A stretch of 64,000 nt of DNA from a bacterium (GCA_919901855.1 CAKKQC010000006.1:217896-281895); one strand, 5' to 3'; shown: positions 1 to 64,000, numbered from the stretch's first letter. The notes: generated by a model from the letters alone, not told the origin. Made by a program: numbers and translations.

Positions 1-1929
1 AAGGGCGCGATATTCCTGATGGAGGGTAGTCCGGAACGGCTCGTGTTGATGGTCCAGCAGGGCCTTTCGCCCTTCCTGCAGGATTCGTGCAGGAACGTCG
101 CTTTAGGCCAATGCCTGTGTGGGAGAGCGGCCCTTTCCCGAAAGACGGTTTTCACGGATCACCTCGATGCCTCCCACGAAATCACCTACGAAGGCATTCA
201 ACCTCACGGTCATTTCTGCGTTCCAATCACGAGTGGGCAGGAAGTGCTGGGAGTTCTCAGTGTTTACATCTCAGCGGGGCATTCGCGCGACCTGAGAGAA
301 GAGGAGTTCCTTGGCGCGGTTGCGAGTGTAATCGCGGGCGCGATCAGACATCGGAGGGCGGAGGACGCAAGGGAGAACGCCACCGCGGCACTGGGGTCGT
401 CCGAGGAGACGTTGCGGACGATATTCGAAGACATGCGGGATGGCATCCTGGCCGCCGATGTGGAGACACGACGGTTCGTAACGGTCAACGGGGCGATCTG
501 TCGGATGCTCGGTTACACGCGCGAGGAGCTCATGGCTCTAGGGGTGCTGGACATCCACCCGGCGGAGGATATTCCCCGGATTGGGAAAGTGTTCGGGCGG
601 ATGGCGATGGGCGAGGTGTTGGAGCCCTCCACGCTGCGCATGAAACGGAAGGACGGGTCTGTGTTCTTCGTCGACATCAACGGGACTGCGATTGTGCTCA
701 AAGGGCGACGTTGTGCGGTCGGCGTCTTCCGGGACATAACCGATCGCAAGGTTGCGGAAGCCGAGCGCGGGAAGCTCGAGGACCAGCTCCGGCAGGCGCA
801 AAAGATGGAGGCTATCGGCCGGCTGGCTGGTGGGGTCGCGCACGATTTCAACAACGCGCTCACCGTCATCATGGGTTTCACGGATCTTCTGTTGATGGGG
901 ACACTCGAAGACGGGGTGACCCGACAACGGATGACGGCGATCCGGAAGTCGGCCGAGCACGCGGCATCTCTGACAAGACAGCTTCTCGCGTTCAGCCGGA
1001 GGCAGGTGTTGCAGCCTCACGTGTTGAACCTGGGCGACACGGTCGCCGGGATGGAGCAGATGATCCGCCGGCTGGTCGGGGAGGACATCGAGGTCAGGCT
1101 GACTCTCGATTCCGCCGCGGGGATGGTGATGGCGGACCCTGGCCAGATCGGGCAGGTACTCATGAATCTCGCGGTCAACGCGCGGGATGCCATGCCAGGC
1201 GGTGGCAAGCTCGTGATCGAGGTGGCCAATGCAGATCTATCCGGATCAGCGGACGCCGAAGGGCTGCTCGCCTCGAGTCCCCACCCTTGCGTCATGCTGG
1301 CCGTAAGAGATACCGGCATGGGGATGGACGCGGAGACGAAGACCAGGATCTTCGAGCCCTTCTTCACCACGAAGGCGGAGGGTCACGGCACCGGGCTTGG
1401 GCTCTCGACGGTATTCGGAATTGTCCAGCAGAGCGGGGGAACCATCTCGGTCGGCAGCGATCCGGGCCACGGGACCACGTTCAAGGTATACCTGCCCCGG
1501 GTTGATGAGGTAGTGGCCACCGCAGCGGAATCGGCCAAACATGGGCCGGCCACAACTCCAGGGGAGGTGGCCACGGTCCTTGTCGCCGAGGACGAAGAGG
1601 GCGTGCGGGAACTGGTTCGCGAGGTTCTCGAGAGCGCTGGCCACCGCGTCCTGGTGGCGGTGAGTCCCGAGGCTGCACTTACAGTCGGATTGAAGATGGA
1701 CGGGCGGCTGGACCTTCTGCTCACCGACATGATAATGCCGGGGATGACCGGGAAGGACCTGGCCGGACGACTTCAGGCGAAGGCTCCGGGTCTCCGGGTT
1801 CTCTTCATGTCCGGGTACACGGCGCAGGTCGCCGGTGGCCAGCAACTGCTCGCTGCCGGTGACGCGTTCATCCAGAAGCCGTTCACGCCGGCCGCGCTCC
1901 TCGAGAGGATCCGGGAGGTGCTGGCGTGA
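1..1929 (+). CDS. GAF-PAS hybrid sensor histidine kinase, 5' end outside window
   Basis: The frame is open from the first base, and the first ATG (19) falls inside the GAF domain, so the true start lies upstream. Numbered from that ATG, the order is a GAF remnant (about 1-115), PAS (about 125-245), HisKA with the phospho-accepting His275 in GGVAHDF, HATPase_c with the N box (NARDAM) and G boxes (DTGMGMD, GTGLGL), and a C-terminal receiver domain (about 515-636) with the acidic pair in VAEDEE, the Asp in LLTDMIMPG and the Lys in IQKPF. No membrane segment is seen, so a cytoplasmic kinase is likely. It overlaps the next kinase gene by 4 nt (GTGA) and heads a signalling cassette. The ligand is unknown. 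Confidence 0.9.
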   Translation, partial: KGAIFLMEGSPERLVLMVQQGLSPFLQDSCRNVALGQCLCGRAALSRKTVFTDHLDASHEITYEGIQPHGHFCVPITSGQEVLGVLSVYISAGHSRDLREEEFLGAVASVIAGAIRHRRAEDARENATAALGSSEETLRTIFEDMRDGILAADVETRRFVTVNGAICRMLGYTREELMALGVLDIHPAEDIPRIGKVFGRMAMGEVLEPSTLRMKRKDGSVFFVDINGTAIVLKGRRCAVGVFRDITDRKVAEAERGKLEDQLRQAQKMEAIGRLAGGVAHDFNNALTVIMGFTDLLLMGTLEDGVTRQRMTAIRKSAEHAASLTRQLLAFSRRQVLQPHVLNLGDTVAGMEQMIRRLVGEDIEVRLTLDSAAGMVMADPGQIGQVLMNLAVNARDAMPGGGKLVIEVANADLSGSADAEGLLASSPHPCVMLAVRDTGMGMDAETKTRIFEPFFTTKAEGHGTGLGLSTVFGIVQQSGGTISVGSDPGHGTTFKVYLPRVDEVVATAAESAKHGPATTPGEVATVLVAEDEEGVRELVREVLESAGHRVLVAVSPEAALTVGLKMDGRLDLLLTDMIMPGMTGKDLAGRLQAKAPGLRVLFMSGYTAQVAGGQQLLAAGDAFIQKPFTPAALLERIREVLA

Positions 1930-4900
1930 CGAGACCGGGCAGAGCGGGGGCTGCGGCGGAAGGATCCGGCCTGATCCGTGCCGCGCAGGCATGCGGAGCG
2001 GTAGCAGGTGCATTCGGGATGATCGCGCTTCTCGGGTGGGTCGCAGGGCTTCCCGTGCTGGCGAGCTTCGGGACAGGCCTGATACCGATGGCGCCCAGTA
2101 CGGCAGCGCTTTTCCTGTTGTTCGGGGTCTCGGTGTACTTCCGCGCGGGCGCGCGACCTTCCGAGCGTGAACGCGTGGCGGGCCTCGTGTGCGGAGCGTT
2201 TGGCGTAACGCTTGCCCTGATACTGCTAATCCTGTCGGTAATGGGCGTGCACGTTGAGGCCGAGCACCTGGGCCTCCGGATCTCGGGCACGTTAGGCGAC
2301 GTGGCCGTGGGGTACATCTCGCCCCTGTCGGCCTTCTGCTTCGTCCTGGGGGGAATCTCCTGCGGATTGCTGCCGTCCCCGGCGTCGGGCAGGTTGCCGG
2401 CGATGGCGGGGTTGCTGGCCGCCGCCCTTCTGGGCATGATCGCCGTGGTCTTCACGGTGGCCTATCTCGTGGGTGGACCGCTCATGTACGGCGGCAGCAT
2501 GATCCCGCCTGCGATGCCGACCACGCTCGCCTTTCTCGCGCTCAGCTCCGGCCTTCTACTGCTGCACGCCCTCCGGGCCGGTGCGCGCGACGCGCATCGA
2601 GGCCCGCCCGGCGAGCACGTGCCAACACCGGCCCTCCTGGTATTCGTCCTGCTGGCGGCAGGAATCCTCGCGGCCGGCGCGCTCTACTCCCACTGGTCTC
2701 AGCGGCGGCTCCAGAGCGAGGTCCGGAGCAGACTGATCGATATCGCGGGCCTCAAGGTCGCCGATCTGGTGTTGTGGCGGCAGGAACGCCTGGGAGATGC
2801 CGGCGTGTTCTCCGGCAATACGGCCTTCGCCGGGCTGACGCGGAGCTTTCTCGCCGATGCACCGGACGCGGGGACGAGGAAAGCGATGATGGTCTGGCTG
2901 ACCAAGCTTCTGGACAGCAACGGTTATGACCGGATCTCTCTCCTGGACAGTCGCGGGGTGGAGCGGGCTGCCGTCCCCGGGCCGGTCAGGCGACCCGTTC
3001 CGTACCATCCCCGGGAGGTGCGCGCCGTGCTGGCCTCCGGCCGGCCGGCCATCCTCGATTTCCACCGGCATCCGCCCGATCCGGGGGTACACCTCGCGGT
3101 CCTTGCGCCGATCATCGACGAATCCGACGGGCACCCGCTCGGAGCGCTGGTCCTACGGATCGATCCCAACCGGTATCTCTATCCCTGGTTGAAGCGATGG
3201 CCCACGCCAAGCGCGTCCGCGGAAACGCTCCTCGTCCGGCGGGACGGCGACGCGGTCCTGTTCCTGAACGACCTGCGATTCCGGGGGGGCGCTGCCATGG
3301 CCCTGCGCATCCCACTCGCCCGGGCGGACGTGCCCGCGGTGATGGCGGTGGCAGGGCGGGAAGGCATCGTCGAGGGCCTGGACTACCGGGGCGAGCCCGT
3401 GGTCGCCGCCCTCCTCGCCGTACCCGGCTCGCCGTGGTTCCTGGTGGCGCGCATGGACCGGTCGGAAGCGCTCGCGGGCTCGCGCCGGACCCTGTGGGGC
3501 GTGGTCTTCTTCATCGGGGTCCTGCTGGTCGCCGCCGCTGCTGCGATGTACATGATCTGGCAGAGAGGCCGGCTAGTGGTCATCCGCCAACGGTTCGAGG
3601 CGGCGGCGGCGCTGGCGTCGTCCAAGGCCCGGTATCAATCCCTGTTCGAGAAGTCGCAGGATGCCCTCATGACGCTCGCGCCGCCCCTGTGGGCGTTCAC
3701 CTCGGGCAACGCGGCCACGGTCGCCATGTTCGGGGCGCGGGACGAAGCCGATTTCACGACGCGGCCGCCCTGGGGGTACTCGCCCGAGCGGCAACCAGAC
3801 GGCTGCCCATCCGGGGAGAAGGCTATAGACATGATCCAGGCGGCCATGACCAGGGGCGTCCACTCCTTCGAATGGACCCATAGGCGACTATCGGGTGAGG
3901 ACTTTTCCGCCAGCGTTCTGTTGACGAGGTTGGAGGCGGAAGGGGGGCCATTCCTGCTGGCGACGGTGCGCGATGAAACCGAACGTAAGCGGGCGGGGAA
4001 TGCGCTGCGGGAGTCGGAGGAGCTCTACCGGACGCTGGTCAGCGCGCTCCCCGATGCGGTGGCCATGTCCAACGCCAGCGGCGAGATCCACTTTGCGTCA
4101 CCGAAGGCCATGGAGATGCTGGGCTTCACCGACTTCGGGGATGTGCGGGCGAGAAGCATCTTCGACTTCATCGACCCCGATAGTAGGCGGGGACTGGAGC
4201 TGAGCCGCAAGAAGATGTTCAGAGAGGGCTCCATCAGGGATTTCGAATGCACATTCCTCAAGAGGGATGGGAGCCGCGTCCCGGTGGAATTCAGCGCGGC
4301 CGTGGCCAGGAATGTCCGGGGTGAACCGACGGGAGTAATCGCGGTCATGCGCGACGTCACGCAACGGAAGCGACTGGAGGAACAACTCCATCAGTCCCAG
4401 AAGATGGAGGCTGTCGGGACGCTGGCCGGGGGGGTGGCGCACGAGTTCAACAACCTGCTGACCGTAATCAAGGGATACACGGAGCTGCTGTTGGCGGAGG
4501 TGACGGTGGCGGGCGCGACCCGGCAGCGGCTCGACCGGATTCAGGGGGCGGCCGACCGGGCGGCCCTCCTCACCAGCCACCTCCTCGCGTTCAGCCGCCA
4601 GCAGGTTTCCCAGGCCCGGCCGGTCCGGCTCGGGGAGGCGGTGGCCGGTATGGAGACCCTCCTCCGCGCGCAGGCGGGGGAGGCCGTGGAGTTCGAGGTA
4701 AAGCTGGATCCTGCCGCCGGAGAGGTCATGGCGGACCCGGGCCAGCTCTGGCTGGTCGCCCTCAATCTCGTCGTCAATGCGCGGGACGCGATGGCGGGCG
4801 GCGGCCGCCTCACGATCGAGGTCGCGAACGCGGAGCTGGACGGGCAGGAGGTCGCCATGCAGCAACCCGTGATTCCCGGGCCTTACGTCATGCTGGCCGT

Positions 4901-5156
4901 GAGCGACACCGGGACGGGGATGGACGAATCGACGCAAGCCCGCATCTTCGAGCCGTTCTTTTCCACGAAGGGCGTGGGGGCAGGCGTGGGGCTCGGCCTC
5001 TCGGCCGTCTTCGGGATCGTCCAGCATGCGGGCGGCGGGATCGCCGTCGAGAGCACGCCCGGCCGGGGCAGTGCGTTCCGCGTGTATCTGCCCAGGCTTG
5101 GAGACGGTTCCGACCTTCCGCTGTCCGAAGGCATGCAGGGGATCTCGGCGTCATGA
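1926..5156 (+). CDS. Membrane sensor histidine kinase, 7TM-periplasmic-PAS-PAS-HisKA-HATPase
   Basis: A 1076-residue kinase starting at a GTG that overlaps the upstream stop (GTGA). About seven hydrophobic segments fill residues 15-255 in a MASE-like arrangement. An extracytoplasmic sensor region of about 260 residues follows, then another membrane segment near 525-548, two PAS domains (about 565-690 and 695-820), HisKA (GGVAHEFNN, the phospho-acceptor His) and HATPase_c (NARDAM, DTGTGMD, GVGLGLS). Unlike its neighbour it has no receiver domain, so it must signal through a separate regulator; the REC/HD-GYP protein two genes downstream is the obvious partner. The kinase core closely resembles that of the upstream gene, suggesting local duplication. 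The sensed signal cannot be read from the sequence. Confidence 0.92.
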   Translation: MTRPGRAGAAAEGSGLIRAAQACGAVAGAFGMIALLGWVAGLPVLASFGTGLIPMAPSTAALFLLFGVSVYFRAGARPSERERVAGLVCGAFGVTLALILLILSVMGVHVEAEHLGLRISGTLGDVAVGYISPLSAFCFVLGGISCGLLPSPASGRLPAMAGLLAAALLGMIAVVFTVAYLVGGPLMYGGSMIPPAMPTTLAFLALSSGLLLLHALRAGARDAHRGPPGEHVPTPALLVFVLLAAGILAAGALYSHWSQRRLQSEVRSRLIDIAGLKVADLVLWRQERLGDAGVFSGNTAFAGLTRSFLADAPDAGTRKAMMVWLTKLLDSNGYDRISLLDSRGVERAAVPGPVRRPVPYHPREVRAVLASGRPAILDFHRHPPDPGVHLAVLAPIIDESDGHPLGALVLRIDPNRYLYPWLKRWPTPSASAETLLVRRDGDAVLFLNDLRFRGGAAMALRIPLARADVPAVMAVAGREGIVEGLDYRGEPVVAALLAVPGSPWFLVARMDRSEALAGSRRTLWGVVFFIGVLLVAAAAAMYMIWQRGRLVVIRQRFEAAAALASSKARYQSLFEKSQDALMTLAPPLWAFTSGNAATVAMFGARDEADFTTRPPWGYSPERQPDGCPSGEKAIDMIQAAMTRGVHSFEWTHRRLSGEDFSASVLLTRLEAEGGPFLLATVRDETERKRAGNALRESEELYRTLVSALPDAVAMSNASGEIHFASPKAMEMLGFTDFGDVRARSIFDFIDPDSRRGLELSRKKMFREGSIRDFECTFLKRDGSRVPVEFSAAVARNVRGEPTGVIAVMRDVTQRKRLEEQLHQSQKMEAVGTLAGGVAHEFNNLLTVIKGYTELLLAEVTVAGATRQRLDRIQGAADRAALLTSHLLAFSRQQVSQARPVRLGEAVAGMETLLRAQAGEAVEFEVKLDPAAGEVMADPGQLWLVALNLVVNARDAMAGGGRLTIEVANAELDGQEVAMQQPVIPGPYVMLAVSDTGTGMDESTQARIFEPFFSTKGVGAGVGLGLSAVFGIVQHAGGGIAVESTPGRGSAFRVYLPRLGDGSDLPLSEGMQGISAS

Positions 5157-5362
5157 ACCGCGGCAAGACGCGGACCGTCATGGTGTCCGGAGCATCGATC
5201 GACTTGTGTGCTGCCGGCTGGGAATGGGCCCGCGTTGCCTGCGGATGGCCGCTCGTGGTCCTGGCCGTGTTGCTCTTCTTTCTGTCCCTGTTCGACGTGA
5301 GCGACGGCGTAGAACGCCTGGTCACCTGGATGACCGCCTTCGCGTTCAGGATCTTCCCGTGA
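5153..5362 (+). CDS. Small single-pass membrane protein of unknown function
   Basis: A 69-residue protein whose ATG overlaps the kinase stop (ATGA), followed after 12 nt by the HD-GYP regulator gene. It has one strongly hydrophobic segment (about 32-47, PLVVLAVLLFFLSLF) between short polar ends. I recognise no family. Its position between kinase and regulator, with translational coupling to the kinase, suggests an accessory membrane peptide of this signalling unit, but that is inference. A spurious reading frame is possible, although the tight overlap and codon usage like that of its neighbours argue for a real gene. Confidence 0.55.
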   Translation: MNRGKTRTVMVSGASIDLCAAGWEWARVACGWPLVVLAVLLFFLSLFDVSDGVERLVTWMTAFAFRIFP

Positions 5363-5374
5363 GGGCCTGACGGC

Positions 5375-6463
5375 GTGCTGGACCAGGCGCGTATTCTCGT
5401 CGTCGACGACGACGCCGATATGCGCGAGTTTCTGTCGGAGGTGCTGTCCGGGGAAGGGCACATGGTATCCGTCGCTGCGGACGGGACGGAGGCGCTCGCG
5501 ATCGTGACCCCGGCGTTCGACCTGATTCTGGCGGATCTCGGGATGCCGGGCATGGACGGATTCGAGCTCATCGCCCGCGTCCGCGGGGACCCGCTGCTGG
5601 GGCACATCCCGATCGTGGTCGTAACCGGCTCGGACACGATCGAGAACTGGCGCACCGCGGTGGCCTACGGGGCCGACGACTTCGTCCGGAAGCCCGTGGT
5701 GGCCGACGAGATCCGCCTACGGGTCCGCGTGCAGTTGAAACTGAAACGGTCGCTGGACGAACTCCGGGCGAGCCGGGCCTCGTTGGAAGGGGTCGTCCAG
5801 CAGCGGACGTTCGCGCTCGAGCGCGCCCTGCGGAACGTGACCGAGCACGTGCGCCTCCTCGACGAGGCCCGCGTGGACACGGTCTTCCGCCTGGCCCTTG
5901 CGGCGGAGGCCAGGGACCCCGACACGGCGGGGCACCTGCGCCGGATGAAGGGGATCTCGATCGTGGTGGCGCAGGCCATGGGCTTCCCGCGAGAGGAGTG
6001 CGAGACGATTGGTAACGCAGCGATGGTGCACGACATCGGCAAGCTCGGGATTCCCGAGGGGATACTCCGGTCGCGGACGGATCTCTCGGCCGCGGACCGC
6101 GAGATCATGCGGTCGCACACGGTCATCGGGGCGAAGATCCTGGCGGAGTCATCCGCGCCCGTCCTGCGCGCCGGTGAGACGTGCGCCCTGACCCACCACG
6201 AGCGCTGGGACGGCTCCGGGTATCCGAACGGCCTCCGGGGGGACGCGATCCCCCTCTACGGTCGGATCTGCGCCGTCACGGACGTCTTCGACGCCTTGAC
6301 GCACGAGCGGTCGTACAAGCCGGCGTTCCCGGTCGAGAAGTCCGTGGCCATCATGAAGGAACTCAAGGGGCGCGCGTTCGACCCGGCCATCCTGAGTGTC
6401 TTCCTCGCCAACCTCTACGAGGTGGTCGAGGTGGCGAAGGTGCACGGAGAGACCGTCCGCTGA
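5375..6463 (+). CDS. Response regulator with HD-GYP phosphodiesterase domain
   Basis: A 362-residue protein from a GTG start. The receiver domain (about 5-120) shows VVDDDAD, LADLGMPGMDG with the phospho-acceptor Asp, and a conserved Lys in VRKPV. A helical linker leads to an HD-GYP domain (about 165-345) with VHDIGK, the HH pair in THHERWDGSGYP and DVFDAL. HD-GYP proteins hydrolyse cyclic di-GMP to pGpG or GMP, so the predicted output is phosphorylation-controlled lowering of c-di-GMP, affecting attachment or motility. It closes the two-kinase cassette. No GGDEF cyclase is seen in the window. The surface-protein locus begins directly downstream, which makes c-di-GMP control of it a testable idea. 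Confidence 0.93.
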   Translation: MLDQARILVVDDDADMREFLSEVLSGEGHMVSVAADGTEALAIVTPAFDLILADLGMPGMDGFELIARVRGDPLLGHIPIVVVTGSDTIENWRTAVAYGADDFVRKPVVADEIRLRVRVQLKLKRSLDELRASRASLEGVVQQRTFALERALRNVTEHVRLLDEARVDTVFRLALAAEARDPDTAGHLRRMKGISIVVAQAMGFPREECETIGNAAMVHDIGKLGIPEGILRSRTDLSAADREIMRSHTVIGAKILAESSAPVLRAGETCALTHHERWDGSGYPNGLRGDAIPLYGRICAVTDVFDALTHERSYKPAFPVEKSVAIMKELKGRAFDPAILSVFLANLYEVVEVAKVHGETVR

Positions 6464-6692
6464 TTGCGGCCGGGGGCGCCTGGCCGTCAGCTTTCCGGAC
6501 GTCGTTGCCCGGGGACCCCGGGAAGGGGTACTATCAATCAACCGGCCCTGAGGGAGGGTCCTGCCTGACGGTCAGACAGCGGTCAACGGAGAGCCACGCA
6601 GAATAAGGGGTTACCAGAGGCGGCCGGCTCTTCAGGAATGACCCCAAAAAGGGGGTGTGAACGCTGTCACTGAACGGATTCTCGGACGCGCG

Positions 6693-6698
6693 TAGGGT
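6693..6698 (+). promoter_or_regulatory. Putative -10 element (TAGGGT) of the DUF11 locus
   Basis: TAGGGT lies 7 nt before the GTG at 6706. A CTGAAC hexamer 17 nt further upstream is a weak -35 candidate. The spacing places the transcript start at or next to the start codon. The 230 nt between this gene and the HD-GYP gene show no other clear feature except a small CCCC-AAAAA-GGGG inverted repeat near 6643-6656. Confidence 0.35.
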
Positions 6699-6705
6699 GT
6701 TAACC

Positions 6706-9609
6706 GTGAGAGTGCGTTCCGAGGAAGCCTGCCCAGTAAGGCTCCGGCGGGCCGCCCGGGTGATCCGGACGGCCGTCGCGGGCCTCTGCCTCCTCGCCGT
6801 CCCCGCCCGGGCGGCGCGGATCGGGCTGGTGCCCCTCATGGGGGACGGGGCCGCCGGCCGCACGATCGTGCTCTCGGGCAACTGCTTCGAGCCGTCAACC
6901 ACCTACACGATCCGGATCGGGGGATTCGCGGTCCTGCCCGCCACCGTCACCTCGTCCGCCGGGGGCGTCATCGCCAACACGACACTGACCCTGCCCGACC
7001 TCCCGCGGGGCAACCTCGACGTCATGCTCGCCTCCGCCACCATGACCAGGTCCTTCACCGGGGCCTTCCGGGTCTGGCCCAATCTCTGCGTCTCTCCGGT
7101 GATTGGAGGGGGCCGGTTCGGGGAGACGTGGGAGACCAATGTCGCCATCCCGACGGGTGGGTGGGTGGGCATGGTCTTCCGGGTCGAGGGCTGGGGGTTC
7201 GCCGGGGGGGCCACCATCGGGGCGAACACGATCACGGTCGGGGGTGCGGCCACGACGCATCCGGCCATCCCGGTATCGGCCGGGGGACGGTTCCAGTCGG
7301 CGACCATCATCGTCTCGAGCAACCTGCCGAACGGGAACCAGAGCATCGTGATCAACGATGGGGCCGGCAACACGTTCACCGGGGCCTACCAGGTCCGGCG
7401 GTCGATCGCCATGAGTCCCGCCAAGGGCTACGGGGCCCTCGGTTCGACGATCCTGATCGAGGGCTGGGGATTCACGCCGGGGACGACGGGGGCGATCACG
7501 GTCGGCCTGGCCACGACCACGCCGGGGCCGGGGCTGGCGGTCGCGGCCGACGGGTCGTTCGCGGGGACGGTCAGGCTCCAGGGCGATCCCGGCGGCGGGC
7601 AGGTGGCGGTCACCACGGGCCAGGGGAGCTTCCCCAACTGCTACAACGACACGACCGCCGGAACCCGCCAGCTCGGCATCTACCCGGTGACCCCAGACGG
7701 GCCGGAGAACGGGGCGATCCGGATCGAGGGGATGGGGAACTGGTCGAACGGGACCATCGCCGCGGACTCGGTGACGGTGCAGGTACCCGGGGGCGACGTG
7801 CCGACGACGCACCCCGCGATCCCGGTCGCGAACGGCCGGTTCCCGCGACGGTGGATCGTGGTGACCGACACGATCGAGCTCAACGCGCGGGGGCTCTCTA
7901 TGGCCAACGGGGGCAAGCAGACCAACCAGGCGTTCTACAGCCGTAGAAACCTGGGCGCTTGCCCCGTGTACTCCGACGGGACCGCGGGGTTCACGACGAC
8001 GATCACGGGCTGGTCGTTCGACCAGGGCTCGGCGATCGCGGCCAACTCGACCACGGTGGGCGGGGTGACGACCACGCATGCGGGAACGAAGGTGGATATC
8101 TACGGCGAACTGCCTCCCCTGGCCGTCGCCCTGCCGGCCCTGCCGAACGGGAATCTCGCCGTCGTGGTCACGGACAGCGCGGTCACCTCGTTCGCGTCGA
8201 TCATGCACGCGCGCCGGACGATCGGGCTCTCGTATGTGGTCGGGCCGGGGTCCGCGGGCGATGTCACGAACCTCACCGGCAACGGTTTCGTCGCTGGCGC
8301 TATCGGGGCGAACACGATCACGTTCGGCGGGACGGCGGTCGCGCACGCCGGGATCGTGGTGACGGCCAACGGGAACTTCGCCTCCACCGCCCTGACCCTG
8401 CCTGCGCTGGCCGGAGGTCCGAAGGACGTCGTCGCCCAGGGCGGCGAGGTTTTTCCCCAGGCGTTCCGGGTGGCGACGGTCGGGCTGACGGTGGTGAAGA
8501 CCCAGACCCCGGTTGCTCCCGGGATCGGGGAACTCGTGACGTACCGGGTGGTGGTGACGAACACGGGGACCGGGATGCTCACGAACCTGACGTTGACGGA
8601 CACGCTGTCGCCCGTGGTCGTGAGCGCGTCGGCGAGCGAGCCGTCCGGCTGGCCGACGCCCGCCGTGACCCAGGCGGCCGCGGGCACGCTGTTCTCGTGG
8701 AGCAACGGCGCGCCGGGCCTCGCCCCCGGCATGGCGCTGACGTTCACGATCACGGGACGGATGGGGCTCGTGTGCGCGAACACGCAGGTGAGCAACACGG
8801 CGTTTGCGACGGGGAGCGACGGGTGCGGTGGCGTGGCAGTCGCGGTCCGGAGCGCGGTGGGCAGCATCGTGGCGCCGCCGACGATGAGCCTGACCGTGGT
8901 GAAGGCCCATGTGCCGGCGGCGCCGGTCAACGGCGGGAATGTGACCTTCTCCATCATCGTGACGAACGCAGGGACGGCGACCCTCACGGGCCTCACGATC
9001 GTGGACACGCTGAGCGGGAGCATCACCTGCGTCAGCCAGACGAGCGATCCGGCCCTGGCGTGGAACGGGAACGCGTCCACCGTGGGCTGGGCGGGGGCGG
9101 TCGTCGTCGGACCCAATGCCTCGGCTACGGTGACCGTCACTGCGACCAATACGGCTCCCAACGCGGGCTGGATTTCGAACACGGTCTGGGTGCAGGCAAC
9201 GACCGCGTGCGGGACCGTGCAGGCCTCCGCACTCGATCCGGGCTACCTGCTGGCTGCTCCGGTCCTGACAGTCGCCAAATCGAGCAGTCAGCCCAAGGGT
9301 GCAAGGGGCGCCGTGATCACGTACTCGATCACGTTGAGCAACATGCGGGTCGCCGGGGGCGCCTGCGGGGATCCCTGGATGACGGCGAAGGGCATCGTCT
9401 TTCAGGACACAGTGCCGGCGGGAATGACGTTCAACGCCGGCACTCTCCAGATTTCCACGAACAACGGCGCGACTTTCAATCCCGCCGCGAACCTGGGGGT
9501 GCTGCCGCTCATCGCCGTGGCGGTTCCGGACATGAACGAGGGCGACGGCGATCCCGTGTGCCTGCCCGGCAACGCCGTCGTCGTCAAGTTCGATGTGACC
9601 GTGCAGTGA
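6706..9609 (+). CDS. Large secreted repeat protein: IPT-like repeats followed by DUF11 domains
   Basis: About 967 residues. A basic, then hydrophobic N terminus ending in VPARAA looks like a Sec signal peptide. Next come about six repeats of 90-100 residues (to about residue 595) sharing patterns such as IEGWGF, GANTITVGG, TTHPAIPV and LPNGN; they read like IPT/TIG or Ig-like beta domains. Three DUF11-type domains follow (about 597-715, 720-850, 855-967) with LTVVKTQTP, VTNTGTG, LTDTLSP and LTVAKSSSQ signatures. DUF11 proteins are surface or extracellular beta-sandwich proteins. The last domain resembles the two small paralogues downstream. I chose GTG 6706 because of the -10 element 7 nt before it; GTG 6697 is an alternative. 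No sorting signal is recognised. Confidence 0.8.
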   Translation: MRVRSEEACPVRLRRAARVIRTAVAGLCLLAVPARAARIGLVPLMGDGAAGRTIVLSGNCFEPSTTYTIRIGGFAVLPATVTSSAGGVIANTTLTLPDLPRGNLDVMLASATMTRSFTGAFRVWPNLCVSPVIGGGRFGETWETNVAIPTGGWVGMVFRVEGWGFAGGATIGANTITVGGAATTHPAIPVSAGGRFQSATIIVSSNLPNGNQSIVINDGAGNTFTGAYQVRRSIAMSPAKGYGALGSTILIEGWGFTPGTTGAITVGLATTTPGPGLAVAADGSFAGTVRLQGDPGGGQVAVTTGQGSFPNCYNDTTAGTRQLGIYPVTPDGPENGAIRIEGMGNWSNGTIAADSVTVQVPGGDVPTTHPAIPVANGRFPRRWIVVTDTIELNARGLSMANGGKQTNQAFYSRRNLGACPVYSDGTAGFTTTITGWSFDQGSAIAANSTTVGGVTTTHAGTKVDIYGELPPLAVALPALPNGNLAVVVTDSAVTSFASIMHARRTIGLSYVVGPGSAGDVTNLTGNGFVAGAIGANTITFGGTAVAHAGIVVTANGNFASTALTLPALAGGPKDVVAQGGEVFPQAFRVATVGLTVVKTQTPVAPGIGELVTYRVVVTNTGTGMLTNLTLTDTLSPVVVSASASEPSGWPTPAVTQAAAGTLFSWSNGAPGLAPGMALTFTITGRMGLVCANTQVSNTAFATGSDGCGGVAVAVRSAVGSIVAPPTMSLTVVKAHVPAAPVNGGNVTFSIIVTNAGTATLTGLTIVDTLSGSITCVSQTSDPALAWNGNASTVGWAGAVVVGPNASATVTVTATNTAPNAGWISNTVWVQATTACGTVQASALDPGYLLAAPVLTVAKSSSQPKGARGAVITYSITLSNMRVAGGACGDPWMTAKGIVFQDTVPAGMTFNAGTLQISTNNGATFNPAANLGVLPLIAVAVPDMNEGDGDPVCLPGNAVVVKFDVTVQ

Positions 9610-9692
9610 GTCCTTCATGCCGGCTTGATGCAGTCGGGTTTCGACAACTCGGTCGCGGAGGCCCGATCAGCCTTCACGGCCTTCACTCCCAA

Positions 9693-9725
9693 CCCCGGTC
9701 CGGGTCGATCACCCGGTCGGGCGAA
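9693..9725 (+). repeat. GC palindrome leader, copy 1
   Basis: CCCCGGTCCGGGT is followed by CACCCGGTCGGGCGAA, ending 4 nt before the AAGGAG ribosome-binding site of the first small DUF11 gene. The same two-palindrome arrangement precedes the second paralogue at 10586-10613. It may form one or two hairpins in the leader; the function is unknown. Confidence 0.5.
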
Positions 9726-9743
9726 CAAAAGGAGATCACGAAA

Positions 9744-10307
9744 ATGGTTCGCAACCGAACGATGGCAGCAATGGCAGTGGCGGCGGTTATGGCGGCGGGG
9801 GCCGCGCAGGCGGTCACGACGATCACGAACACGGCGTCCGCGAATTTCACGAACGAGGCGGCGGTGGCCCAGACGGCGGTCACCGGTTCGACGACGTTCA
9901 CGGCGCAGAGCGATCCCGTCCTGTCGGTAATCAAGACGGGCGACAAGGCGGCGGGCCCGTCGGGCACGGTCGTCACGTGGCGCGTCCGGGTGGCGTATCC
10001 CCGGGTCGCGGACGTTCCGCTCGTCTGCGGAGACGATTCCAAGGCCCAGGGCGTCGTGATCACGGACCCGATCCCGGCCGGATTCACGTACAGCGCGGGG
10101 ACCTTGCGGGTTTCGAACGACGACGCCGTGACCTTCTCGGTCGCGACCGACGCGGTCGGGGGCGATCCCCTCGGCTTTGACGTCTCGTTTGGCGCCGGGA
10201 CGGTGACCGCGAACTGCCCGGATCTCGTCGAGGGCCAGGGGGACACCGTGAACTGCGGCGCTTCGCCCGCGGCACTCGTCATCGAGTTCAAGGCGACCAA
10301 GAACTAG
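9744..10307 (+). CDS. Small secreted DUF11-type protein, tandem paralogue 1
   Basis: 187 residues from the ATG at 9744, preceded by AAAGGAG at 9728-9734; the long upstream extension of this frame is non-coding shadow. A signal peptide (about 1-22, ending GAAQA) is followed by an N-terminal strand motif, TTITNTASANFTNEAAVAQ, and one DUF11-like domain (about 55-187) with VLSVIKTGDKAAGPSGTVV, ITDPIPAGFTYSAGTL and two cysteine-containing segments (LVCGDD, NCPDL). It is the same length as, and nearly identical to, the next gene. The product is probably an exported subunit or surface protein. Domain resemblance to the C-terminal DUF11 unit of the large upstream protein suggests they act together. 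Confidence 0.8.
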   Translation: MVRNRTMAAMAVAAVMAAGAAQAVTTITNTASANFTNEAAVAQTAVTGSTTFTAQSDPVLSVIKTGDKAAGPSGTVVTWRVRVAYPRVADVPLVCGDDSKAQGVVITDPIPAGFTYSAGTLRVSNDDAVTFSVATDAVGGDPLGFDVSFGAGTVTANCPDLVEGQGDTVNCGASPAALVIEFKATKN

Positions 10308-10452
10308 AGGGATTCGAAGCGGGCAGGAGACCGTCGCAGGACGATCCGCTTGTCGCCACCCAGGGGTCCGGCACTGTCGCGTGGACAGCCATCATGCCGG
10401 GGGGATCCGCCGCTCGCGCGCGGGGTCCGCTCCGGAGTCCATGGGTTCCGAA

Positions 10453-10465
10453 CCAAGGGGTCAGT
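10453..10465 (+). repeat. Spacer block CCAAGGGGTCAGT, copy 1
   Basis: A thirteen-base block identical to 11351-11363. In both places it follows a GCGGGGT segment and a short imperfect hairpin (TCCGGA...TTCCGA here, CCTGGA...TCCAGG in the second copy). It may be part of a conserved leader or a duplication remnant. Confidence 0.45.
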
Positions 10466-10585
10466 GCGTCCGCTTGATTCACGAGGCTTCGTGTTGCGAA
10501 CCGAAGACGGCGGATGGCTCTTGGAGAGCCAACCGCAAGAGATGACATGACCGCGGGGCCTGATCAGTCCCGTGGGGGAAACCAG

Positions 10586-10613
10586 CCCCGGCCGGGGTTT
10601 CCACCCGGCCGGG
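10586..10613 (+). repeat. GC palindrome leader, copy 2
   Basis: CCCCGGCCGGGG (10586-10597) and CCCGGCCGGG (10604-10613) are two perfect palindromes separated by TTTCCA. They end 10 nt before the ribosome-binding site of the second small DUF11 gene. The arrangement matches 9693-9725; copy 1 carries T where this copy has C at the centre of each palindrome. Confidence 0.5.
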
Positions 10614-10639
10614 CTAAGACTACGGAGGAAACAGAGACA

Positions 10640-11203
10640 ATGTTGCGCAACAAACTCAATTTCGCAGTGCTTTCGGCGGTGATGCTGACGGCGGGGGCCG
10701 CGAACGCGGTCACGACGATCACGAACACGGCGACCGCGAACTTCAATAACGAGGCGGCGGTGGCCCAGACGGCCGTCCTCGGTTCGACGACGTTCACGGC
10801 GCAGAGCGACCCCGTCCTGGCGGTCGTGAAGACGGGCGACAAGGCGTCGGGCCCTTCGGGCACGGTGGTGACGTGGCAGATCCGGGTGGCGTATCCCCGG
10901 ATCGCGGATGTCCCGCTCATCTGCGGCGATGACTCGAAGGCGACGAGCGTCGTGATCACGGACCCGATTCCGGCCGGATTCACGTACAGCGCCGGGACCC
11001 TGCGGGTTTCGAACGACGACGGTGCGACTTTCTCGGCGGCGACCGACGCGGTCGGGGGCGATCCCCTCGGCTTCGACGTTTCGGAGTCCGGCGGCCTCGT
11101 GACCGCGAACTGCCCGGACCTCGTCGAGGGGCAGGGGGACACCGTGAACTGCGCAACCTCGCCGGATGCGCTCGTCATCGAGCTCCAGGCGACAAAAAAC
11201 TAG
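10640..11203 (+). CDS. Small secreted DUF11-type protein, tandem paralogue 2
   Basis: 187 residues from the ATG at 10640, with GGAGGAA at 10624-10630 as ribosome-binding site. The architecture matches paralogue 1: signal peptide (ending GAANA), strand motif TTITNTATANFNNEAAVAQ, then a DUF11-like domain with LAVVKTGDKASGPSGTVV, ITDPIPAGFTYSAGTL and the same cysteines. Differences are concentrated in the signal peptide and at scattered domain positions, so this is a recent tandem duplication kept in frame. Each copy has its own strong ribosome-binding site and leader, which fits high expression of an exported subunit. The function is not established. Confidence 0.8.
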   Translation: MLRNKLNFAVLSAVMLTAGAANAVTTITNTATANFNNEAAVAQTAVLGSTTFTAQSDPVLAVVKTGDKASGPSGTVVTWQIRVAYPRIADVPLICGDDSKATSVVITDPIPAGFTYSAGTLRVSNDDGATFSAATDAVGGDPLGFDVSESGGLVTANCPDLVEGQGDTVNCATSPDALVIELQATKN

Positions 11204-11216
11204 TTAGGGTAGCGGA

Positions 11217-11238
11217 GGCGGACGGGAGACCCGTCTGC
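11217..11238 (+). terminator. Hairpin after the second DUF11 paralogue
   Basis: GGACGGG-AGA-CCCGTCT forms a stem of about 7-9 bp (one G-T pair) starting 14 nt after the stop codon. There is no T-run, so it may stabilise or end the transcript only in part. Confidence 0.35.
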
Positions 11239-11350
11239 TAAGAATCCGCGGACGTCCCCTGGGCAGGCGATGGCCTTTGCCACGGGGCGAGCCGCTGCAT
11301 CGTGCTCCGTACCCGCGGGGTGACCCGCCCTGGAATGATCATCCTCCAGG

Positions 11351-11363
11351 CCAAGGGGTCAGT
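11351..11363 (+). repeat. Spacer block CCAAGGGGTCAGT, copy 2
   Basis: Identical to 10453-10465 and found at the matching place in the spacer before the FlgD-Ig gene. A shorter form, CCAAGGG, sits directly before that gene's ATG (11420-11426). Confidence 0.45.
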
Positions 11364-11426
11364 CCGCCCTGTGAACGGGGTAGCCCGGCGAACGGGATCG
11401 CCAGAACCGTTCCGCGGGACCAAGGG

Positions 11427-12239
11427 ATGAGTCTGTCCTGGCGGCCGCCAATGATCACGGCGGCAGCGATCCTCCTGACCGGCCTGGCGGCGTTGGCCGG
11501 GGCCTCCTACGACATCACGAACACGGCCTACGTGAACTGCCGTAACTCCGCGGGCGTTGCGCAACCGCCCGTGAGTTCCTCCACATCGTTCACGGTGACC
11601 GATGGGACGATCGTGGTGCCGCCCCCGCCTCTTCCCGCGAATGCCGTGGTCGTGAGCATCTTTGACACGTCGGGGCGGCTCATTCGCACCCTGGCGGTCG
11701 AAGCGACCGACGAAGGCGTGACCCTCAGGTCCGTGGGTGACGGTTCGGGGCACGCCTCCCTGGCCGCCGGGGCCGGGGTCGCGATCGTGCTGTCCGACGG
11801 CACCCGCATCCTCTGGGACGGCCGGGACGGGTCGGGAATCCCCGTGCCCAACGGGCTCTACACCGTGCGATTGTCGGACGTTCGGCCCGATGGCCGGGAG
11901 GTCGTCTCGACCGCCACGGTCGCGGTCACGCGCCCCTACGAGCGCGTGATCGAGACGGCGGTCATGGTGCCGAACCCGGCTGACGAGGTGGCGTGGATCA
12001 GCTTCCGGCTCGCCGACGCGACCGGGACTGTCGACGTCAGGATCTACAACGTCGCGGGCGAGCTCGTGGCGAAGGGGTCCGCGCCGGGCACTGCCAGATC
12101 GTACCGGTGGGATCTCCGGAACCGTTCCGGCACGCGCGTGACTCCGGGCCTCTACGTCGTCGTCCTGGAAGCCACGGATTCCACCGGGGTCCGTAAGGAT
12201 CGGGCGATCATGAAGCTCGCCGTGGAGAGGGGTCGATGA
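11427..12239 (+). CDS. Secreted protein with two FlgD-type Ig-like domains
   Basis: 270 residues from the ATG at 11427. The hydrophobic N terminus (about 10-25) is a signal peptide. It is followed by YDITNTAYVNCRNSAGVAQ, the same strand motif that opens the two DUF11 paralogues, and a proline-rich linker (VVPPPPLP). Two FlgD_ig-like beta domains follow: about 75-165 (VVVSIFDTSGRLIRTL, WDGRDGSGIPVPNGLYTVRL) and about 175-268 (VRIYNVAGELV, WDLRNRSGTRVTPGLYVVVL). Such domains end many exported proteins in FCB-type bacteria and resemble sorting or anchoring modules. The shared N-terminal motif ties it to the DUF11 proteins. Its stop overlaps the next start. Confidence 0.75.
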   Translation: MSLSWRPPMITAAAILLTGLAALAGASYDITNTAYVNCRNSAGVAQPPVSSSTSFTVTDGTIVVPPPPLPANAVVVSIFDTSGRLIRTLAVEATDEGVTLRSVGDGSGHASLAAGAGVAIVLSDGTRILWDGRDGSGIPVPNGLYTVRLSDVRPDGREVVSTATVAVTRPYERVIETAVMVPNPADEVAWISFRLADATGTVDVRIYNVAGELVAKGSAPGTARSYRWDLRNRSGTRVTPGLYVVVLEATDSTGVRKDRAIMKLAVERGR

Positions 12240-13570
12240 TGCTCCGGGCGTGCGCGCTCCTCGCCGGCCTGGCGGCCGTTTCGGGCTCCATCGCCGCGAC
12301 GGTCGATCCGGGCGGGTTGTCCGGGACGACCCCGCGGGCCGTCGCGCTCGCGGGGTCGGACGTGGCTTATGTCGGCGGCTCGCCGCTCACCGGCGGGTCG
12401 GTGGCCGATCTGGCGCGGCTCGACGGGCCGGCGCTGGCCGGCGGTGGCGGCGTCGCGACCCGCGGGGGCGGCACGGGGCTGTCGCTCCGGGGTGGCGGCG
12501 CCGTGGAAGGTTTTGGCGTCGCGGGAAGCGCGGTGCGGTGGTCGCGCGGGGTCGCGCGCGGCCTCGACGCCGGGGTCGCGGCCGCCACACCCGCCGGGCC
12601 GCTGCCGGGCGTGTCCTTCGGGCTGGGGCTAGATGTGCTGACCCGGGCCCTCGGCTCCGACACCGCGGCCGGCCTCTCCATGGACCTCGGCGTATCCGGC
12701 CGGTTCGATCTGCGGTGGCAGGGAGTCGAGGTGGCGGCGGCGGCCGCGCTCGAGCACGCGCTCGGGACCCTGAGCTGGGACTCGGGGGCGACGGAGCAGG
12801 TGCCGTCCCGGACACGGCTGGGCCTCGGGGTCCACCGCGGCCCGGTTGCGGTCGTCACCGAGCTCGCGCTCGTGCGCGGCCCCGGGGCCCGCGAGGGGGT
12901 CTGGGGCGCCGGCGTGGAACACGCCTTCGCGATCTCGGGCCTGCCCGTTGCGGCCCGCGCCGGGTGGCATGACCGGCCGGGGACGGTGTGCGCCGGATTC
13001 GGCGCCGCGCTGGGGGCCGCGACCCTGGACTACGCGGTCGCGGCCGGACGCATCGGCGTCCTCCATTCGCTCGCGGTCGGGTGGCGGTTCCCGGGCCCGG
13101 GAGCCGGGGCTTCGGCCGCCCCGCGACGCTTGGCGTCGCCCCGCGCGTCCCGGCCGGGAACGACCGGCCGTCCGGCCGGGCGCGATGCCGAAGTCGTGCC
13201 GGAACGGGACGTCTTCGCGCTCGACAACCCCTGGCGGACCATGGCCCTCGCGATCCGGGTGCCGGCGGACGAGGCGACCCGGAGCTGGACGGTCCTGATC
13301 TCGGCGCCGGATGGCACCGTGGTCTGGGAGGCCGCGGGCGACGGGGTGCCGCCGCGCGCCGTGACCTGGGCCGGCACGTCGGTGACGGGGGAGCCGGTCG
13401 CGGCCGGGACCTACACTTGCCGGCTCCTGCTCCGCGGCGCCGCCGCCCCCGACTACCTGTCGCCGGGCTCCGCGATCCGGGTCGTGCGCCCGCCGCTGCG
13501 CGCGGCGTCGCCAGGGCCGACGCTTGGCGGATTCGACGTGCCCGACGCGGCGGCGGGAGGCGGACGATGA
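12236..13570 (+). CDS. Outer-membrane PorV-like barrel with C-terminal FlgD-Ig-like domain
   Basis: 444 residues, starting at ATGATG overlapping the previous stop. A signal peptide (about 1-20) is followed by TPRAVALAGSDVAYVGG, a segment like the start of PorV/UPF0164 outer-membrane proteins (GARSAALGGA pattern). Residues 60-300 are Gly/Ala-rich with alternating beta strands, consistent with a beta barrel. After a basic Pro/Arg/Ser linker (about 295-325) comes a FlgD-Ig-like domain (about 335-430: NPWRTMALAIRV, WTVLISAPDGTVVWE, VAAGTYTCRLLL). The next gene encodes a paralogue with the same layout. It is probably an outer-membrane partner for the secreted proteins upstream; the barrel assignment rests on pattern only. 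Confidence 0.65.
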   Translation: MMLRACALLAGLAAVSGSIAATVDPGGLSGTTPRAVALAGSDVAYVGGSPLTGGSVADLARLDGPALAGGGGVATRGGGTGLSLRGGGAVEGFGVAGSAVRWSRGVARGLDAGVAAATPAGPLPGVSFGLGLDVLTRALGSDTAAGLSMDLGVSGRFDLRWQGVEVAAAAALEHALGTLSWDSGATEQVPSRTRLGLGVHRGPVAVVTELALVRGPGAREGVWGAGVEHAFAISGLPVAARAGWHDRPGTVCAGFGAALGAATLDYAVAAGRIGVLHSLAVGWRFPGPGAGASAAPRRLASPRASRPGTTGRPAGRDAEVVPERDVFALDNPWRTMALAIRVPADEATRSWTVLISAPDGTVVWEAAGDGVPPRAVTWAGTSVTGEPVAAGTYTCRLLLRGAAAPDYLSPGSAIRVVRPPLRAASPGPTLGGFDVPDAAAGGGR

Positions 13571-14862
13571 GAACGCGCCTCCACCTCGCCCCGGTGGTCT
13601 GCCTGGTTGGCGCGCTGGCGGCGGGGGCGGCGACGGCCGCGTTCGAGAAGGGGGGGCTGATCGACGCCTCCCCGCGGTCGGCGGCGCTCGCCGGATCGGA
13701 TTTCGCGGCCGGCGAGGGCCTCTCTTCCGGATGCGCGGCCGCGCTGCCGGAACTCCGCGGGCCGGACGCGCTCGGGAGCTTCGGCGCGGCGACGCGGGCC
13801 GGACTGAACGCGGTCCTGCTCCGCACGGGCGGGATCGTCGGGGGCTTGGGGGTCGGCGCCTCGTTCCGGAATCTCGCCGCGGGGGACACGGCCGAGCGGA
13901 CCTGGGCGGCCGGGCTCGGGATGCCGGTGGAGGAGGTGCCGGGGCTCTCGCTCGGCGCGGCCCTCAAGGTGATGGAGGCGGATCTCCACGATGACAACGC
14001 GACCGGGTTCGGACTCGACTTCGCGATCCGGGGCCGCATGCCGGTCCGGGTCGAGGGGCTCGAGGTCGACGCCGCCGCCGGGGTGGACGACGCGTTCGGG
14101 AGCCTCGCGTGGAAGAGCGGGCTCCGGGAGGACGTCGCGCGGCAGTGGCGGCTGGCGCTGGCGGCCCGGATCGATGGCGCGCTGGCCGCGACGGCCGAGG
14201 GCCGGCTCGTGCGCGGGCCCGCGGCGCGCGAGGGAATCTGGGCCTTCGGATTCGAGCAGCCCCTCGCCGTGCGCGGTGTGGACGGCGCGATCCGGATCGG
14301 GTGGCGGGACGGCACGGCCAGGGACGGAACGCTGTCGGCGGGAGTGGGCGTGACCGTGGGGCAGGGGAGACTCGAGTACGCGATCGCGGGCGCCGCGCGG
14401 AGCCAGGGCTACCTGCACCTCGCCTCCCTGCGCTGGCAACTGGGGCAGGGCGACGTGCTGGAGGGGATCGCGACCGCGGGGGCCGCGCCCGGCGGGACCG
14501 CTTCCGGATCCGGCGTTATGCCGGAGTCGGAGATGCTGGTCGCCTCGAGTCCGTGGCGGACGTTCACGTTCACGATCCGTCCGCCGAAGGGGGGCCGCAT
14601 CGAGGGCTGGACGGTGCTCATCCTCGATCGCGCCGGCGGGGTGGTCTGGTCGGCCGAGGGCGAAGGCGCCCCGCCCGCGTCGCTGGACTGGAACGGGTCC
14701 ACCCAGCGCGGAGTCGCCACGCCCGCAGGCCGATACCGCGTCCAGCTCGTCGTGCGGGGTCCCGGGGCGATCCGCAGCGTCTCGCCGGCCGCGGAGTTCC
14801 GGCTGGTCCGTCCGCCCGAGCCCGCCCGGGGGCCCGAGCCGGAGGCCGAAGGTGGGTACTGA
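13567..14862 (+). CDS. Outer-membrane PorV-like barrel with C-terminal FlgD-Ig-like domain, paralogue
   Basis: 431 residues; the ATG overlaps the previous stop (ATGA), and the longer upstream frame is shadow. Signal peptide about 1-24, then SPRSAALAGSDFAAGEG, a close match to the PorV-like opening of the upstream gene and to the ALGGA pattern of the family. Barrel-like strands cover about 70-310, and a FlgD-Ig-like C terminus covers about 330-415 (SPWRTFTFTIRP, WTVLILDRAGGVVWS, ATPAGRYRVQLVV). Two adjacent paralogues may form a hetero-oligomer or serve different cargo. This is the last gene of the surface locus; yqeK starts within 2 nt, so read-through into housekeeping genes is likely. Confidence 0.65.
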   Translation: MRTRLHLAPVVCLVGALAAGAATAAFEKGGLIDASPRSAALAGSDFAAGEGLSSGCAAALPELRGPDALGSFGAATRAGLNAVLLRTGGIVGGLGVGASFRNLAAGDTAERTWAAGLGMPVEEVPGLSLGAALKVMEADLHDDNATGFGLDFAIRGRMPVRVEGLEVDAAAGVDDAFGSLAWKSGLREDVARQWRLALAARIDGALAATAEGRLVRGPAAREGIWAFGFEQPLAVRGVDGAIRIGWRDGTARDGTLSAGVGVTVGQGRLEYAIAGAARSQGYLHLASLRWQLGQGDVLEGIATAGAAPGGTASGSGVMPESEMLVASSPWRTFTFTIRPPKGGRIEGWTVLILDRAGGVVWSAEGEGAPPASLDWNGSTQRGVATPAGRYRVQLVVRGPGAIRSVSPAAEFRLVRPPEPARGPEPEAEGGY

Positions 14863-14863
14863 C

Positions 14864-15418
14864 ATGCGAGGCGTGCCCGGCGTGGGACGTCGTCACCCGC
14901 TCCATGGACATCTGCGCGCGGTGGCCGGGCTGTCGCGCGAACTGGCCCGGCGGCACGGGGTCGATCCCGCCTGCGCGGAGGCGGCGGGCTGGCTGCACGA
15001 CTGGCTAAAGCCGCTGGGCTTCGCTAGGCTGGATGCCATGCTGAGCGGACAAGGGGTACGCCTCGACGCGGCGACGCGCGCGATCCCGGCCATCTGGCAC
15101 GGACCTGCCGCCGCCGCGATGGCGCCGGCCCGGCTGGGCGTCCGCGCCCCCGGCGTCCTCGATGCCGTCCGCTGGCACTCGACGGGGCGGCCGGGCTGGG
15201 GCCCGCTGGGCCGCATCCTCTTCGTGGCCGACTTCTGCGCGCCTGGCCGGGCATTCCCCGAGGCCCGCACGGGCCGGCGGCTGGCCCGCCGGTCGCTCGC
15301 CCTCGGCGTCCGGTACGTCCTCGCCTGCAAGCTGGCGTGGCTCCGGGCGCACGGGCTGAAGCCGCACCCGGCCATGACCACCTTCTGGGCGGAGACGGCG
15401 GGGGGCCCAAGTGCCTGA
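14864..15418 (+). CDS. yqeK: YqeK-type HD-domain symmetrical diadenosine tetraphosphatase
   Basis: About 184 residues from ATG 14864 (GTG 14852 would add four). HD-domain ligands are visible: HGHLRAVAGLSREL, LHDWLKPL (HD pair), IWHGPAAAAMA, VRWHSTGRPG and VADFCAPGR. This series matches YqeK proteins, which cleave Ap4A symmetrically into two ADP. YqeK normally sits with nadD and rsfS; here it is followed by an unknown gene and argS, and those partners are not in the window. The stop overlaps the next start by 8 nt. Assignment to the family is firm; activity is inferred. Confidence 0.85.
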   Translation: MRGVPGVGRRHPLHGHLRAVAGLSRELARRHGVDPACAEAAGWLHDWLKPLGFARLDAMLSGQGVRLDAATRAIPAIWHGPAAAAMAPARLGVRAPGVLDAVRWHSTGRPGWGPLGRILFVADFCAPGRAFPEARTGRRLARRSLALGVRYVLACKLAWLRAHGLKPHPAMTTFWAETAGGPSA

Positions 15419-15764
15419 CGAGACGTTCGAGGAGCTCTGGCGGCAGAAGGGCGGCCCCGAGCTCGTCGCGTTCCAGGCCATCTTCGGCGGCGCCGCGCTC
15501 CCGACCGACGAAGTCCGGTCGATGCTGGGCCTGACCCTGGAGCAGTTCCGGGCCGCCTGCGGGGCGGCGGAGCGGCTCGGGATCGTCGAGTCCGGCGAGG
15601 CCCGTGTGAGTTTCCTCGCGTTTCCGCCCGATTCCTCCCAGCGCGGCCGGCTCGACTGGTGCCTCGAGGAGCACAAGATCGAGTTCGACAAGCTCGTGGA
15701 GCGGATACGCAGCAGGCTTCTTCTCCGTTACCTGGGTTCGCCTCCGGGGCAGGTGGCGGCATGA
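15411..15764 (+). CDS. Conserved-looking protein of unknown function between yqeK and argS
   Basis: 117 residues from a GTG start that overlaps yqeK by 8 nt; its stop overlaps the argS start (ATGA). It is soluble and charged and probably alpha-helical with a short winged-helix-like middle (LPTDEVRSMLGLTLEQFRAA, AAERLGIVESGEARVSF). I do not recognise a family. Tight coupling on both sides suggests co-expression with argS. Confidence 0.6.
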   Translation: MPDETFEELWRQKGGPELVAFQAIFGGAALPTDEVRSMLGLTLEQFRAACGAAERLGIVESGEARVSFLAFPPDSSQRGRLDWCLEEHKIEFDKLVERIRSRLLLRYLGSPPGQVAA

Positions 15765-17443
15765 CCGGCGGGGTGGCGCCGGACCTCAAGGCGCTCGTGC
15801 GCTCGCGCGTGCGGGCGGCCGCGGTCGCGGCGGGGTGGGGCGAGGTGGTCCCGGCCGAGGCTGCGATTGTCGTGGAACTCCCCCGCGAGTTCGCCCACGG
15901 CGATCTCGCCTGTCCGGTCGCGTTCGCGCTCGCCAAGGCGGTCCGCCGACCCCCCGTCGAGGTCGCGACCGCACTGAAGGCGCACCTGGCGGCCGACGCT
16001 TCCGTCGAGCGCGTCGAGATCGCGGGCGGCGGGTACCTGAACTTCTTCCTAGGGGACGAGGTCTGGGCCGGAATCCTTGGCGGGATAGAGAGAGCCGGTT
16101 CCGCCTGGGGAACCGGCGCCTCGCTCGCGGGGGAGCGCATCCTGGTCGAGTTCGTGAGCGCGAACCCCACGGGTCCGCTCGTCGTGGTCAACGCCCGCGC
16201 GGCGTCGTTCGGGGACGCGCTATGCCGGTGCCTCGAGGCCGCGGGCGCGACAGTCGAGCGCGAGTACTACGTCAACGACGCGGGCGCGCAGGTCCGGAAC
16301 CTGGCGCTGTCCGTCGAGGCCCGGTGGCGCGAGCTGCGCGGGGAACCGTTCGAGATCCCGAAGGACGGATACCAGGGCGACTACATCAGGGACCTCGCCC
16401 GGGCGGCGCGCGACCGGCTGGGCGAGGACCTGCTGAACGCGGACCCGGAGGACCGGATACGCCGGCTGATGGAGTTCTCGGTGGCCGAGATGCTTGCGCG
16501 GCACCGCTCCGACCTCGAGGCGCTGCGGGTCGGGTTCGACGCCTTCTTTCACGAGAAGCGCCTGCACGAGGAGGGCCAGGTGGCCCGGGCGCTTGCGGAC
16601 CTCGAGGCGAAGGGCGAGGTGTTCGAGAAGGACGGGGCCAAGTGGTTCCGTGCCACGGCGCACGGCGACGAGAAGGACCGGGTCCTGATCAAGGGGGACG
16701 GTAAGCCGACCTACACCCTCCCCGACGTGGCCTACCACCGGCAGAAGTTCTCGCGCGGGTTCACGCGGCTCATCGACATCGTGGGGGCCGACCACCAGGT
16801 GGAGATGGCGACGCTGCGCGCCGCGCTCCAGGTGCTCGGCGAGCCCGTGGAGCGGTTCGAGGTCGTCATCACCCAGTTCGTCACGCTCAAGCGGGGAACC
16901 GAGACGGTCAAGATGTCCAAGCGGTCGGGGGACATCGTCCTGCTCGCCGAGCTCGTCGAGGAAGTGGGGCCCGACGCGGCCCGGTTCCTGTTCGTCCTCC
17001 GGGCGCCGTCGAGCCACCTCGAGTTCGACATGGACCTGGCGAAGGCGACGACCATGGACAACCCCGTCTACTACGTCCAGTACGCGTATGCCCGGCTGTG
17101 CAGTGTGCTTGAGCACTCGACAGCCGAGGGGCTGGGGGCCCCCGCGGCGGCGGACGGCCAGCCCTCCCGGCTCACTGAACCCGAGGCGCGGCTGCTCCTG
17201 CGCAAGCTCGCGCGCTGGCCCTTGATCGTCGAGAAGGCGGCGCTGACCCGGGCTCCCCACCTCGTCGCGCACGAGCTGACGGAACTTGCCCAAGCCGTGC
17301 ACCAGTTCTATAGTCAATGCCGGGTGGTCGGGGCCCCTGCCCCCGAACTCGCCCGCGCCCGGCTCGCGCTGGTGGCGGCGGCGCGGCAAACGATCTCGAA
17401 CGGTCTGGCGCTCCTGGGCGTGACGGCGCCGGAGCATATGTGA
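15761..17443 (+). CDS. argS: Arginyl-tRNA synthetase with a non-canonical HIGH motif
   Basis: 560 residues from the ATG at 15761, overlapping the upstream stop. Class I ArgRS: N-terminal Add-1 domain (about 1-100), catalytic Rossmann fold (EFVSANPTGPL, EYYVNDAGAQ, YTLPDVAYH, DIVGADHQ), KMSKR (TVKMSKRSGDIVLL) and the C-terminal anticodon-binding helical domain with the family ending (GLALLGVTAPEHM). The segment that should read HVGH after NPTGPL reads VVVN (141-144), so both HIGH histidines are replaced. The rest of the protein looks intact and it is the only argS seen, so the change is probably tolerated rather than a sign of decay. It charges tRNA-Arg in the cytoplasm. Confidence 0.93.
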   Translation: MTGGVAPDLKALVRSRVRAAAVAAGWGEVVPAEAAIVVELPREFAHGDLACPVAFALAKAVRRPPVEVATALKAHLAADASVERVEIAGGGYLNFFLGDEVWAGILGGIERAGSAWGTGASLAGERILVEFVSANPTGPLVVVNARAASFGDALCRCLEAAGATVEREYYVNDAGAQVRNLALSVEARWRELRGEPFEIPKDGYQGDYIRDLARAARDRLGEDLLNADPEDRIRRLMEFSVAEMLARHRSDLEALRVGFDAFFHEKRLHEEGQVARALADLEAKGEVFEKDGAKWFRATAHGDEKDRVLIKGDGKPTYTLPDVAYHRQKFSRGFTRLIDIVGADHQVEMATLRAALQVLGEPVERFEVVITQFVTLKRGTETVKMSKRSGDIVLLAELVEEVGPDAARFLFVLRAPSSHLEFDMDLAKATTMDNPVYYVQYAYARLCSVLEHSTAEGLGAPAAADGQPSRLTEPEARLLLRKLARWPLIVEKAALTRAPHLVAHELTELAQAVHQFYSQCRVVGAPAPELARARLALVAAARQTISNGLALLGVTAPEHM

Positions 17444-17474
17444 TGAGCTCGGAAAATACATTCAAGGAGGCGAC

Positions 17475-17804
17475 ATGTCGGAACCGATCCACGTGACCGA
17501 GGCCGATTTCGAGGCGAAGGTCGAGAAGAGCACGCTCCCCGTGCTCGTGGACTTCTGGGCCGAGTGGTGCGGTCCCTGCAAGATGATCGCGCCGCTCGTC
17601 GAGGAGCTCGCGAATGAACTCGACGGCAAGTTCGTCCTCGTCAAGGTCGACGTGGACAAGGCACCCGCCGTGGCGGAGAAGCTGGGCATCCAGAGCATTC
17701 CGACGCTCGTGATCTTCATGGGGGGGAAGCCCGTCAAGAACCTCGTCGGCTTCCTGCCCAAACCCGAGATCAAGAAGGCGCTGGCCGCCGCCGGAATCGC
17801 CTGA
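17475..17804 (+). CDS. trxA: Thioredoxin
   Basis: 109 residues, with the strong ribosome-binding site AAGGAGG (17464-17470) 7 nt before the ATG. It is a classical thioredoxin: VLVDFWAEWCGPCKMIAP with the redox pair Cys32/Cys35, the buried Asp (VDFW), the cis-Pro in SIPTLVIF and the C-terminal G(F)LPK. It is a cytoplasmic disulfide reductase, normally recycled by thioredoxin reductase (not in the window). It ends 16 nt from the convergent gene on the other strand. Confidence 0.96.
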   Translation: MSEPIHVTEADFEAKVEKSTLPVLVDFWAEWCGPCKMIAPLVEELANELDGKFVLVKVDVDKAPAVAEKLGIQSIPTLVIFMGGKPVKNLVGFLPKPEIKKALAAAGIA

Positions 17805-17820
17805 CCCGGGGCGCCGGCCT

Positions 17821-18189
17821 CTAGCGGCAGCAGCTCCGGCAGCGGCGCACGGCGCGCCGCGTAGCCACGACCCCGTCCTCATAGAAGGATTCGGCCACCA
17901 CGGCCATCCGGATGACCGCCCGGCCATAGCGGGAGCGGACATCGACGAGGGGCAGGACTTCCACCGGAGTGGAAACGGCCGCCACCTGCGCGGCCGGCGT
18001 CTGGGGGGGCTGTTCGAAGCGGACCGCCGACGCCGGACCGATCGCGACGACGTCGCCGGGTGCCGATGCGCGAACCGCGGCGCGCGCGACGGGAGCGGGA
18101 GCGTGAGGCAGGGCGAACTGGGCGATAACCGATCCGACGAGGCCCAAGATCGCGACTGTGACCAGAAGGAGCGGTAACCGCCGGTCCAT
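17821..18189 (-). CDS. Small membrane-anchored or secreted protein with Cys/Arg-rich tail
   Basis: 122 residues from the ATG at 18189. A short basic start (MDRRLP) and a hydrophobic segment (about 6-24, LLLVTVAILGLVGSVIAQF) give a signal anchor. An Ala/Val/Pro-rich linker and a small beta-like region follow, and the protein ends in RRAVRRCRSCCR. I know no family. The start is supported by a sigma70-like promoter placing the transcript start at the ATG. It does not overlap the dehydratase gene upstream (10-nt gap). Confidence 0.55.
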   Translation of the reverse strand: MDRRLPLLLVTVAILGLVGSVIAQFALPHAPAPVARAAVRASAPGDVVAIGPASAVRFEQPPQTPAAQVAAVSTPVEVLPLVDVRSRYGRAVIRMAVVAESFYEDGVVATRRAVRRCRSCCR

Positions 18190-18196
18190 GACCCCG

Positions 18197-18225
18197 ATCC
18201 TACCAGTCCGTGACCGACCCGTCAA
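18197..18225 (-). promoter_or_regulatory. Sigma70-type promoter, predicted leaderless
   Basis: On the minus strand, TTGACG (18225-18220), a 17-nt spacer, TAGGAT (18202-18197), then 7 nt to the ATG at 18189. This is the best-matching promoter in the window and predicts a transcript beginning at the start codon. It overlaps the 3' end of the dehydratase gene. Confidence 0.6.
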
Positions 18226-19351
18226 CGAGGACGGCCTCGGGCTGCCGGGTCTCGATGGGGGGGTGTTTGGCGCACTCGGCCTCGTTGACCTCGACGCCCA
18301 GCCCCGGGCGGTCGCCGGGATGGGCATACCCATCCTTGATTTCCAGCGCCGGCCCCACGACCTCGTAGCGCCAGCTATGGTGGCGCTGGATGACCTCCTG
18401 GATCAGGAAGTTCGGCGTCGCCATCCCCAGGTGCAGGCAGGCCTGGGTGTTGATGTGGCTCAGGGGGTTGTGGAACGCCATCGACATGTAATGCGTCTCG
18501 GCCAGCGCCGCGATTCGCCTCGCCTCCGAGATCCCGCCGCAGTGGGAGGGGTCCGGCTGGAGGACCTCGACGGCCCTAGAGGCGATCAGGGGCTCGAACT
18601 CCCACCGGGTGGCGAGCCGCTCGCCGGCCGCGATTGGGATCCGGACCTGGTCGGCGACCTTCTTCATTCCCGACACCGAGTAGGGCAGGCACGGTTCCTC
18701 GAGGAACAGAAGGCCGAGGCCTTCGAGAGCCTTTCCGATTTCAACGCTGAGCGCGGGGGAGCACCGCCCGTGGAGGTCCACCATGAGGTCAACTCCGTCA
18801 CCGATCGCCCGCCGGATCTCGGCGATCTCGGCCACGGACGCCTTGACCGCCGCCGCGCCCTCCATCGGGCGGTTCATCCTCGACGGGCCGCACTTGAGGG
18901 CGGTGAGGCCGTCCACGAGGCTCGCCTGCGCGATCTCGCCGAGCGTCTGGGATTTCGCCCGAGGTATGCCGTCGCCGGTCAGGTGGCCGTAGAGGCGGAC
19001 CCGGTCGCGGACGGCGCCGCCCAGAAGCCGGTAGACGGGCTGGTTCAGCGACTTGCCCAGGATATCCCAGCAGGCCTGGTCGATCCCGCTCATCGCGCTC
19101 GCGACCACGATCCCGCCGCGGTAGAAGGCGCCGCGGTGCATGAGCTGCCAGAGGCGCTCGATCCGGGTGGGGTCCTGGCCGAGCACGAGCGGCTCGAGGT
19201 CCCGGATCGCGCCCGCGACCGCGTTCGTCTTCCACTCGAGGCTGGACTCGCCCCACCCGATCAGCCCGGGGACGTCGGTCTCGACCCTGACGAAGACCCA
19301 GTTGATGTACCCGCCGTTAACGAGGACCGGTTTCAGTCCCGTGATCTTCAT
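18200..19351 (-). CDS. Enolase-superfamily (mandelate racemase/galactonate dehydratase-like) enzyme
   Basis: 383 residues from the ATG at 19351, overlapping the dcd stop (ATGA). An N-terminal capping domain (about 1-120) precedes a TIM barrel with metal-ligand motifs in order: [26 protein letters not shown]. Later come [12 protein letters not shown] and HNPLSHI. The DLHGR, EEP, GER, HCGG, HNP series matches the acid-sugar dehydratase group around D-galactonate dehydratase. Mg-dependent removal of water from an aldonic acid is likely; the substrate cannot be fixed from sequence. Other sugar-acid-type genes (SMP-30, SDR, Gfo/Idh/MocA, a second enolase-superfamily gene) are scattered in the window. 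Coupling to dcd is unexpected. Confidence 0.85.
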
Positions 19352-19902
19352 AGCTTGGGGAGGGTGATGCTCGTCTGCTTCTGGTACTTGCCCTTCTTGT
19401 CCGCGTAGCTGACCTCGCAGGGCTCGTCCGCCTCCAGGAAGAGGACCTGGGCGATTCCCTCGTTGGCGTAGATGCGGGCGGGCTGGGGGCTCGTGTTCGA
19501 GATCTCGAGCGTCGCGAACCCCTCCCACTCGGGTTCGAACGGGGTCACGTTCGTGATGATCCCGCACCGGGCGTACGTGCTCTTGCCAAGGCAGATCGTG
19601 AGGACCCCGCGCGGGATGCGGAAGTACTCGAGCGTGCGGGCGAGGACGAAGCTGTTCGGCGGGATGATGCACACGGGGGCCTTGAGGTCCACGAGCGACT
19701 TGGGGTCGAAGGCCTTGGGGTCCACGGTGTTCCCCCAGACGTTCGTGAAGATCTTGAACTCGTCGGCGACCCGGATGTCGTACCCGTAGGAGGAGACGCC
19801 GTAGGAGATGACCCCGTCGCGGACCTGGGCCTCCTCGAAAGGCTCGATCATGCGGTGTTTCCGGCACTGCTCGCGGATCCAGCGGTCGGCCTTGAGTCCC
19901 AT
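19348..19902 (-). CDS. dcd: dCTP deaminase
   Basis: 184 residues. It shows the trimeric dUTPase/Dcd fold motifs: [37 protein letters not shown] (the nucleotide-binding serine segment) and [18 protein letters not shown] with the catalytic Glu. It deaminates dCTP to dUTP for thymidylate supply. Length and motifs fit the proteobacterial-type monofunctional enzyme. Its stop overlaps the start of the dehydratase gene, so the two are probably co-translated. It is divergent from the ATP synthase operon with 99 nt between starts. Confidence 0.94.
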
Positions 19903-19988
19903 GGCTGGACACGAGCGTAACCAATCCCATGATCCCGGTCAAGGCGGCACCTGACCCGCGTGTCATATTGCGGGGGGACCGGTTCGGG

Positions 19989-19994
19989 TAGAAT
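19989..19994 (+). promoter_or_regulatory. Putative -10 (TAGAAT) of the ATP synthase operon
   Basis: TAGAAT ends 7 nt before the ATG at 20002; a TTGCGG 15 nt upstream is a poor -35. The spacing predicts a leaderless or nearly leaderless operon transcript. Confidence 0.4.
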
Positions 19995-20001
19995 GCCCGC
20001 C

Positions 20002-20205
20002 ATGGTGCAGGACCGGAACGCGTGGACGCAGACGGGCCGGATCGGGTCGTTCGGGCTCGTCATGGGGATCGCGATGCTCGTCTGCGGAGGCGTGGGGGTG
20101 TTCGTGGACCGGGTCCTCGGCACGGCGCCCGTGATGACGGCGATCCTGTTCCTCGGGGGCGGTGCAGCGGCCTTTTGGTATGGTATCGTCAACATCCTGA
20201 AATGA
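20002..20205 (+). CDS. atpI: AtpI/AtpZ-like small membrane protein of the ATP synthase operon
   Basis: 67 residues from the ATG at 20002 (ATG 19993 would add three). Two hydrophobic segments (about 17-37 and 45-65) separated by VFVDRVLGTAP match the small F0F1 gene-1 proteins (AtpI/AtpZ family) that assist c-ring assembly or Mg/Ca transport. It is the first gene of a complete atp operon; its stop overlaps the next start (ATGA). Confidence 0.75.
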   Translation: MVQDRNAWTQTGRIGSFGLVMGIAMLVCGGVGVFVDRVLGTAPVMTAILFLGGGAAAFWYGIVNILK

Positions 20206-20477
20206 GCGCAAGCCTTGCGGTGCTCATCGGGCTGGTTGCCGGCGGCGGGCTGGGCGTGATCGCCGGCCGCGACCTGACGGCGTCGGTCATGGAGCTCGCC
20301 GCGTCCCGCGGCCGGGCGAAGGCCGCTTGGGGGCTGGTCCGGCGCCTCTCCATCCTCGCGGCCGGCCTCCTCGGGTCCCTCCTCATCGGGCCATACGCCT
20401 GGGCGGGGCTGGCGGCCGGCTACCTCGGGGCCTTCTCGGTCGTCGTGCTGCGGGAGATCAAAGTCCATGTCGGGTGA
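20202..20477 (+). CDS. ATP synthase I-chain-like membrane protein
   Basis: 91 residues overlapping atpI by 4 nt and atpB by 11 nt. It has three hydrophobic stretches (about 4-22, 45-65, 68-85) and resembles the poorly conserved ATP synthase subunit I / AtpR-type proteins found between atpI/atpZ and atpB. It probably helps assemble the membrane part; assignment is mainly by position and membrane pattern. Confidence 0.6.
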   Translation: MSASLAVLIGLVAGGGLGVIAGRDLTASVMELAASRGRAKAAWGLVRRLSILAAGLLGSLLIGPYAWAGLAAGYLGAFSVVVLREIKVHVG

Positions 20478-21303
20478 AGGCGGGCTGCCGCATTCGCTCC
20501 ACATCCTCCCGCCCCTGCACATTCCGGCCATGCCCGGGGCGCCGGAGGTGGACTCCTACGCGGCCTCATTCTGGTTTCTCACGGCGGGGATCATCCTCGG
20601 GCTCTCCCTGCTCATGCGCGTCATGATGGCCGTCTCGCCGGGCGTGATCCAGAACCTGATCGAGTGGCTCGTGGAAACCGTGCAGGAGCTCGCGGACTCG
20701 ATCCTCGGGCCGGCGGCAGAGCGGTTCATGCCGCTCTTCATCGCCCTCTTCCTCTTCATCCTGACCGGCAACCTCCTCGGGTTGCTTCCCGGGTGCATGT
20801 CGCCGACGGCTTCGTACCACACCAACGCCGCGATGGCCATCGTCGTCGCGCTCGCCACCCAGTACGCGGGGATCCGCGCGCACGGGCTCAAGGGCTACCT
20901 CAGGCACTTCATGCCGCCGCCGTGCCCGTGGTGGCTCATGTACTCGCTGATGTGGTGGATGTGGCCGCTCATCCACGTGCTCGAGCAGTTCATCCGGCCG
21001 ATCTCGCTCACCATGCGGTTGTTCGGCAACATCTTCGCCAAGGAGATCCTGCTCCTCATGCTCGCCTTCGTCGCCGCGACCTTCATGCTGAGCCCGTCGG
21101 CCGTGATCAAGGGGTTTTCCGTCCTGCCGTTCATCCTGCGGCCCGCCATCATCCTGCTCGGCACGCTGGTTTCGATCGTGCAGGCGGCGGTGTTCACGAT
21201 CCTGACGATGGTCTTCGTGGCCATGGCGATGGAGGGGCACGAGGAGGGGCACGGGGAAGCCGTGGCCCGCGAGGAGTCTGGTTCCGGAATTACACACTCT
21301 TGA
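20467..21303 (+). CDS. atpB: F-type ATP synthase subunit a
   Basis: 278 residues with five or six membrane helices. The family block [16 protein letters not shown] carries the essential stator Arg facing the c-ring, preceded by the amphipathic segments that bear the half-channels. A His-rich N terminus ([14 protein letters not shown]) precedes helix 1, and the C terminus is His/Glu-rich (EGHEEGHGE). It forms the ion path of the F0 part with the c-ring. Its start overlaps the previous gene. Confidence 0.93.
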
Positions 21304-21317
21304 CGGGAGGAAAGCCG

Positions 21318-21665
21318 ATGAAGAAGGTGATGTTGTCTCTCGCGATGTGGCTGACGCCGGCGGCGGCCTTCGCCGCGACGGCGGCCGCGGAGCCGTCCAA
21401 CAGCGGCGTGGCCATGTTCTTTGCCGCCGTGGTCGTGACGGCGGGATTCGCGCTCGCGCTGTCCGCGTTCGGCGGGGCGATCGGGCAGGGTAACGTGGCG
21501 GGCCGGGCGATGGAAGCGATAGCGCGCCAGCCGGAAGCGGCGGGACGCATTCAGACCGCGATGCTGCTGGGGCTGGCGTTCATCGAGTCCCTCGTCATCT
21601 ACGTCCTGCTCATCGCGTTCATCATGCTGTTCGCCCTGCCGTTCACGAAGTCGATCACGGGCTGA
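21318..21665 (+). CDS. atpE: F-type ATP synthase subunit c with N-terminal hydrophobic extension
   Basis: 115 residues, longer than the usual 75-90 because of an N-terminal signal-like helix (1-20, ending AAAFAAT) before the hairpin. Ribosome-binding site GGGAGGAAAG lies before the ATG. The two-helix hairpin has the GAIGQG segment, the RQPEA loop and the ion-binding carboxylate Glu90 in AFIESLVIY. Gln57, Glu90, Ser91 and Tyr95 align by spacing with the Na+-site residues Q32/E65/S66/Y70 of Ilyobacter, but T67 is replaced by Leu, so ion specificity is open. The extension may be cleaved on insertion. Confidence 0.92.
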
Positions 21666-22165
21666 TGGAAACGCCGGCCTGGACGCTCCTGATCGTCCAG
21701 CTCCTGACGTTTGCGATCGGCGCCCTGGGGTTGTACTTCCTGGCGTTGAAGCCCATCCGGGCGATCCTGGAGGAGCGGAAGCGCAGGATTCTGCACGCGC
21801 AGGCGGAAGCCGAAGCGGCGCGGCGGCAGGCGCAGGCGAACTCGGAGGAGCTGGCGAAGCGCATCGCGAAGCTCGAGGGTGAGACGCGGGAACGGATGAA
21901 GAAGGCCGAAGTCGAGGCGCGGAAGACGAAGGACGCGGCGCTGGCGGAGGCCCGCAAGCAGGCGATGGCGGTCGTGGAGCAGGCCCGGGTGCAGATGAAG
22001 CGGGAGCGGGTGCAGACCCGCGACCAGCTCCGGCGCGAGGTCGCGCGGCTGTCGGTCGCGATGGCCCGGAAGGTGGCGGGGGTCTCGATCTCGGCCCGCG
22101 ACAAGAAGAGGCTCATCGACCGGGTTATCGCCGAACTGCCCAAGCGGCTGGACGCGGACGCGTGA
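21665..22165 (+). CDS. atpF: F-type ATP synthase subunit b
   Basis: 166 residues starting at an ATG that shares one base with the atpE stop. There is one N-terminal membrane helix (about 5-27), then a long charged coiled coil rich in Ala, Glu, Lys and Arg (KRRILHAQAEAEAARRQA and onward). It forms the peripheral stalk linking F0 to F1 through delta. Only one b gene is present, implying a homodimer. It overlaps atpH by 4 nt (GTGA). Confidence 0.92.
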   Translation: METPAWTLLIVQLLTFAIGALGLYFLALKPIRAILEERKRRILHAQAEAEAARRQAQANSEELAKRIAKLEGETRERMKKAEVEARKTKDAALAEARKQAMAVVEQARVQMKRERVQTRDQLRREVARLSVAMARKVAGVSISARDKKRLIDRVIAELPKRLDADA

Positions 22166-22716
22166 AGGGATCATCCCGCGCGCTCGCCCACCAGCTCGCC
22201 CTGCTGGCGTTCCGGCAGGCCGAGGTCGAGGGGGACGTCGAGGCGACGGGGACGACGCTCGCCCGCGCGGGCGGGATCGTGAGCCGGCACTTCGAGCTGC
22301 GGCAGGTGCTCCTGCACCCGTCCGTGGGCGCGGAGCGCAAGCTGGAGCTCCTCGGCCGGCTCCTGCCGCTGGCGGGGACGGGGGCGTCCGTCCTGCGGGC
22401 CGTGCTGGAACGGCGGCTCGCCGGGATGCTGTCCGGGATCTCGCGCGCCTACGGCGGAATCGCGGCGGCGCAGTCCGCGACGGCCACCGTCCTCGTCGAG
22501 GCGGCCGCTCCGCTCACGAGGCGCGACGTGGCGAGGATCCGGGAGACGCTCGAGCGGTCCATGCACCGCCCGGTCGCGCTCAAGGTCGTGACCCGGCGGG
22601 AGCTGATCGGCGGGCTCCGCGTGGTCGCGGGGGAACTGGTGATCGACGGGACCGTCAAGGGCGCGCTGGACCGGCTGGAGCGCGAACTCGTGACGGACGA
22701 TTCGAGAAGGGGGTGA
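22162..22716 (+). CDS. atpH: F-type ATP synthase subunit delta
   Basis: 184 residues from a GTG start overlapping atpF. An N-terminal helical domain (about 1-105) precedes the family C-terminal signature ([32 protein letters not shown]). It caps the F1 head and binds subunit b. Seven nt separate it from atpA. Confidence 0.92.
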
Positions 22717-22723
22717 GTTTACG

Positions 22724-24244
22724 ATGGCATCCGTGAAGAGTTTCGAGGACCTGATCTCCAAGCAGCTCGCGGGGTTCGAGCCCGGGCTGGACGTGGCCGA
22801 GACCGGGGTCGTGACCTCGGTCGGCGACGGCGTGGCCCGGCTGTCGGGGCTGGGCAACGTCATGGCTTCCGAGCTGCTCGAGTTCCCGGGCGGCGCGTTC
22901 GGGATCGCCATGAACCTCGAGCGCGACGAGGTGGGCGTGATTCTGCTCGGCGAGGGGACGCACATCCACGAGGGCGACCAGGCACGCCGGACGGGCCGCA
23001 TCGCGGAGGTGCCCGTGGGCGAGGGGTTGCTGGGCCGCGTCGTGAACGCGCTGGGCCAGCCCATCGACGGCAAGGGGCCCATCAAGGCCGAGGCGAACCG
23101 CCCGCTCGAGGTCCGGGCGCCCGGCGTCGTCGAACGCCAGCCGGTGAAGGAGCCGCTGCAAACAGGAATCAAGGCCGTGGACGCGATGACGAACATCGGC
23201 CGGGGCCAGCGGGAGCTGATCATCGGCGACCGCCAGACCGGCAAGACCGCGCTCTGCGTCGACACGATCATCAACCAGAAGGGCGGCGACGTGAAGTGCA
23301 TCTACGTCGCCATCGGGCAGAAGAACTCGACCGTGGCCGCCCTCGTGCGCACGCTCGAGGAGCACGGCGCCATGGATTACACGACCGTGGTCGTGGCCGG
23401 CGCCTCCGACCCCGCGCCCCAGCAGTACCTGGCGCCGTTCGCCGGGTGCGCGATGGGCGAGTACTTCCGGGACAAGGGCGGGCACGCGCTCATAGTCTAC
23501 GACGACCTCTACAAGCACGCGGTCGCGTACCGCCAGCTCGCGCTCGTCCTGCGCCGCCCGCCCGGCCGCGAGGCCTTCCCGGGCGACATCTTCTACCTGC
23601 ACTCGCGCCTGCTGGAACGGGCCGCCAAGCTATCGGATGAGCGGGGGAAGGGGTCGTTGACAGCCCTGCCCATCATCGAGACGCAGGAAGGCGACGTGTC
23701 GGCCTACATCCCGACCAACGTCATCTCGATCACGGACGGGCAGATCTACCTCGTGCCGGCCCTGTTCTACCAGGGCGTCCGGCCCGCGGTCGACGTCGGG
23801 ATCTCGGTGTCCCGCGTCGGCGGGTCGGCCCAGATCAAGGCCATGAAGCAGATCGCGGGGCCGCTCCGCATGAACATGTCCCAGTACCGCGAGCTCGAGG
23901 TTTTCTCCAAGTTCGGGGCCGAGCTCGACAAGTCGACGTCGGCCCAGCTCGCGCGCGGGGAGCGCATGGTCGAGGTCCTCAAGCAGCCCCAGTACGGCCC
24001 GCTCCCGGTGGAGAAACAGATCGCGATCATCTACGCGGGGACCAACGGGTTCCTGGACGGCCTGGCCGTCTCCGACGTCCAGCGGTTCGAGAGCGAGCTC
24101 TATGCCTTCCTCGACGGCAAGCGCGCGGCGGTGCTCAAGGAGATCCGGGAGAAGAAGGAGATGACGGAAGACCTCAAGCACAAGCTGGACGAGGCGCTGG
24201 AGGCGTTCAAGAACGAGTTCAAGAAGTCCCAGGACGCGAAGTAG
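22724..24244 (+). CDS. atpA: F-type ATP synthase subunit alpha
   Basis: 506 residues, standard length. N-terminal beta barrel, Walker [19 protein letters not shown] (Walker B region), [23 protein letters not shown] with the arginine-finger region near [10 protein letters not shown], and a C-terminal helical domain. It is a non-catalytic nucleotide-binding F1 subunit. The ribosome-binding site is GAAGGGGG just before the ATG. Confidence 0.97.
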
Positions 24245-24262
24245 GAGGACTAGACAGAACCC

Positions 24263-25159
24263 ATGGCCGCGATCAAGGAAGTCCGGCAGCGCATCAAGGC
24301 CGTGCGAGGCATCGGCCAGGTCACGAAGGCCATGAAGATGGTCGCGACCGTCAAGATGCGCCGCGTCCAGGACAAGATGATCCAGAGCCGGGTCTACACG
24401 GACACGCTGTACGCGATGGCGGCCCGGCTCGTGGCGGCCGCGGGCACGGAGGTCACGCACCCGCTCCTCGACCAGCCGCCGGGGCTCGGCGCCAGCGCAG
24501 CTGGCGCCGGGGACCGCTCCTGCGGTCCGGAAGTCCTTGTCGTGATCGGTTCCGACCGGGGGCTGTGCGGGTCGTTCAACACCGGGCTCTTCCGGTACGT
24601 CCTCGCCCAGATCCGGGGCCAGGAGTCGATGGTGAACCTCGTGACCGTCGGCCGCAAGACGCGCGAGTTCTGGGGCCGTCATGCGTTCCAGGTGGTCCAG
24701 TCGCACGAGAAGCTCGGGTTCCCGATCACGTGGGATGAGTCGGAGAAGATCGGCCGCGACCTGGCGTCCCTGCACTCGTTCATGCAGCTCTCGCGGGTCC
24801 GGCTCGCGTACCAGCGGTTCGTGTCGGCCGGCGTCTCCCGGCCCGTCATCGTGCCCTGGCTCCCGTTCAAGCAGGCCGAGGCTTCCAGCCCGGCGGCGAC
24901 GGAGTTGCGGTGCGAGCCGTCCGTGGAGGCGGTCCTGGACCTCATCCTGCCGCGGGCGCTGACGGCGCAACTGCACCGCGCGCTCCTGGAGGCGCAGGCC
25001 TCGGAGCAGGGCGCGCGCATGGTCGCGATGGACAACGCGACGACGAACGCGGAGGAGCTGACGGGGGACCTGACCCTGTTGGCGAACAAGCTGCGGCAGA
25101 CGGGCATCACTAAGGAACTTCTTGAGATTACAACCGGCGCGGAAGCGCTGGGCGCCTAG
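24263..25159 (+). CDS. atpG: F-type ATP synthase subunit gamma
   Basis: 298 residues. Conserved N-terminal helix (IKEVRQRIKAVRGIGQVTKAMKMVATVKM), the central GSDRGLCGSFN block and the C-terminal helix (MDNATTNAEEL, NKLRQTGITKELLEI). It forms the rotating central stalk. A run of Ala/Gly/Ser between about 75 and 95 looks like a loop insertion. GGAGG lies about 15 nt before the ATG, a long spacing. Confidence 0.95.
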   Translation: MAAIKEVRQRIKAVRGIGQVTKAMKMVATVKMRRVQDKMIQSRVYTDTLYAMAARLVAAAGTEVTHPLLDQPPGLGASAAGAGDRSCGPEVLVVIGSDRGLCGSFNTGLFRYVLAQIRGQESMVNLVTVGRKTREFWGRHAFQVVQSHEKLGFPITWDESEKIGRDLASLHSFMQLSRVRLAYQRFVSAGVSRPVIVPWLPFKQAEASSPAATELRCEPSVEAVLDLILPRALTAQLHRALLEAQASEQGARMVAMDNATTNAEELTGDLTLLANKLRQTGITKELLEITTGAEALGA

Positions 25160-25175
25160 CGGCGCTTACGCTTAG

Positions 25176-26615
<1,440 letters not shown>

Positions 26616-26628
26616 GGATTCTTCCGGC

Positions 26629-26889
26629 ATGAAGTCGTTCGCGCTCCGGATCGTCGGGCCCGAGGGGGTCCTGGCCGAGGAGGCCGCGGCGGAGAGCCTC
26701 GTGCTGCCCGGCGCCGCGGGGTCGCTCGGGGTCTGGGCGGGCCACGAGCCGTGGACGGTCCTGCTAGAGCGGGGCGCGGTGTCGTGGCGCGGCGCCGGCT
26801 CCCAGTGGAAGAGCGTCGATATCGCCTCCGGCGTGGCGGCCATCGAAGGCGCCCGGACGGTCGTCCTCGCCGACGCCGCCGGGAAGTAG
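26629..26889 (+). CDS. atpC: F-type ATP synthase subunit epsilon, short form without C-terminal helices
   Basis: 86 residues, against about 130-140 in most bacteria. The N-terminal beta-sandwich is present (LRIVGPEGVLAEEAAAESLVLPGAAGSLGVWAGHEP begins it, and a strand near ASGVAAIEGARTVVLADAA ends it), but the two C-terminal helices that inhibit rotation are absent. There is no downstream frame that would restore them, so this looks like a natural short epsilon. It is the last gene of the operon. Confidence 0.88.
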   Translation: MKSFALRIVGPEGVLAEEAAAESLVLPGAAGSLGVWAGHEPWTVLLERGAVSWRGAGSQWKSVDIASGVAAIEGARTVVLADAAGK

Positions 26890-26947
26890 CCGGCCAGAGC
26901 CTCCAGGCTATGCCGATGGTGGGCATCCAGATACTTAGCATTCCGGC

Positions 26948-27091
26948 TCACATTGAGAGAGGCAGCGCATATGCGGTCACAGTCTGTGACCGCATCAAGG
27001 CGAAACGTCCGCCGGCGTTGTAGGCGACGATCGTCTCCGCGTTCCGCGTGCCGAGGGCGCGCACGACCGTGACGGGCCGGCGCCGGGTCAT
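26948..27091 (-). CDS. Possible 47-residue peptide, doubtful
   Basis: An ATG frame begins 9 nt after the stop of the Gfo/Idh/MocA gene on the same strand. The peptide starts MTRRRPVTVVRALGTRNAE and crosses the perfect inverted repeat at 26971-26995. There is no family match and no ribosome-binding site. It may be a chance frame or a gene remnant. Confidence 0.15.
   Translation of the reverse strand: MTRRRPVTVVRALGTRNAETIVAYNAGGRFALMRSQTVTAYALPLSM
26971..26995. terminator. Perfect 11-bp inverted repeat with 3-nt loop
   Basis: ATGCGGTCACA-GTC-TGTGACCGCAT lies 82 nt after atpC and 106 nt before the end of the convergent oxidoreductase gene. There is no T-run on either strand. It could act as a two-way terminator or as a protein-binding palindrome. 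Confidence 0.45.
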
Positions 27092-27100
27092 GCCGCGGTC

Positions 27101-28207
27101 CTAGAGGTCGATCGGGTGGCCCGGCCCCGCGGCGAACGCCTCGAAGATCCGGGTCGCCTGCCAGGCGTGATCGAGCCCGGCCCGGTTGGGGGCCCGTCCC
27201 TCCAGGATCGACCGCGCGAACTCGTCGAGCTCGCCCCAGTAGCCCTGGAGGAAGAGCCCCTTGTTGTAGAGCTGGCCGAGCGAGAACTCGGGTTCCCAGA
27301 CGGAGGTGACCTCTCCGGCATTTCCCGCGTAGAACGACGGCGTGTCGCCGTACCCGAGCCTGGGATCGCGCCGCATCTCGAGCCGCATGTTGTTCTCGAC
27401 CACGATCGTGCGTCCGTTCGTGCCCACGAGCTGGGTGCGTTCCATGCCGCCGTTCCACCCCGCGCCGTGGGCGAACGTGATCGTGGCGAGTGAACCGCCG
27501 GGGAACTCGAACGTGGCCGTGCCCGCGCCGGTGGATGAGCGGTAGTAGGTGAGCGTCCGCGGCCAGCCGAGGAGGTAGAGCATGGCGGAGACCGGGTGGC
27601 ACATGTGGTCGAGGAATCCGACCACGCCCCGGCCGCCGGGGTCGCCGGCGCGGTACCTGGCGATCTCGTCCACGGTCGGCACGCCCATCGGGTACTGGAA
27701 CGTGGCGATACCCACCTGCCCGAACGCGGGGTCGGCGGCCAGCTCGCGGGCCTTGACGTTGGCGGGCACGAACATCTTCTTGAATCCGACCATGGCGTGT
27801 CGGCCCGCGGCCTGCGCGGCCGCGCGCATGCGGTCCACGTCCGCGGTCGTGTCCGCGGGCGGCTTCTCCATCCAGACGTGCGCCCCGCGCTCGAGGCAGT
27901 CGCACGCAATGGGGGGATAGAGCGGACGGCCCTTCGGGTCGTAGCCGGTCACGACGAGGACCGCCTCGGGCTTCTCCTTTTCCAGCATCGCGCGGTAGTC
28001 CGTGTACGAGGCCGGCGCGCCGAACTGGCGGGCGAAGGCCTCCGCCTTCTTCCCGTCGAGGTCGCAGGTGGCGACCAGTTCCACCGGCAGGTACTGGAGG
28101 GAGGCGTAGATGTTCCGGAGCGAGTGCGACCCGCACCCGATGAACCCGATCCGAACCCGTTTCGCGTCCGTCACGCGGCCGTGGAAATCGAGCGTCGCCA
28201 CGGCCAT
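27101..28207 (-). CDS. Gfo/Idh/MocA-family NAD(P)-dependent oxidoreductase
   Basis: 368 residues. N-terminal Rossmann fold with RIGFIGCGSHSLRN, then CDLDGKK and the family EKP motif (VWMEKPPADT) carrying the catalytic-region Lys. The C-terminal alpha/beta substrate domain includes DHMCHPVSAM. Members oxidise or reduce sugars and cyclitols; the substrate is unknown. TAGAAT directly abuts the ATG at 28207, and GTG 28201 lies 6 nt after it, so GTG may be the true (leaderless) start. It stands alone, convergent with the atp operon. Confidence 0.88.
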   Translation of the reverse strand: MAVATLDFHGRVTDAKRVRIGFIGCGSHSLRNIYASLQYLPVELVATCDLDGKKAEAFARQFGAPASYTDYRAMLEKEKPEAVLVVTGYDPKGRPLYPPIACDCLERGAHVWMEKPPADTTADVDRMRAAAQAAGRHAMVGFKKMFVPANVKARELAADPAFGQVGIATFQYPMGVPTVDEIARYRAGDPGGRGVVGFLDHMCHPVSAMLYLLGWPRTLTYYRSSTGAGTATFEFPGGSLATITFAHGAGWNGGMERTQLVGTNGRTIVVENNMRLEMRRDPRLGYGDTPSFYAGNAGEVTSVWEPEFSLGQLYNKGLFLQGYWGELDEFARSILEGRAPNRAGLDHAWQATRIFEAFAAGPGHPIDL

Positions 28208-28345
28208 ATTCTACAACGCGGCGTACGAGGGACCGGGGGTGGGTAGGCAGATTCGGGCCGGGCGGTGGCATGGCGGGGCTTCCCGGCTGAGCGGCGGTCC
28301 TGCCGGGATGGGCCGGGGTAGAATCAGAGCAGGACACCAGAGCCA

Positions 28346-28636
28346 ATGGGCATCGACGAACTACTCAAAGGGCGGCGTGACGAGATCCTGCGCATCGCGG
28401 AAAAGCACGGGGCGCGGAATCTCCGCGTGTTCGGCTCATTCGCCCGGGGCGAGGCGCGGCCGGACAGCGACCTCGACCTGCTGATCGACGCGGGGCCGAA
28501 GCGAACGCCGTGGTTCCCGGGCGGTCTCATCGCCGATCTGGAGGACTTGCTTGGCAGGAAGGTGGAGGTCACCACTGCGGCAGGGCTTCACTGGTACATC
28601 CGCGATCGCGTTCTGAGCGAGGCGAGGCCGCTCTGA
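28346..28636 (+). CDS. mntA: MntA-like nucleotidyltransferase antitoxin
   Basis: 96 residues with the minimal nucleotidyltransferase signature GSFARGEARPDSDLDLLID (about 31-49). Paired with the overlapping HEPN gene it forms a type VII MntA-HepT module, in which MntA AMPylates and silences the HepT RNase. A TAGAAT hexamer lies at 28319-28324, 21 nt before the ATG. The unit sits directly upstream of acpS with overlaps at both junctions. Confidence 0.82.
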   Translation: MGIDELLKGRRDEILRIAEKHGARNLRVFGSFARGEARPDSDLDLLIDAGPKRTPWFPGGLIADLEDLLGRKVEVTTAAGLHWYIRDRVLSEARPL

Positions 28637-28971
28637 AGGATCCCGGGCTCTATCTGATCCACATTGCGGAGTGCATCGCCCGAATCGAGTCATATACTGC
28701 GAAAGGCAAGGATGCTTTCCTCAAGGATGAGATGACGCAGGACGCAGTGGCCCGCAATCTCGAGACCATGGCGGACGCCGTACGGCAAGTCCCGGAGGCT
28801 CTGAAGGCCGGGCATCCCGAGATCAACTGGCGTGAGATCGCGGCGTTTCGTAACGTGCTGGCGCACGACTATCTGACCCTAGATCTACCGAGGACTTGGC
28901 AGGCCGTCGAAGAAGACGTGCCCGGACTGAAGACTGCGGTGGCGGCGATGCGTGAGGAGCTGGGCGTATGA
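28633..28971 (+). CDS. hepT: HepT-like HEPN ribonuclease toxin, apparent CTG start
   Basis: 112 residues. The HEPN RNase motif Rx4H is present as RNVLAHDY near residues 77-84, with the typical TQDAVARNLE and EINWREIA segments. Homology begins exactly at the CTG of a CTGA overlap with the mntA stop (then KDPGLYLIHIAE); no ATG, GTG or TTG lies in frame nearby, the nearest upstream being GTG 28510 inside mntA. The Tyr of RNVLAHDY is the residue AMPylated by MntA in studied pairs. The stop overlaps the acpS start (ATGA), coupling the toxin to acpS. Confidence 0.8.
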   Translation: MKDPGLYLIHIAECIARIESYTAKGKDAFLKDEMTQDAVARNLETMADAVRQVPEALKAGHPEINWREIAAFRNVLAHDYLTLDLPRTWQAVEEDVPGLKTAVAAMREELGV

Positions 28972-29345
28972 TCTCCGGGCTCGGGGTGGACTCGGTCGAG
29001 GTGGGCAGGTTCCGCAAGGTGGCGAAGCGGTGGGGGAAGCCGTTCCTCCGGCGGCTCTTCACCGCCCGCGAGCTCGACTACTGCTTCTCTCACGCGAACC
29101 CGTACCCCTCGCTGGCGGCCCGGTTCGCGGCCAAGGAAGCCGTGCTCAAAGCCCTCGACGCCCGGGCGCTTTGGAAGTGGCACGACATGGAAGTCCGGCG
29201 GGCGGAGTCCGGGCATCCGTCCATCGCCCTGACCGGCGCGGCGGCGAAGCACGCGAAGCGGAAGAAGGCGAAGTCCTTCCTCATTTCGATCACGCACGAC
29301 GCCGAGCGCGCCACCGCGGTCGTGCTGGCAGTAGGGCATAGATGA
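28968..29345 (+). CDS. acpS: Holo-[acyl-carrier-protein] synthase
   Basis: 125 residues. Family motifs: GLGVDSVEVGRF with the Mg-binding Asp, FAAKEAVLKAL with the catalytic Glu/Lys, and ISITHDAERATAVV. It transfers 4'-phosphopantetheine from CoA to apo-ACP. The start overlaps hepT (ATGA) and the stop overlaps the next gene. In most bacteria acpS neighbours nnr or alr; here nnr follows two genes later, a conserved theme. Confidence 0.92.
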   Translation: MISGLGVDSVEVGRFRKVAKRWGKPFLRRLFTARELDYCFSHANPYPSLAARFAAKEAVLKALDARALWKWHDMEVRRAESGHPSIALTGAAAKHAKRKKAKSFLISITHDAERATAVVLAVGHR

Positions 29346-30124
29346 AGTCGGCGGGGTGTCTGGCCCTTCTTCTCTGCATCGGCGGCGAGGCCGTCGCCAG
29401 TGCGCCACGTTCAAGCTTCTCGTCGACGGGATCCATGATGCTGTCAACCTCGGTGCTCCAGCAGTCCGAGACGGCCCGGGAAGCTATGGGCGCCGCAGGA
29501 TACCAGAGCACCGGCACTTCAGCGGTGGCTTCGGGCGTTTCCCGTTCTCGGTGCGAGTACGTTAGGGAGAAGACGCTCCGGGACTACACGAATGGAGGCC
29601 TGACCGCGGGGAGTGTGCTCGGAATACTCGGCGGATCAGTGGCGGCGACCAGCTCCAGGAATATCTGGATCGGACTCGGGATCTCTGTTGTCTCGACAAT
29701 CGCGGGGTATGGCGTGGGTCGGGGCCTTGGGGCAGTGATGGCCAGGGATTGCGACGACATCGAGTGGACGGCAAGCTCGCGGAACGAATGGGCCGGATAC
29801 CAGATTGACCATGAGAACTGGATGGCGTGCTCGAAAAGGGAGATACGGAGCCGCGTCGCGTGGACGATTGGCCTGTGGCTGGGTGGCGGGGCGCTGGGCG
29901 CTATGGTGGGCGCCAGCGGTGCGAGCGGTGACGAGGTAAAGATGCGCACATATGGCGGCGCGCTGGTCGGCGCGGCCGCAGGTCTCCTTGTGGGCGCGGT
30001 CGTGAACCTGCTCAGGCGGTTTCCGTGCGGCAACGAACCGGCGATTGCCGCCTGGGTAGATCCGGTTCCTGGCAGAGGCGATCCTTCAACCGAGTGCCTC
30101 ACGGCCGCGTTGGCCCAGCGCTGA
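29342..30124 (+). CDS. Exported glycine-rich membrane protein of unknown function
   Basis: 260 residues, start overlapping acpS (ATGA). Signal peptide about 1-20, a Ser/Thr/Ala-rich stretch, then two pairs of Gly-rich hydrophobic segments (about 82-128 and 178-222) with glycine-zipper spacing. Cysteines flank the pairs (SRCEYV, ARDCDD, MACSKRE, RFPCG, TECL), so disulfides are possible. No family recognised. The next gene encodes a shorter protein with a similar pattern, suggesting a pair. Confidence 0.6.
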   Translation: MKSAGCLALLLCIGGEAVASAPRSSFSSTGSMMLSTSVLQQSETAREAMGAAGYQSTGTSAVASGVSRSRCEYVREKTLRDYTNGGLTAGSVLGILGGSVAATSSRNIWIGLGISVVSTIAGYGVGRGLGAVMARDCDDIEWTASSRNEWAGYQIDHENWMACSKREIRSRVAWTIGLWLGGGALGAMVGASGASGDEVKMRTYGGALVGAAAGLLVGAVVNLLRRFPCGNEPAIAAWVDPVPGRGDPSTECLTAALAQR

Positions 30125-30495
30125 TGATCGCGCGTGGCTTCGCGGTCCTGGCCCTCGCGGTCCTGGCCGGACCGGTCCGGGCGGACAACCCGCCCTCGGC
30201 GTTTCCCGCCCCGGCGCTGACCGCGACCTCGTCCGGGGCCGCACAGGAGGAGTCGGTCACGGGACCGCTGGCCAAGAGCGAGTGCGAACGGAATCGGGAC
30301 ACGATCGTGGGCGTGACCGAGCTGGTCTGCGGACTCGGGGGCCTGGCCGGGACCATCACCTTCTGGAGGTCGCCGGCCGGAACGAAGCACCCCGTCTCGG
30401 CGTGGATCGTGCTCCCGTCGTACCCGTTGAGCGCGATCCTGGGCGCCGAGATCGGGTATCGGCTCGGCCGCCTCATCGCATCCACGTGCCGATAG
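30124..30495 (+). CDS. Exported small membrane protein, similar pattern to the preceding gene
   Basis: 123 residues; its ATG shares one base with the previous stop. Signal peptide about 1-20 (ending GPVRA), a polar Ser/Ala/Pro region, SECERNRDTIVG, and two hydrophobic segments separated by a short basic loop, ending LIASTC. The CEYVREKTL/CERNRDTIVG segments and Gly-rich helices of the two proteins look related. Function unknown. Confidence 0.55.
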   Translation: MIARGFAVLALAVLAGPVRADNPPSAFPAPALTATSSGAAQEESVTGPLAKSECERNRDTIVGVTELVCGLGGLAGTITFWRSPAGTKHPVSAWIVLPSYPLSAILGAEIGYRLGRLIASTCR

Positions 30496-30532
30496 TGGCA
30501 TGGCCTCTCCGGCAGCGTGATATCGTGAAATC

Positions 30533-30553
30533 ATGGTGAGGGAGACGCGATGA
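30533..30553 (+). promoter_or_regulatory. Six-codon upstream frame overlapping the nnr start
   Basis: ATG GTG AGG GAG ACG CGA TGA reads MVRETR and stops at the TGA inside ATGA of the nnr start. A TATCGT hexamer ends 6 nt before this ATG, so it could be a leaderless mini-cistron that feeds ribosomes to nnr. The GAGGGAGA within it could also serve simply as the nnr ribosome-binding site. Confidence 0.3.
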
Positions 30554-32118
30554 GACTGGCGACGGCGGCGGACATCAGGCGGCTGGACGAGCGCGCGGAG
30601 AAGGAATTCGGGATGTCCCGCCTCCTGCTCATGGAGAACGCCGGGGCGTCGGTCGTTATCGCGATGGAGAAGGTCTTCGGCGCGCTCGACGGCAAGCGCG
30701 TGACGATCCTCTGCGGCAAGGGCGGGAACGGCGGGGACGGGATGTGCGCGGCGCGCCACCTCGTCGCGCACGGCGCCTCCGTCGTCGTCGGGCTCGTGGG
30801 GACGGCGAAGGACCTCCGGGGCGAGCCGCTCGCGAACTGGACGATCCTGGACCGGATGGGGCTCACGCCGAAGGAGCTCCACACCGAGGGGGACCTGGCT
30901 TGGGTCCGCGCGGCGGCGGGAGCGTCCGATTACATCGTCGACGGCCTCGTCGGGGTCGGGGCCAGGCTCCCGCTCGCGGGGCTCCTGGGCGACATCGTGA
31001 AGACCGTCAACGCGGCGGGGAAGCCCGTGGTCGCCATCGATCTGCCTTCGGGGGTCGATCCGGACACGGGCCGGATCGAGGGGGGGCCGTGCATGATCGC
31101 CGCGCTCACGGTGACCCTCGGCGTACCCAAGCGCGGACTCGTCCTCCACCCGGGCACGACCCGGGTGGGGAAGCTCGTGGTCGCCGACCTCACGTTCCCG
31201 CTGGCGCTCCTGACCGACCCCGGAGTGACGGCCGACATCGTCATGCCCGAGGAAGCGGCCGCGCTGATCCCCCAGCGGTCCCCGACGGCGCACAAGCACG
31301 CGGTCGGCCGGGTCCTCCTGGTCGCGGGCTCCAGGTCCATGACCGGCGCGGCCCTGCTATCGGGGGCCGGGGCGCTGGCCGGGGGCGCGGGGATGGTCTA
31401 CGTGGCCGCGCCGGCGTCGGCCGCCGCCCTCCTGCACGGCCGCCAGCCCGAGCTCATCATCCGTCCGCAGGCCGAGACCGCCGCGGGCGGATTGTCGGCG
31501 GACGCCCTCGAGGACCTCCTGGCATTCGCGAAGCCCATGCACGCGGCCGGGATCGGGCCGGGGCTGGGGGTCGAGGAAGCCACCCGGCAGGCCGTGATCG
31601 CGCTCGTCGAGCGGCTCGAATGTCCCGTCGTCGTGGACGCGGATGCCCTGAACGCCCTCGTCGGCCGGGTCGAGGTGCTGAAGAAGGCGAAAGCCCCGCG
31701 TGTGCTGACGCCGCACGCGGGCGAGCTCGCGCGGCTCATGGAGACGACGGCGGACGTGATCGACGCGGACCGGATCGGCAGCGCGGTCGCCGCGGCGACC
31801 CGGTTCGGGGCGACGATCCTGCTCAAGGGCGCCCGGACGGTCGTCGCCCAGCCGGGCGGTCGCGCCTTCGTGGTATCCACCGGGAATCCGGGGATGGCCA
31901 GCGCCGGGACCGGTGACGTGCTCACGGGCCTCGCGGCGGCGCTGCTGGCCCAGGGCCTCTCGCCGGTCGCCGCCGCGATCCTGGGGGCGCACGTGCACGG
32001 GCTGGCCGGGGACTTCGCCCGCGACGCGCGGACGGAGCTGTCGCTGACGGCTTCCGACGTCGCGGGGGCCGTGCCCAAGGCCTTCCAGCACCTGCGTGGC
32101 GAGGGATCGCGCGCGTGA
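30550..32118 (+). CDS. nnr: Bifunctional NAD(P)H-hydrate epimerase and ADP-dependent dehydratase
   Basis: 522 residues. The N-terminal YjeF_N epimerase domain (about 1-215) shows LLMENAG, CGKGGNGGDG, the catalytic-region DGLVGVG and AIDLPSGVDPDTG. The C-terminal ribokinase-like dehydratase domain (about 225-515) shows KHAVGRVLLVAGS, TPHAGELARLM, KGARTVV and NPGMASAGTGDVLTG. It repairs damaged NADHX/NADPHX in the cytoplasm. A perfect 9-bp hairpin follows the stop. Confidence 0.95.
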   Translation: MRLATAADIRRLDERAEKEFGMSRLLLMENAGASVVIAMEKVFGALDGKRVTILCGKGGNGGDGMCAARHLVAHGASVVVGLVGTAKDLRGEPLANWTILDRMGLTPKELHTEGDLAWVRAAAGASDYIVDGLVGVGARLPLAGLLGDIVKTVNAAGKPVVAIDLPSGVDPDTGRIEGGPCMIAALTVTLGVPKRGLVLHPGTTRVGKLVVADLTFPLALLTDPGVTADIVMPEEAAALIPQRSPTAHKHAVGRVLLVAGSRSMTGAALLSGAGALAGGAGMVYVAAPASAAALLHGRQPELIIRPQAETAAGGLSADALEDLLAFAKPMHAAGIGPGLGVEEATRQAVIALVERLECPVVVDADALNALVGRVEVLKKAKAPRVLTPHAGELARLMETTADVIDADRIGSAVAAATRFGATILLKGARTVVAQPGGRAFVVSTGNPGMASAGTGDVLTGLAAALLAQGLSPVAAAILGAHVHGLAGDFARDARTELSLTASDVAGAVPKAFQHLRGEGSRA

Positions 32119-32130
32119 GCGGGATCGTGG

Positions 32131-32149
32131 AGCCGGGGGTCCCCCGGCT
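32131..32149 (+). terminator. Hairpin after nnr
   Basis: AGCCGGGGG-T-CCCCCGGCT is a perfect 9-bp inverted repeat 12 nt after the nnr stop. No T-run follows; instead TAATGT of the next gene's putative promoter begins 2 nt later. Confidence 0.5.
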
Positions 32150-32151
32150 GG

Positions 32152-32157
32152 TAATGT
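32152..32157 (+). promoter_or_regulatory. Putative -10 (TAATGT)
   Basis: TAATGT ends 7 nt before the ATG at 32165; no good -35 is seen. It follows the leaderless spacing found at other first genes in the window. The intervening TAAGGG is too close to the ATG to be a normal ribosome-binding site. Confidence 0.3.
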
Positions 32158-32164
32158 GTAAGGG

Positions 32165-32713
32165 ATGAACATTCGCCTGCTGGCCGTCGTCGCGGCCCTG
32201 GTCTGGGGGGGCGTATTCGCGCTCCAGCTCGTCGCCATGTGGGTCGTCGCCGACATCGAGCGGCGCTGGAACGAGTCGTGGGCGCTGGAATGGGAGCGCA
32301 CGCACGGGAAGCCGATCGACGAGCTCATCGAGCAGCTCGCGGGCCAGATCCAGGGATGGCGGCTCGCCCGGCGCCTCCTGAACCTCTACCTCGTGCTCGC
32401 CTTCGTGGTCATCATCGCGCTCGGCGTCGTGCAATGGCAGGCCTGGTTCATGAGCGGGAAGGATTTCGCGGAGTTCATGCGGTTCCTCCTCGCGATCACG
32501 GGACTGCTGTTCATGCCGCTGTGGGCCGCGTCCGCGATCGGGGTGGGTCTCGCGGAGTCGATGTACCGGCAGGTCCGCGTGGCCACGGGCGAGCGGATCG
32601 AGATCACGTCGGCGGAGGAGATCGAGAAGTACCCGAAGCCCGAGAGGCCGAAGAAGGAGGCCCCGCCCGCCGCGCCGGCTCCGGCCAAGGCCGCCGCCCC
32701 CAAGCCGAAGTAG
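32165..32713 (+). CDS. Membrane protein of unknown function with Pro/Ala/Lys-rich tail
   Basis: 182 residues. Three hydrophobic segments (about 4-27, 74-94, 103-130), with a polar amphipathic region between the first two (ERTHGKPIDELIEQLAGQ). The cytoplasmic-looking C terminus ends in alternating Lys, Pro and Ala (PKPERPKKEAPPAAP). No family recognised. It is 2 nt upstream of the O-antigen-ligase-like gene and probably co-transcribed with it and the Lpt permease genes. Confidence 0.6.
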   Translation: MNIRLLAVVAALVWGGVFALQLVAMWVVADIERRWNESWALEWERTHGKPIDELIEQLAGQIQGWRLARRLLNLYLVLAFVVIIALGVVQWQAWFMSGKDFAEFMRFLLAITGLLFMPLWAASAIGVGLAESMYRQVRVATGERIEITSAEEIEKYPKPERPKKEAPPAAPAPAKAAAPKPK

Positions 32714-32715
32714 TC

Positions 32716-34650
32716 CTGAGCCCCGCCCCGGATTCCTCCCGTCTACTCGAGCGCCTGCGGGCGCAGTGCGTCTTCGCGGCGCTGTGCGCGACCCCACTCG
32801 TCTTCTGGCCCTGGGCGCGCGACGCCTACCACCTCGCCAAGGACGCGGCGCTGGCCGCGTTCGCCCTGCCGGCGTTCGCCGCGTGGGTGGTACTGGGCCG
32901 GCCGGGCTGGCGCGCGGTGCCGCGGTGGTACCTGGCGGTCGCGGGCGGCTTCCTGGCTTGGGTCCTCGCGCGCGCGTTCGGCGGCACGGACTGGCCGACC
33001 GCGGCGGTCCGCGCGGGGGAGTGGGGCGTCACCGTCCTGCTGGCGGTGGGGGCCCTGGGGCTCCCAGAGCGCGACCGGCGGAAGGCGATGTATGCCCTGC
33101 TCGCGGGCGTGTCGGTCGCGGTCGCGATCGGGTTCGGTCAGATGGTCTTCGGCCGCGCGCTCCTCTCGCCCTACGCCGTGGACCTGCGGTCCGTGACGTT
33201 CACGGAGGAACGCGCGTTCTCGACCTTCGGCAACCCGATCTTCTTCGGGGCGTTCCTGATCCTCGTCTTTCCGCTCGCCGCCGCCGAGTTCGCCCGCCGG
33301 GTCGAGGCGCGGGAGCGGGCGTGGTTTCCGGCGACGGCGGGGGTCCTGATTCTCGCCGGTCTCGCGCTGGCGGCCTCGCGCGGGGCCTTCCTCGGGCTCG
33401 CGGCCTCGCTCGTCCTGCTGGCCCTGGCGGCCCCCCGGCTGCGGCGCGCCGTGGCCGGCGTCGCCGCGGTCGCGCTGGCCGCGCTTCTCCTCCTCGGGTT
33501 GTGGCGTCCCGGTCTCGTCGAACACCTGCTCGTGCTCGGCGATCCCGGCCGCCTCCTCATGTGGAAGACGGCGGTGCGGATGTGCGAGCAGTCGCCCGTA
33601 GCGGGCGCGGGGCTGGGGCAGTTCACCCAGCGGTATCCGTGCGTCCAGCTCGAGGTCGCGACGCCCGGGGACGCCGGCTACGGGGTGAACGCGATCCACG
33701 CCCACAACGATTACCTTGAGAGCGCGGCCGAGCTGGGCCTGCCGGGGGCGTGCCTGTTCGTGGCCGTGTTCCTGGGCCTCCTCGCGTGGGGGGGTGAGGG
33801 GACCTGGGTCTGGGGGGTCCGGGCCGGGATCGTCGCCGTCGCCGTGCAGTCGCTCTTCAACTTTCCCCTGCACACGGCGCCGACCATGAGCTTCGTCTGG
33901 CTCCTGCCGGCGGTCTTCCTGCTGCCCGCGGGTACGTCCCTCCGCGTGCCCGGAAGACGGGACGCGTGGTGGCTCGTGGCCGTAGTCCTCGCCGCCCTGT
34001 GCATGCGGCCCTTCGTCCGGAGCAGCTACTTCCAGATGGCGCTGGCCTACCAGGACGCGGCGGGGGAGGCCGTGCGGGCGAACTCGCCCCGGGTCCCCGC
34101 GTTGTACGGGCGCGCGATGGGATATTTCGACCGGGCCCTCCGGATCATGCCGGACGACTCGCGGACGCGCGTCGGATTCCACCGCGGAAAGATGCTCTAC
34201 GAGGCCGGCGACCTCAACGGCGCGCAGGCCGAGTTCATGGCGGACCTCGACCGGTTCCCCTGCTACCCCGAGGGCTGGGGAAACCTCGGCGTCATCTACG
34301 GGGTCCGGGCGATGAACGGGGAGACCGCCATGCTGCCGAAGGCGCAGGAGCTGATCGGGCACGCCCTCCGGCTGCGTCCGGGCGGCCGGGAGGCCGCGTC
34401 CGACTGGAACAGCCTGGGCAACGTGCGCGTGCTCGCGGGCAACGAGGTCGGGGCGCTGCAGAGCTACCGCGAGGCGCTACGGTGCCAGCCCGGGTTCGTG
34501 GAGGCGGCCTCGAACGCCGTGAGATTGCTGCTGCGGCGGCACCGCCGCGCGGAAGCGCAGCGAATCGCCCGCGACCTCCTGGCTGCGCTGCCGGACGACC
34601 CCGAGGCGCGGGCAATGGCGCGCGCGCTGGGTGTATCGTCAACACCGTGA
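32716..34650 (+). CDS. O-antigen ligase/polymerase-like membrane protein with C-terminal TPR repeats
   Basis: About 644 residues if it starts at the CTG at 32716; no ATG, GTG or TTG precedes the first hydrophobic helix in this frame, the next being GTG 32886. Around 12 membrane helices fill residues 15-445, with the Wzy_C-type periplasmic loop (FGNPIFFGAFL, and later GAGLGQFTQRYP and HAHNDYLESAAELGLPG). TPR-like repeats cover about 470-640 (AGDLNGAQAEFMADLD, NSLGNVRVLAGNEVGALQSYREAL). The family joins or polymerises glycans on lipid carriers at the outer face of the inner membrane. The overlap with the next gene (GTGA) and the Lpt permeases downstream suggest an envelope polysaccharide/LPS role. 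Confidence 0.78.
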   Translation: MSPAPDSSRLLERLRAQCVFAALCATPLVFWPWARDAYHLAKDAALAAFALPAFAAWVVLGRPGWRAVPRWYLAVAGGFLAWVLARAFGGTDWPTAAVRAGEWGVTVLLAVGALGLPERDRRKAMYALLAGVSVAVAIGFGQMVFGRALLSPYAVDLRSVTFTEERAFSTFGNPIFFGAFLILVFPLAAAEFARRVEARERAWFPATAGVLILAGLALAASRGAFLGLAASLVLLALAAPRLRRAVAGVAAVALAALLLLGLWRPGLVEHLLVLGDPGRLLMWKTAVRMCEQSPVAGAGLGQFTQRYPCVQLEVATPGDAGYGVNAIHAHNDYLESAAELGLPGACLFVAVFLGLLAWGGEGTWVWGVRAGIVAVAVQSLFNFPLHTAPTMSFVWLLPAVFLLPAGTSLRVPGRRDAWWLVAVVLAALCMRPFVRSSYFQMALAYQDAAGEAVRANSPRVPALYGRAMGYFDRALRIMPDDSRTRVGFHRGKMLYEAGDLNGAQAEFMADLDRFPCYPEGWGNLGVIYGVRAMNGETAMLPKAQELIGHALRLRPGGREAASDWNSLGNVRVLAGNEVGALQSYREALRCQPGFVEAASNAVRLLLRRHRRAEAQRIARDLLAALPDDPEARAMARALGVSSTP

Positions 34651-35777
34651 AGACCCTGGACCGCTACCTCCTGCGCGAGACGGTGGCGCCCTTGGGCGCA
34701 GGACTCGGGCTGTTCCTCTTCGTCCTTCTCGCGGACAAGCTGGTCGACATGCTCGACCTCGTCTTCAACCGCGGCGTGGAGGCCTCGGTCGTCCTGCGGC
34801 TTCTCGTCTGCTTCCTGCCATCCGTGATCGCGATATCGCTCCCGATGGCCGCGCTCCTGGCCGCGGTCCTCGCGTTCGGCCGGCTGACGCACGACCGCGA
34901 ACTCATGGCCATGAAGGGGGCCGGGCTGAGCCTGGTCCGCCTGGCCGTGCCGCTCGCGGGGCTGGGGATCGCGTGCAGTATCGTGCTCGTGGTCTTCAAC
35001 GGCACGATCCTGCCCGCGGCGACGACGGAGTACAAGCGGATCCTGCTCACAATCGTGCGCCAGCGCGCGAGCGTGGCCTTCAAGGAGCGCGTGTTCATCC
35101 GCGAGTTCGACCGGTACCTCCTCTACTTCCAGAAGAAGGTGGGCACCACCGGGGACCTCGAGGACGTCACGATCGTCGAAACCCCCGCGACGGCGGGCAC
35201 GCCGCCGCGGATCATCCTGGCCCGGCAGGGGGCCCTGCGCGTGGACCCCCGGGGGTTCCGGGTGACGCTCGAGCTCCGCGACGGCCTCATGGACCAGCCC
35301 GCGGACATGGAGGGCGAGCACTACACGCGCATCGAGTTCCAGTCGTACGCCGTGAACCTCGACATCCACGACGCACTCAAGGGGAACCAGATCTTCGTCA
35401 AGGGGCTGGACGAACTCAACTACGCCGACCTGTTCCGGAGAATCCGGGAACTCCGGAACGTCCGGGACATGCGGCGGGACTACGAGATCGCCCTGCACCA
35501 GAAGATCGCGCTCGCGTTCGCGCCGCTGTTCGTCATCCTGATCGGCGCCCCCCTGGGGTCGCTGGCCCGCCGCGGGGGCGGCATCGGCGTCCTCGTGAGC
35601 CTCTTCGTCATCTTCGTCTACTACATCCTCCTGACCACCGGGCAGGGGCTGGCGCAGAAGGGCACGCTGCCCCCTTGGGTCGGGATGTGGGCTCCCAACC
35701 TCTTCCTCGCGGTGGCGGGGGTCCTGGCCTTCGCCGTGGCGTCCCACGAGGCGAGGTGGATCAGGTGGGGTCGATGA
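34647..35777 (+). CDS. LptF/LptG-family LPS-export permease, first copy
   Basis: 376 residues from a GTG start overlapping the ligase-like gene. Typical layout: three N-terminal helices (about 10-120, including SLPMAALLAAVLAFGRLTHDRELMAMKGAG), a periplasmic beta-jellyroll region (about 130-270), and three C-terminal helices. LptF and LptG form the inner-membrane half of the LptB2FGC exporter that extracts lipopolysaccharide and passes it to LptC. By order this would be LptF, but sequence alone does not separate F from G here. Confidence 0.88.
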   Translation: MKTLDRYLLRETVAPLGAGLGLFLFVLLADKLVDMLDLVFNRGVEASVVLRLLVCFLPSVIAISLPMAALLAAVLAFGRLTHDRELMAMKGAGLSLVRLAVPLAGLGIACSIVLVVFNGTILPAATTEYKRILLTIVRQRASVAFKERVFIREFDRYLLYFQKKVGTTGDLEDVTIVETPATAGTPPRIILARQGALRVDPRGFRVTLELRDGLMDQPADMEGEHYTRIEFQSYAVNLDIHDALKGNQIFVKGLDELNYADLFRRIRELRNVRDMRRDYEIALHQKIALAFAPLFVILIGAPLGSLARRGGGIGVLVSLFVIFVYYILLTTGQGLAQKGTLPPWVGMWAPNLFLAVAGVLAFAVASHEARWIRWGR

Positions 35778-36874
35778 AGATCGGGCGGCCGCGGATCATC
35801 ATGCGGTACCTGCACACGGAGTTCATCCGGAACTTTCTCCTGGCCCTCTTTGGGCTGACCATCCTGATCCTGATCGGCAACCTTTTCGACGAGCTCGCGC
35901 GGCTCACGCGCCAGGACCCGCCGGCGTGGGCGGTCGCCGCCTACTTCGTCCTGCGGGTGCCCTACCTGCTGGCGCAGGCGATGCCGCTGGCGGTGCTGAT
36001 CGGGACCCTCTTCACGCTGACCAGCATGCTCCGGTCGCACGAGCTCATCGCCATGCGGGCCGGGGGGGTGGACCAGTGGGCGCTGGCGTGGCCGATCCTG
36101 GCGCCCGCCCTGGTCGTGAGCCTGGGGATGATCGCCTTCGACGAGACCGTCGTGCCGTGGGCCAACTCGCGAAGCGCCGAGATCAAGCGCGTGCATATCC
36201 GGAAGCAGCCCCTGCACGAGCTCGAGGTCGTCAACCGGGCGGCCGTGTGGACCGTCGACGGGAAGCTCGTCTACGCGGAGCAGGCCAACGGGGAGGAAGG
36301 CCTGCTCCACCGGGTCACTATCGCCGAGATCTACGGCCGCAAGCTCCTCGGACGCGTGGACGCCGAGAGCGCACGGCCCGAGCGGGGAGCCTGGGTGCTG
36401 ACGAAGGCCCTCGTCTGCCGCTGGCGGAAGGACGAGATGGACACGCGGCGCGTCCGCCGCGCCGTGTATCCCCTGGCGGAGACGATGGGGAACTTCCTGC
36501 GGGACGAGCGGGAGCTCAAGGAGCAGTCCATGCGCGAGCTGCGGGACAACATCCGGAAGCTTCGCCAGGCGGGCCGGGATTACAGCTCCGAGCGCGTCTT
36601 CTACCACCTCAAGTGGGCTTTCCCCTTCGCGAGCGTGATCGTCGCGCTGCTCGCGCTGGGAATTTCGTTCACCTTCCAGACCAACCCGCGGGAGGGCGTG
36701 GCCGCGTCCGTGACCGTCGCGATCCTGTCGGCCATCGCGTACATCTTCCTGGTCCAGTTCGGCCAGGTGCTCGGGATGGGGGGAGTCCTGCCGCCGGTGA
36801 TCTCGATGTGGATGGCCAACGTCGTCTTCTTCGTGGCGGGGGTGATCCTGCTCTGGCGCGCCTGGCGCTGGTAG
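35774..36874 (+). CDS. LptF/LptG-family LPS-export permease, second copy
   Basis: 366 residues, start overlapping the first permease (ATGA). Same six-helix plus jellyroll layout, with SMLRSHELIAMRAGGV in the helix 2-3 region, FAFDE-like MIAFDETVVPWAN and the final helices (YIFLVQFGQVLGMGGVLPP). Together with the previous gene it would make the LptFG heterodimer. LptB and LptC are not in the window. Four hairpins lie directly after its stop. Confidence 0.88.
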   Translation: MKIGRPRIIMRYLHTEFIRNFLLALFGLTILILIGNLFDELARLTRQDPPAWAVAAYFVLRVPYLLAQAMPLAVLIGTLFTLTSMLRSHELIAMRAGGVDQWALAWPILAPALVVSLGMIAFDETVVPWANSRSAEIKRVHIRKQPLHELEVVNRAAVWTVDGKLVYAEQANGEEGLLHRVTIAEIYGRKLLGRVDAESARPERGAWVLTKALVCRWRKDEMDTRRVRRAVYPLAETMGNFLRDERELKEQSMRELRDNIRKLRQAGRDYSSERVFYHLKWAFPFASVIVALLALGISFTFQTNPREGVAASVTVAILSAIAYIFLVQFGQVLGMGGVLPPVISMWMANVVFFVAGVILLWRAWRW

Positions 36875-36975
36875 GCATCCGAGGACGGATGCTTGCGCTC
36901 TGCAGCGGACGCTGCAGAGCGTCGACGTCCGAAGACGGACGGTTTCGCGGCCTGCAGCGGATGCTGCAGGCCGCG
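36875..36975. repeat. Tandem double two-hairpin element after the Lpt permease genes
   Basis: Four perfect hairpins: A 36875-36892 (GCATCCG-AGGA-CGGATGC), B 36896-36921 (core GCTCTGCAGC-GGAC-GCTGCAGAGC), C 36926-36941 (CGTCCG-AAGA-CGGACG), D 36946-36975 (core GCGGCCTGCAGC-GGAT). A resembles C and B resembles D, with paired base changes that keep the stems. It starts on the base after the permease stop and ends 6 nt from the convergent gene. It looks like a REP/BIME-type repeat or a strong transcript end. Confidence 0.75.
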
Positions 36976-36981
36976 CCTCCG

Positions 36982-37605
36982 CTACTTCGCCGCGGGGGAC
37001 TCCTTCGGCACGATCGGCATCAGGTACGTGATCGTGGCGTGGTCGCGGTAGATCTCGAGCGCGGGCACGCGCTCGAGGTTCCGTGCCGCCGCCGCCTGGT
37101 TCAGCGCCGGGTAGACGCGCATTACGCCCAACCAGACCGAGAGACCGGCCCGGAACGGGAACTCGGCCACCAGGCACTTCGCCTTCTCGAGGTGCTTGTA
37201 CGTGATGGCGGCCGGAAGGCGCCGGATCTTCTCCCGGTCTTTCGCCGCGATCACGAGCCCGACCTGGGCCCGGAGATCCGCGGTCTTTACCTCGCGCGGG
37301 TTGTCGAGGAAGATGCCGCACGCGGCCTCGGGCTCGACGCCCACCGACCGGGCGGCGGCCCTGACGGCCTCGATGGTGGCGGGCGTCTGCCGGTAGCTGC
37401 CCTGCTGGGACTGGAGCATGAGCGAGAAGGGACCGGTCTCCTGTTCGGAGACAGTGACGGGGCTGAAGAGCCCGGCGTAGCCGAGATACCCGAGCACGAC
37501 GACGAGGACGAGCAGGACGACGACGAGCGTGGTCTGCCCCCCGCCGCTCTTTCGGGGAGCCGTTGTGACCTTCTTCGCAGTCTTCCTGGACCGTCTGGCA
37601 GCCAT
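36982..37605 (-). CDS. Membrane-anchored protein with a GyrI-like ligand-binding domain
   Basis: 207 residues from the ATG at 37605 behind TAGGAGGTG. A Lys/Arg-rich start, one membrane helix (about 26-48, TTLVVVLLVLVVVLGYLGYAG), then a soluble domain (about 55-205) with GIFLDNPREV, LRAQVGLVI, KCLVAEFPFRAGLS and LEIYRDHATITYLMPI. This series resembles the SOUL/GyrI-like small-molecule-binding fold, including the anchored TEX264-like group. The ligand is unknown. It is oriented towards the Lpt permeases. Confidence 0.65.
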   Translation of the reverse strand: MAARRSRKTAKKVTTAPRKSGGGQTTLVVVLLVLVVVLGYLGYAGLFSPVTVSEQETGPFSLMLQSQQGSYRQTPATIEAVRAAARSVGVEPEAACGIFLDNPREVKTADLRAQVGLVIAAKDREKIRRLPAAITYKHLEKAKCLVAEFPFRAGLSVWLGVMRVYPALNQAAAARNLERVPALEIYRDHATITYLMPIVPKESPAAK

Positions 37606-37734
37606 CGAGCACCTCCTACAAGGGATTGGTGACTGGCCTGATTATGCACCCTTTCCGGGTCCGGACGCCAAGGGAGGGCGATGCGCGAATCTCCCACAAG
37701 TCCCGTCAGCTTCGCGCCCGGCCCGTCCGGGACG

Positions 37735-38790
37735 CTATCGCCCCGTGATCGTCCTCATCAGCCCGAAGAATCCGCGTTTCCGGGAGGTAGCGGGGTCCCA
37801 CCGCACGGGTGGCGACTGGAAGCCCTCCCCGTAGTCGTTGCGTCCCTGATCGTAGTACCCCCAGGAGGCCCGCTCCCCGACGGCAGCCAGGCAGTTGTTG
37901 GCCGGCGCGTCGAAGCCGTAATGATCGTCCTCATTGAAGAGTACGGGGACGCCGCGGTAACCGGGGACCTGCCGGGTCTCGCGCACCATGGCCGCGATCC
38001 GGCCGGGGTCGTCGACCCCGTTGCCGTGCAGGAGCAGGAAGTCCGCGACCCGGGCCACGGACTCGTCCGGGATCGTGCCGCCCCCGTAGCTGGTCGAGAC
38101 GAGGAGCCGGCGCCCCCCGTGGCTACGCGCCTGCGCCTGCGAGACCAGCTCGTGCACGCGGGGCGGCTGGAGGACCGGGTGCGTGTAGCGGACGTTGCAT
38201 TCGTTGTTGATCTCGAGCAGGACGTGTTCGTAGCCCCGGCTGAAGATCCAGTCCACGGTTTCGTCGACCGCCCGCCGGATCGCGGTCTCGCCGCCGATCC
38301 GCTGGGCCTGCCCGAAGTAGAAGACGCCGAGGATGACGGCCATCCCGAGCTCGCCGGCCCGGTCGAGGATGCGGGACAGCCTCGCCATGTACTCGACGCG
38401 GAGACCGCCGGCCTCCGTGATCGCGGAGTTGTGCCACGGCTGGTCGCCTTCGCGCGCGGTCCTGGGCATACCGCCCTGGAGGTTGATCGTGAAGGCCAGC
38501 AAGCCGCTCTCCCGCCAGCCCGGCATCGCGGCGACGAACTCGTCCGTATTGCGGTCGGGGTCCCACGAGCCCGTGTCCGGGTACTTCCACATCCCGCGCG
38601 TGTCGGGGTTGAGGTCGTCGAAGATTCCCTGGACGAGGCGCGCGTTCATGAGCAGGCCCTCGATCGGGAGTCCGTTCCAGCTCCGGCCCTCGTACGTCGG
38701 CCGGCCGTCGATCCAGAACGCGTCGCCGCGAATCGAGACACGGGTTCGGTGGGCGGGGGTGATCACCGGACGCAAGCGCTCACCTGACAC
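37735..38790 (-). CDS. Glycoside-hydrolase-like TIM-barrel protein
   Basis: 351 residues from a GTG start, no signal peptide. The first part reads like a GH5-type barrel entry (IRGDAFWIDGRPTYEGRSWNG). LLEINNECNV has the NE pair expected of the acid/base Glu, and PVLFNEDDHYG late in the barrel could hold the nucleophile Glu. Members of clan GH-A cleave beta-linked sugars; the substrate is unknown. It lies 6 nt downstream of the AEC permease gene and is probably part of that minus-strand transcript. Confidence 0.65.
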   Translation of the reverse strand: MSGERLRPVITPAHRTRVSIRGDAFWIDGRPTYEGRSWNGLPIEGLLMNARLVQGIFDDLNPDTRGMWKYPDTGSWDPDRNTDEFVAAMPGWRESGLLAFTINLQGGMPRTAREGDQPWHNSAITEAGGLRVEYMARLSRILDRAGELGMAVILGVFYFGQAQRIGGETAIRRAVDETVDWIFSRGYEHVLLEINNECNVRYTHPVLQPPRVHELVSQAQARSHGGRRLLVSTSYGGGTIPDESVARVADFLLLHGNGVDDPGRIAAMVRETRQVPGYRGVPVLFNEDDHYGFDAPANNCLAAVGERASWGYYDQGRNDYGEGFQSPPVRWDPATSRKRGFFGLMRTITGR

Positions 38791-38796
38791 ATGCGC

Positions 38797-39705
38797 TTAC
38801 CGGACACATGAGAGGACGGCGGTCACGGTCGCCGCGGACCCGAGCGTGGTCCAGAAGACCGCGGCGGAGGCCAGCGTGGGTGAGCGCTTGAACTCGATCG
38901 CGAGGATGACCGAGTTGACCGCGCACGGGTAGCCCGCCGCCGCGACCAGCATCCCTGAGACCGGCGCCTGAATGGCGAAGAGGCGCACGAGCGCGAGCCC
39001 GATGAGGGGGGCGGCGACCAGCCGGATCCCGACGATTGCGGTAAGGGCGGGACCCGAGGAGCCGTGCCGGGCGCCGGCGAGCTGGGTGCCCAGCGTCACG
39101 AGCGCCAGCGGTACGAGACCGGCCCCCAGGGTCGAAACCGCGACGGCCAGGGGCGTCGGAATCAGGTTGCCATGGCCGCGCAGGAGGAGCGCGGCCGGAA
39201 TGGCCCAGAGCACGGGTTGGCGCACGAGGGTCCGCATCGTTTCCGCGGGGCTGCTTCGCCACCCGCTGGCGAGCAGCAGACCGAGCGTGAAAAAGAGCAG
39301 GTTCTCCATCGCGAGGATGACGGCCTGGACCGCCGCACCCGCGGCCCCGAAGGCGAGCTGGGCCGCCGGAATGCCGAAGTTGCCGCTGTTGGTGAAGGCG
39401 GATCCGATGGCGACGCTGGGGCGATCCGCGACGCGGACGCCGGCCAGCCGGGAGGCCGCGGCCGAGACGGCGAGCAGGATGGCCACCAGGGAGGTCCAGA
39501 AGAGCGCGATAGACCCCATGTCCGACGCCTCGAGCGTGTTTTCCGTGAACTTGACGAAGACCAGCGCCGGGGTGAAGACGTAGAGGTTCAGCTTGCCCAT
39601 CGTGTCGGCGTCCAGCCGGAAGCAGCGGGCGAGCACCGCTCCCGCCCCGATCATGAGGAAGATCGGCAGAAGGACCGTCCAGAGGATGTCGAGGAAGAGG
39701 GTCAT
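38797..39705 (-). CDS. AEC-family permease (auxin efflux carrier-like)
   Basis: 302 residues, about ten hydrophobic helices in two halves. Family features include the opening LPIFLMIGAGAVLARC, SAFTNSGNFGIPAAQLAFG in the first half and AAAGYPCAVNSVILA in the second. Members export small organic acids or similar compounds. It sits between the M16 peptidase pair and the glycosidase-like gene; the substrate is not evident. Confidence 0.85.
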   Translation of the reverse strand: MTLFLDILWTVLLPIFLMIGAGAVLARCFRLDADTMGKLNLYVFTPALVFVKFTENTLEASDMGSIALFWTSLVAILLAVSAAASRLAGVRVADRPSVAIGSAFTNSGNFGIPAAQLAFGAAGAAVQAVILAMENLLFFTLGLLLASGWRSSPAETMRTLVRQPVLWAIPAALLLRGHGNLIPTPLAVAVSTLGAGLVPLALVTLGTQLAGARHGSSGPALTAIVGIRLVAAPLIGLALVRLFAIQAPVSGMLVAAAGYPCAVNSVILAIEFKRSPTLASAAVFWTTLGSAATVTAVLSCVR

Positions 39706-39721
39706 GCGGCGGAGAGGCGGA

Positions 39722-41077
39722 TCAGGCGGCCGTGTCGGGGATCGGGAACTCCCGGACGGCGCCGAACTTCTCGAGGGTGGTCCGGCACTTGGCCGGGTCG
39801 CCGACGGCGATCACGACGAGCGATTCGGGATGCAGGTGCGTCTTCGCGGCCGCGAGGATGCCGGCTTTCGTCGCGGCGAGCACCTGCTCGCGCTCGTGGA
39901 GGAGCCAGTTCGCGGGCAGGCCGTCGTACTCGTACCGGGCGCTCCGCCATGCGACTTCCCACGAGGACTGGAACTCGAAGGCGAGGCCGTGGTCGAGCTG
40001 GTCCTTGGCGAGCTTGACCTCGGCGTCGGTGGCTTCCGTCGCGCGCAGTGCGCGAATGTGCCCGAGGATGGCGTCGATCGCCTCATGCAGGGCCTCGTAT
40101 TTCGTCTCGCCCCCGATCGTGAAGGTGCCGGGAACCATCGGCCGGGGGTTGACGCGGCTCCAGATCGAGTACGCGAGGCCGCGCTTCGTCCGGATGTCGC
40201 GGAAGAGCCGGCTGTTGAACGTGCCGTTCCCGAGCACCATGTCCATGAGCTTCAGGGCGAAGTGGTCGGGGTCGCCCTGCCGGATCGAGAGGTGCCCGAT
40301 CCGGAGGTTGGCCTGCCCGATCTCGCGCGGCACGAGGTACACGCCGGGCGGAAGGGCCCCGCCGATGTCGGGGACCGGGGCGGGCTCGGCCGGGCCCGGC
40401 GACCAGTCGCCAAGCGCGCCGTTGAGCGTCTCGAGCAGGGCCGATGAGTCGAAATCGCCGGCCGCGGCCAGGATCATGGCGCCCGGCCGGCAGAACGAGC
40501 GGTGCAGGGCGATCATCTCCTCCCGGGTGACCGCCTTGGCCTGCGCGGCGTTGCCCAGCCGGCCCCAGGGATTCTCGAGACCGTACACGGCGCGGCGGTA
40601 CATGAGGCTCGCGACCTGCTGGGGGGTGTCCCAGCGCCGCTGGATCATCTCCAGCTCGTGAAGCCTGGTCAGCTCGACCTTGTCCGGCGGGAAGGCGGGC
40701 TCGCGGAGGAGCGAGGCCATGATCTCGGCCATCCGCGGCAGGTGCCGGGCCAGCGACCAGCCGAAGAGGTGGAACGACTCGTCGTCCATGCCCGGGTCCA
40801 GGGAAGCTCCGAGGTGGTCCAGCTCCTCGTCGAGGGCGTCGCCAGGCAGGAGGCGGGAGCCGCCCAGCCGCATCGCGGTCGAGGTCATGGACCCCAGCCC
40901 GGCCCGGTCCGCGGGATCGTGGACCGTGCCCGCGCGCACGAGCAGGCCGAGGTTCACGACCGGGAGGGTGTGGTCCTCCAGCAGGTGGACGACGATGCCG
41001 TTCCGCAGCACGTGCCGCGTGGTCTCGCGCGGCTGAACCGCGAGCCGGGGGAATGAGAGCTTGCGAGGGTCGGTCAT
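39722..41077 (-). CDS. M16-family protein without the catalytic zinc motif
   Basis: 451 residues, ATG overlapping the stop of the active partner (ATGA). It has the two-domain M16 fold, but the HXXEH position reads GLGSMTSTAMRLGG, so no zinc site. The C-terminal M16 block with the Arg/Tyr pair is kept (NSRLFRDIRTKRGLAYSIWS). This matches the non-catalytic half of two-protein M16B peptidases, which complete the active site of the partner in trans. Confidence 0.87.
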   Translation of the reverse strand: MTDPRKLSFPRLAVQPRETTRHVLRNGIVVHLLEDHTLPVVNLGLLVRAGTVHDPADRAGLGSMTSTAMRLGGSRLLPGDALDEELDHLGASLDPGMDDESFHLFGWSLARHLPRMAEIMASLLREPAFPPDKVELTRLHELEMIQRRWDTPQQVASLMYRRAVYGLENPWGRLGNAAQAKAVTREEMIALHRSFCRPGAMILAAAGDFDSSALLETLNGALGDWSPGPAEPAPVPDIGGALPPGVYLVPREIGQANLRIGHLSIRQGDPDHFALKLMDMVLGNGTFNSRLFRDIRTKRGLAYSIWSRVNPRPMVPGTFTIGGETKYEALHEAIDAILGHIRALRATEATDAEVKLAKDQLDHGLAFEFQSSWEVAWRSARYEYDGLPANWLLHEREQVLAATKAGILAAAKTHLHPESLVVIAVGDPAKCRTTLEKFGAVREFPIPDTAA

Positions 41078-42594
41078 GCGTCCGGGTGCTCCGGAAGAAC
41101 GGGACCGGCGGAGCGGACGGGGGCCGTCGACACCGGAGCGGCGGCCGCCGCCTCCCCCGGGAGGATCGTCATCACCGACCTGCGCCGCGGCACCAGGTAG
41201 ACGCCCGCCACGCGCACGATGTCGGCGGACGTCAGCGCCCGCAGTTCGCCGACCCAGCGCAGCCGCGTCCGCCAGTCCCCGAGGGAGGCCTGCGCGCTCG
41301 CGAGCTCGGCCGCCATCCAGGTGTTGTCCTGCAACTGGCCGAACCGCTGGGCCTCGAGCATGTTCACGGCCTTCTCGAGCTCCCGCTCGGGCACCCCGTC
41401 CTTGACGAGGCGGTTGATCTCTTCCGTGACCGCGGTCTCGCACTCGGCCGGCGTGTGGGGATGCCGCGGCCACACGATCGCCGTGAGCAGGTTGGGGTAG
41501 CGCTCGCCCGGGAACTCGGTGAACGCGCCCGTAGCGACCGCGATCTGCCTCTGCTTCACGAGCCCGGTGTGGAGGCGCGAGCTGTTCCCGTTGCCGAGGA
41601 TGGAGGCCAGGGCGTCGAGCGCGGCCTTGTCCGCATGGCCCCAGGTCGGGCACGGCCAGGCTTCCCCGAGGGCGGGGTTGGCCTGCATGTGGACGACGCC
41701 GCGGCGTTCGCCCTGCTGCTCGGGCTCGACGGTCACGACCGGCCGCGGCGGGGGGGTGCCCGCGCGCCATCCGGAGAACTCCCGCTCGATCAGGCGGAAC
41801 GTGTCCTTGCCGATGGCGCCCACGGCCGCGATGACCGCCCGGTCGGGGCGGTAGTGGGAGCGGAAGAAGTCCTCGAGGTCCTGCCGCGTCATCCGCTCGA
41901 GGTCGGACTTCCAGCCGACGACGGGAACCCGGTACGGGTGCGCGGTGAACGCGAGCGCCTCGAGCTCGTGGTAGAGCCGGGCGTAGGGGTTGTTGTCCCC
42001 GATCCGGAGCTCCTCGATGACGACGTTGCGCTCGCGGTAGAACTGGCGCAGGACCGGCATCCGGACGCGCGATCCCTCCATCGCCGTCCACAACGCCACG
42101 CGGTTGGATGGCAGGGCGATGATGTAGCAGGTACCGTCCTGGCTCGTGAACGCGTTGAGCCCCTGGCCGCCGTTGCGGGCGTAGACGCTGTCGAGCTCGT
42201 TGGGCTCGACGAGTTTCTCGGCCTGCGCCTCGAGGCGGGTGAACGCCGCCTTGAGCCGCGCGAGCTTCTTTTCGTCGCCGCGAGCCCCTCGCGCATGCTC
42301 GGCGAGCATCGCGGCGTCCATCTCGTCGAGCTTCCGGAGGATGGGGCGCTCCTTCCGCCAGCTCTTCGTGCCGACCGCCTCGGTCCCCTTGAAGGCCATG
42401 TGCTCGTAGAGGTGCGCGATGCCGGTCCGGCCGTCCGGCTCGTCCACGGCTCCCACGCCGAAGGCCATGGCGAAATGGACCGTGGCCAGCCCCTGGCGCG
42501 GAATCAGGAGCACGGTGAGGCCGTTCTTGAGCTTCCGCTCGACGACGGTATCCGCGAACGCCTGGAGTTCGGGGGTGAGCTCGCCCTGGGTCAT
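41074..42594 (-). CDS. M16-family zinc metallopeptidase, catalytic subunit
   Basis: 506 residues. The inverted zinc motif HLYEH (His61, Glu64, His65) lies in GIAHLYEHMAFKGT, with the third ligand Glu expected in the LDEMDAAM/LNAFTSQ region. The protein is longer than the usual 430 because of a helical insertion near 85-130. No signal peptide is clear, so a cytoplasmic location is possible. Both neighbours overlap it by 4 nt; it should act with the inactive M16 protein downstream. Confidence 0.9.
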   Translation of the reverse strand: MTQGELTPELQAFADTVVERKLKNGLTVLLIPRQGLATVHFAMAFGVGAVDEPDGRTGIAHLYEHMAFKGTEAVGTKSWRKERPILRKLDEMDAAMLAEHARGARGDEKKLARLKAAFTRLEAQAEKLVEPNELDSVYARNGGQGLNAFTSQDGTCYIIALPSNRVALWTAMEGSRVRMPVLRQFYRERNVVIEELRIGDNNPYARLYHELEALAFTAHPYRVPVVGWKSDLERMTRQDLEDFFRSHYRPDRAVIAAVGAIGKDTFRLIEREFSGWRAGTPPPRPVVTVEPEQQGERRGVVHMQANPALGEAWPCPTWGHADKAALDALASILGNGNSSRLHTGLVKQRQIAVATGAFTEFPGERYPNLLTAIVWPRHPHTPAECETAVTEEINRLVKDGVPERELEKAVNMLEAQRFGQLQDNTWMAAELASAQASLGDWRTRLRWVGELRALTSADIVRVAGVYLVPRRRSVMTILPGEAAAAAPVSTAPVRSAGPVLPEHPDA

Positions 42595-43808
42595 CTTGCG
42601 GCCGCTTCCGCCGCCGAGAGCGCGGGCTTCACGTCGGGGAGCTTCATCTGTGTTCCCAGCGCCTTCGCGAACGCCTCGAGGAATCGCATCACGTTCCCGA
42701 TCCGGCTCGAATGGCCCATGAGCCCCACCCGCCAGATCTTCCCTTTGAGCTCCCCGAGCCCGCCGCCGATCTCGATCGAGTAGTCGGTAAGGAGCGCCTT
42801 GCGCACCGCCACCTCGTCCACGCCGTCGGGCACCGTGACCGCGTTCAGGGAAGGCAGGCGATGGCCCTCCTGCGCCCAGGGCTTGAGCCCGAGCGCCGCG
42901 AGCCCGGCCCAGAGCGCGGCCGAGTTCTTCGCGTGGCGGGACAGCCGGGCCGCGAGCCCCTCCTCGAGGACCAGCCGGAGGCCCTCGTGGAGGCCGTAGA
43001 GCGCCGAGATCGGGGCCGTGTGGTGGTAGACCCGGTCGGACCCCCAGTACTTCTCGAGCTGCATGAGATCAAGGTACCAGCTCTGGATCGAGTTCGGATT
43101 GGACGGGGGCGGGGTGGTTCCCGGGAAAACCGGTCCCGACGCCGCCCGGACTTTGAGGGCCTCCAGGGCTTTCGGGGAGAGGGTCAGCGGGGACAGCCCC
43201 GGCGGCACCGACAGGCACTTCTGGGTGCCGCTGTAGACGATGTCGGCTTCCCAGCGGTCGACCTCGACGGGGACGCCCCCCAGCGAGGTCACGGTGTCCA
43301 CCAGCAGGAGCGCGCCATGGTCGTGCGCGACCGCGGCCATCCCTTCGATGGGCTGCCAGGCTCCGGTGGAGGTCTCGGCGTGGACGATGGCCAGCAGCTT
43401 GGCCGGGCCCTTCGCCAGCGCGGGACCGAAGTCGGCGGGGGTGAAGACCTGCCCCCAGGGCTTCACGACCCGTTCCACCTGGCCCCCCAATTTCCAGGCG
43501 ACTTCGGTCATCCGCGTGCCGAATACGCCGTTGACGCCGACAACGACGCGGTCGCCGGGGCGCAGGAAGTTCACGAAGGAGGCTTCCATGCCGGCGCTGC
43601 CGGTGCCCGAGATCGGAAGCGTGAACGGGTTCGCCGTGCCGAAGACCTCCCTAAGCATGGTCTTGATCCGGTCCATGAGCTTGATGAATTCCGGGTCCAG
43701 GTGCCCGATCAGGGATTGGGCCTGCGCCGCGAGCACGCGCGGATCCACGTCGCTGGGACCGGGCCCGAGCAGGAGGCGGGCGGGCGGGACGAACGGTGCT
43801 TCGGCCAC
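42591..43808 (-). CDS. Class V PLP-dependent aminotransferase (alanine-glyoxylate type)
   Basis: 405 residues from a GTG start. Family opening LLLGPGPSDVDPRVL, SGTGSAGMEA, AETSTGAWQPIEGM, DTVTSLGGVPVEVD and the PLP-binding Lys in YSGTQKCLSVPPGL. It resembles alanine-glyoxylate/serine-pyruvate transaminases, which use glyoxylate as amino acceptor. It is the first gene of the minus-strand group; TACAAT lies 6 nt before the GTG. It overlaps the M16 gene by 4 nt. Confidence 0.88.
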   Translation of the reverse strand: MAEAPFVPPARLLLGPGPSDVDPRVLAAQAQSLIGHLDPEFIKLMDRIKTMLREVFGTANPFTLPISGTGSAGMEASFVNFLRPGDRVVVGVNGVFGTRMTEVAWKLGGQVERVVKPWGQVFTPADFGPALAKGPAKLLAIVHAETSTGAWQPIEGMAAVAHDHGALLLVDTVTSLGGVPVEVDRWEADIVYSGTQKCLSVPPGLSPLTLSPKALEALKVRAASGPVFPGTTPPPSNPNSIQSWYLDLMQLEKYWGSDRVYHHTAPISALYGLHEGLRLVLEEGLAARLSRHAKNSAALWAGLAALGLKPWAQEGHRLPSLNAVTVPDGVDEVAVRKALLTDYSIEIGGGLGELKGKIWRVGLMGHSSRIGNVMRFLEAFAKALGTQMKLPDVKPALSAAEAAAR

Positions 43809-43814
43809 AGCCGC

Positions 43815-43858
43815 ATTGTAGGACCGTCATACAGGTTCAGGCAAGCGTGGTATACAAT
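43815..43858. promoter_or_regulatory. Divergent promoter region with two TACAAT elements
   Basis: Minus strand: TTGCCT (43844-43839), 18-nt spacer, TACAAT (43820-43815), then 6 nt to the GTG at 43808. Plus strand: TACAAT (43853-43858), then 8 nt to the ATG at 43867. Both directions predict little or no 5' leader within a 58-nt gap. Confidence 0.5.
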
Positions 43859-43866
43859 ATCGCCCG

Positions 43867-44883
43867 ATGCCGAATTTCCTGCGCGTGGCGCTCTGTGCCC
43901 TCGCCCTGACGCTCCCGACGGCCGTCGCGCGGGCGATCGAGGGGGCGCCGCCCTTTGAGGTTCTGCCGGCCGGCCGGCCGGTGGCCGAACTGACGGCGGA
44001 GGTGGGCCTCGCCCCGGAGGCCGGACTCGGGGGAGGATTCCTCCACGGCGCGGGGGAGCGGTCCCTGCGGGTGAAGTCCTACGCCATGATCCCCTTCGGC
44101 GCTCGCTACGGCCTCTGGCAAACGCTCGAGGTGTGGGGGGTCATCCCGCTCGTCTGGGGCTCCTCCCCTCAGCAATACGTGAACGTGCGGACCGGCGGAG
44201 CGCCCGAGACCTACCGGGCGACGCTCAGCGGATTCGACGGGTCGGATGTCGGGGCGGGCCTGCGCTGGGAGCCCTGGTCCTCGGACGACGGGTCCCTGGC
44301 GGTCGTCCTGACGGCCGGCGTCGTGATCCCGCTCGGGACCAACGTCTGGCAGAACTCGCAGTTCAACTTCCCCGACTCGTTCGGCACGCCCGATCTCGCC
44401 TCGGGCGACGGCGCGTGGAAGATGCTCACCGCGGTGGAGGGCATCTGGGACACCGAGGCGGCGCGGGTCTCGGTGCTCGCCGGGTACCTGCTCAAGTTCC
44501 CGCAGGAGGCGACGGCCCTTGAGCCCCCGGCCTCCACCATCACTGTCACACTCCCCGCGCCCGTCGTCGGCTGGGTGCGTCCCGCCTGGAAACTTTCCGA
44601 GGATTCGTGGCTCACGGCCCGCGTGGACGGGTTCTGGGCCCGCCAGGGCACGATCGGTCTCGCGGGGCTTCTGACGAGGACGCCCGAGGCCCTGCCCGCC
44701 GTCCTCGATTCCTACCAGAACCTGCTGGAGGGGAGCTGGGGAATCTGGGCCGGGATCGGGATGCGGCAGGCCCTCACCCCGTCGTCGGCGGCCTCGTGCG
44801 AGGTCTGCGCGCCCGTGTTCGCGCGCAATCTCTACCGGCTCTGGCGCGTCGTCGCCGCCTTCACCTGGACCTGGAAACCGTAG
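43867..44883 (+). CDS. Putative outer-membrane beta-barrel protein
   Basis: 338 residues. Signal peptide about 1-24 (ending VARA). The rest alternates short amphipathic strands with turns and is rich in Trp, Tyr and Gly (VKSYAMIPFGARYGLWQTLEVWG and following), ending in strands CEVCAPVF and AAFTWTWKP. The pattern fits transporter-type barrels of 12 or so strands. No specific family recognised. It has no ribosome-binding site but a -10-like element 8 nt upstream. Confidence 0.6.
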   Translation: MPNFLRVALCALALTLPTAVARAIEGAPPFEVLPAGRPVAELTAEVGLAPEAGLGGGFLHGAGERSLRVKSYAMIPFGARYGLWQTLEVWGVIPLVWGSSPQQYVNVRTGGAPETYRATLSGFDGSDVGAGLRWEPWSSDDGSLAVVLTAGVVIPLGTNVWQNSQFNFPDSFGTPDLASGDGAWKMLTAVEGIWDTEAARVSVLAGYLLKFPQEATALEPPASTITVTLPAPVVGWVRPAWKLSEDSWLTARVDGFWARQGTIGLAGLLTRTPEALPAVLDSYQNLLEGSWGIWAGIGMRQALTPSSAASCEVCAPVFARNLYRLWRVVAAFTWTWKP

Positions 44884-44905
44884 GGCCGGGACCGCAGGAC
44901 GCCGG

Positions 44906-46090
44906 ATGACGCGCGAGGACCTGCTGTCGGCGTTCCGCGACGCGTGCACGCGCCGGGACTATCTCAGGGCGCTCCAGGCCTGCCGGGACATGCTCGCGCT
45001 GAACGGCCGCGACGCGATGGCCTGGCGGAACATGTCCGGCATCTACTTCGCCCTCGGTCAGGACGCCGAGGCGCTCGAGACGAACCGGCACGCGATGGAC
45101 CTCGACCCCAAGGACCCCTACGCCTACTACAACTTCGGCGCGCTGGCCTCGCGGTCGGAGAAGTACGACGACGCGATCCGATGGTTCAACAAGGTGGTGG
45201 AGCTGGCTCCGGATATCGGGGACGGGTATCTCGGGCTCGCGACTGCGTACCTCAAGATCGGGGACACCGGAAACGCGGTGTTCAATTTCTCGCAGGCGTA
45301 CCAGCGGGCGCCCGAGAATCCCGATGTCGCCCGCGGATTCGGTCTGGCCCTCATGGAGATCGGCCAGCTTCCGAAGGCCGAGTACTACCTCCGGCAGGCG
45401 CTCGAGAAGTACCCGGACTGGGCGGAGCTCCACATGGAGCTGGGCGAGGTCCTGCGGCTGCTCGGCGAGGATCGCGACGCCGTGGCCGAGCTGCTGGCGG
45501 GCCTGCGCGTGAAGCACAAGCCCGAGGGGCTCGTGAGCCTGTCGCGCGTGCACCTCAAGTACAAGGAGCCCCGGAAGGCGATCCCGCACCTCCACCGCGC
45601 GCTTCAGCTCGCGCCGAACCACGCTCCCGCGTACCACGTGCTCGGGCTCGCGCTGGCCGCCGAGAAGGACTGGCCCGGGGCGGTCGCCCAATTCGAGCGC
45701 GCGTACGCGCTCGGTCAGGACAACGCCGAGTACGTGCTTGACCTCGCGAACGCGCTCGTGAACGCCGGGGTGGACATCGAGCGCGCGCACCGCCTCGCGG
45801 CGGCGGTCCAGATCAAGGACTCGGCGAATCCCCGCGCGCACGACGTGGCGGGCTGGTGCCTCTTCCGGCTCGGCCAGCACCAGGAGGCGCACCAGGAGCT
45901 GGAGAAGGCCCGCGCCCTGATCGAGGTCAAGGGCACGCGCCAGCCGTCCGACGCGTCCATCTACGAGCACCTGGCCGAGGTCTACACCGCCTTCAAGGAC
46001 GGCATGATGGCCCGTGAGATGTATGCCCGCGCGATCGAGTCGGACCCGTCCCGCCGGGAGGAATGGGCGAGGCGGGGCCAGGGAGCCTGA
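44906..46090 (+). CDS. TPR-repeat protein
   Basis: 394 residues, made almost wholly of about ten 34-residue tetratricopeptide repeats (for example AWRNMSGIYFALGQDAEALETN, AYYNFGALASRSEKYDDAIRWF). No signal peptide or membrane helix. It starts 23 nt after the barrel gene and is probably co-transcribed. A scaffold role is likely; partners unknown. Confidence 0.85.
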   Translation: MTREDLLSAFRDACTRRDYLRALQACRDMLALNGRDAMAWRNMSGIYFALGQDAEALETNRHAMDLDPKDPYAYYNFGALASRSEKYDDAIRWFNKVVELAPDIGDGYLGLATAYLKIGDTGNAVFNFSQAYQRAPENPDVARGFGLALMEIGQLPKAEYYLRQALEKYPDWAELHMELGEVLRLLGEDRDAVAELLAGLRVKHKPEGLVSLSRVHLKYKEPRKAIPHLHRALQLAPNHAPAYHVLGLALAAEKDWPGAVAQFERAYALGQDNAEYVLDLANALVNAGVDIERAHRLAAAVQIKDSANPRAHDVAGWCLFRLGQHQEAHQELEKARALIEVKGTRQPSDASIYEHLAEVYTAFKDGMMAREMYARAIESDPSRREEWARRGQGA

Positions 46091-46140
46091 AGGCGCCGTG
46101 ACACAGGCGCTGAAGCGCGTGGTAAGGTAGGGAAGCTTAC

Positions 46141-47013
46141 ATGATGGACATCCCGGCGGTGGAACTGGTTCTCGATGCGAAGGCCCAGCTCGGCGAAGGC
46201 GCCCTCTGGTCGGCCCGCGCCCGCCTGCTCTACTGGATCGACATCGATCCGGGGCTCGTCCACCTCTACGACCCCGCGACGGGGAAGAACCGGACCCTGG
46301 AGCTCGGTCAGCCCATCGGTACGATCGTGCCCCGGGCGAAGGGGGGCGCCATGGTCGCGCTCCGCGACGGGTTCGCCTCGCTCGACCTCGAGTCGGGCAA
46401 GCTGACCTTCCTGGCCGATCCCGAGAAGGACCTCAAGGGGAACCGGTTCAACGATGGCAAGTGCGATCCGGCTGGCCGGTTCTGGGCGGGCACGCTCGGC
46501 AAGGTTCCGGGCGCCCTATACCGGATGGACCGGGATCTCTCGGTCCACCGCATGTTCGGCGACGTCAAGTGCTCGAACGGGATCGCGTGGAGCCTCGACC
46601 GGAAGACCATGTACTACATCGACACCCCGACCGGGTACGTGGAAGCCTGGGACTACGACGATGCGACGGGCGCGATCGCGAAGCGGCGGGTGTGCATCCG
46701 GATCCCCAAGGAGAACGGGTCCCCGGACGGGTGCACGCTCGACGCGGACGGGAACCTGTGGGTCGCCCACTGGGGCGGCTCGAACGTGACCTGCTACGAC
46801 CCGAGGACCGGGAAGGCGCTTCATCAGATCCGTGTTCCGGCCTCGTTGGTGACCTCGGTCGCCTTCGGCGGCCCCGACCTCGACATTCTTTACATCACCA
46901 CAGCCCGGGTGGGGCTCTCGGATGAAGAGCTCAAGAAGCAGCCGCTGGCCGGCGGACTGTTCAAGTGCAAGCCCGGCGTGAAGGGAATCCCGGCCCCGGA
47001 GTTCGGCGGATGA
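46141..47013 (+). CDS. SMP-30/gluconolactonase-family protein
   Basis: 290 residues. Six-bladed propeller pattern with LGEGALWSARARLLYWIDID (Glu metal ligand), NRFNDGKCDPAGRFWAGT (Asn/Asp ligands), SNGIAWSLD and GSPDGCTLDADGNLWVAHWGG (Asp). All metal-ligand motifs are present. The family hydrolyses sugar lactones, for example gluconolactone. It overlaps the SDR gene by 4 nt, giving a likely sugar-oxidation pair: dehydrogenase makes the lactone, lactonase opens it. Confidence 0.9.
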   Translation: MMDIPAVELVLDAKAQLGEGALWSARARLLYWIDIDPGLVHLYDPATGKNRTLELGQPIGTIVPRAKGGAMVALRDGFASLDLESGKLTFLADPEKDLKGNRFNDGKCDPAGRFWAGTLGKVPGALYRMDRDLSVHRMFGDVKCSNGIAWSLDRKTMYYIDTPTGYVEAWDYDDATGAIAKRRVCIRIPKENGSPDGCTLDADGNLWVAHWGGSNVTCYDPRTGKALHQIRVPASLVTSVAFGGPDLDILYITTARVGLSDEELKKQPLAGGLFKCKPGVKGIPAPEFGG

Positions 47014-47774
47014 GCGATTCAGAACCGCGGTTCAAGGGCCAGGTGGCGGTCGTCACCGGCGGCGGTGACGGCATGGGGAAGGCGATCGCGAAGCGGCTGG
47101 CCTCCGAGGGCGCCAAGGTCGCGATCTTCGACATCAATCCCGATGCGATGGAGAAGGCCCAGATCGAGCTGCGGAAGGCCGGGCTCGGGGCGCTTTCCGT
47201 CAAGTGCGACGTCACGCACGAGGAATCGGTGCGAGGGGCGTTCGAGCGGATCATGGTCGTCGGCAAGCGGATCGACATCGTCGTCAACTGCGCCGGCATT
47301 CCCGGGCCTACCGCGACCAAGGTCGCGGACTATTCGCTCGCGGACTTCCGGCACGTGGTCAACGTGAACCTCACGGGCTCGTTCCTGGTGGCGAAGCACG
47401 CGATCCCGCTCATGCTCCAGAACGACTACGGCCGGCTTCTGCTCCTCTCGTCGATCGGGGGCAAGGAAGGCAATCCGGGCATGGCCGGGTACGTCGCCAG
47501 CAAGTCGGGCGTGATCGGGCTGGTCAAGGGCCTGGGCAAGGAGTACGCGGAGACCGGCGTGCGCGTCAACGGGCTGGCCCCCGCGGTCATCCAGACCGCC
47601 CTGCTCGACGCCGTCAAACCCGAGCAGCTCAAGTACATGGTGGACAAGATCCCGATGAAGCGCGTGGGGACGGTGGACGAGGTCGCCGCCCTGGCGGCCT
47701 GGATCGTCTCGAAGGAATGCTCGTTCACGACGGGCTTCGTCTTCGACGCCTCCGGGGGCCGCGCGACGTACTGA
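47010..47774 (+). CDS. Short-chain dehydrogenase/reductase
   Basis: 254 residues, start overlapping the lactonase gene. Classical SDR: TGGGDGMGKAIA cofactor loop, FDINPD (an Asp after strand 2 favours NAD), NCAGIPG, catalytic Ser in LLLLSSIGG and YVASK with catalytic Tyr and Lys. Probably oxidises a sugar or polyol; the substrate is unknown. Confidence 0.92.
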   Translation: MSDSEPRFKGQVAVVTGGGDGMGKAIAKRLASEGAKVAIFDINPDAMEKAQIELRKAGLGALSVKCDVTHEESVRGAFERIMVVGKRIDIVVNCAGIPGPTATKVADYSLADFRHVVNVNLTGSFLVAKHAIPLMLQNDYGRLLLLSSIGGKEGNPGMAGYVASKSGVIGLVKGLGKEYAETGVRVNGLAPAVIQTALLDAVKPEQLKYMVDKIPMKRVGTVDEVAALAAWIVSKECSFTTGFVFDASGGRATY

Positions 47775-47797
47775 GCCCCTCAGGAAGGGACCGGCGG

Positions 47798-48769
47798 ATG
47801 TCTGAAGGTGGACTAAACCCGCGGGAACGGTTCCTGGCCGCGCTCGACCGCAAGCCCCTGACCGGGCGGGTGCCGAACTTCGAGCTCGTGTTCTTCCTCA
47901 CCATGGAGGCCTTCGGCAAGGTGCATCCCAGCCAGCGGGCGTATCACCAGTGGGACCAGATGGAAGCGAAGGAGCGGGACCTGCACCGCCGCGAGATGGC
48001 CTCCATCTACGTCATGACCGCGGAGAAGTACGAGCACAACGCCATCCTCCTGCACCCGAACCCGGGGACGGAGGACGAGGTCTTTCGGCTCATCGACCTC
48101 GTCAACGAGATCGGCCGTGGCCGATACGCGCTCCTGCTTCACGGCGACGCGACGCTGAGCATTCCTTCGGGGTCCGAGATGGAGGGCTTGTGCCTCCGCC
48201 TCACAGACGAGCCTTCGAGGGTCAAGGCGGAATCGGAGCGGAACGTTGGGTGGGCCCTGGACTGGGCGGAGAAGCTCAAGCGGCACGGCGGGCTGGACGG
48301 GTTCGCCCTGTGCTCGGACTACTGCTTCAACACCGGGCCGTTCCTGAGCCCGGCCATGTTCTCGGAGTTCGTGACCCCGTACCTCGCGAAGCTCACGAAG
48401 GGCTACCGGGATATGGGCTTCTACGCGATCAAGCACACGGACGGGAACATCATGCCGGTCCTGGACGACCTCGTGCAGACCAACCCGCACGCCCTGCACT
48501 CGCTCGACCCCCAGGGCGGTGTCGACATCGCCGAGGTGAAGCGCCGGGTGGGGAACCGCGTCTGCCTGATCGGGAACGTGAGCTGCGCCGCCCTCGACAC
48601 GGGGACAGACGACGAGGTCGTGGCGTCGGCCCGGTACGCCCTCCGGCACGGGATGCCGGGCGGCGGGTACGTCTTCGGGACCAGCAACTGCGTCTACACG
48701 GGGATGCGGCTGGCCCGGTATGAGCTGATGCTGGATGTCTGGCGGCGCGAGGGGAATTACCCGGGCTGA
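47798..48769 (+). CDS. Uroporphyrinogen decarboxylase-family protein (methyltransferase-like)
   Basis: 323 residues. UroD fold with NPRERFLAALDRK near the start, SDYCFNTGPFLSP, KHTDGNIMPVLDDL and QGGVDIAEVKRRVGNRVCLIGNVS. The HTDGN and GNV blocks match the UroD/MtaA/CmuA group. The heme-pathway enzyme normally has an N-terminal RxPVW-like Arg motif, which is not present, so a corrinoid methyltransferase-like or unknown role is more likely. It follows the lactonase and SDR genes by 23 nt. Confidence 0.8.
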   Translation: MSEGGLNPRERFLAALDRKPLTGRVPNFELVFFLTMEAFGKVHPSQRAYHQWDQMEAKERDLHRREMASIYVMTAEKYEHNAILLHPNPGTEDEVFRLIDLVNEIGRGRYALLLHGDATLSIPSGSEMEGLCLRLTDEPSRVKAESERNVGWALDWAEKLKRHGGLDGFALCSDYCFNTGPFLSPAMFSEFVTPYLAKLTKGYRDMGFYAIKHTDGNIMPVLDDLVQTNPHALHSLDPQGGVDIAEVKRRVGNRVCLIGNVSCAALDTGTDDEVVASARYALRHGMPGGGYVFGTSNCVYTGMRLARYELMLDVWRREGNYPG

Positions 48770-48824
48770 TATCCGGCTCTTGCGTAGACCATGACCTTGA
48801 TCGTGTGATACCGTGGAAACGCGT

Positions 48825-48848
48825 TATGTTCCAGGCATGATGCAATAA
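48825..48848 (+). promoter_or_regulatory. Putative -10 (TATGTT) and two-to-three-codon upstream frame
   Basis: TATGTT (48825-48830) lies 6 nt before ATG ATG CAA TAA (48837-48848). The real trpB2 start is 57 nt further on behind a strong ribosome-binding site. A small GCCGCG-CGCGGC hairpin lies at about 48861-48879 between them. Confidence 0.25.
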
Positions 48849-48905
48849 CCGAGGAATGACGCCGCGTTCCAGGCGCGGCGCTCGGAACCGAAGGAAGGAG
48901 CCTCG

Positions 48906-50297
48906 ATGAACGAAGTGAAGATCAATCTCCCCGACTCGGAGATCCCGAGGCAGTGGTACAACCTGGCGCCGGACCTTCCGACGCCGATGCAGCCGCCGCT
49001 GGGACCCGACGGGAAGCCCGTGAACCCCGAGATGCTGAAGCCCGTGTTCCCGATGAACCTCATCGAACAGGAAGTGAGCCGGGAAACGTGGATCAAGATC
49101 CCGGAGGAAATACTGGAGCTCCTCCTCAAGTGGCGCCCCACGCCGCTCAAGCGCGCGGTGTCCCTCGAGCGCCACCTCAAGACGCCGGCCAAGATCTACT
49201 ACAAGGACGAGAGCGTCAGCCCGGCGGGGTCGCACAAGCCGAACACGGCGATCCCCCAGGCCTGGTACAACAAGCAGGCCGGCATCAAGAAGCTGGTCAC
49301 CGAGACCGGCGCCGGCCAGTGGGGGAGCGCGCTCGCGTTCGCCACGAAGCTCGTGGGGCTCGAGTGCAAGGTGTTCATGGTGCGCGCGAGCTTCGACCAG
49401 AAGCCGTTCCGGAAGATGATGATGCAGGTCTGGGGCGCGACGTGCGTCGCTTCGCCGTCCGACGAGACCAACGCGGGCCGCGAGATTCTCAAGAAGATGC
49501 CGAATACGACCGGCAGTCTGGGGATCGCGATCAGCGAGGCGGTCGAGGCGGCGGTGACCGACCCGACGGGGTCCAGCCGGTACTCGCTGGGGAGCGTGCT
49601 CAACCACGTCCTCCTGCACCAGACGATCATCGGGCTCGAGGCCCAGAAGCAGCTCAAGCTCGCCGGAGTGAAGCATCCGGACATCGTCATCGGGTGCGCC
49701 GGCGGCGGAAGCAACTTCGCCGGGATCTCGTTCCCGTTCGTGAAGGAGAAGATCGACGGGGCCAAGATCGAGATCATCCCGGTCGAGCCCGCGAGCTGTC
49801 CCAGCCTGACCAAGGGGCCGTTCGCCTACGACAACGGGGACATCGCCCAGATGACCCCGCTCCTGCCCATGTACACGCTCGGGCACGCCTTCGTGCCCGC
49901 CTCCATCCACGCCGGTGGGCTGCGCTACCACGGCATGGCGCCGCTCGTGAGCGCCGCCGCGTTGGAGGGGCTGCTGAAGCCGCGCGCGTACGACCAGGTC
50001 AAGTGCTTCGAGGCGGCGATCCTGTGGTCCCGCACCGAGGGCACGATTCCGGCGCCGGAGACCAGCCACGCGATCGCGGCGACGATCGACGAGGCGATCA
50101 AGGCGAGGGAAGAGGGCAAGGAGAAGGTCATATTGTTCAACTACTCTGGGCATGGGCTCATGGACCTGGTTGGGTACGACCAGTTCCTGAGCGGCAAGCT
50201 CCCCGCGGCGTCGCTGTCCGAGGCGGAGCTGAAGGAATCGCTGAAGTCGCTCGAGGGGCTTCCGAAGCCGTCGCTCGCCAAGACGGGTCGCTGGTAA
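48906..50297 (+). CDS. trpB2: TrpB2-type tryptophan synthase beta chain
   Basis: 463 residues, with AAGGAAGGAG 5 nt before the ATG. Type II fold PLP enzyme: [18 protein letters not shown] with the PLP Lys111, [25 protein letters not shown] (phosphate loop) and [13 protein letters not shown]. The N-terminal extension (about 1-80, [13 protein letters not shown]) is typical of TrpB2, which often acts without a dedicated TrpA and can serve as a stand-alone tryptophan synthase or indole scavenger. No trpA is in the window. Confidence 0.93.
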
Positions 50298-50324
50298 TCG
50301 TCTGAAGGTGTCAGTAACGGCGTG

Positions 50325-50357
50325 CCCCCCCCCCCCGGCCCCGGGGGCGGGGGACGT
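50325..50357. repeat. Twelve-base C run and adjoining G/C hairpin
   Basis: C12 (50325-50336) is followed by GGCCCCGGGGGCGGGGGAC, which can pair back on the C run. It lies 28 nt after trpB2. It could be a transcript end or a slippage hot-spot, and the run length may be an assembly uncertainty. Confidence 0.5.
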
Positions 50358-50365
50358 CTGTTCTA

Positions 50366-50423
50366 GGGACAGTCTTTGGATCATTGGATTCTCGGGAGAA
50401 TCCAATGATCCAAAGACTGTCCC
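50366..50423. repeat. Long palindrome, 28-bp perfect stem
   Basis: Left arm 50366-50393 begins GGGACAGTCTTTGGATC; right arm 50396-50423 is its exact reverse complement; GG lies between. The arms match the palindrome at 60869-60927 at most positions (shared GGGGAC ends, CTT-GGAT and GGATTC blocks). This resembles REP/RAYT-mobilised palindromes. It sits between trpB2 and the next oxidoreductase gene and could end transcription. Confidence 0.85.
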
Positions 50424-50438
50424 CGAGAGGAGGGTAGC

Positions 50439-51566
50439 ATGGCTAAGCCGCTTCGCCTGGGGATAGTGGGGGCCGGGAGCATCGCGCTCCGGTCGCCGCT
50501 CGCGCACATCGCGGTCGGGGACGTGTCGGACAGGATAGTCTTCGGGGCCATCTGCGACCCCGTGCCGGGCCGGGCCAAGGCCGCGGCGGAGAAGTTCGGC
50601 GTGCCACAGTCGTTCGAGTCCTTCGATGAGATGATCGCCAAGGGCGAGTTCGACATCGCCACCGTCTGCTCGCCCATCGGCGTCCACTTCGACCAGGGGA
50701 TGAAGCTCGTGGCCGCGGGAAAGCACATCCACTTCAACAAGACGATGACCACGACGAAGGACGAGGCGGACCAGCTCATCGACTCCGCGGCGAAAAGCCG
50801 GGTCAAGCTCGTGGCGTCGCCGGGCCAGATGCTCCGGCCCCCGTTCCTGCGGATCCGCAAGCTCATCCAGGACGGCGCGATCGGGACGCTGGCGTGGGCG
50901 GTGACGGGCGCCGGATTCGGGGACTACCACCAGAACGAGGGTGTCCGGCAGGGCAACGACGTGCTCACGAACATCGACCCGTCCTGGTATTTCCGGAAGC
51001 CCGGGGGCGGACCGCTCTATGACATGACCGTCTACGGCCTGCACACGATGACGGGAGTGCTCGGCCCCGCGAAGCGCGTCACGGCCATGTCCGGCGTCCT
51101 GCTCCGGGAGCGGGACTTCAAGGGGAAGCTGGTCGCTTGCGACATGGACGACAACACCGTCATCCTCGTCGACTGGGGGAACTCCGTGTTCGGGTTCGTC
51201 CACGGCACCGCCGTGGGCTCGCTTAGCGGGTTCGGGGCGCCCACGTATTTCGGAACGAAGGGCACGATCGCGGGGGCCCAGCTCAACGGGAAGAAGATCG
51301 ACTACCCGGGGTCGGACCGGGACCCCAACGGGAACGGCGTCGGGCTCACGAAGCACGCGACGGGGAAGCACGGGCAGATGGGCGAGATGCACGTCTACGA
51401 GGACCTCATGCAGCTCGTGGACCTGGTGCTCGAGGGAATTCCGACGGTCGCGACGGCCGAGCACGCGCGGCACGTGATCGAGATCTTCGACGCCGCCTAC
51501 CGGTCCGCGGCGACGGGCCAGGCGCAGGCCCTGACCTCGACTTTCACTCCGCCGCCCGGCGCCTGA
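50439..51566 (+). CDS. Gfo/Idh/MocA-family oxidoreductase
   Basis: 375 residues, with GAGGAGGG 7 nt before the ATG. Rossmann start RLGIVGAGSIALRSPL, and a HFNKTMTTT segment where most members have EKP, so the usual Glu-Lys-Pro is altered to Asn-Lys-Thr with the Lys kept. The substrate domain follows with GGGPLYDMTVYGLHTM. It is 2 nt upstream of the nitrilase-family gene, so the two are co-transcribed. Substrate unknown; less conserved than the copy at 27101. Confidence 0.87.
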   Translation: MAKPLRLGIVGAGSIALRSPLAHIAVGDVSDRIVFGAICDPVPGRAKAAAEKFGVPQSFESFDEMIAKGEFDIATVCSPIGVHFDQGMKLVAAGKHIHFNKTMTTTKDEADQLIDSAAKSRVKLVASPGQMLRPPFLRIRKLIQDGAIGTLAWAVTGAGFGDYHQNEGVRQGNDVLTNIDPSWYFRKPGGGPLYDMTVYGLHTMTGVLGPAKRVTAMSGVLLRERDFKGKLVACDMDDNTVILVDWGNSVFGFVHGTAVGSLSGFGAPTYFGTKGTIAGAQLNGKKIDYPGSDRDPNGNGVGLTKHATGKHGQMGEMHVYEDLMQLVDLVLEGIPTVATAEHARHVIEIFDAAYRSAATGQAQALTSTFTPPPGA

Positions 51567-51568
51567 CG

Positions 51569-52330
51569 ATGAAGCGCGCTTTCCGCGTCGCGGCGGCCCA
51601 GATGGCGGCCCGCAGAGCGATGCCGGAGGCGGCGGAGGCCGTAGTCCGCGTGATCCACCGGGCGGCCGCCCGGGGAGCGCGGTTCCTGGTGACTCCCGAG
51701 ATGTATCTGACCGGGTATCACGCGACGTTCGATCAGGACCAGCGGGACTGCTTGATCGAGAACGTGATCGCACCCGCGTGCCAGGAGGCCGGAATCACGC
51801 TCCTCCTCGGGGCGGGGTCGCACCTCGACGCCCGGGGCTGCCGGATGAAGAAGCCATACATTCAGACCGTGGTCATCGGACCGTCCGGAAGCGTGATCGG
51901 GCTGCACAACAAGACCGTGCCGACGGGCGGGGACCTGAAATGGTGCCGGGGCGGCAGGCTCCGGGACCTCCGCGTCTTCCGGTCGCAGGGGCTCACCTTC
52001 GGCGCCACGATCTGCAACGACTTCTGGGCTACGCCCGTCTACACCACGCTTCCGGACCCGAACATTCCTGTCCGGCTGGCCAAGCTCGGGGCGCGCGTCA
52101 TCTTCCAATCGATCAACAGCGGTCACGGGAAGTCGCACCTGGACTTCCACACGATTCGGATGGAGGAGCGCGCGATCCGGGCCGGGGTCTGGGTCGTGAG
52201 CGCCCAGTGCGTGACCGAGCCCCGGAAACCCGTGAGCGCGCCGACGGGCATCGTCGGCCCCGACGGCGTCTGGCGGGTGCGGGCGCCCCTCACGGGCGAG
52301 CGGCTCGTGGACGGGATCATCAGGCCGTGA
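51569..52330 (+). CDS. Carbon-nitrogen hydrolase (nitrilase superfamily)
   Basis: 253 residues with the full catalytic triad: Glu44 in VTPEMYLTGY, Lys115 in LHNKTVP and Cys149 in ATICNDFW. Members hydrolyse amides, carbamoyl groups or nitriles. The oxidoreductase upstream suggests breakdown of a nitrogen-bearing small molecule. It overlaps the next gene by 4 nt (GTGA). Confidence 0.9.
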   Translation: MKRAFRVAAAQMAARRAMPEAAEAVVRVIHRAAARGARFLVTPEMYLTGYHATFDQDQRDCLIENVIAPACQEAGITLLLGAGSHLDARGCRMKKPYIQTVVIGPSGSVIGLHNKTVPTGGDLKWCRGGRLRDLRVFRSQGLTFGATICNDFWATPVYTTLPDPNIPVRLAKLGARVIFQSINSGHGKSHLDFHTIRMEERAIRAGVWVVSAQCVTEPRKPVSAPTGIVGPDGVWRVRAPLTGERLVDGIIRP

Positions 52331-54738
52331 ACTGGCCGGCCGTGCCGCTGCGTGCGGCGCGGCTCGCATGCGCGTTGGCGGTGTGCTGGGTCCTGTTCTG
52401 TCTCGTAAGCCTCCGGGAGTCCCCGGCTTCACTCGTGGTTTCGCTGGCGGCGTGGGCCGCCGCGCCATGGGGGGAGGCGCTCGGTCTTGCCCTGTTCCAG
52501 GCTCTTCTCCGGCATGGTGAGGTCCTCGGTCTCGCCTTGTTGGCGGCCTTGGCGTTCTCCGGGCTCGGGGAGCCGGTGGAGCGTTTCATTCATACGGGGG
52601 CGCCGCGAGGGGAGCGGCTCGCGTTGTGGATTCTCCTGGGCTTCGTGCTGCTGGGGACGGCCGGCATGGCGTTCGCCCTTTGCGGCCTGGCCTTCGGACC
52701 GCTCTTCATCCTCGTCGCGGCCGGCGCGTGCCTGTTGCCGGGGGCGGGCTCGCTCGCGGGAGCGGTCGTGCGGTCACGGATCTCCACGGCCGGGATCGGA
52801 CGGGCATGGATCGCCATCGGGTTCCTGCCGCTGGTGCCGGTCGGCTTGGGCATGCTCTCGCCGGATATCCACGTCGACACCTGGACCTACCATCTCGCGA
52901 TCCCGGACCAGGTGTTGCGCGTTCACAGGCTGACGGCCGAGGGGGCGTCCCAGGCTCACGGCTCTCCCCTGGCGGCTGAATTCGTCTACAGCCTCGCGGT
53001 GGCGTGCGGGTTGGATGTATTGCCGCATTGGCTTCAGGCCATCCCCTTGGCTGCGTCGGTCGTTCTTCTCTCCGGGTGGGCGCGCCGGGCGACCGGTTCC
53101 GGCGTTGCGGCGTGGCTGGCGGGAGGGGCGGTCCTGACGTTCGCGGGCCTCGACCGCCAGCTCGTCGTGGCGAAGAGCGACGTTGCGGCGGCGGCCTTCG
53201 CCGTCTCGGGGGCGATCTGCGTGGCGAACGCCCTCGATGGGCGGTCCCGCTGGCTCGTGGCGTCGGCGGCGTTGTTCGGATGCGGTTCCGCGGTCAAGAT
53301 CAACGCGCAGGTGCTTGCGTTCCTGGCGCTTGCCGGGCTCGTTCCCTTCGCCCGTTTTCGCCGGCACCTGCCCGGGTGGATCGCCGTCGCGGCCGCGCCC
53401 GCGGTGCCGTGGCTCGCGAGGAGCTGGATCATGTTCGGGAATCCGCTCTGGCCGGCGTTCCCGGCGTGTTGGCCGGGATCGCTCGGGGATCCCGAGGATG
53501 CAGGGTCAATCGCGGTCGCGCGGGGTTCGGCGGGCGCCGCGAGTTCGCTGGCGGCTGCGGGACCGGAGTTCTTCCGCTCGCTGCTGGCGGACCAGCCCGC
53601 GGTGCTCCTGGCGGTGCCCTTCCTCCTTGTGGCATCGCGCCCGTCCGGTCGCGGGGCCCGCTGGGTGACCGGCCATGCGATGGCAGCCTGCGCGGTCCTT
53701 CCGCTCCTCATGTATCCCGAGTGGCCGAGGCTGGCGTTACCCGCTTTCCTCGCTCTGGCGGGCGTGGCCGCGGTCGCGGCCGCCTCGGCCGCCCGCTTCC
53801 GGCCCCGCTGGATCCGGCGGACCGCTCTCGCGGCGGCGGTTCTTTCGCCGTGGCTGGCTTCGGGCGGAGTGGTTCCCGGGTGGGTGCCGCCCGTCCACAC
53901 GCTCGCGTACCTGGGGGGATTGGTGTCGCCGGAACGGTTGAGGGCGCGGCGGCTCACGACGCTCGACGAAGCCGGGAGGGCGCTCGAGCGGCTTGGAGGA
54001 GGCGGGACGGTCCTCCCCATCGGCGAAATACGGGTCTACCGTATGCCCGCACGGGTGCTCCTTGTTCGGACCTACGGACGGACATGGGCATGGGAACTTG
54101 CTAGGGGCAGCGCGACGGCTGGGAGGATCCGGGTCCGGTTCCGCCAGCTCGACTGCCGTCGCGTGCTTCACAACTTCGTGACCGAGGGGTTTCCCCACGC
54201 GGTGGCACGGCCGTACGGATGGGACTCCCGCATGATCGCGGTCTGGAGGGAGTTCGTGGAACGGGACCTCGAACTCGCGGTGCCTCCGGCGCGGGTGGAC
54301 AACGAAAACGGGGGATTCTGCATATGGCGGCTCAGGCGGCATTCGGCCGACCGCCGGCCGTCCTTCCTCCCGTACCTGCCCGGTCTCGAGTCCGTTTACT
54401 ACTCGGTGACGTCGCAGCGCGATCCCGACTGGGCGCTGGCGCTGGCCATCGAGGTCGATCGCCGGCTGCCGAATGTGGACTGGGTCAGGAACCAGGTGGC
54501 CAGGGCGTACTACATGCGCAGGGACTGGCGGGGGGTTCTGGAATACGTCCGCCCGGGCATCGCGCACGGCACCATGGATGGGCCGAACCTGTGGCACGCA
54601 GCGGTGGCGGCCCTGTATCTCGGCCGGCTGGACGAGGCCGAATCCTACGGGCTCCGGTTCGCCGACGTGAAGCCCGAGGCCCGTCCGCTGGTCGACGAAC
54701 TGCTCCGCGAGGTCCACGCCCTGCGGACCCGCCGATAG
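52327..54738 (+). CDS. Large polytopic membrane protein, glycosyltransferase-like
   Basis: 803 residues from a GTG start overlapping the nitrilase-family gene. About 13-15 hydrophobic helices fill residues 8-545, with a polar loop after the early helices (PDIHVDTWTYHLAIPDQVLRVH) that has the acidic DTxxYH-type pattern seen in GT-C/ArnT-like enzymes. The last 240 residues are soluble, ending in TPR-like helices (VRNQVARAYYMRRDWRGVLEY). A lipid-linked-sugar glycosyltransferase is a reasonable guess, not a firm call. Confidence 0.6.
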   Translation: MNWPAVPLRAARLACALAVCWVLFCLVSLRESPASLVVSLAAWAAAPWGEALGLALFQALLRHGEVLGLALLAALAFSGLGEPVERFIHTGAPRGERLALWILLGFVLLGTAGMAFALCGLAFGPLFILVAAGACLLPGAGSLAGAVVRSRISTAGIGRAWIAIGFLPLVPVGLGMLSPDIHVDTWTYHLAIPDQVLRVHRLTAEGASQAHGSPLAAEFVYSLAVACGLDVLPHWLQAIPLAASVVLLSGWARRATGSGVAAWLAGGAVLTFAGLDRQLVVAKSDVAAAAFAVSGAICVANALDGRSRWLVASAALFGCGSAVKINAQVLAFLALAGLVPFARFRRHLPGWIAVAAAPAVPWLARSWIMFGNPLWPAFPACWPGSLGDPEDAGSIAVARGSAGAASSLAAAGPEFFRSLLADQPAVLLAVPFLLVASRPSGRGARWVTGHAMAACAVLPLLMYPEWPRLALPAFLALAGVAAVAAASAARFRPRWIRRTALAAAVLSPWLASGGVVPGWVPPVHTLAYLGGLVSPERLRARRLTTLDEAGRALERLGGGGTVLPIGEIRVYRMPARVLLVRTYGRTWAWELARGSATAGRIRVRFRQLDCRRVLHNFVTEGFPHAVARPYGWDSRMIAVWREFVERDLELAVPPARVDNENGGFCIWRLRRHSADRRPSFLPYLPGLESVYYSVTSQRDPDWALALAIEVDRRLPNVDWVRNQVARAYYMRRDWRGVLEYVRPGIAHGTMDGPNLWHAAVAALYLGRLDEAESYGLRFADVKPEARPLVDELLREVHALRTRR

Positions 54739-54745
54739 GCGGGCG

Positions 54746-54751
54746 TATCAT
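54746..54751 (+). promoter_or_regulatory. Putative -10 (TATCAT)
   Basis: TATCAT directly abuts the ATG at 54752 and lies 6 nt before GTG 54758. The same layout (hexamer, ATG, GTG 6 nt later) occurs at the oxidoreductase gene at 28207. GTG may be the real start in both. Confidence 0.3.
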
Positions 54752-56119
54752 ATGACCGTGACCGGACTGGCGACCGCGCTCCTCGCCGCGATCTGCGTGA
54801 AGGCGGCGGGCGCGGCCGTGTCCGTGGACCTCGGGGAGACGGACGAACTGCTGGCGAACCCCGGGATCGGGTGGGAGACCTTCGGGCAGTTCGCGGACGA
54901 GGATCCGAACCTGGCCGGACTGCCCAGCGGCGTCGCGTACTTCCGGTTCTACTGGCGCGAGCTCGAGCCGGTGGAGGGCAGGATCGACTTCGCGAGGCTC
55001 GACGGGCTCCTGGCGCACGCCCGGAAGGCGGGGCAGACCTTCGCGTTCCGGGTCATGTGTGCGGGAACCGGCGGGAACTACCTCGAGGTGCCGCAGTGGC
55101 TCAAGGATGGCGGCTGCCGTGGGTTCGAGTACACGTACGGCGGCGACGACGAGGGGGCGCCGGGGGCGAAACACTGGGTGCCCGACATGACCGACGACCG
55201 GTTCCTGAAGGCGCACGTGCGCCTCATCCGGGAACTGGGGAAGCGGTACGACGGCAATCCCACGCTCGACCACGTCGACGTCGGGACCATCGGGCTCTGG
55301 GCCGAGTGGCACATGTCCGGGACCAAGGTCGCGATGCCCCCGGCGAAGGTCCAGCGCGGGATCGTGGAGGCTTGGGCGGCGGCGTTCCCGAAGACCCCGG
55401 TGATCGCCCAGATCGGGAGCGAGGAGAGCATGCGGCTCGCCCACACGCTCACCCTCGGGTGGCGGGCCGACTGCCTCGGCGACTTCGGGGGGTTCGACGC
55501 GCATTGGAACCACATGGAGAACGCGTACCCCCAGGAGATCGCGGCGACAGGTGCGGCGGATTTGTGGAAAGCCGCACCGGTCGCTTTCGAGACGTGCTGG
55601 GACATGCGCAAGTGGAAGGAGTCGGGCTGGGACATCCGGCGCATCTTCGACTTCGCGCTGGACCAGCACGCGTCGGTCATCAACAACAAGTCGGCGCCCA
55701 TCCCCGAGGGCACGCGCCCCGAGGTCGAGCGCGCGATCCGGAAGCTCGGCTACCGGCTGGTGCTTCGGCGGATCGGGCACGCGGAGGGCATGATCCGCGG
55801 ACGGATGACGTGGTTCGACCTCTCGTTCGAGAACGTCGGCGTGGCCCCGCCATACCGGAACTGGTACCCGGCGGTCCGGATCGACGACGGGGAGGGCCAC
55901 TCGGCCGTCTTCCGCGCCCGGGAATCGGTGCGTGGGTGGTTGCCCGGCGACCATGCGGTCACGATCGAGGCCCCCATCTCCCAGACGATCAAGGTAGGCG
56001 CCTACACGGTCTATGCAGGGATAGTCGACGGCACGACAGGCAAGCCCGTGCTCCGGCTGGCGAACAAGGGCCGGGAACCTGACGGCTGGTACCGAGTGAG
56101 CGCGATCCAGCGATACTGA
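54752..56119 (+). CDS. Secreted DUF4832/glycoside-hydrolase-like protein
   Basis: 455 residues. Signal peptide about 1-22 (ending AAGAA). An N-terminal GH42-like TIM barrel opens with LLANPGIGWETFGQF and continues with FRFYWRELEPVEGRIDF, with an acidic GLWAEWHM motif likely near the active site. The C-terminal DUF4832-type part carries GWDIRRIFDFALDQHASVINNKSAPIP and LGYRLVLRR. It is exported, probably to act on a polysaccharide. Its TGA directly abuts the convergent enolase-superfamily stop (TGATCA). Confidence 0.78.
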   Translation: MTVTGLATALLAAICVKAAGAAVSVDLGETDELLANPGIGWETFGQFADEDPNLAGLPSGVAYFRFYWRELEPVEGRIDFARLDGLLAHARKAGQTFAFRVMCAGTGGNYLEVPQWLKDGGCRGFEYTYGGDDEGAPGAKHWVPDMTDDRFLKAHVRLIRELGKRYDGNPTLDHVDVGTIGLWAEWHMSGTKVAMPPAKVQRGIVEAWAAAFPKTPVIAQIGSEESMRLAHTLTLGWRADCLGDFGGFDAHWNHMENAYPQEIAATGAADLWKAAPVAFETCWDMRKWKESGWDIRRIFDFALDQHASVINNKSAPIPEGTRPEVERAIRKLGYRLVLRRIGHAEGMIRGRMTWFDLSFENVGVAPPYRNWYPAVRIDDGEGHSAVFRARESVRGWLPGDHAVTIEAPISQTIKVGAYTVYAGIVDGTTGKPVLRLANKGREPDGWYRVSAIQRY

Positions 56120-57292
56120 TCAGACCGCGGGAGGACGGTAGAGGATCTTGCCCCCGACCTTGATCTCGACCTGCACGAGGTAGCGCCGCACGGTGTCCGG
56201 GTTCACGGTCACGCCCAGCCCGGAGGCGTTGGGAAGCGTGAGCAGGCCGTCCTCGGGGACCAGCTTCTCCCTCGTCAGGGCTTCCGCCAGCGGGGAGGCT
56301 TCCACCGGGTACTCGCAGAGGTCGTCGCGCTCGTTGCCCGCGAACGGGGCGAGGGAGGCGGCCAGCGCGAGGTGGGTAGTGAACGTGTGGTTGATGTAGC
56401 TCACGTGGGCCTGCCGCGCGTAGTCGACCACCTGCTTCGCGGTCGTGATCCCGCCGATGCGCCCCGTGTCGATCTGGATGTAGCCCAGCGCCGCGTGGTC
56501 GATCATGTTCCGGGCCATCGCCAAGTCGTGGCACCCCTCGCCCCCCGCCAGCTTCACCGGCGCCGCCTCGCTGGCCAGGCCGGCATAGGCCTTGAACGCG
56601 CCCCCGACGAAGGGCTCCTCGAAGAAGACCGTCCTCGTGTCCTTGAGAATGCCCAGCCGCCGGCTGGCCTGCTCGACGTCGTCGCCGAACACGGTGCCGG
56701 CGTCGATGAGCAGGATGCCGTCCTTGTCGAGTCCCTCGCGGGCGGCCAGGACCTGGTTGCGGTCGTTGGAGACCGTGGTCTTGCCGAAAGTGCCCCAGCC
56801 GAACTTGGCGGCCCGGAAACCCATGGTCCGGATGGCCCGGGCCTTCTCGGCCGTGGCCTGGGGAGAGTCCCCGAACAGCACGGACGCATACGGGCGCTTG
56901 GGTTCCGCCCGGCGCCAGCCCAGGAGGGACCAGACCGGCTCCTCCTTGGCGCGGCCGAGCATATCCCAGAGCGCGATGTCGATGCCGGACAGGACGTGGT
57001 CGGCCTGGAGCATGTCCGCCGACCGTTCGCGGACGAGGGCGTTGATGGCGGCGATGTCGTCGGGTCCGTCCAGTTCCTCGCCGAGCACGGACGCGCGGAC
57101 GGGGTGGCAGGCGCTGTGCGACATCGGGGCGACGAGCCCCGCGATCGAGACCAGGGGGGAGGCCTCGCACTCGCCCCAGCCCTCGTGCCGTCCCGCGCGC
57201 ACGCGGACGAGGCAGCAGTCCTGGCTCCCGTCCCCGACGTTCCGGATCTCGGGCATCGCGAGGTAGAAGAAGTCGACCGCGTCGATCTTCAG
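56120..57292 (-). CDS. Enolase-superfamily (muconate cycloisomerase/mandelate racemase-like) protein, apparent CTG start
   Basis: 390 residues if it begins at the CTG (57292-57290) in a CTGA overlap with the purQ stop. The reading [19 protein letters not shown] is the expected N-terminal strand of this superfamily, and only an internal ATG (at MPEIR) would be a normal start. The barrel shows [23 protein letters not shown] and LAGGEGC for metal ligands, KFGWGTFGK for a catalytic Lys, and [12 protein letters not shown] near the end. A dehydratase or epimerase on an acid sugar is likely; substrate unknown. Confidence 0.8.
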
Positions 57293-58011
57293 CGGGTAAG
57301 GGAGGCGACGACGGATTCGAACATGACGCGGCCGTCGGCCGAGGTCAGGAACTCCTCGCTCGCGCGCTCGGGGTGCGGCATGAGCCCGACGACGTTGCGG
57401 GCCTCGTTGCAGATGCCCGCGATCGAGTTCATGGACCCGTTCGGGTTGGATTCCGGGGTGGCCTCGCCCCGCGCGTCGCAGTAGCGGAAGACCACCTGGC
57501 CCCGGCGCTCGAGTCCCGCGACCGTCGACGCGTGCGCCGTGTACCGGCCCTCGCCGTGGGCGATGGGCATCCGGATGAGTTGCCCGGGGTGGCACAGGGA
57601 CGTGAACGGCGTATCCGTGCGCTCGACCCGGACGTGGAGAAACTCGCAGATGAACTTGAGCGAGAGGTTCCGCATGAGGACGCCGGGGAGAAGCCCGACT
57701 TCGCACAGGATCTGGAAGCCGTTGCAGATGCCGATGACGGGCTTGCCGGCCTTCGCGTGGGCCTGGACGGCCTTCATGACCGGCGAGAACCGGGCGATGG
57801 CGCCCGTCCGCAGGTAGTCGCCGTGGGCGAAACCCCCGGGGACGATGACGACGTCGGCGCCGTGGAGCGTGCGCTCGGAGTGCCAGAGCGACCGGACGGG
57901 CTGGCCGAGGACGGTGCCGATCACGTGCTCGGCGTCGTGGTCGCAGTTCGACCCCGGAAACACGGTGACCGCGAACTTCACCGGCCGGCCCGTCACCTCG
58001 ACGCTAGTCAT
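57289..58011 (-). CDS. purQ: Phosphoribosylformylglycinamidine synthase subunit I
   Basis: 240 residues from the ATG at 58011. Class I glutamine amidotransferase: [21 protein letters not shown], the catalytic Cys96 in [13 protein letters not shown], and the His/Glu of GLMPHPERA. It supplies ammonia to PurL in purine synthesis. PurL and PurS are not in the window. It overlaps scpB by 8 nt and the enolase-superfamily gene by 4 nt. Confidence 0.95.
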
Positions 58012-59086
58012 CCTTCTCGTCCTCCTCGTCTTCCTCTTCATCGTCTTCGTCGTCGTCCTCATCCTCATCTTCGTCTTCATCGTCCTCGGCCTCTGCCGCG
58101 GGCGATTCCGCCTCCGTCGGGGTTTCGGCGACCCCGCCATCATACCCGGCTTCAGGGGCGATCGCAGACGCTCCGTCCACCGATTCCGCGTCAGCGGCGT
58201 CCGTGGCCGCGGGCTCGGCGACCGCATCCGCCACGGGGGTTTCCGTCTCGGCGACGGCTTCCGTGCCGGCATAGTCCGCGGTCTCGGGCGCCCCAGCTCC
58301 TGCTGGGGCCGAGACGGCGGGCTCCGTGGACACCGGGCTGCCGTTCGCACCTGGAACCGCCGCGGCTGCGGCCCCCGTCACCGCGGCTCCGCCCGGCAAG
58401 CGGGAGGCGAACGGCCCCTGCGGCTCCACGATCCCCTCCGCATTGGGCGTTTCCTGCGCCTCGAGGATGGCCTTCATCTCCTCGATCTGCGGGAGCTCGG
58501 TCAGGTCGTTGAGCCCCATGTACTGGAGGAACTCGTTCGTCGAGCCGTACAGGAGGGCCCGGCCCATGCCCTCCTTGCGGCCGGTCACGCGGATGAGCTT
58601 GCGCTCGAGGAGCGTGTGCAGCACGCCGTCGGCGTTCACGCCGCGGATGACCTCGATCTCCTGCTTGGTCACCGGCTGGCGGTAGGCGACGATCGCGATC
58701 GTCTCCAGCGCGGACTTCGACAGCCTGAGGGTCAGCCGGCCGCGGAAGAGCTTCTTGACCCACGGCTCGAAGGCCGGGTGCGAGTACAGGAGGTAGCCGC
58801 CGCCGACCTCCTTGAGGACGAAACTGCGCCCCCACTCCTCGTACTCCGTCGCCAGCTCGGCGAGGGCGGCCTTGACCTCCTCCTCGGGGGAGTTGTTGAG
58901 GATCCCGCCGAGGATGGATGCCGGGACCGGCTTGTCGGAGGCGAAAAGGACGGCCTCGAGCAGGCGCTTCATCTCCTGCCGGGAGTAGGTGAGGACGAGC
59001 GGCTTGGGCTTCCTGGCGGCCTTGGGCTTCCGCGCGACGACCTTCTTCTTGCCCTTCTTCGCCCGGGCTTTCGCTTTCGGGCTCAC
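58004..59086 (-). CDS. scpB: Segregation and condensation protein B with long acidic tail
   Basis: 360 residues from a GTG overlapping scpA. A basic leader (about 1-30: [14 protein letters not shown]) precedes the twin winged-helix ScpB core (about 35-215: [44 protein letters not shown]). Then comes an Ala/Pro/Glu/Thr-rich region (about 220-330) and a run of about 27 nearly all Asp/Glu residues. Typical ScpB is 180-240 residues. With ScpA and SMC it forms the condensin that organises the chromosome. Confidence 0.92.
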
Positions 59087-59826
59087 GACGATCCGGTCTC
59101 CGCGGTGGTCACCTCGATCTCGCCGAAGGCCTCGCGTTGCGCGATCTTGAGCGTCTTCTGCTTGGCCAGCTCGAGCGCCGCCAGGAAGAAGACGACGGCC
59201 TCCAGCAGGTTCCGCGACTCCTTGAGGAGGCGGCTCAGGTTCATGCGGGTGCGGATCCGGACCATGGTCAGGAGCTCGAGGATCTTGTCCTCGAGCCGGA
59301 TCTCCTCCCGCGCGATGTCGCGCGCGACGGGGAACGTGAATTCCTGCATGCTCCGCATGGCCTTGAGGATCTCGAAGGCCGAGACTTCGACGAAGGGCTC
59401 CTCCTCGGCCATGATGTCGAGCCGTTCCTCGAGCTCGACCGTCAGCGGCCGGGCGAAGGTGGCCCGCGAGCGGTCCTCGCGCAGCGAGAGCTCGTGGACG
59501 ACCTCGCGGAGCTTCTGGAGGTCCGCCAACTGCTGGAGCAGGGGCCCCACGGCCTCCTCCTGCGTCGGATCGACGGCTTCCTCCTCCGGCGGCAGGAGCC
59601 ACTTCGATTTCAGGTACATGAGCGTCGCCGCGATTACGAGGTAGCCGCCCGCGACCGAGAGGCTGACCTCCTGGGCCCCTTCCACCGCGTTGACGTATTC
59701 GTCTGCGATCGAGGCCAGCGAGACCTCGGCGATGGGCAGCTCGTGCTTGCGGATCAGGTAATAGAGGAGATCGAGCGGCCCGTCGAAAGTGGGCAGGTGG
59801 ACGAGGAGGGTCTCGCCGTCGTTCAC
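59083..59826 (-). CDS. scpA: Segregation and condensation protein A
   Basis: 247 residues from a GTG that directly follows the trpS stop (TAGGTG). Kleisin family: FDGPLDLLYYLIRKHELPIAEVSLASIADEY at the N-terminal helix bundle (SMC-neck binding), MYLKSKWLLP in the middle and a C-terminal winged helix (EAVVFFLAALELAKQKTLKIAQ). It bridges the SMC dimer with ScpB. No smc gene is in the window. Confidence 0.94.
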   Translation of the reverse strand: MNDGETLLVHLPTFDGPLDLLYYLIRKHELPIAEVSLASIADEYVNAVEGAQEVSLSVAGGYLVIAATLMYLKSKWLLPPEEEAVDPTQEEAVGPLLQQLADLQKLREVVHELSLREDRSRATFARPLTVELEERLDIMAEEEPFVEVSAFEILKAMRSMQEFTFPVARDIAREEIRLEDKILELLTMVRIRTRMNLSRLLKESRNLLEAVVFFLAALELAKQKTLKIAQREAFGEIEVTTAETGSS

Positions 59827-60816
59827 CTAGACGAGCTTCATGGCCCGGCGCACTTCCTTCATGGTCGCGCCGGCCACTTCCCGGGCTTTCCGGGCCCCCT
59901 CGGCGAGGATCGTCTCGATCCGGCCGGGGTCCTGGAGGTATCTCGCGCGGGCCTCGTGTACGGGCTTCAACCGCTCCCACATCGGCCCGAGGAGGCTCTT
60001 CTTGCAGTCCACGCACCCCCGGGAGCCGTCCCGGCAGGTCCGGTCCACCTCGGTCACGCCCGCCGGGTTGAAGGCCCCGTGGAAGGCGTACACGACGCAG
60101 TCTTCCGGGTGGCCCTTGTCGCCGAGGTGGATCTTGGCAGGGTCGGTGAACATGCGCTTCACCGAGTCCCGGATCTGGTTCTCGTCGTGGCCCAGCTCGA
60201 TCGTGTTCCCGTAGGACTTGCTCATCTTCCGGCGGTCCGGCCCCGGCAGGCGCGGCGTGGGCGTCAGCAGGGGCTTGGGCTCGGGGAAGACCTCGCCGTA
60301 GAGGTGGTTGAACCGGCGCACGATCTCGCGCGTGACCTCGAGGTGCGCGACCTGGTCCTCGCCGACCGGGACCAGCACGGCCTTGTAGGCGAGGATGTCC
60401 GCCGCCTGGAGGACCGGGTAGCCGAGGAAGCCGTACGAGGACAGGTCGCGGTCCTTGAGCTGTTCCTTCGTCTCCTTGTAGGTCGGGACCCGCTCGAGCC
60501 ACGGCACGGGAACCATCATCGAGAGCAGGAGGTGGAGCTCGGCGTGCTCGACGAGGTCGGACTGCCGGAAGAACGTCGACCGGGCGGGGTCGACCCCGGA
60601 GGCCAGCAGGCAGGCCGTGTTCTCGAGGGCGAACTCCCGGATGCGGGAGGGGTCCTCGAAGTGGGTGGTGAGGGCGTGCCAGTCGGCGATCATGAAGAAG
60701 CACTCGTACTTGTCCTGCATGGCGGCCCAGTTCGACAGCGCCCCGACGAGGTGGCCGACGTGGAGGGGCCCCGTGGGGCGGATGCCCGAGAGAACGCGGG
60801 GTCTGGTGTCAGCCAT
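59827..60816 (-). CDS. trpS: Tryptophanyl-tRNA synthetase
   Basis: 329 residues from the ATG at 60816; the longer upstream frame runs through the palindrome and is not coding. Class Ic: HIGH motif PLHVGHLVGAL, KMSKS motif in DRRKMSKSYGN, and GEDQVAHLEVTREI. Typical length. TAACGT on the minus strand ends 8 nt before the ATG. First gene of the trpS-scpA-scpB-purQ group. Confidence 0.95.
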   Translation of the reverse strand: MADTRPRVLSGIRPTGPLHVGHLVGALSNWAAMQDKYECFFMIADWHALTTHFEDPSRIREFALENTACLLASGVDPARSTFFRQSDLVEHAELHLLLSMMVPVPWLERVPTYKETKEQLKDRDLSSYGFLGYPVLQAADILAYKAVLVPVGEDQVAHLEVTREIVRRFNHLYGEVFPEPKPLLTPTPRLPGPDRRKMSKSYGNTIELGHDENQIRDSVKRMFTDPAKIHLGDKGHPEDCVVYAFHGAFNPAGVTEVDRTCRDGSRGCVDCKKSLLGPMWERLKPVHEARARYLQDPGRIETILAEGARKAREVAGATMKEVRRAMKLV

Positions 60817-60824
60817 GTCACCCC

Positions 60825-60830
60825 ACGTTA
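60825..60830 (-). promoter_or_regulatory. Putative -10 (TAACGT) of trpS
   Basis: TAACGT lies 8 nt before the trpS ATG on the minus strand; no clear -35. It fits the leaderless spacing seen elsewhere in the window. Confidence 0.35.
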
Positions 60831-60868
60831 GCAGGACGGGGAAGCATCGTTCCAGTCGAGGAGCTTTG

Positions 60869-60927
60869 GGGGGCGTTCTTCGGATTCTAGGATTCCCAGG
60901 GAATCCTAGAATCCGAAGAACGTCCCC
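60869..60927. repeat. Long palindrome, 29-bp stem with one G-T pair
   Basis: Left arm 60869-60897 (contains GCGTTCTTCGGATTC), a single central A, right arm 60899-60927. Every position pairs except one G-T. Related in sequence to 50366-50423. It lies between the 3' end of rnpB (60943) and the trpS start (60816), so it could end the rnpB transcript. Confidence 0.85.
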
Positions 60928-60942
60928 AAGAGAAGAAGCCAC

Positions 60943-61308
60943 GAGGAGCCGGCCTGTAAGCCGGGTTCTGTCGTAGCGCCGTTTCCGACGCCGTTGCGAC
61001 CATTTCTCTGGGACCGGTGTCGCCACCGGCCTCTAGCAGCAACCTGGGAACGGCGATGGGCCATCGACGATGTTCCCGTTGAGCCTTGCTCCGGATGGGG
61101 TTTGGCCTGCCCCCGCCGTCACCGGCGGGGCGGTGAGCTCTTACCTCACCTTTTCACCCTTACCGCGGATATTGCGACCCGCGGCGGTATATTTTCTGTG
61201 CCACTTTCCCTGACCTCGCGGCCGGTTGCCGTTAGCAACCATCCTTGCCCTGGGAGCCCGGACTTTCCTCACGGGGTTGCCCCCGCGCGATCGCACGGCC
61301 GACTCCTC
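60943..61308 (-). ncRNA. rnpB: RNase P RNA (bacterial type A-like)
   Basis: Minus-strand RNA of about 366 nt. It opens with GAGGAGTCGGCC, which pairs with GGCCGGCTCCTC at the other end (P1). The universal blocks GAGGAAAGTCCGGGCTCC, AGGGTGAAAAGGTGAGGTAA and CAGAACCCGGCTTACAGG are all present in order. It is the catalytic RNA that trims tRNA 5' ends. A TACAAT element 7 nt upstream places the transcript start at about 61308. Divergent from tmk. Confidence 0.95.
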
Positions 61309-61315
61309 GAGAATC

Positions 61316-61325
61316 ATTGTACAAT
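61316..61325. promoter_or_regulatory. Palindromic ATTGTACAAT serving as -10 in both directions
   Basis: Read on the minus strand, TACAAT (61321-61316) is 7 nt before the rnpB start; on the plus strand TACAAT (61320-61325) is 18 nt before the tmk ATG. One symmetric sequence could drive both genes. -35 matches are weak on both sides. Confidence 0.55.
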
Positions 61326-61343
61326 CGGACTCGTCGTTGCGCC

Positions 61344-61988
61344 ATGGCATCACTCGTCCGATCCGGTCGCGGCCTGTTCATCACCCTCGAGGGCATCGAA
61401 GGGTGCGGGAAGAGCACGCAGGCGCGGCTTCTCGCGAACCGGCTTCGCGCCACGGGCCGCACGGTCACCCTCACGAGCGAGCCCGGCGGCACCCGCGTCG
61501 GCCGCGCGATCCGGTCCGCCCTGCTGACGCCCGGCCGCAAGGTCGGCCCGCTGGCCGAGTGGCTCCTCTTCGAGGCCGACCGCGCCCAGCACGTCGCCGA
61601 GGTCATCCGCCCCGCGCTCGAGAAGGGGAACGTCGTGATCTCGGACCGGTTCTCGGACTCCAGCCGCGCCTACCAGGGCTTCGGCCGCGGGATCGGGCTC
61701 GACGAGGTGGACCGCGTGGACGCGGTCGCGACCGGCGGCCTGAAGTCCGACCTCACGATCGTACTCGACCTGCCGGTGTCCGAAGGCCTCGCGCGGCGCC
61801 GCCGGGCCGGGGGCCTGAACCGGCTCGACCGGGAACGGGAGCGGTTCCACCAGAAGATCCGGGACGCCTTCCTCGTCCTCGCGACCCGGGAGCCGGACCG
61901 GATCCGGGTCGTGGACGGTCGGATCGGGCGGGGCGAAGTCTCGGAGGTCATCCTCCGGCACGTGACCGCGGCACTGGCGGGCCGGTGA
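61344..61988 (+). CDS. tmk: Thymidylate kinase
   Basis: 214 residues from the ATG at 61344. Walker A FITLEGIEGCGKST, TSEPGGT, the DR(F/Y) motif in VVISDRFSDSSRAYQGFGRG and a LID region RRRRAGGLNRLDRE. It phosphorylates dTMP to dTDP. It overlaps holB by 4 nt (GTGA), a common tmk-holB arrangement. Confidence 0.95.
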   Translation: MASLVRSGRGLFITLEGIEGCGKSTQARLLANRLRATGRTVTLTSEPGGTRVGRAIRSALLTPGRKVGPLAEWLLFEADRAQHVAEVIRPALEKGNVVISDRFSDSSRAYQGFGRGIGLDEVDRVDAVATGGLKSDLTIVLDLPVSEGLARRRRAGGLNRLDRERERFHQKIRDAFLVLATREPDRIRVVDGRIGRGEVSEVILRHVTAALAGR

Positions 61989-62932
61989 AGCTGCCGCGCG
62001 TCCTCGGCCAACCGCACGCGGTCCGGTGCCTGACGACGGCCTCCGCCCCGGGAGCCACGGGACACGCCTACCTGTTCTACGGACCCCCGGGCGTCGGCAA
62101 GCGGACGGCCGCGCTCGCGTTCGCGCGGGCGCTCAACTGCGAGAACCCCCCGGGGGTCGGCGACTGCTGCGAAAAATGTGGGCCGTGCGTCGAGATCGGG
62201 AAGGGCATCTTCGCCGAGGTCCGATTCGTGGCCCCGGAGGACGACAGCGGCAAGGCGCGGACGTTCCATACGGAACAGATTTCGGACGCGATCCACTGGG
62301 CGACGCGCACCGCGCACGTCAGGCGGACGAAGGTCGCGATCATGGAGGACGCCCACCTGATGTCGGCGGAGGCCGCCAATCATTTCCTCAAGATCCTGGA
62401 GGAGCCGCCCGACCGGACGGTCTGGATTCTGCTCGCGCCGGACCGGGACGCGGTCCTGCCGACCCTGCGGTCGCGCTGCCTGCCGGTGCGGTTCACGCTC
62501 CTGTCGCGCGAGGCGATCGAGGGGATCTTCCGGCTCCGCGAGAAGGGAGCGGCGGATACGGCGCCGATGGAGGAGGCCTCGGCTCTGTGCCTGGGCCGCC
62601 TCGACGTGCCGCCGGAGGAGATCCAGGCGTCGGTTCGCGAGGCGGAGGCGTTCCTCGGGCTCGCGGAGCGGTTCGACCTCCCCTCGCTCGAGGCGCTGGC
62701 GACGTCGTTCGCGCGCAAGGACGAGGCCGAGCGGCTGCCGGGGCTGCTCGACGGACTCGAGCGGGCGTGCGCGGCCCGGCTGCGCCTGCACGCGGCTGAC
62801 GCGGACCGGTGGGTGGAGGCGCTCGACGCCGTGGGCCGGGCCCGGTGGCGGTGGCGGAACGGGATGGGGAAGACGATGGTGGACGCGCTCGGCGCCGAGC
62901 TGTCGCTCGCGCTGAAGGCGGCGGGGACATGA
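61985..62932 (+). CDS. holB: DNA polymerase III subunit delta'
   Basis: 315 residues from a GTG start. AAA+ fold with Walker A YGPPGVGKR, a zinc knuckle (DCCEKCGPCVEIG), the KILEEPP sensor region (NHFLKILEEPPDRT) and RSRCLPVRF. The clamp-loader delta' subunit normally has a degenerate Walker A; here Lys is kept but the following Thr/Ser is Arg. It overlaps metG by 4 nt. Confidence 0.9.
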   Translation: MKLPRVLGQPHAVRCLTTASAPGATGHAYLFYGPPGVGKRTAALAFARALNCENPPGVGDCCEKCGPCVEIGKGIFAEVRFVAPEDDSGKARTFHTEQISDAIHWATRTAHVRRTKVAIMEDAHLMSAEAANHFLKILEEPPDRTVWILLAPDRDAVLPTLRSRCLPVRFTLLSREAIEGIFRLREKGAADTAPMEEASALCLGRLDVPPEEIQASVREAEAFLGLAERFDLPSLEALATSFARKDEAERLPGLLDGLERACAARLRLHAADADRWVEALDAVGRARWRWRNGMGKTMVDALGAELSLALKAAGT

Positions 62933-64000
62933 GCCGCTTCTACGTCACCACCCCGATCTACTACTCGAATGCGCCACTGCACCTGGGCCACGCGTACTGC
63001 ACGATCGCGTGCGACGTGCTCGCGCGGTGGCACCGTCTCCGGGGGGACGACACGTTCTTCCTGACCGGGCTCGACGAGCACGGGGGGAACATCGAGAAGA
63101 TCGCGAAGGAGAGTGGCATCACCCCGCAGGAGTGGTGCGACCGCATGGCCGTGCAGGACCTCGAGTTTTACCGCGAACTCAAGGTCTCGAACGACGACTT
63201 CATCAGGACGACCGAGGAGCGGCACCGGCGGTGCACGGATGCGTTCTGGCGCGCGGCGCGGGCTAACAAGACGCCCGAGGGCCGGGACAACATCTATCTC
63301 GGGGAGTACGAGGGCTGGTACTGCCCTAAGTGCGAGGCGTACTTCGTCGAGGAGGACCTCGTCGAGGGAAACTGCCCGGTCCACGAGGTGCCGGTCGAGA
63401 AGCTGAAGGAGGAGAGCTATTTCTTCCGGCTCTCGGACTACACGGGGTTCCTCAAGGATTACCTCGCGGCGAATCCGGACTTCGTGGTGCCCGAACAGCG
63501 GAAGGCGGAGATGCTCGGCCTCCTGCGCGAGGGCCTCCGCGACATCTCGATCTCGCGGACGAAGGTGCGGTGGGGTTTCCCGGTGCCCGACGATCCCGGG
63601 CACGTGATTTACGTCTGGTTCGACGCGGTCATCAACTACCTCACCGCGCTCGGGTACCCGGACATGACGGGGCCGCGGTGGAAGTACTGGGAGGTCGTGC
63701 ACCACGTCGTCGGCAAGGAGATCCTGCGGTTCCACGCCCTCCTGTGGCCCGCGATGCTGAAGGCGGCGGGGCTGCCCCTGCCGAAGAAGGTCGTCGCCCA
63801 CGGCTGGTGGACCGTGGACGGGAAAAAGATGGGGAAGTCGATGGGGAACCAGGTCGATCCCCGCGACTACGCGAGGAAGTACGGGCTGGACGCCGTGCGG
63901 CACTACCTGCTGGCGGAGGTCTCGTTCGGGTCCGACGGCGACTTCTCGGACAAGCGGTTCATCGAGCGGTACAACACCGACCTCGCGAACGTCCTCGGGA
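62929..64000 (+). CDS. metG: Methionyl-tRNA synthetase, 3' end outside window
   Basis: At least 357 residues, frame open to the last base. HIGH motif APLHLGHAYC, FLTGLDEHGGNIEK, one zinc knuckle (YCPKC...NCPVH) and WFDAVINYL. The KMSKS loop reads KMGKSMGN. The ATG overlaps the holB stop (ATGA). Charges initiator and elongator tRNA-Met. Confidence 0.94.
   Translation, partial: MSRFYVTTPIYYSNAPLHLGHAYCTIACDVLARWHRLRGDDTFFLTGLDEHGGNIEKIAKESGITPQEWCDRMAVQDLEFYRELKVSNDDFIRTTEERHRRCTDAFWRAARANKTPEGRDNIYLGEYEGWYCPKCEAYFVEEDLVEGNCPVHEVPVEKLKEESYFFRLSDYTGFLKDYLAANPDFVVPEQRKAEMLGLLREGLRDISISRTKVRWGFPVPDDPGHVIYVWFDAVINYLTALGYPDMTGPRWKYWEVVHHVVGKEILRFHALLWPAMLKAAGLPLPKKVVAHGWWTVDGKKMGKSMGNQVDPRDYARKYGLDAVRHYLLAEVSFGSDGDFSDKRFIERYNTDLANVLG

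Follow-up and report, generated by a model that had tools for sequence, protein, structure and literature searches.

Gene content of the locus

The window analysed here is a stretch of 64,000 nucleotides within the 4.68-Mb assembly (G000) of an uncultured bacterium, Candidatus Coatesbacteria. ORF calls on the window gave six closely packed ORFs at 6706-14862, all on the plus strand, and N-terminal signal peptides of the locus proteins are evident by eye; an earlier note on this DNA had described six co-directional genes for proteins with signal peptides, and all of these ORFs are present. Features are listed with the evidence for each.

6706..9609, plus strand: 967-residue exported protein with a TIG-like N-terminal part, two complete DUF11 domains and a terminal DUF11 without its last hairpin; acceptor only, proposed tip (family scan, domain model, relative G001)
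8479..9261, plus strand: complete DUF11 domains D1 and D2 of the large protein (full-length match, model positions 2/3-128 of 129; both among the 14 training domains)
9259..9606, plus strand: terminal incomplete DUF11 (D3) of the large protein, with K858 codon 9277-9279 and D901 codon 9406-9408 (model match ends at position 62 of 129)
9744..10307, plus strand: small subunit 1, 187 residues, permuted DUF11 with donor hairpin and acceptor body (profile and model matches)
9813..9908, plus strand: donor hairpin of subunit 1, Asn29 codon 9828-9830 (hairpin profile, DNA motif)
9915..10304, plus strand: acceptor body of subunit 1, Lys64 codon 9933-9935, Asp108 codon 10065-10067 (alignment, domain model)
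10640..11203, plus strand: small subunit 2, 187 residues, permuted DUF11 with donor hairpin and acceptor body (profile and model matches, AlphaFold2 model)
10709..10804, plus strand: donor hairpin of subunit 2, Asn29 codon 10724-10726 (hairpin profile, DNA motif; strands 32-37 and 42-47 in the model)
10811..11200, plus strand: acceptor body of subunit 2, Lys64 codon 10829-10831, Asp108 codon 10961-10963 (alignment, domain model)
11427..12239, plus strand: 270-residue FlgD-Ig protein (FlgD protein) with donor hairpin, no DUF11 body and a T9SS type-A-like C-terminal domain; donor only, proposed base (family scans, hairpin profile)
11505..11600, plus strand: orphan donor hairpin of the FlgD protein, Asn32 codon 11520-11522 (hairpin profile, DNA motif)
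12236..13570, plus strand: predicted outer-membrane barrel with FlgD-Ig-like domain, paralogue 1, 444 residues (weak family match, profile-profile comparison)
13567..14862, plus strand: predicted outer-membrane barrel with FlgD-Ig-like domain, paralogue 2, 431 residues (weak family match, profile-profile comparison; syntenic with an HD gene and argS in G001)

The large-protein ORF starts with GTG at 6706 (an alternative in-frame GTG lies at 6697), good Shine-Dalgarno sequences precede both 187-residue genes, and ATGA overlaps occur at the last two gene junctions (270-aa/444-aa and 444-aa/431-aa). The spacers before small subunit 2 and the FlgD gene share an identical 13-base sequence, CCAAGGGGTCAGT, at 10453-10465 and 11351-11363. 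Between positions 12001 and 16000 of the window, over the barrel genes, G+C content reaches 75-77% and AT skew is strongly negative.

Family scans of the large protein detected DUF11 at 79.2 bits (Pfam cut-off 24.6) and TIG only weakly (13.2 versus 20.9), which upholds the DUF11 half of its earlier description as 'IPT-like/DUF11' and leaves the IPT-like half weak. The two 187-residue paralogues named in the same note are present and 80% identical (dN 0.094, dS 0.319), the low dN relative to dS indicating that both are under purifying selection; as DUF11 proteins, however, they score under the family cut-off (16.8 and 19.5) and cover only profile positions 2-54 of 114, a partial match that we attribute to circular permutation of the domain. 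The FlgD-Ig assignment of the 270-residue protein is borne out by an FlgD_ig score of 66 against a cut-off of 27; this protein also exceeds the cut-offs for T9SS sorting domains (Por_Secre_tail PF18962, 31.8/27; TIGR04183, 37.3/23). FlgD_ig matches at the C-terminus of both barrel genes are sub-threshold.

Small proteins as permuted DUF11 domains

DUF11 was renamed CLIPPER after crystal structure 9IFR, which contains a Lys-Asn isopeptide bond with an Asp nearby (PMC12617251). Eight complete domains of these loci were made into a profile, which matched 9IFR with an E value of 7e-10 and aligned Lys715 and Asn806 with the invariant Lys and Asn. The aligned aspartate of 9IFR lies one residue after the Asp748 of the published table (PMC12617251), which we take to be a difference in numbering. 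Only this complete-domain profile reached 9IFR; sequence searches of solved structures with the small proteins, the DUF11 part of the large protein and the barrels returned nothing useful. Lys, Asp and Asn are invariant in 14/14 complete domains and also in the four small proteins of the two loci found, in which K64 and D108 lie in the body and N29 in the hairpin. As in DUF11/CLIPPER domains generally, the Lys lies near the start of the body and the Asp in an xxDxxP motif. The Asn-bearing last strand, expected C-terminal to the body on the same chain, is not in that place in the small subunits, the third DUF11 of the large protein (D3) or the FlgD protein.

Directly behind the signal peptide, the small proteins begin with xTITNTAxANFxNEAAVAQTAVxGSTTFT, and they end in ALVIExxATKN. 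A model of the 14 complete domains matched complete domains in order over positions 2-129; on the small proteins, the same model placed the body (3-84) C-terminally and the hairpin (87-127, individually weak) N-terminally, which is the reversed order. The connection between the two halves is seen in a 1431-residue protein encoded on contig C12 of the same assembly, in which a body 46-51% identical to the small proteins is followed directly by ISNTVFVNYADGKGAAQPVVLSSADFT and then by other domains. We built a hairpin profile from the six N-terminal hairpins of two loci (the window and the relative G001) and ran it against 44 Coatesbacteria genomes; at E <= 0.01 it matched the six source N-termini and the C12 segment only. 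The C12 hairpin (46407-46493) lies directly downstream of the C12 body (46011-46388) and was matched with an E value of 1.5e-6 genome-wide and 1.6e-8 in a small set. At the DNA level, the window has three matches to the hairpin motif pattern (0.00 expected), one at the start of each small protein and one at the start of the FlgD protein. A hairpin model derived from complete domains, compared with shuffles, gave significant N-terminal scores for many but not all donors (p = 0.13 for the window FlgD protein; not significant for the Methylotenera subunits described below), and the main support for permutation therefore comes from the C12 protein and the profile of N-terminal hairpins. By sequence homology, then, the 187-residue proteins are circularly permuted DUF11 (CLIPPER) domains, with the Asn hairpin at the mature N-terminus and a C-terminus that stops at the usual hairpin position. 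The C12 protein itself (G000:C12:43194-48800; L014:5195-10799) is exported and combines the unpermuted subunit domain with Kelch-like and FlgD-Ig parts; a PorV-family gene comes after it.

An AlphaFold2 model of small subunit 2 from five sequences had a mean pLDDT of 62.8, with most body blocks at 65-86; the hairpin formed two strands (32-37 and 42-47) at low confidence (pLDDT 52-64). Among the top Foldseek matches of this model were two pilins of Gram-positive bacteria, the basal pilin EbpB and FimP, at weak E values of 0.018-0.058. VIA-align listed Cna-type domains and pilin domains together with unrelated Ig-like folds, all with Z scores of at most 7.8, not above background; since Z scores below 8 are at the level of the common Ig arrangement, the result is compatible with pilin likeness but is not proof of it. 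Structure 9IFR was absent from the VIA-align listing, which is no evidence against CLIPPER identity.

Acceptor-only and donor-only partners

By homology to complete domains, the small subunits lack a strand and carry a complementary donor at the other terminus, the arrangement that characterizes donor-strand exchange. The remaining two proteins of the presumed chain each carry one half. The last DUF11 of the large protein, whose D3 is 39% identical to a small subunit, stops where the hairpin would begin in both the window and G001, and no hairpin was found 3' of its stop codon in any frame in the window. Conversely, the FlgD protein has a hairpin right behind its signal peptide and, in the window copy, no DUF11 body. 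In G001, a complete DUF11 follows the N-terminal hairpin of the FlgD protein, and because this DUF11 has its own hairpin the protein is still donor-only as far as the contig reaches. The presence, in both species, of an unpaired body and an unpaired hairpin within one operon makes sense if hairpins pair with bodies in trans. Such pairing could place the Lys-Asn bond between neighbouring proteins, and with the triad split in this way the links between subunits could be covalent. The distance from Asn to Lys is 35 residues in the small subunits and 31-39 between successive domains of tandem arrays, so that small subunits joined in a chain would be equivalent to a tandem array minus the peptide bond at the body-hairpin junctions.

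Alternatively, each hairpin may fold into the DUF11 body of its own chain, giving self-complemented monomers that act as ordinary soluble or surface-attached Ig proteins and form no fibre. The small proteins are single-domain, and the linker of the AlphaFold2 model (13 residues, 48-60) might be able to reach across the domain. Closure in cis nevertheless leaves the bodiless hairpin of the FlgD protein and the hairpinless body of the large protein in the same operon unexplained, and the linker is as long as those of tandem arrays, in which a hairpin and the next body belong to different domains. We consider such self-closure unlikely, and the proteobacterial subunits described below also speak against it.

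Conservation in a relative

G001 is the sole other sequenced member of the same Coatesbacteria family, and it is the one relative with the locus, there split over separate contigs. Its 3.8-kb contig C166 (L034; JAHFSL010000336.1) encodes the large protein, two small proteins and the FlgD protein in the order of the window, the small proteins being 43-49% identical to those of the window; the gene set that the earlier note had grouped is to this extent kept together in the only relative available. The large protein's N-terminal part lies at the abutting end of contig C105, with enolase upstream. Contig C620 carries a barrel gene (45% identical to the second window barrel), an HD gene, a short gene and argS, the same arrangement as in the window. 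The earlier note had also pointed to a REC/HD-GYP regulator directly upstream; because enolase takes the upstream place in G001, that gene lies outside the conserved unit, and we rejected it as a component.

Among 45 Coatesbacteria genomes, the small proteins are confined to this one family. A first single-sequence scan of the genome collection gave no match, and no relatives were found among plasmid records and viral contigs. Both G001 small subunits carry a Cys pair within the hairpin (L034 1618-1713 and 2409-2504), possibly a disulfide staple, that is absent from the window proteins. Very long ORFs (about 2000-3300 residues) with many DUF11 repeats occur on G001 contigs C80, C357, C520 and others.

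Analogous operons in Proteobacteria

Six proteobacterial genomes contain analogous operons (L035, L036, L037, L038, L073 and L074). Scanning named genomes yielded the Cocleimonas, Thiotrichaceae and Methylotenera loci, and a search of the Methylotenera family added two genomes; within that family the operon is rare (3/150 genomes). In complete stretches the order is a subunit, a DUF11-like protein of 162-189 residues, one or two more subunits, a protein of ~1700-2000 residues and a protein whose last DUF11 is incomplete. In the subunits (344-449 residues), the mature N-terminus carries the hairpin and the C-terminus an incomplete DUF11, with a different domain between them. A whole domain thus separates hairpin from body, and fold-back in cis would have to bypass it.

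The ~1700-2000-residue protein has an N-terminal hairpin, is donor-only and, by its pattern, ends in a barrel. The barrel-like end of the donor-only protein suggests a polarity in which the donor-only protein is the base and the acceptor-only protein the tip; by analogy, the FlgD protein of the window would be the base and its large protein the tip. The 162-189-residue DUF11-like protein adjoins the first subunit gene (L035:10359-10880, L036:1364-1879, L037:10254-10817, L073:5356-5844 and L074:15242-15811). It shows no clear donor hairpin, and in those sequences that were read it has Asn in place of the catalytic-site Asp (xxNPxP), making it a candidate cap or chaperone. We found no literature on these operons or on DUF11 donor-strand assembly in a search that largely excluded subscription journals and preprints.

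Export and anchoring

The FlgD protein has the marks of type IX cargo, with a sorting domain above cut-off and the SprA translocon in the genome; no type IX sorting domain was detected by family scans in the small subunits or the large protein. SprA was found in 12/13 Coatesbacteria genomes searched, against 0/14 control genomes (G000 TIGR04189, 204.8/200). With the gene at G000:C23:70116-73514 and those of other Coatesbacteria, SprA homologues occur outside Bacteroidota together with PorV paralogues, and PorU was not found. For the PorU sortase in G000 (assembly 93% complete), only the C-terminal sorting part of NF033707 matched, with nothing above cut-off. A search for the usher PF00577 in G000, G001 and G002 gave no match at E <= 0.01 (the E. 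coli control was positive), and the family scan detected no PapD-like chaperone among the six locus proteins.

The two barrel genes (12236-14862) gave no match to the PorV family (NF033709) at E <= 0.01, though 15 other G000 genes exceed the cut-off for that family. Comparison with PorV by hhalign gave a moderate match with a probability of 63.8 and an E value of 6.6e-5, the C-terminal half aligning co-linearly, versus E 0.87 for a DUF11 control. An AlphaFold2 barrel model from two sequences had a mean pLDDT of 37.6. Of the earlier reading as barrel-plus-FlgD-Ig proteins, the C-terminal domain does fold in this model (about 75-90), but the FlgD_ig matches there fall short of threshold and the barrel part (20-41) is unusable. 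Likeness of the barrels to PorV is thus weakly supported by the sequence comparison, and the anchor or exit role proposed for them is not established. As a reasonable guess, the FlgD protein may be exported via a type IX-like route, with the barrels serving as its partners in the outer membrane.

A predicted surface fibre

We conclude that the locus probably encodes a surface fibre. In the assembly predicted from its sequences, circularly permuted DUF11/CLIPPER domains exchange donor strands, each exported subunit inserting its N-terminal hairpin into the groove of the one before it, which would give a chain that runs from the large protein (tip) through (small 1 / small 2)n to the FlgD protein (base). 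The K-D-N triad would be reassembled at each junction, where an autocatalytic Lys-Asn isopeptide bond could join neighbours as it does within one CLIPPER domain. The base protein has a T9SS-type sorting domain, and the type IX-like machinery of the phylum would probably retain it on the cell surface, with the barrels as outer-membrane partners. The earlier suggestion that the large protein sits at one end and the small paralogues are repeating subunits agrees with this domain logic. That reading had overlooked that the domain is circularly permuted, that the FlgD protein has an orphan hairpin and that the triad is split, and it is these features that turn a 'possible fibre' into a specific mechanism. 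More tentatively, the system may be an enzyme-free covalent pilus, in which strand exchange and an autocatalytic Lys-Asn weld at each junction suffice and no usher or sortase takes part, present in diderms from Coatesbacteria to Proteobacteria.

The same strand-exchange chemistry could also build a short, fixed hetero-complex of the large protein, the two small proteins and the FlgD protein, one copy each (for example a stalked adhesin), and not a long polymer. There are exactly two small paralogues, and their order is kept in both genomes. On the other hand, at 80% identity and with hairpins that are nearly the same, the paralogues carry no sequence feature that would enforce a 1:1 order, and the proteobacterial operons have two or three subunit genes; we regard a fixed complex as improbable. 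That these are ordinary type IX cargo and PorV-like shuttles, sharing DUF11 and FlgD-Ig modules with no joint assembly, would suit a genome rich in such genes (15 PorV-family proteins, sorting domains) and the related giant DUF11/FlgD protein beside a PorV gene on C12, but is very improbable given that gene order is kept in a relative at 43-49% identity, that the hairpin motif is limited to the locus proteins and C12 across 44 genomes, and that the small subunits are without a sorting domain.

Relation to known systems

The fibre that we propose has a functional parallel in chaperone-usher pili (type 1, P and archaic CUP), whose subunits are without a C-terminal strand and have an N-terminal donor, with an acceptor-only tip behind head domains and a donor-only end. 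The window locus shares this layout of donors and acceptors at the sequence level; its protein family is unrelated in sequence, no usher was found in the genome and an isopeptide triad is present. By its sequences, the locus has the acceptor, subunit and donor roles of a pilus assembled by donor-strand exchange but no detectable usher, and would work like a chaperone-usher pilus without being one, built of CLIPPER domains whose closing strand lies outside their own domain. With CLIPPER/DUF11 (PF01345, PDB 9IFR) it shares the fold family, the invariant Lys, Asp and Asn and a recognisable body and hairpin. CLIPPER is a stalk domain of fibrillar adhesins with an intramolecular Lys-Asn isopeptide bond, and the survey of these domains gives only intramolecular DUF11 bonds (PMC12617251); in the window the domain is permuted and split between proteins, and the bond would be intermolecular. 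Type IX secretion (SprA, PorV, type A C-terminal domain) is shared through the sorting domain of the FlgD protein and through SprA and the PorV family in the genome, but not through the small subunits and large protein, which have no sorting domain, nor through PorU, which was not found.

Archaeal threads (Saci_0406) are head-to-tail donor-strand fibres with a Sec/SPI signal peptide and a proposed intermolecular isopeptide bond from the N-terminal amine of Asp24 to Asn57 two subunits away; DUF11 is unmentioned in that work (PMC9715654). They resemble the window system in the idea of a donor-strand fibre and differ in details of the fold and in chemistry, which is not Lys-Asn. SnoopTag/SnoopCatcher and SpyTag are engineered splits of Gram-positive adhesins or pilins that join spontaneously and covalently. 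DogTag is likewise described as an isopeptide domain split into strand and body that joins covalently and spontaneously (PMC8878318). These tag/catcher systems are engineered, whereas the window proteins would be a natural polymerising counterpart. In the P29a/P29b region of Clostridium taeniosporum, small paralogous proteins of the spore appendages lie beside DUF11-containing proteins (PMC5749712); those appendages, in contrast to the window system, are Gram-positive spore ribbons with a collagen-like partner.

Few surface domains are as widespread in bacteria and archaea as DUF11, which, although recently recognized as an isopeptide domain, has been seen only as a passive stalk module. If its permuted copies polymerise, a whole class of diderm fibres has gone unseen, because annotation labels the subunits 'DUF11 domain-containing protein'. 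The rule for finding them can be read from sequence: a hairpin at the mature N-terminus, a C-terminal body lacking one, and two neighbours, one acceptor-only and the other donor-only. Such fibres would, if real, be the natural equivalent of engineered tag/catcher chemistry.
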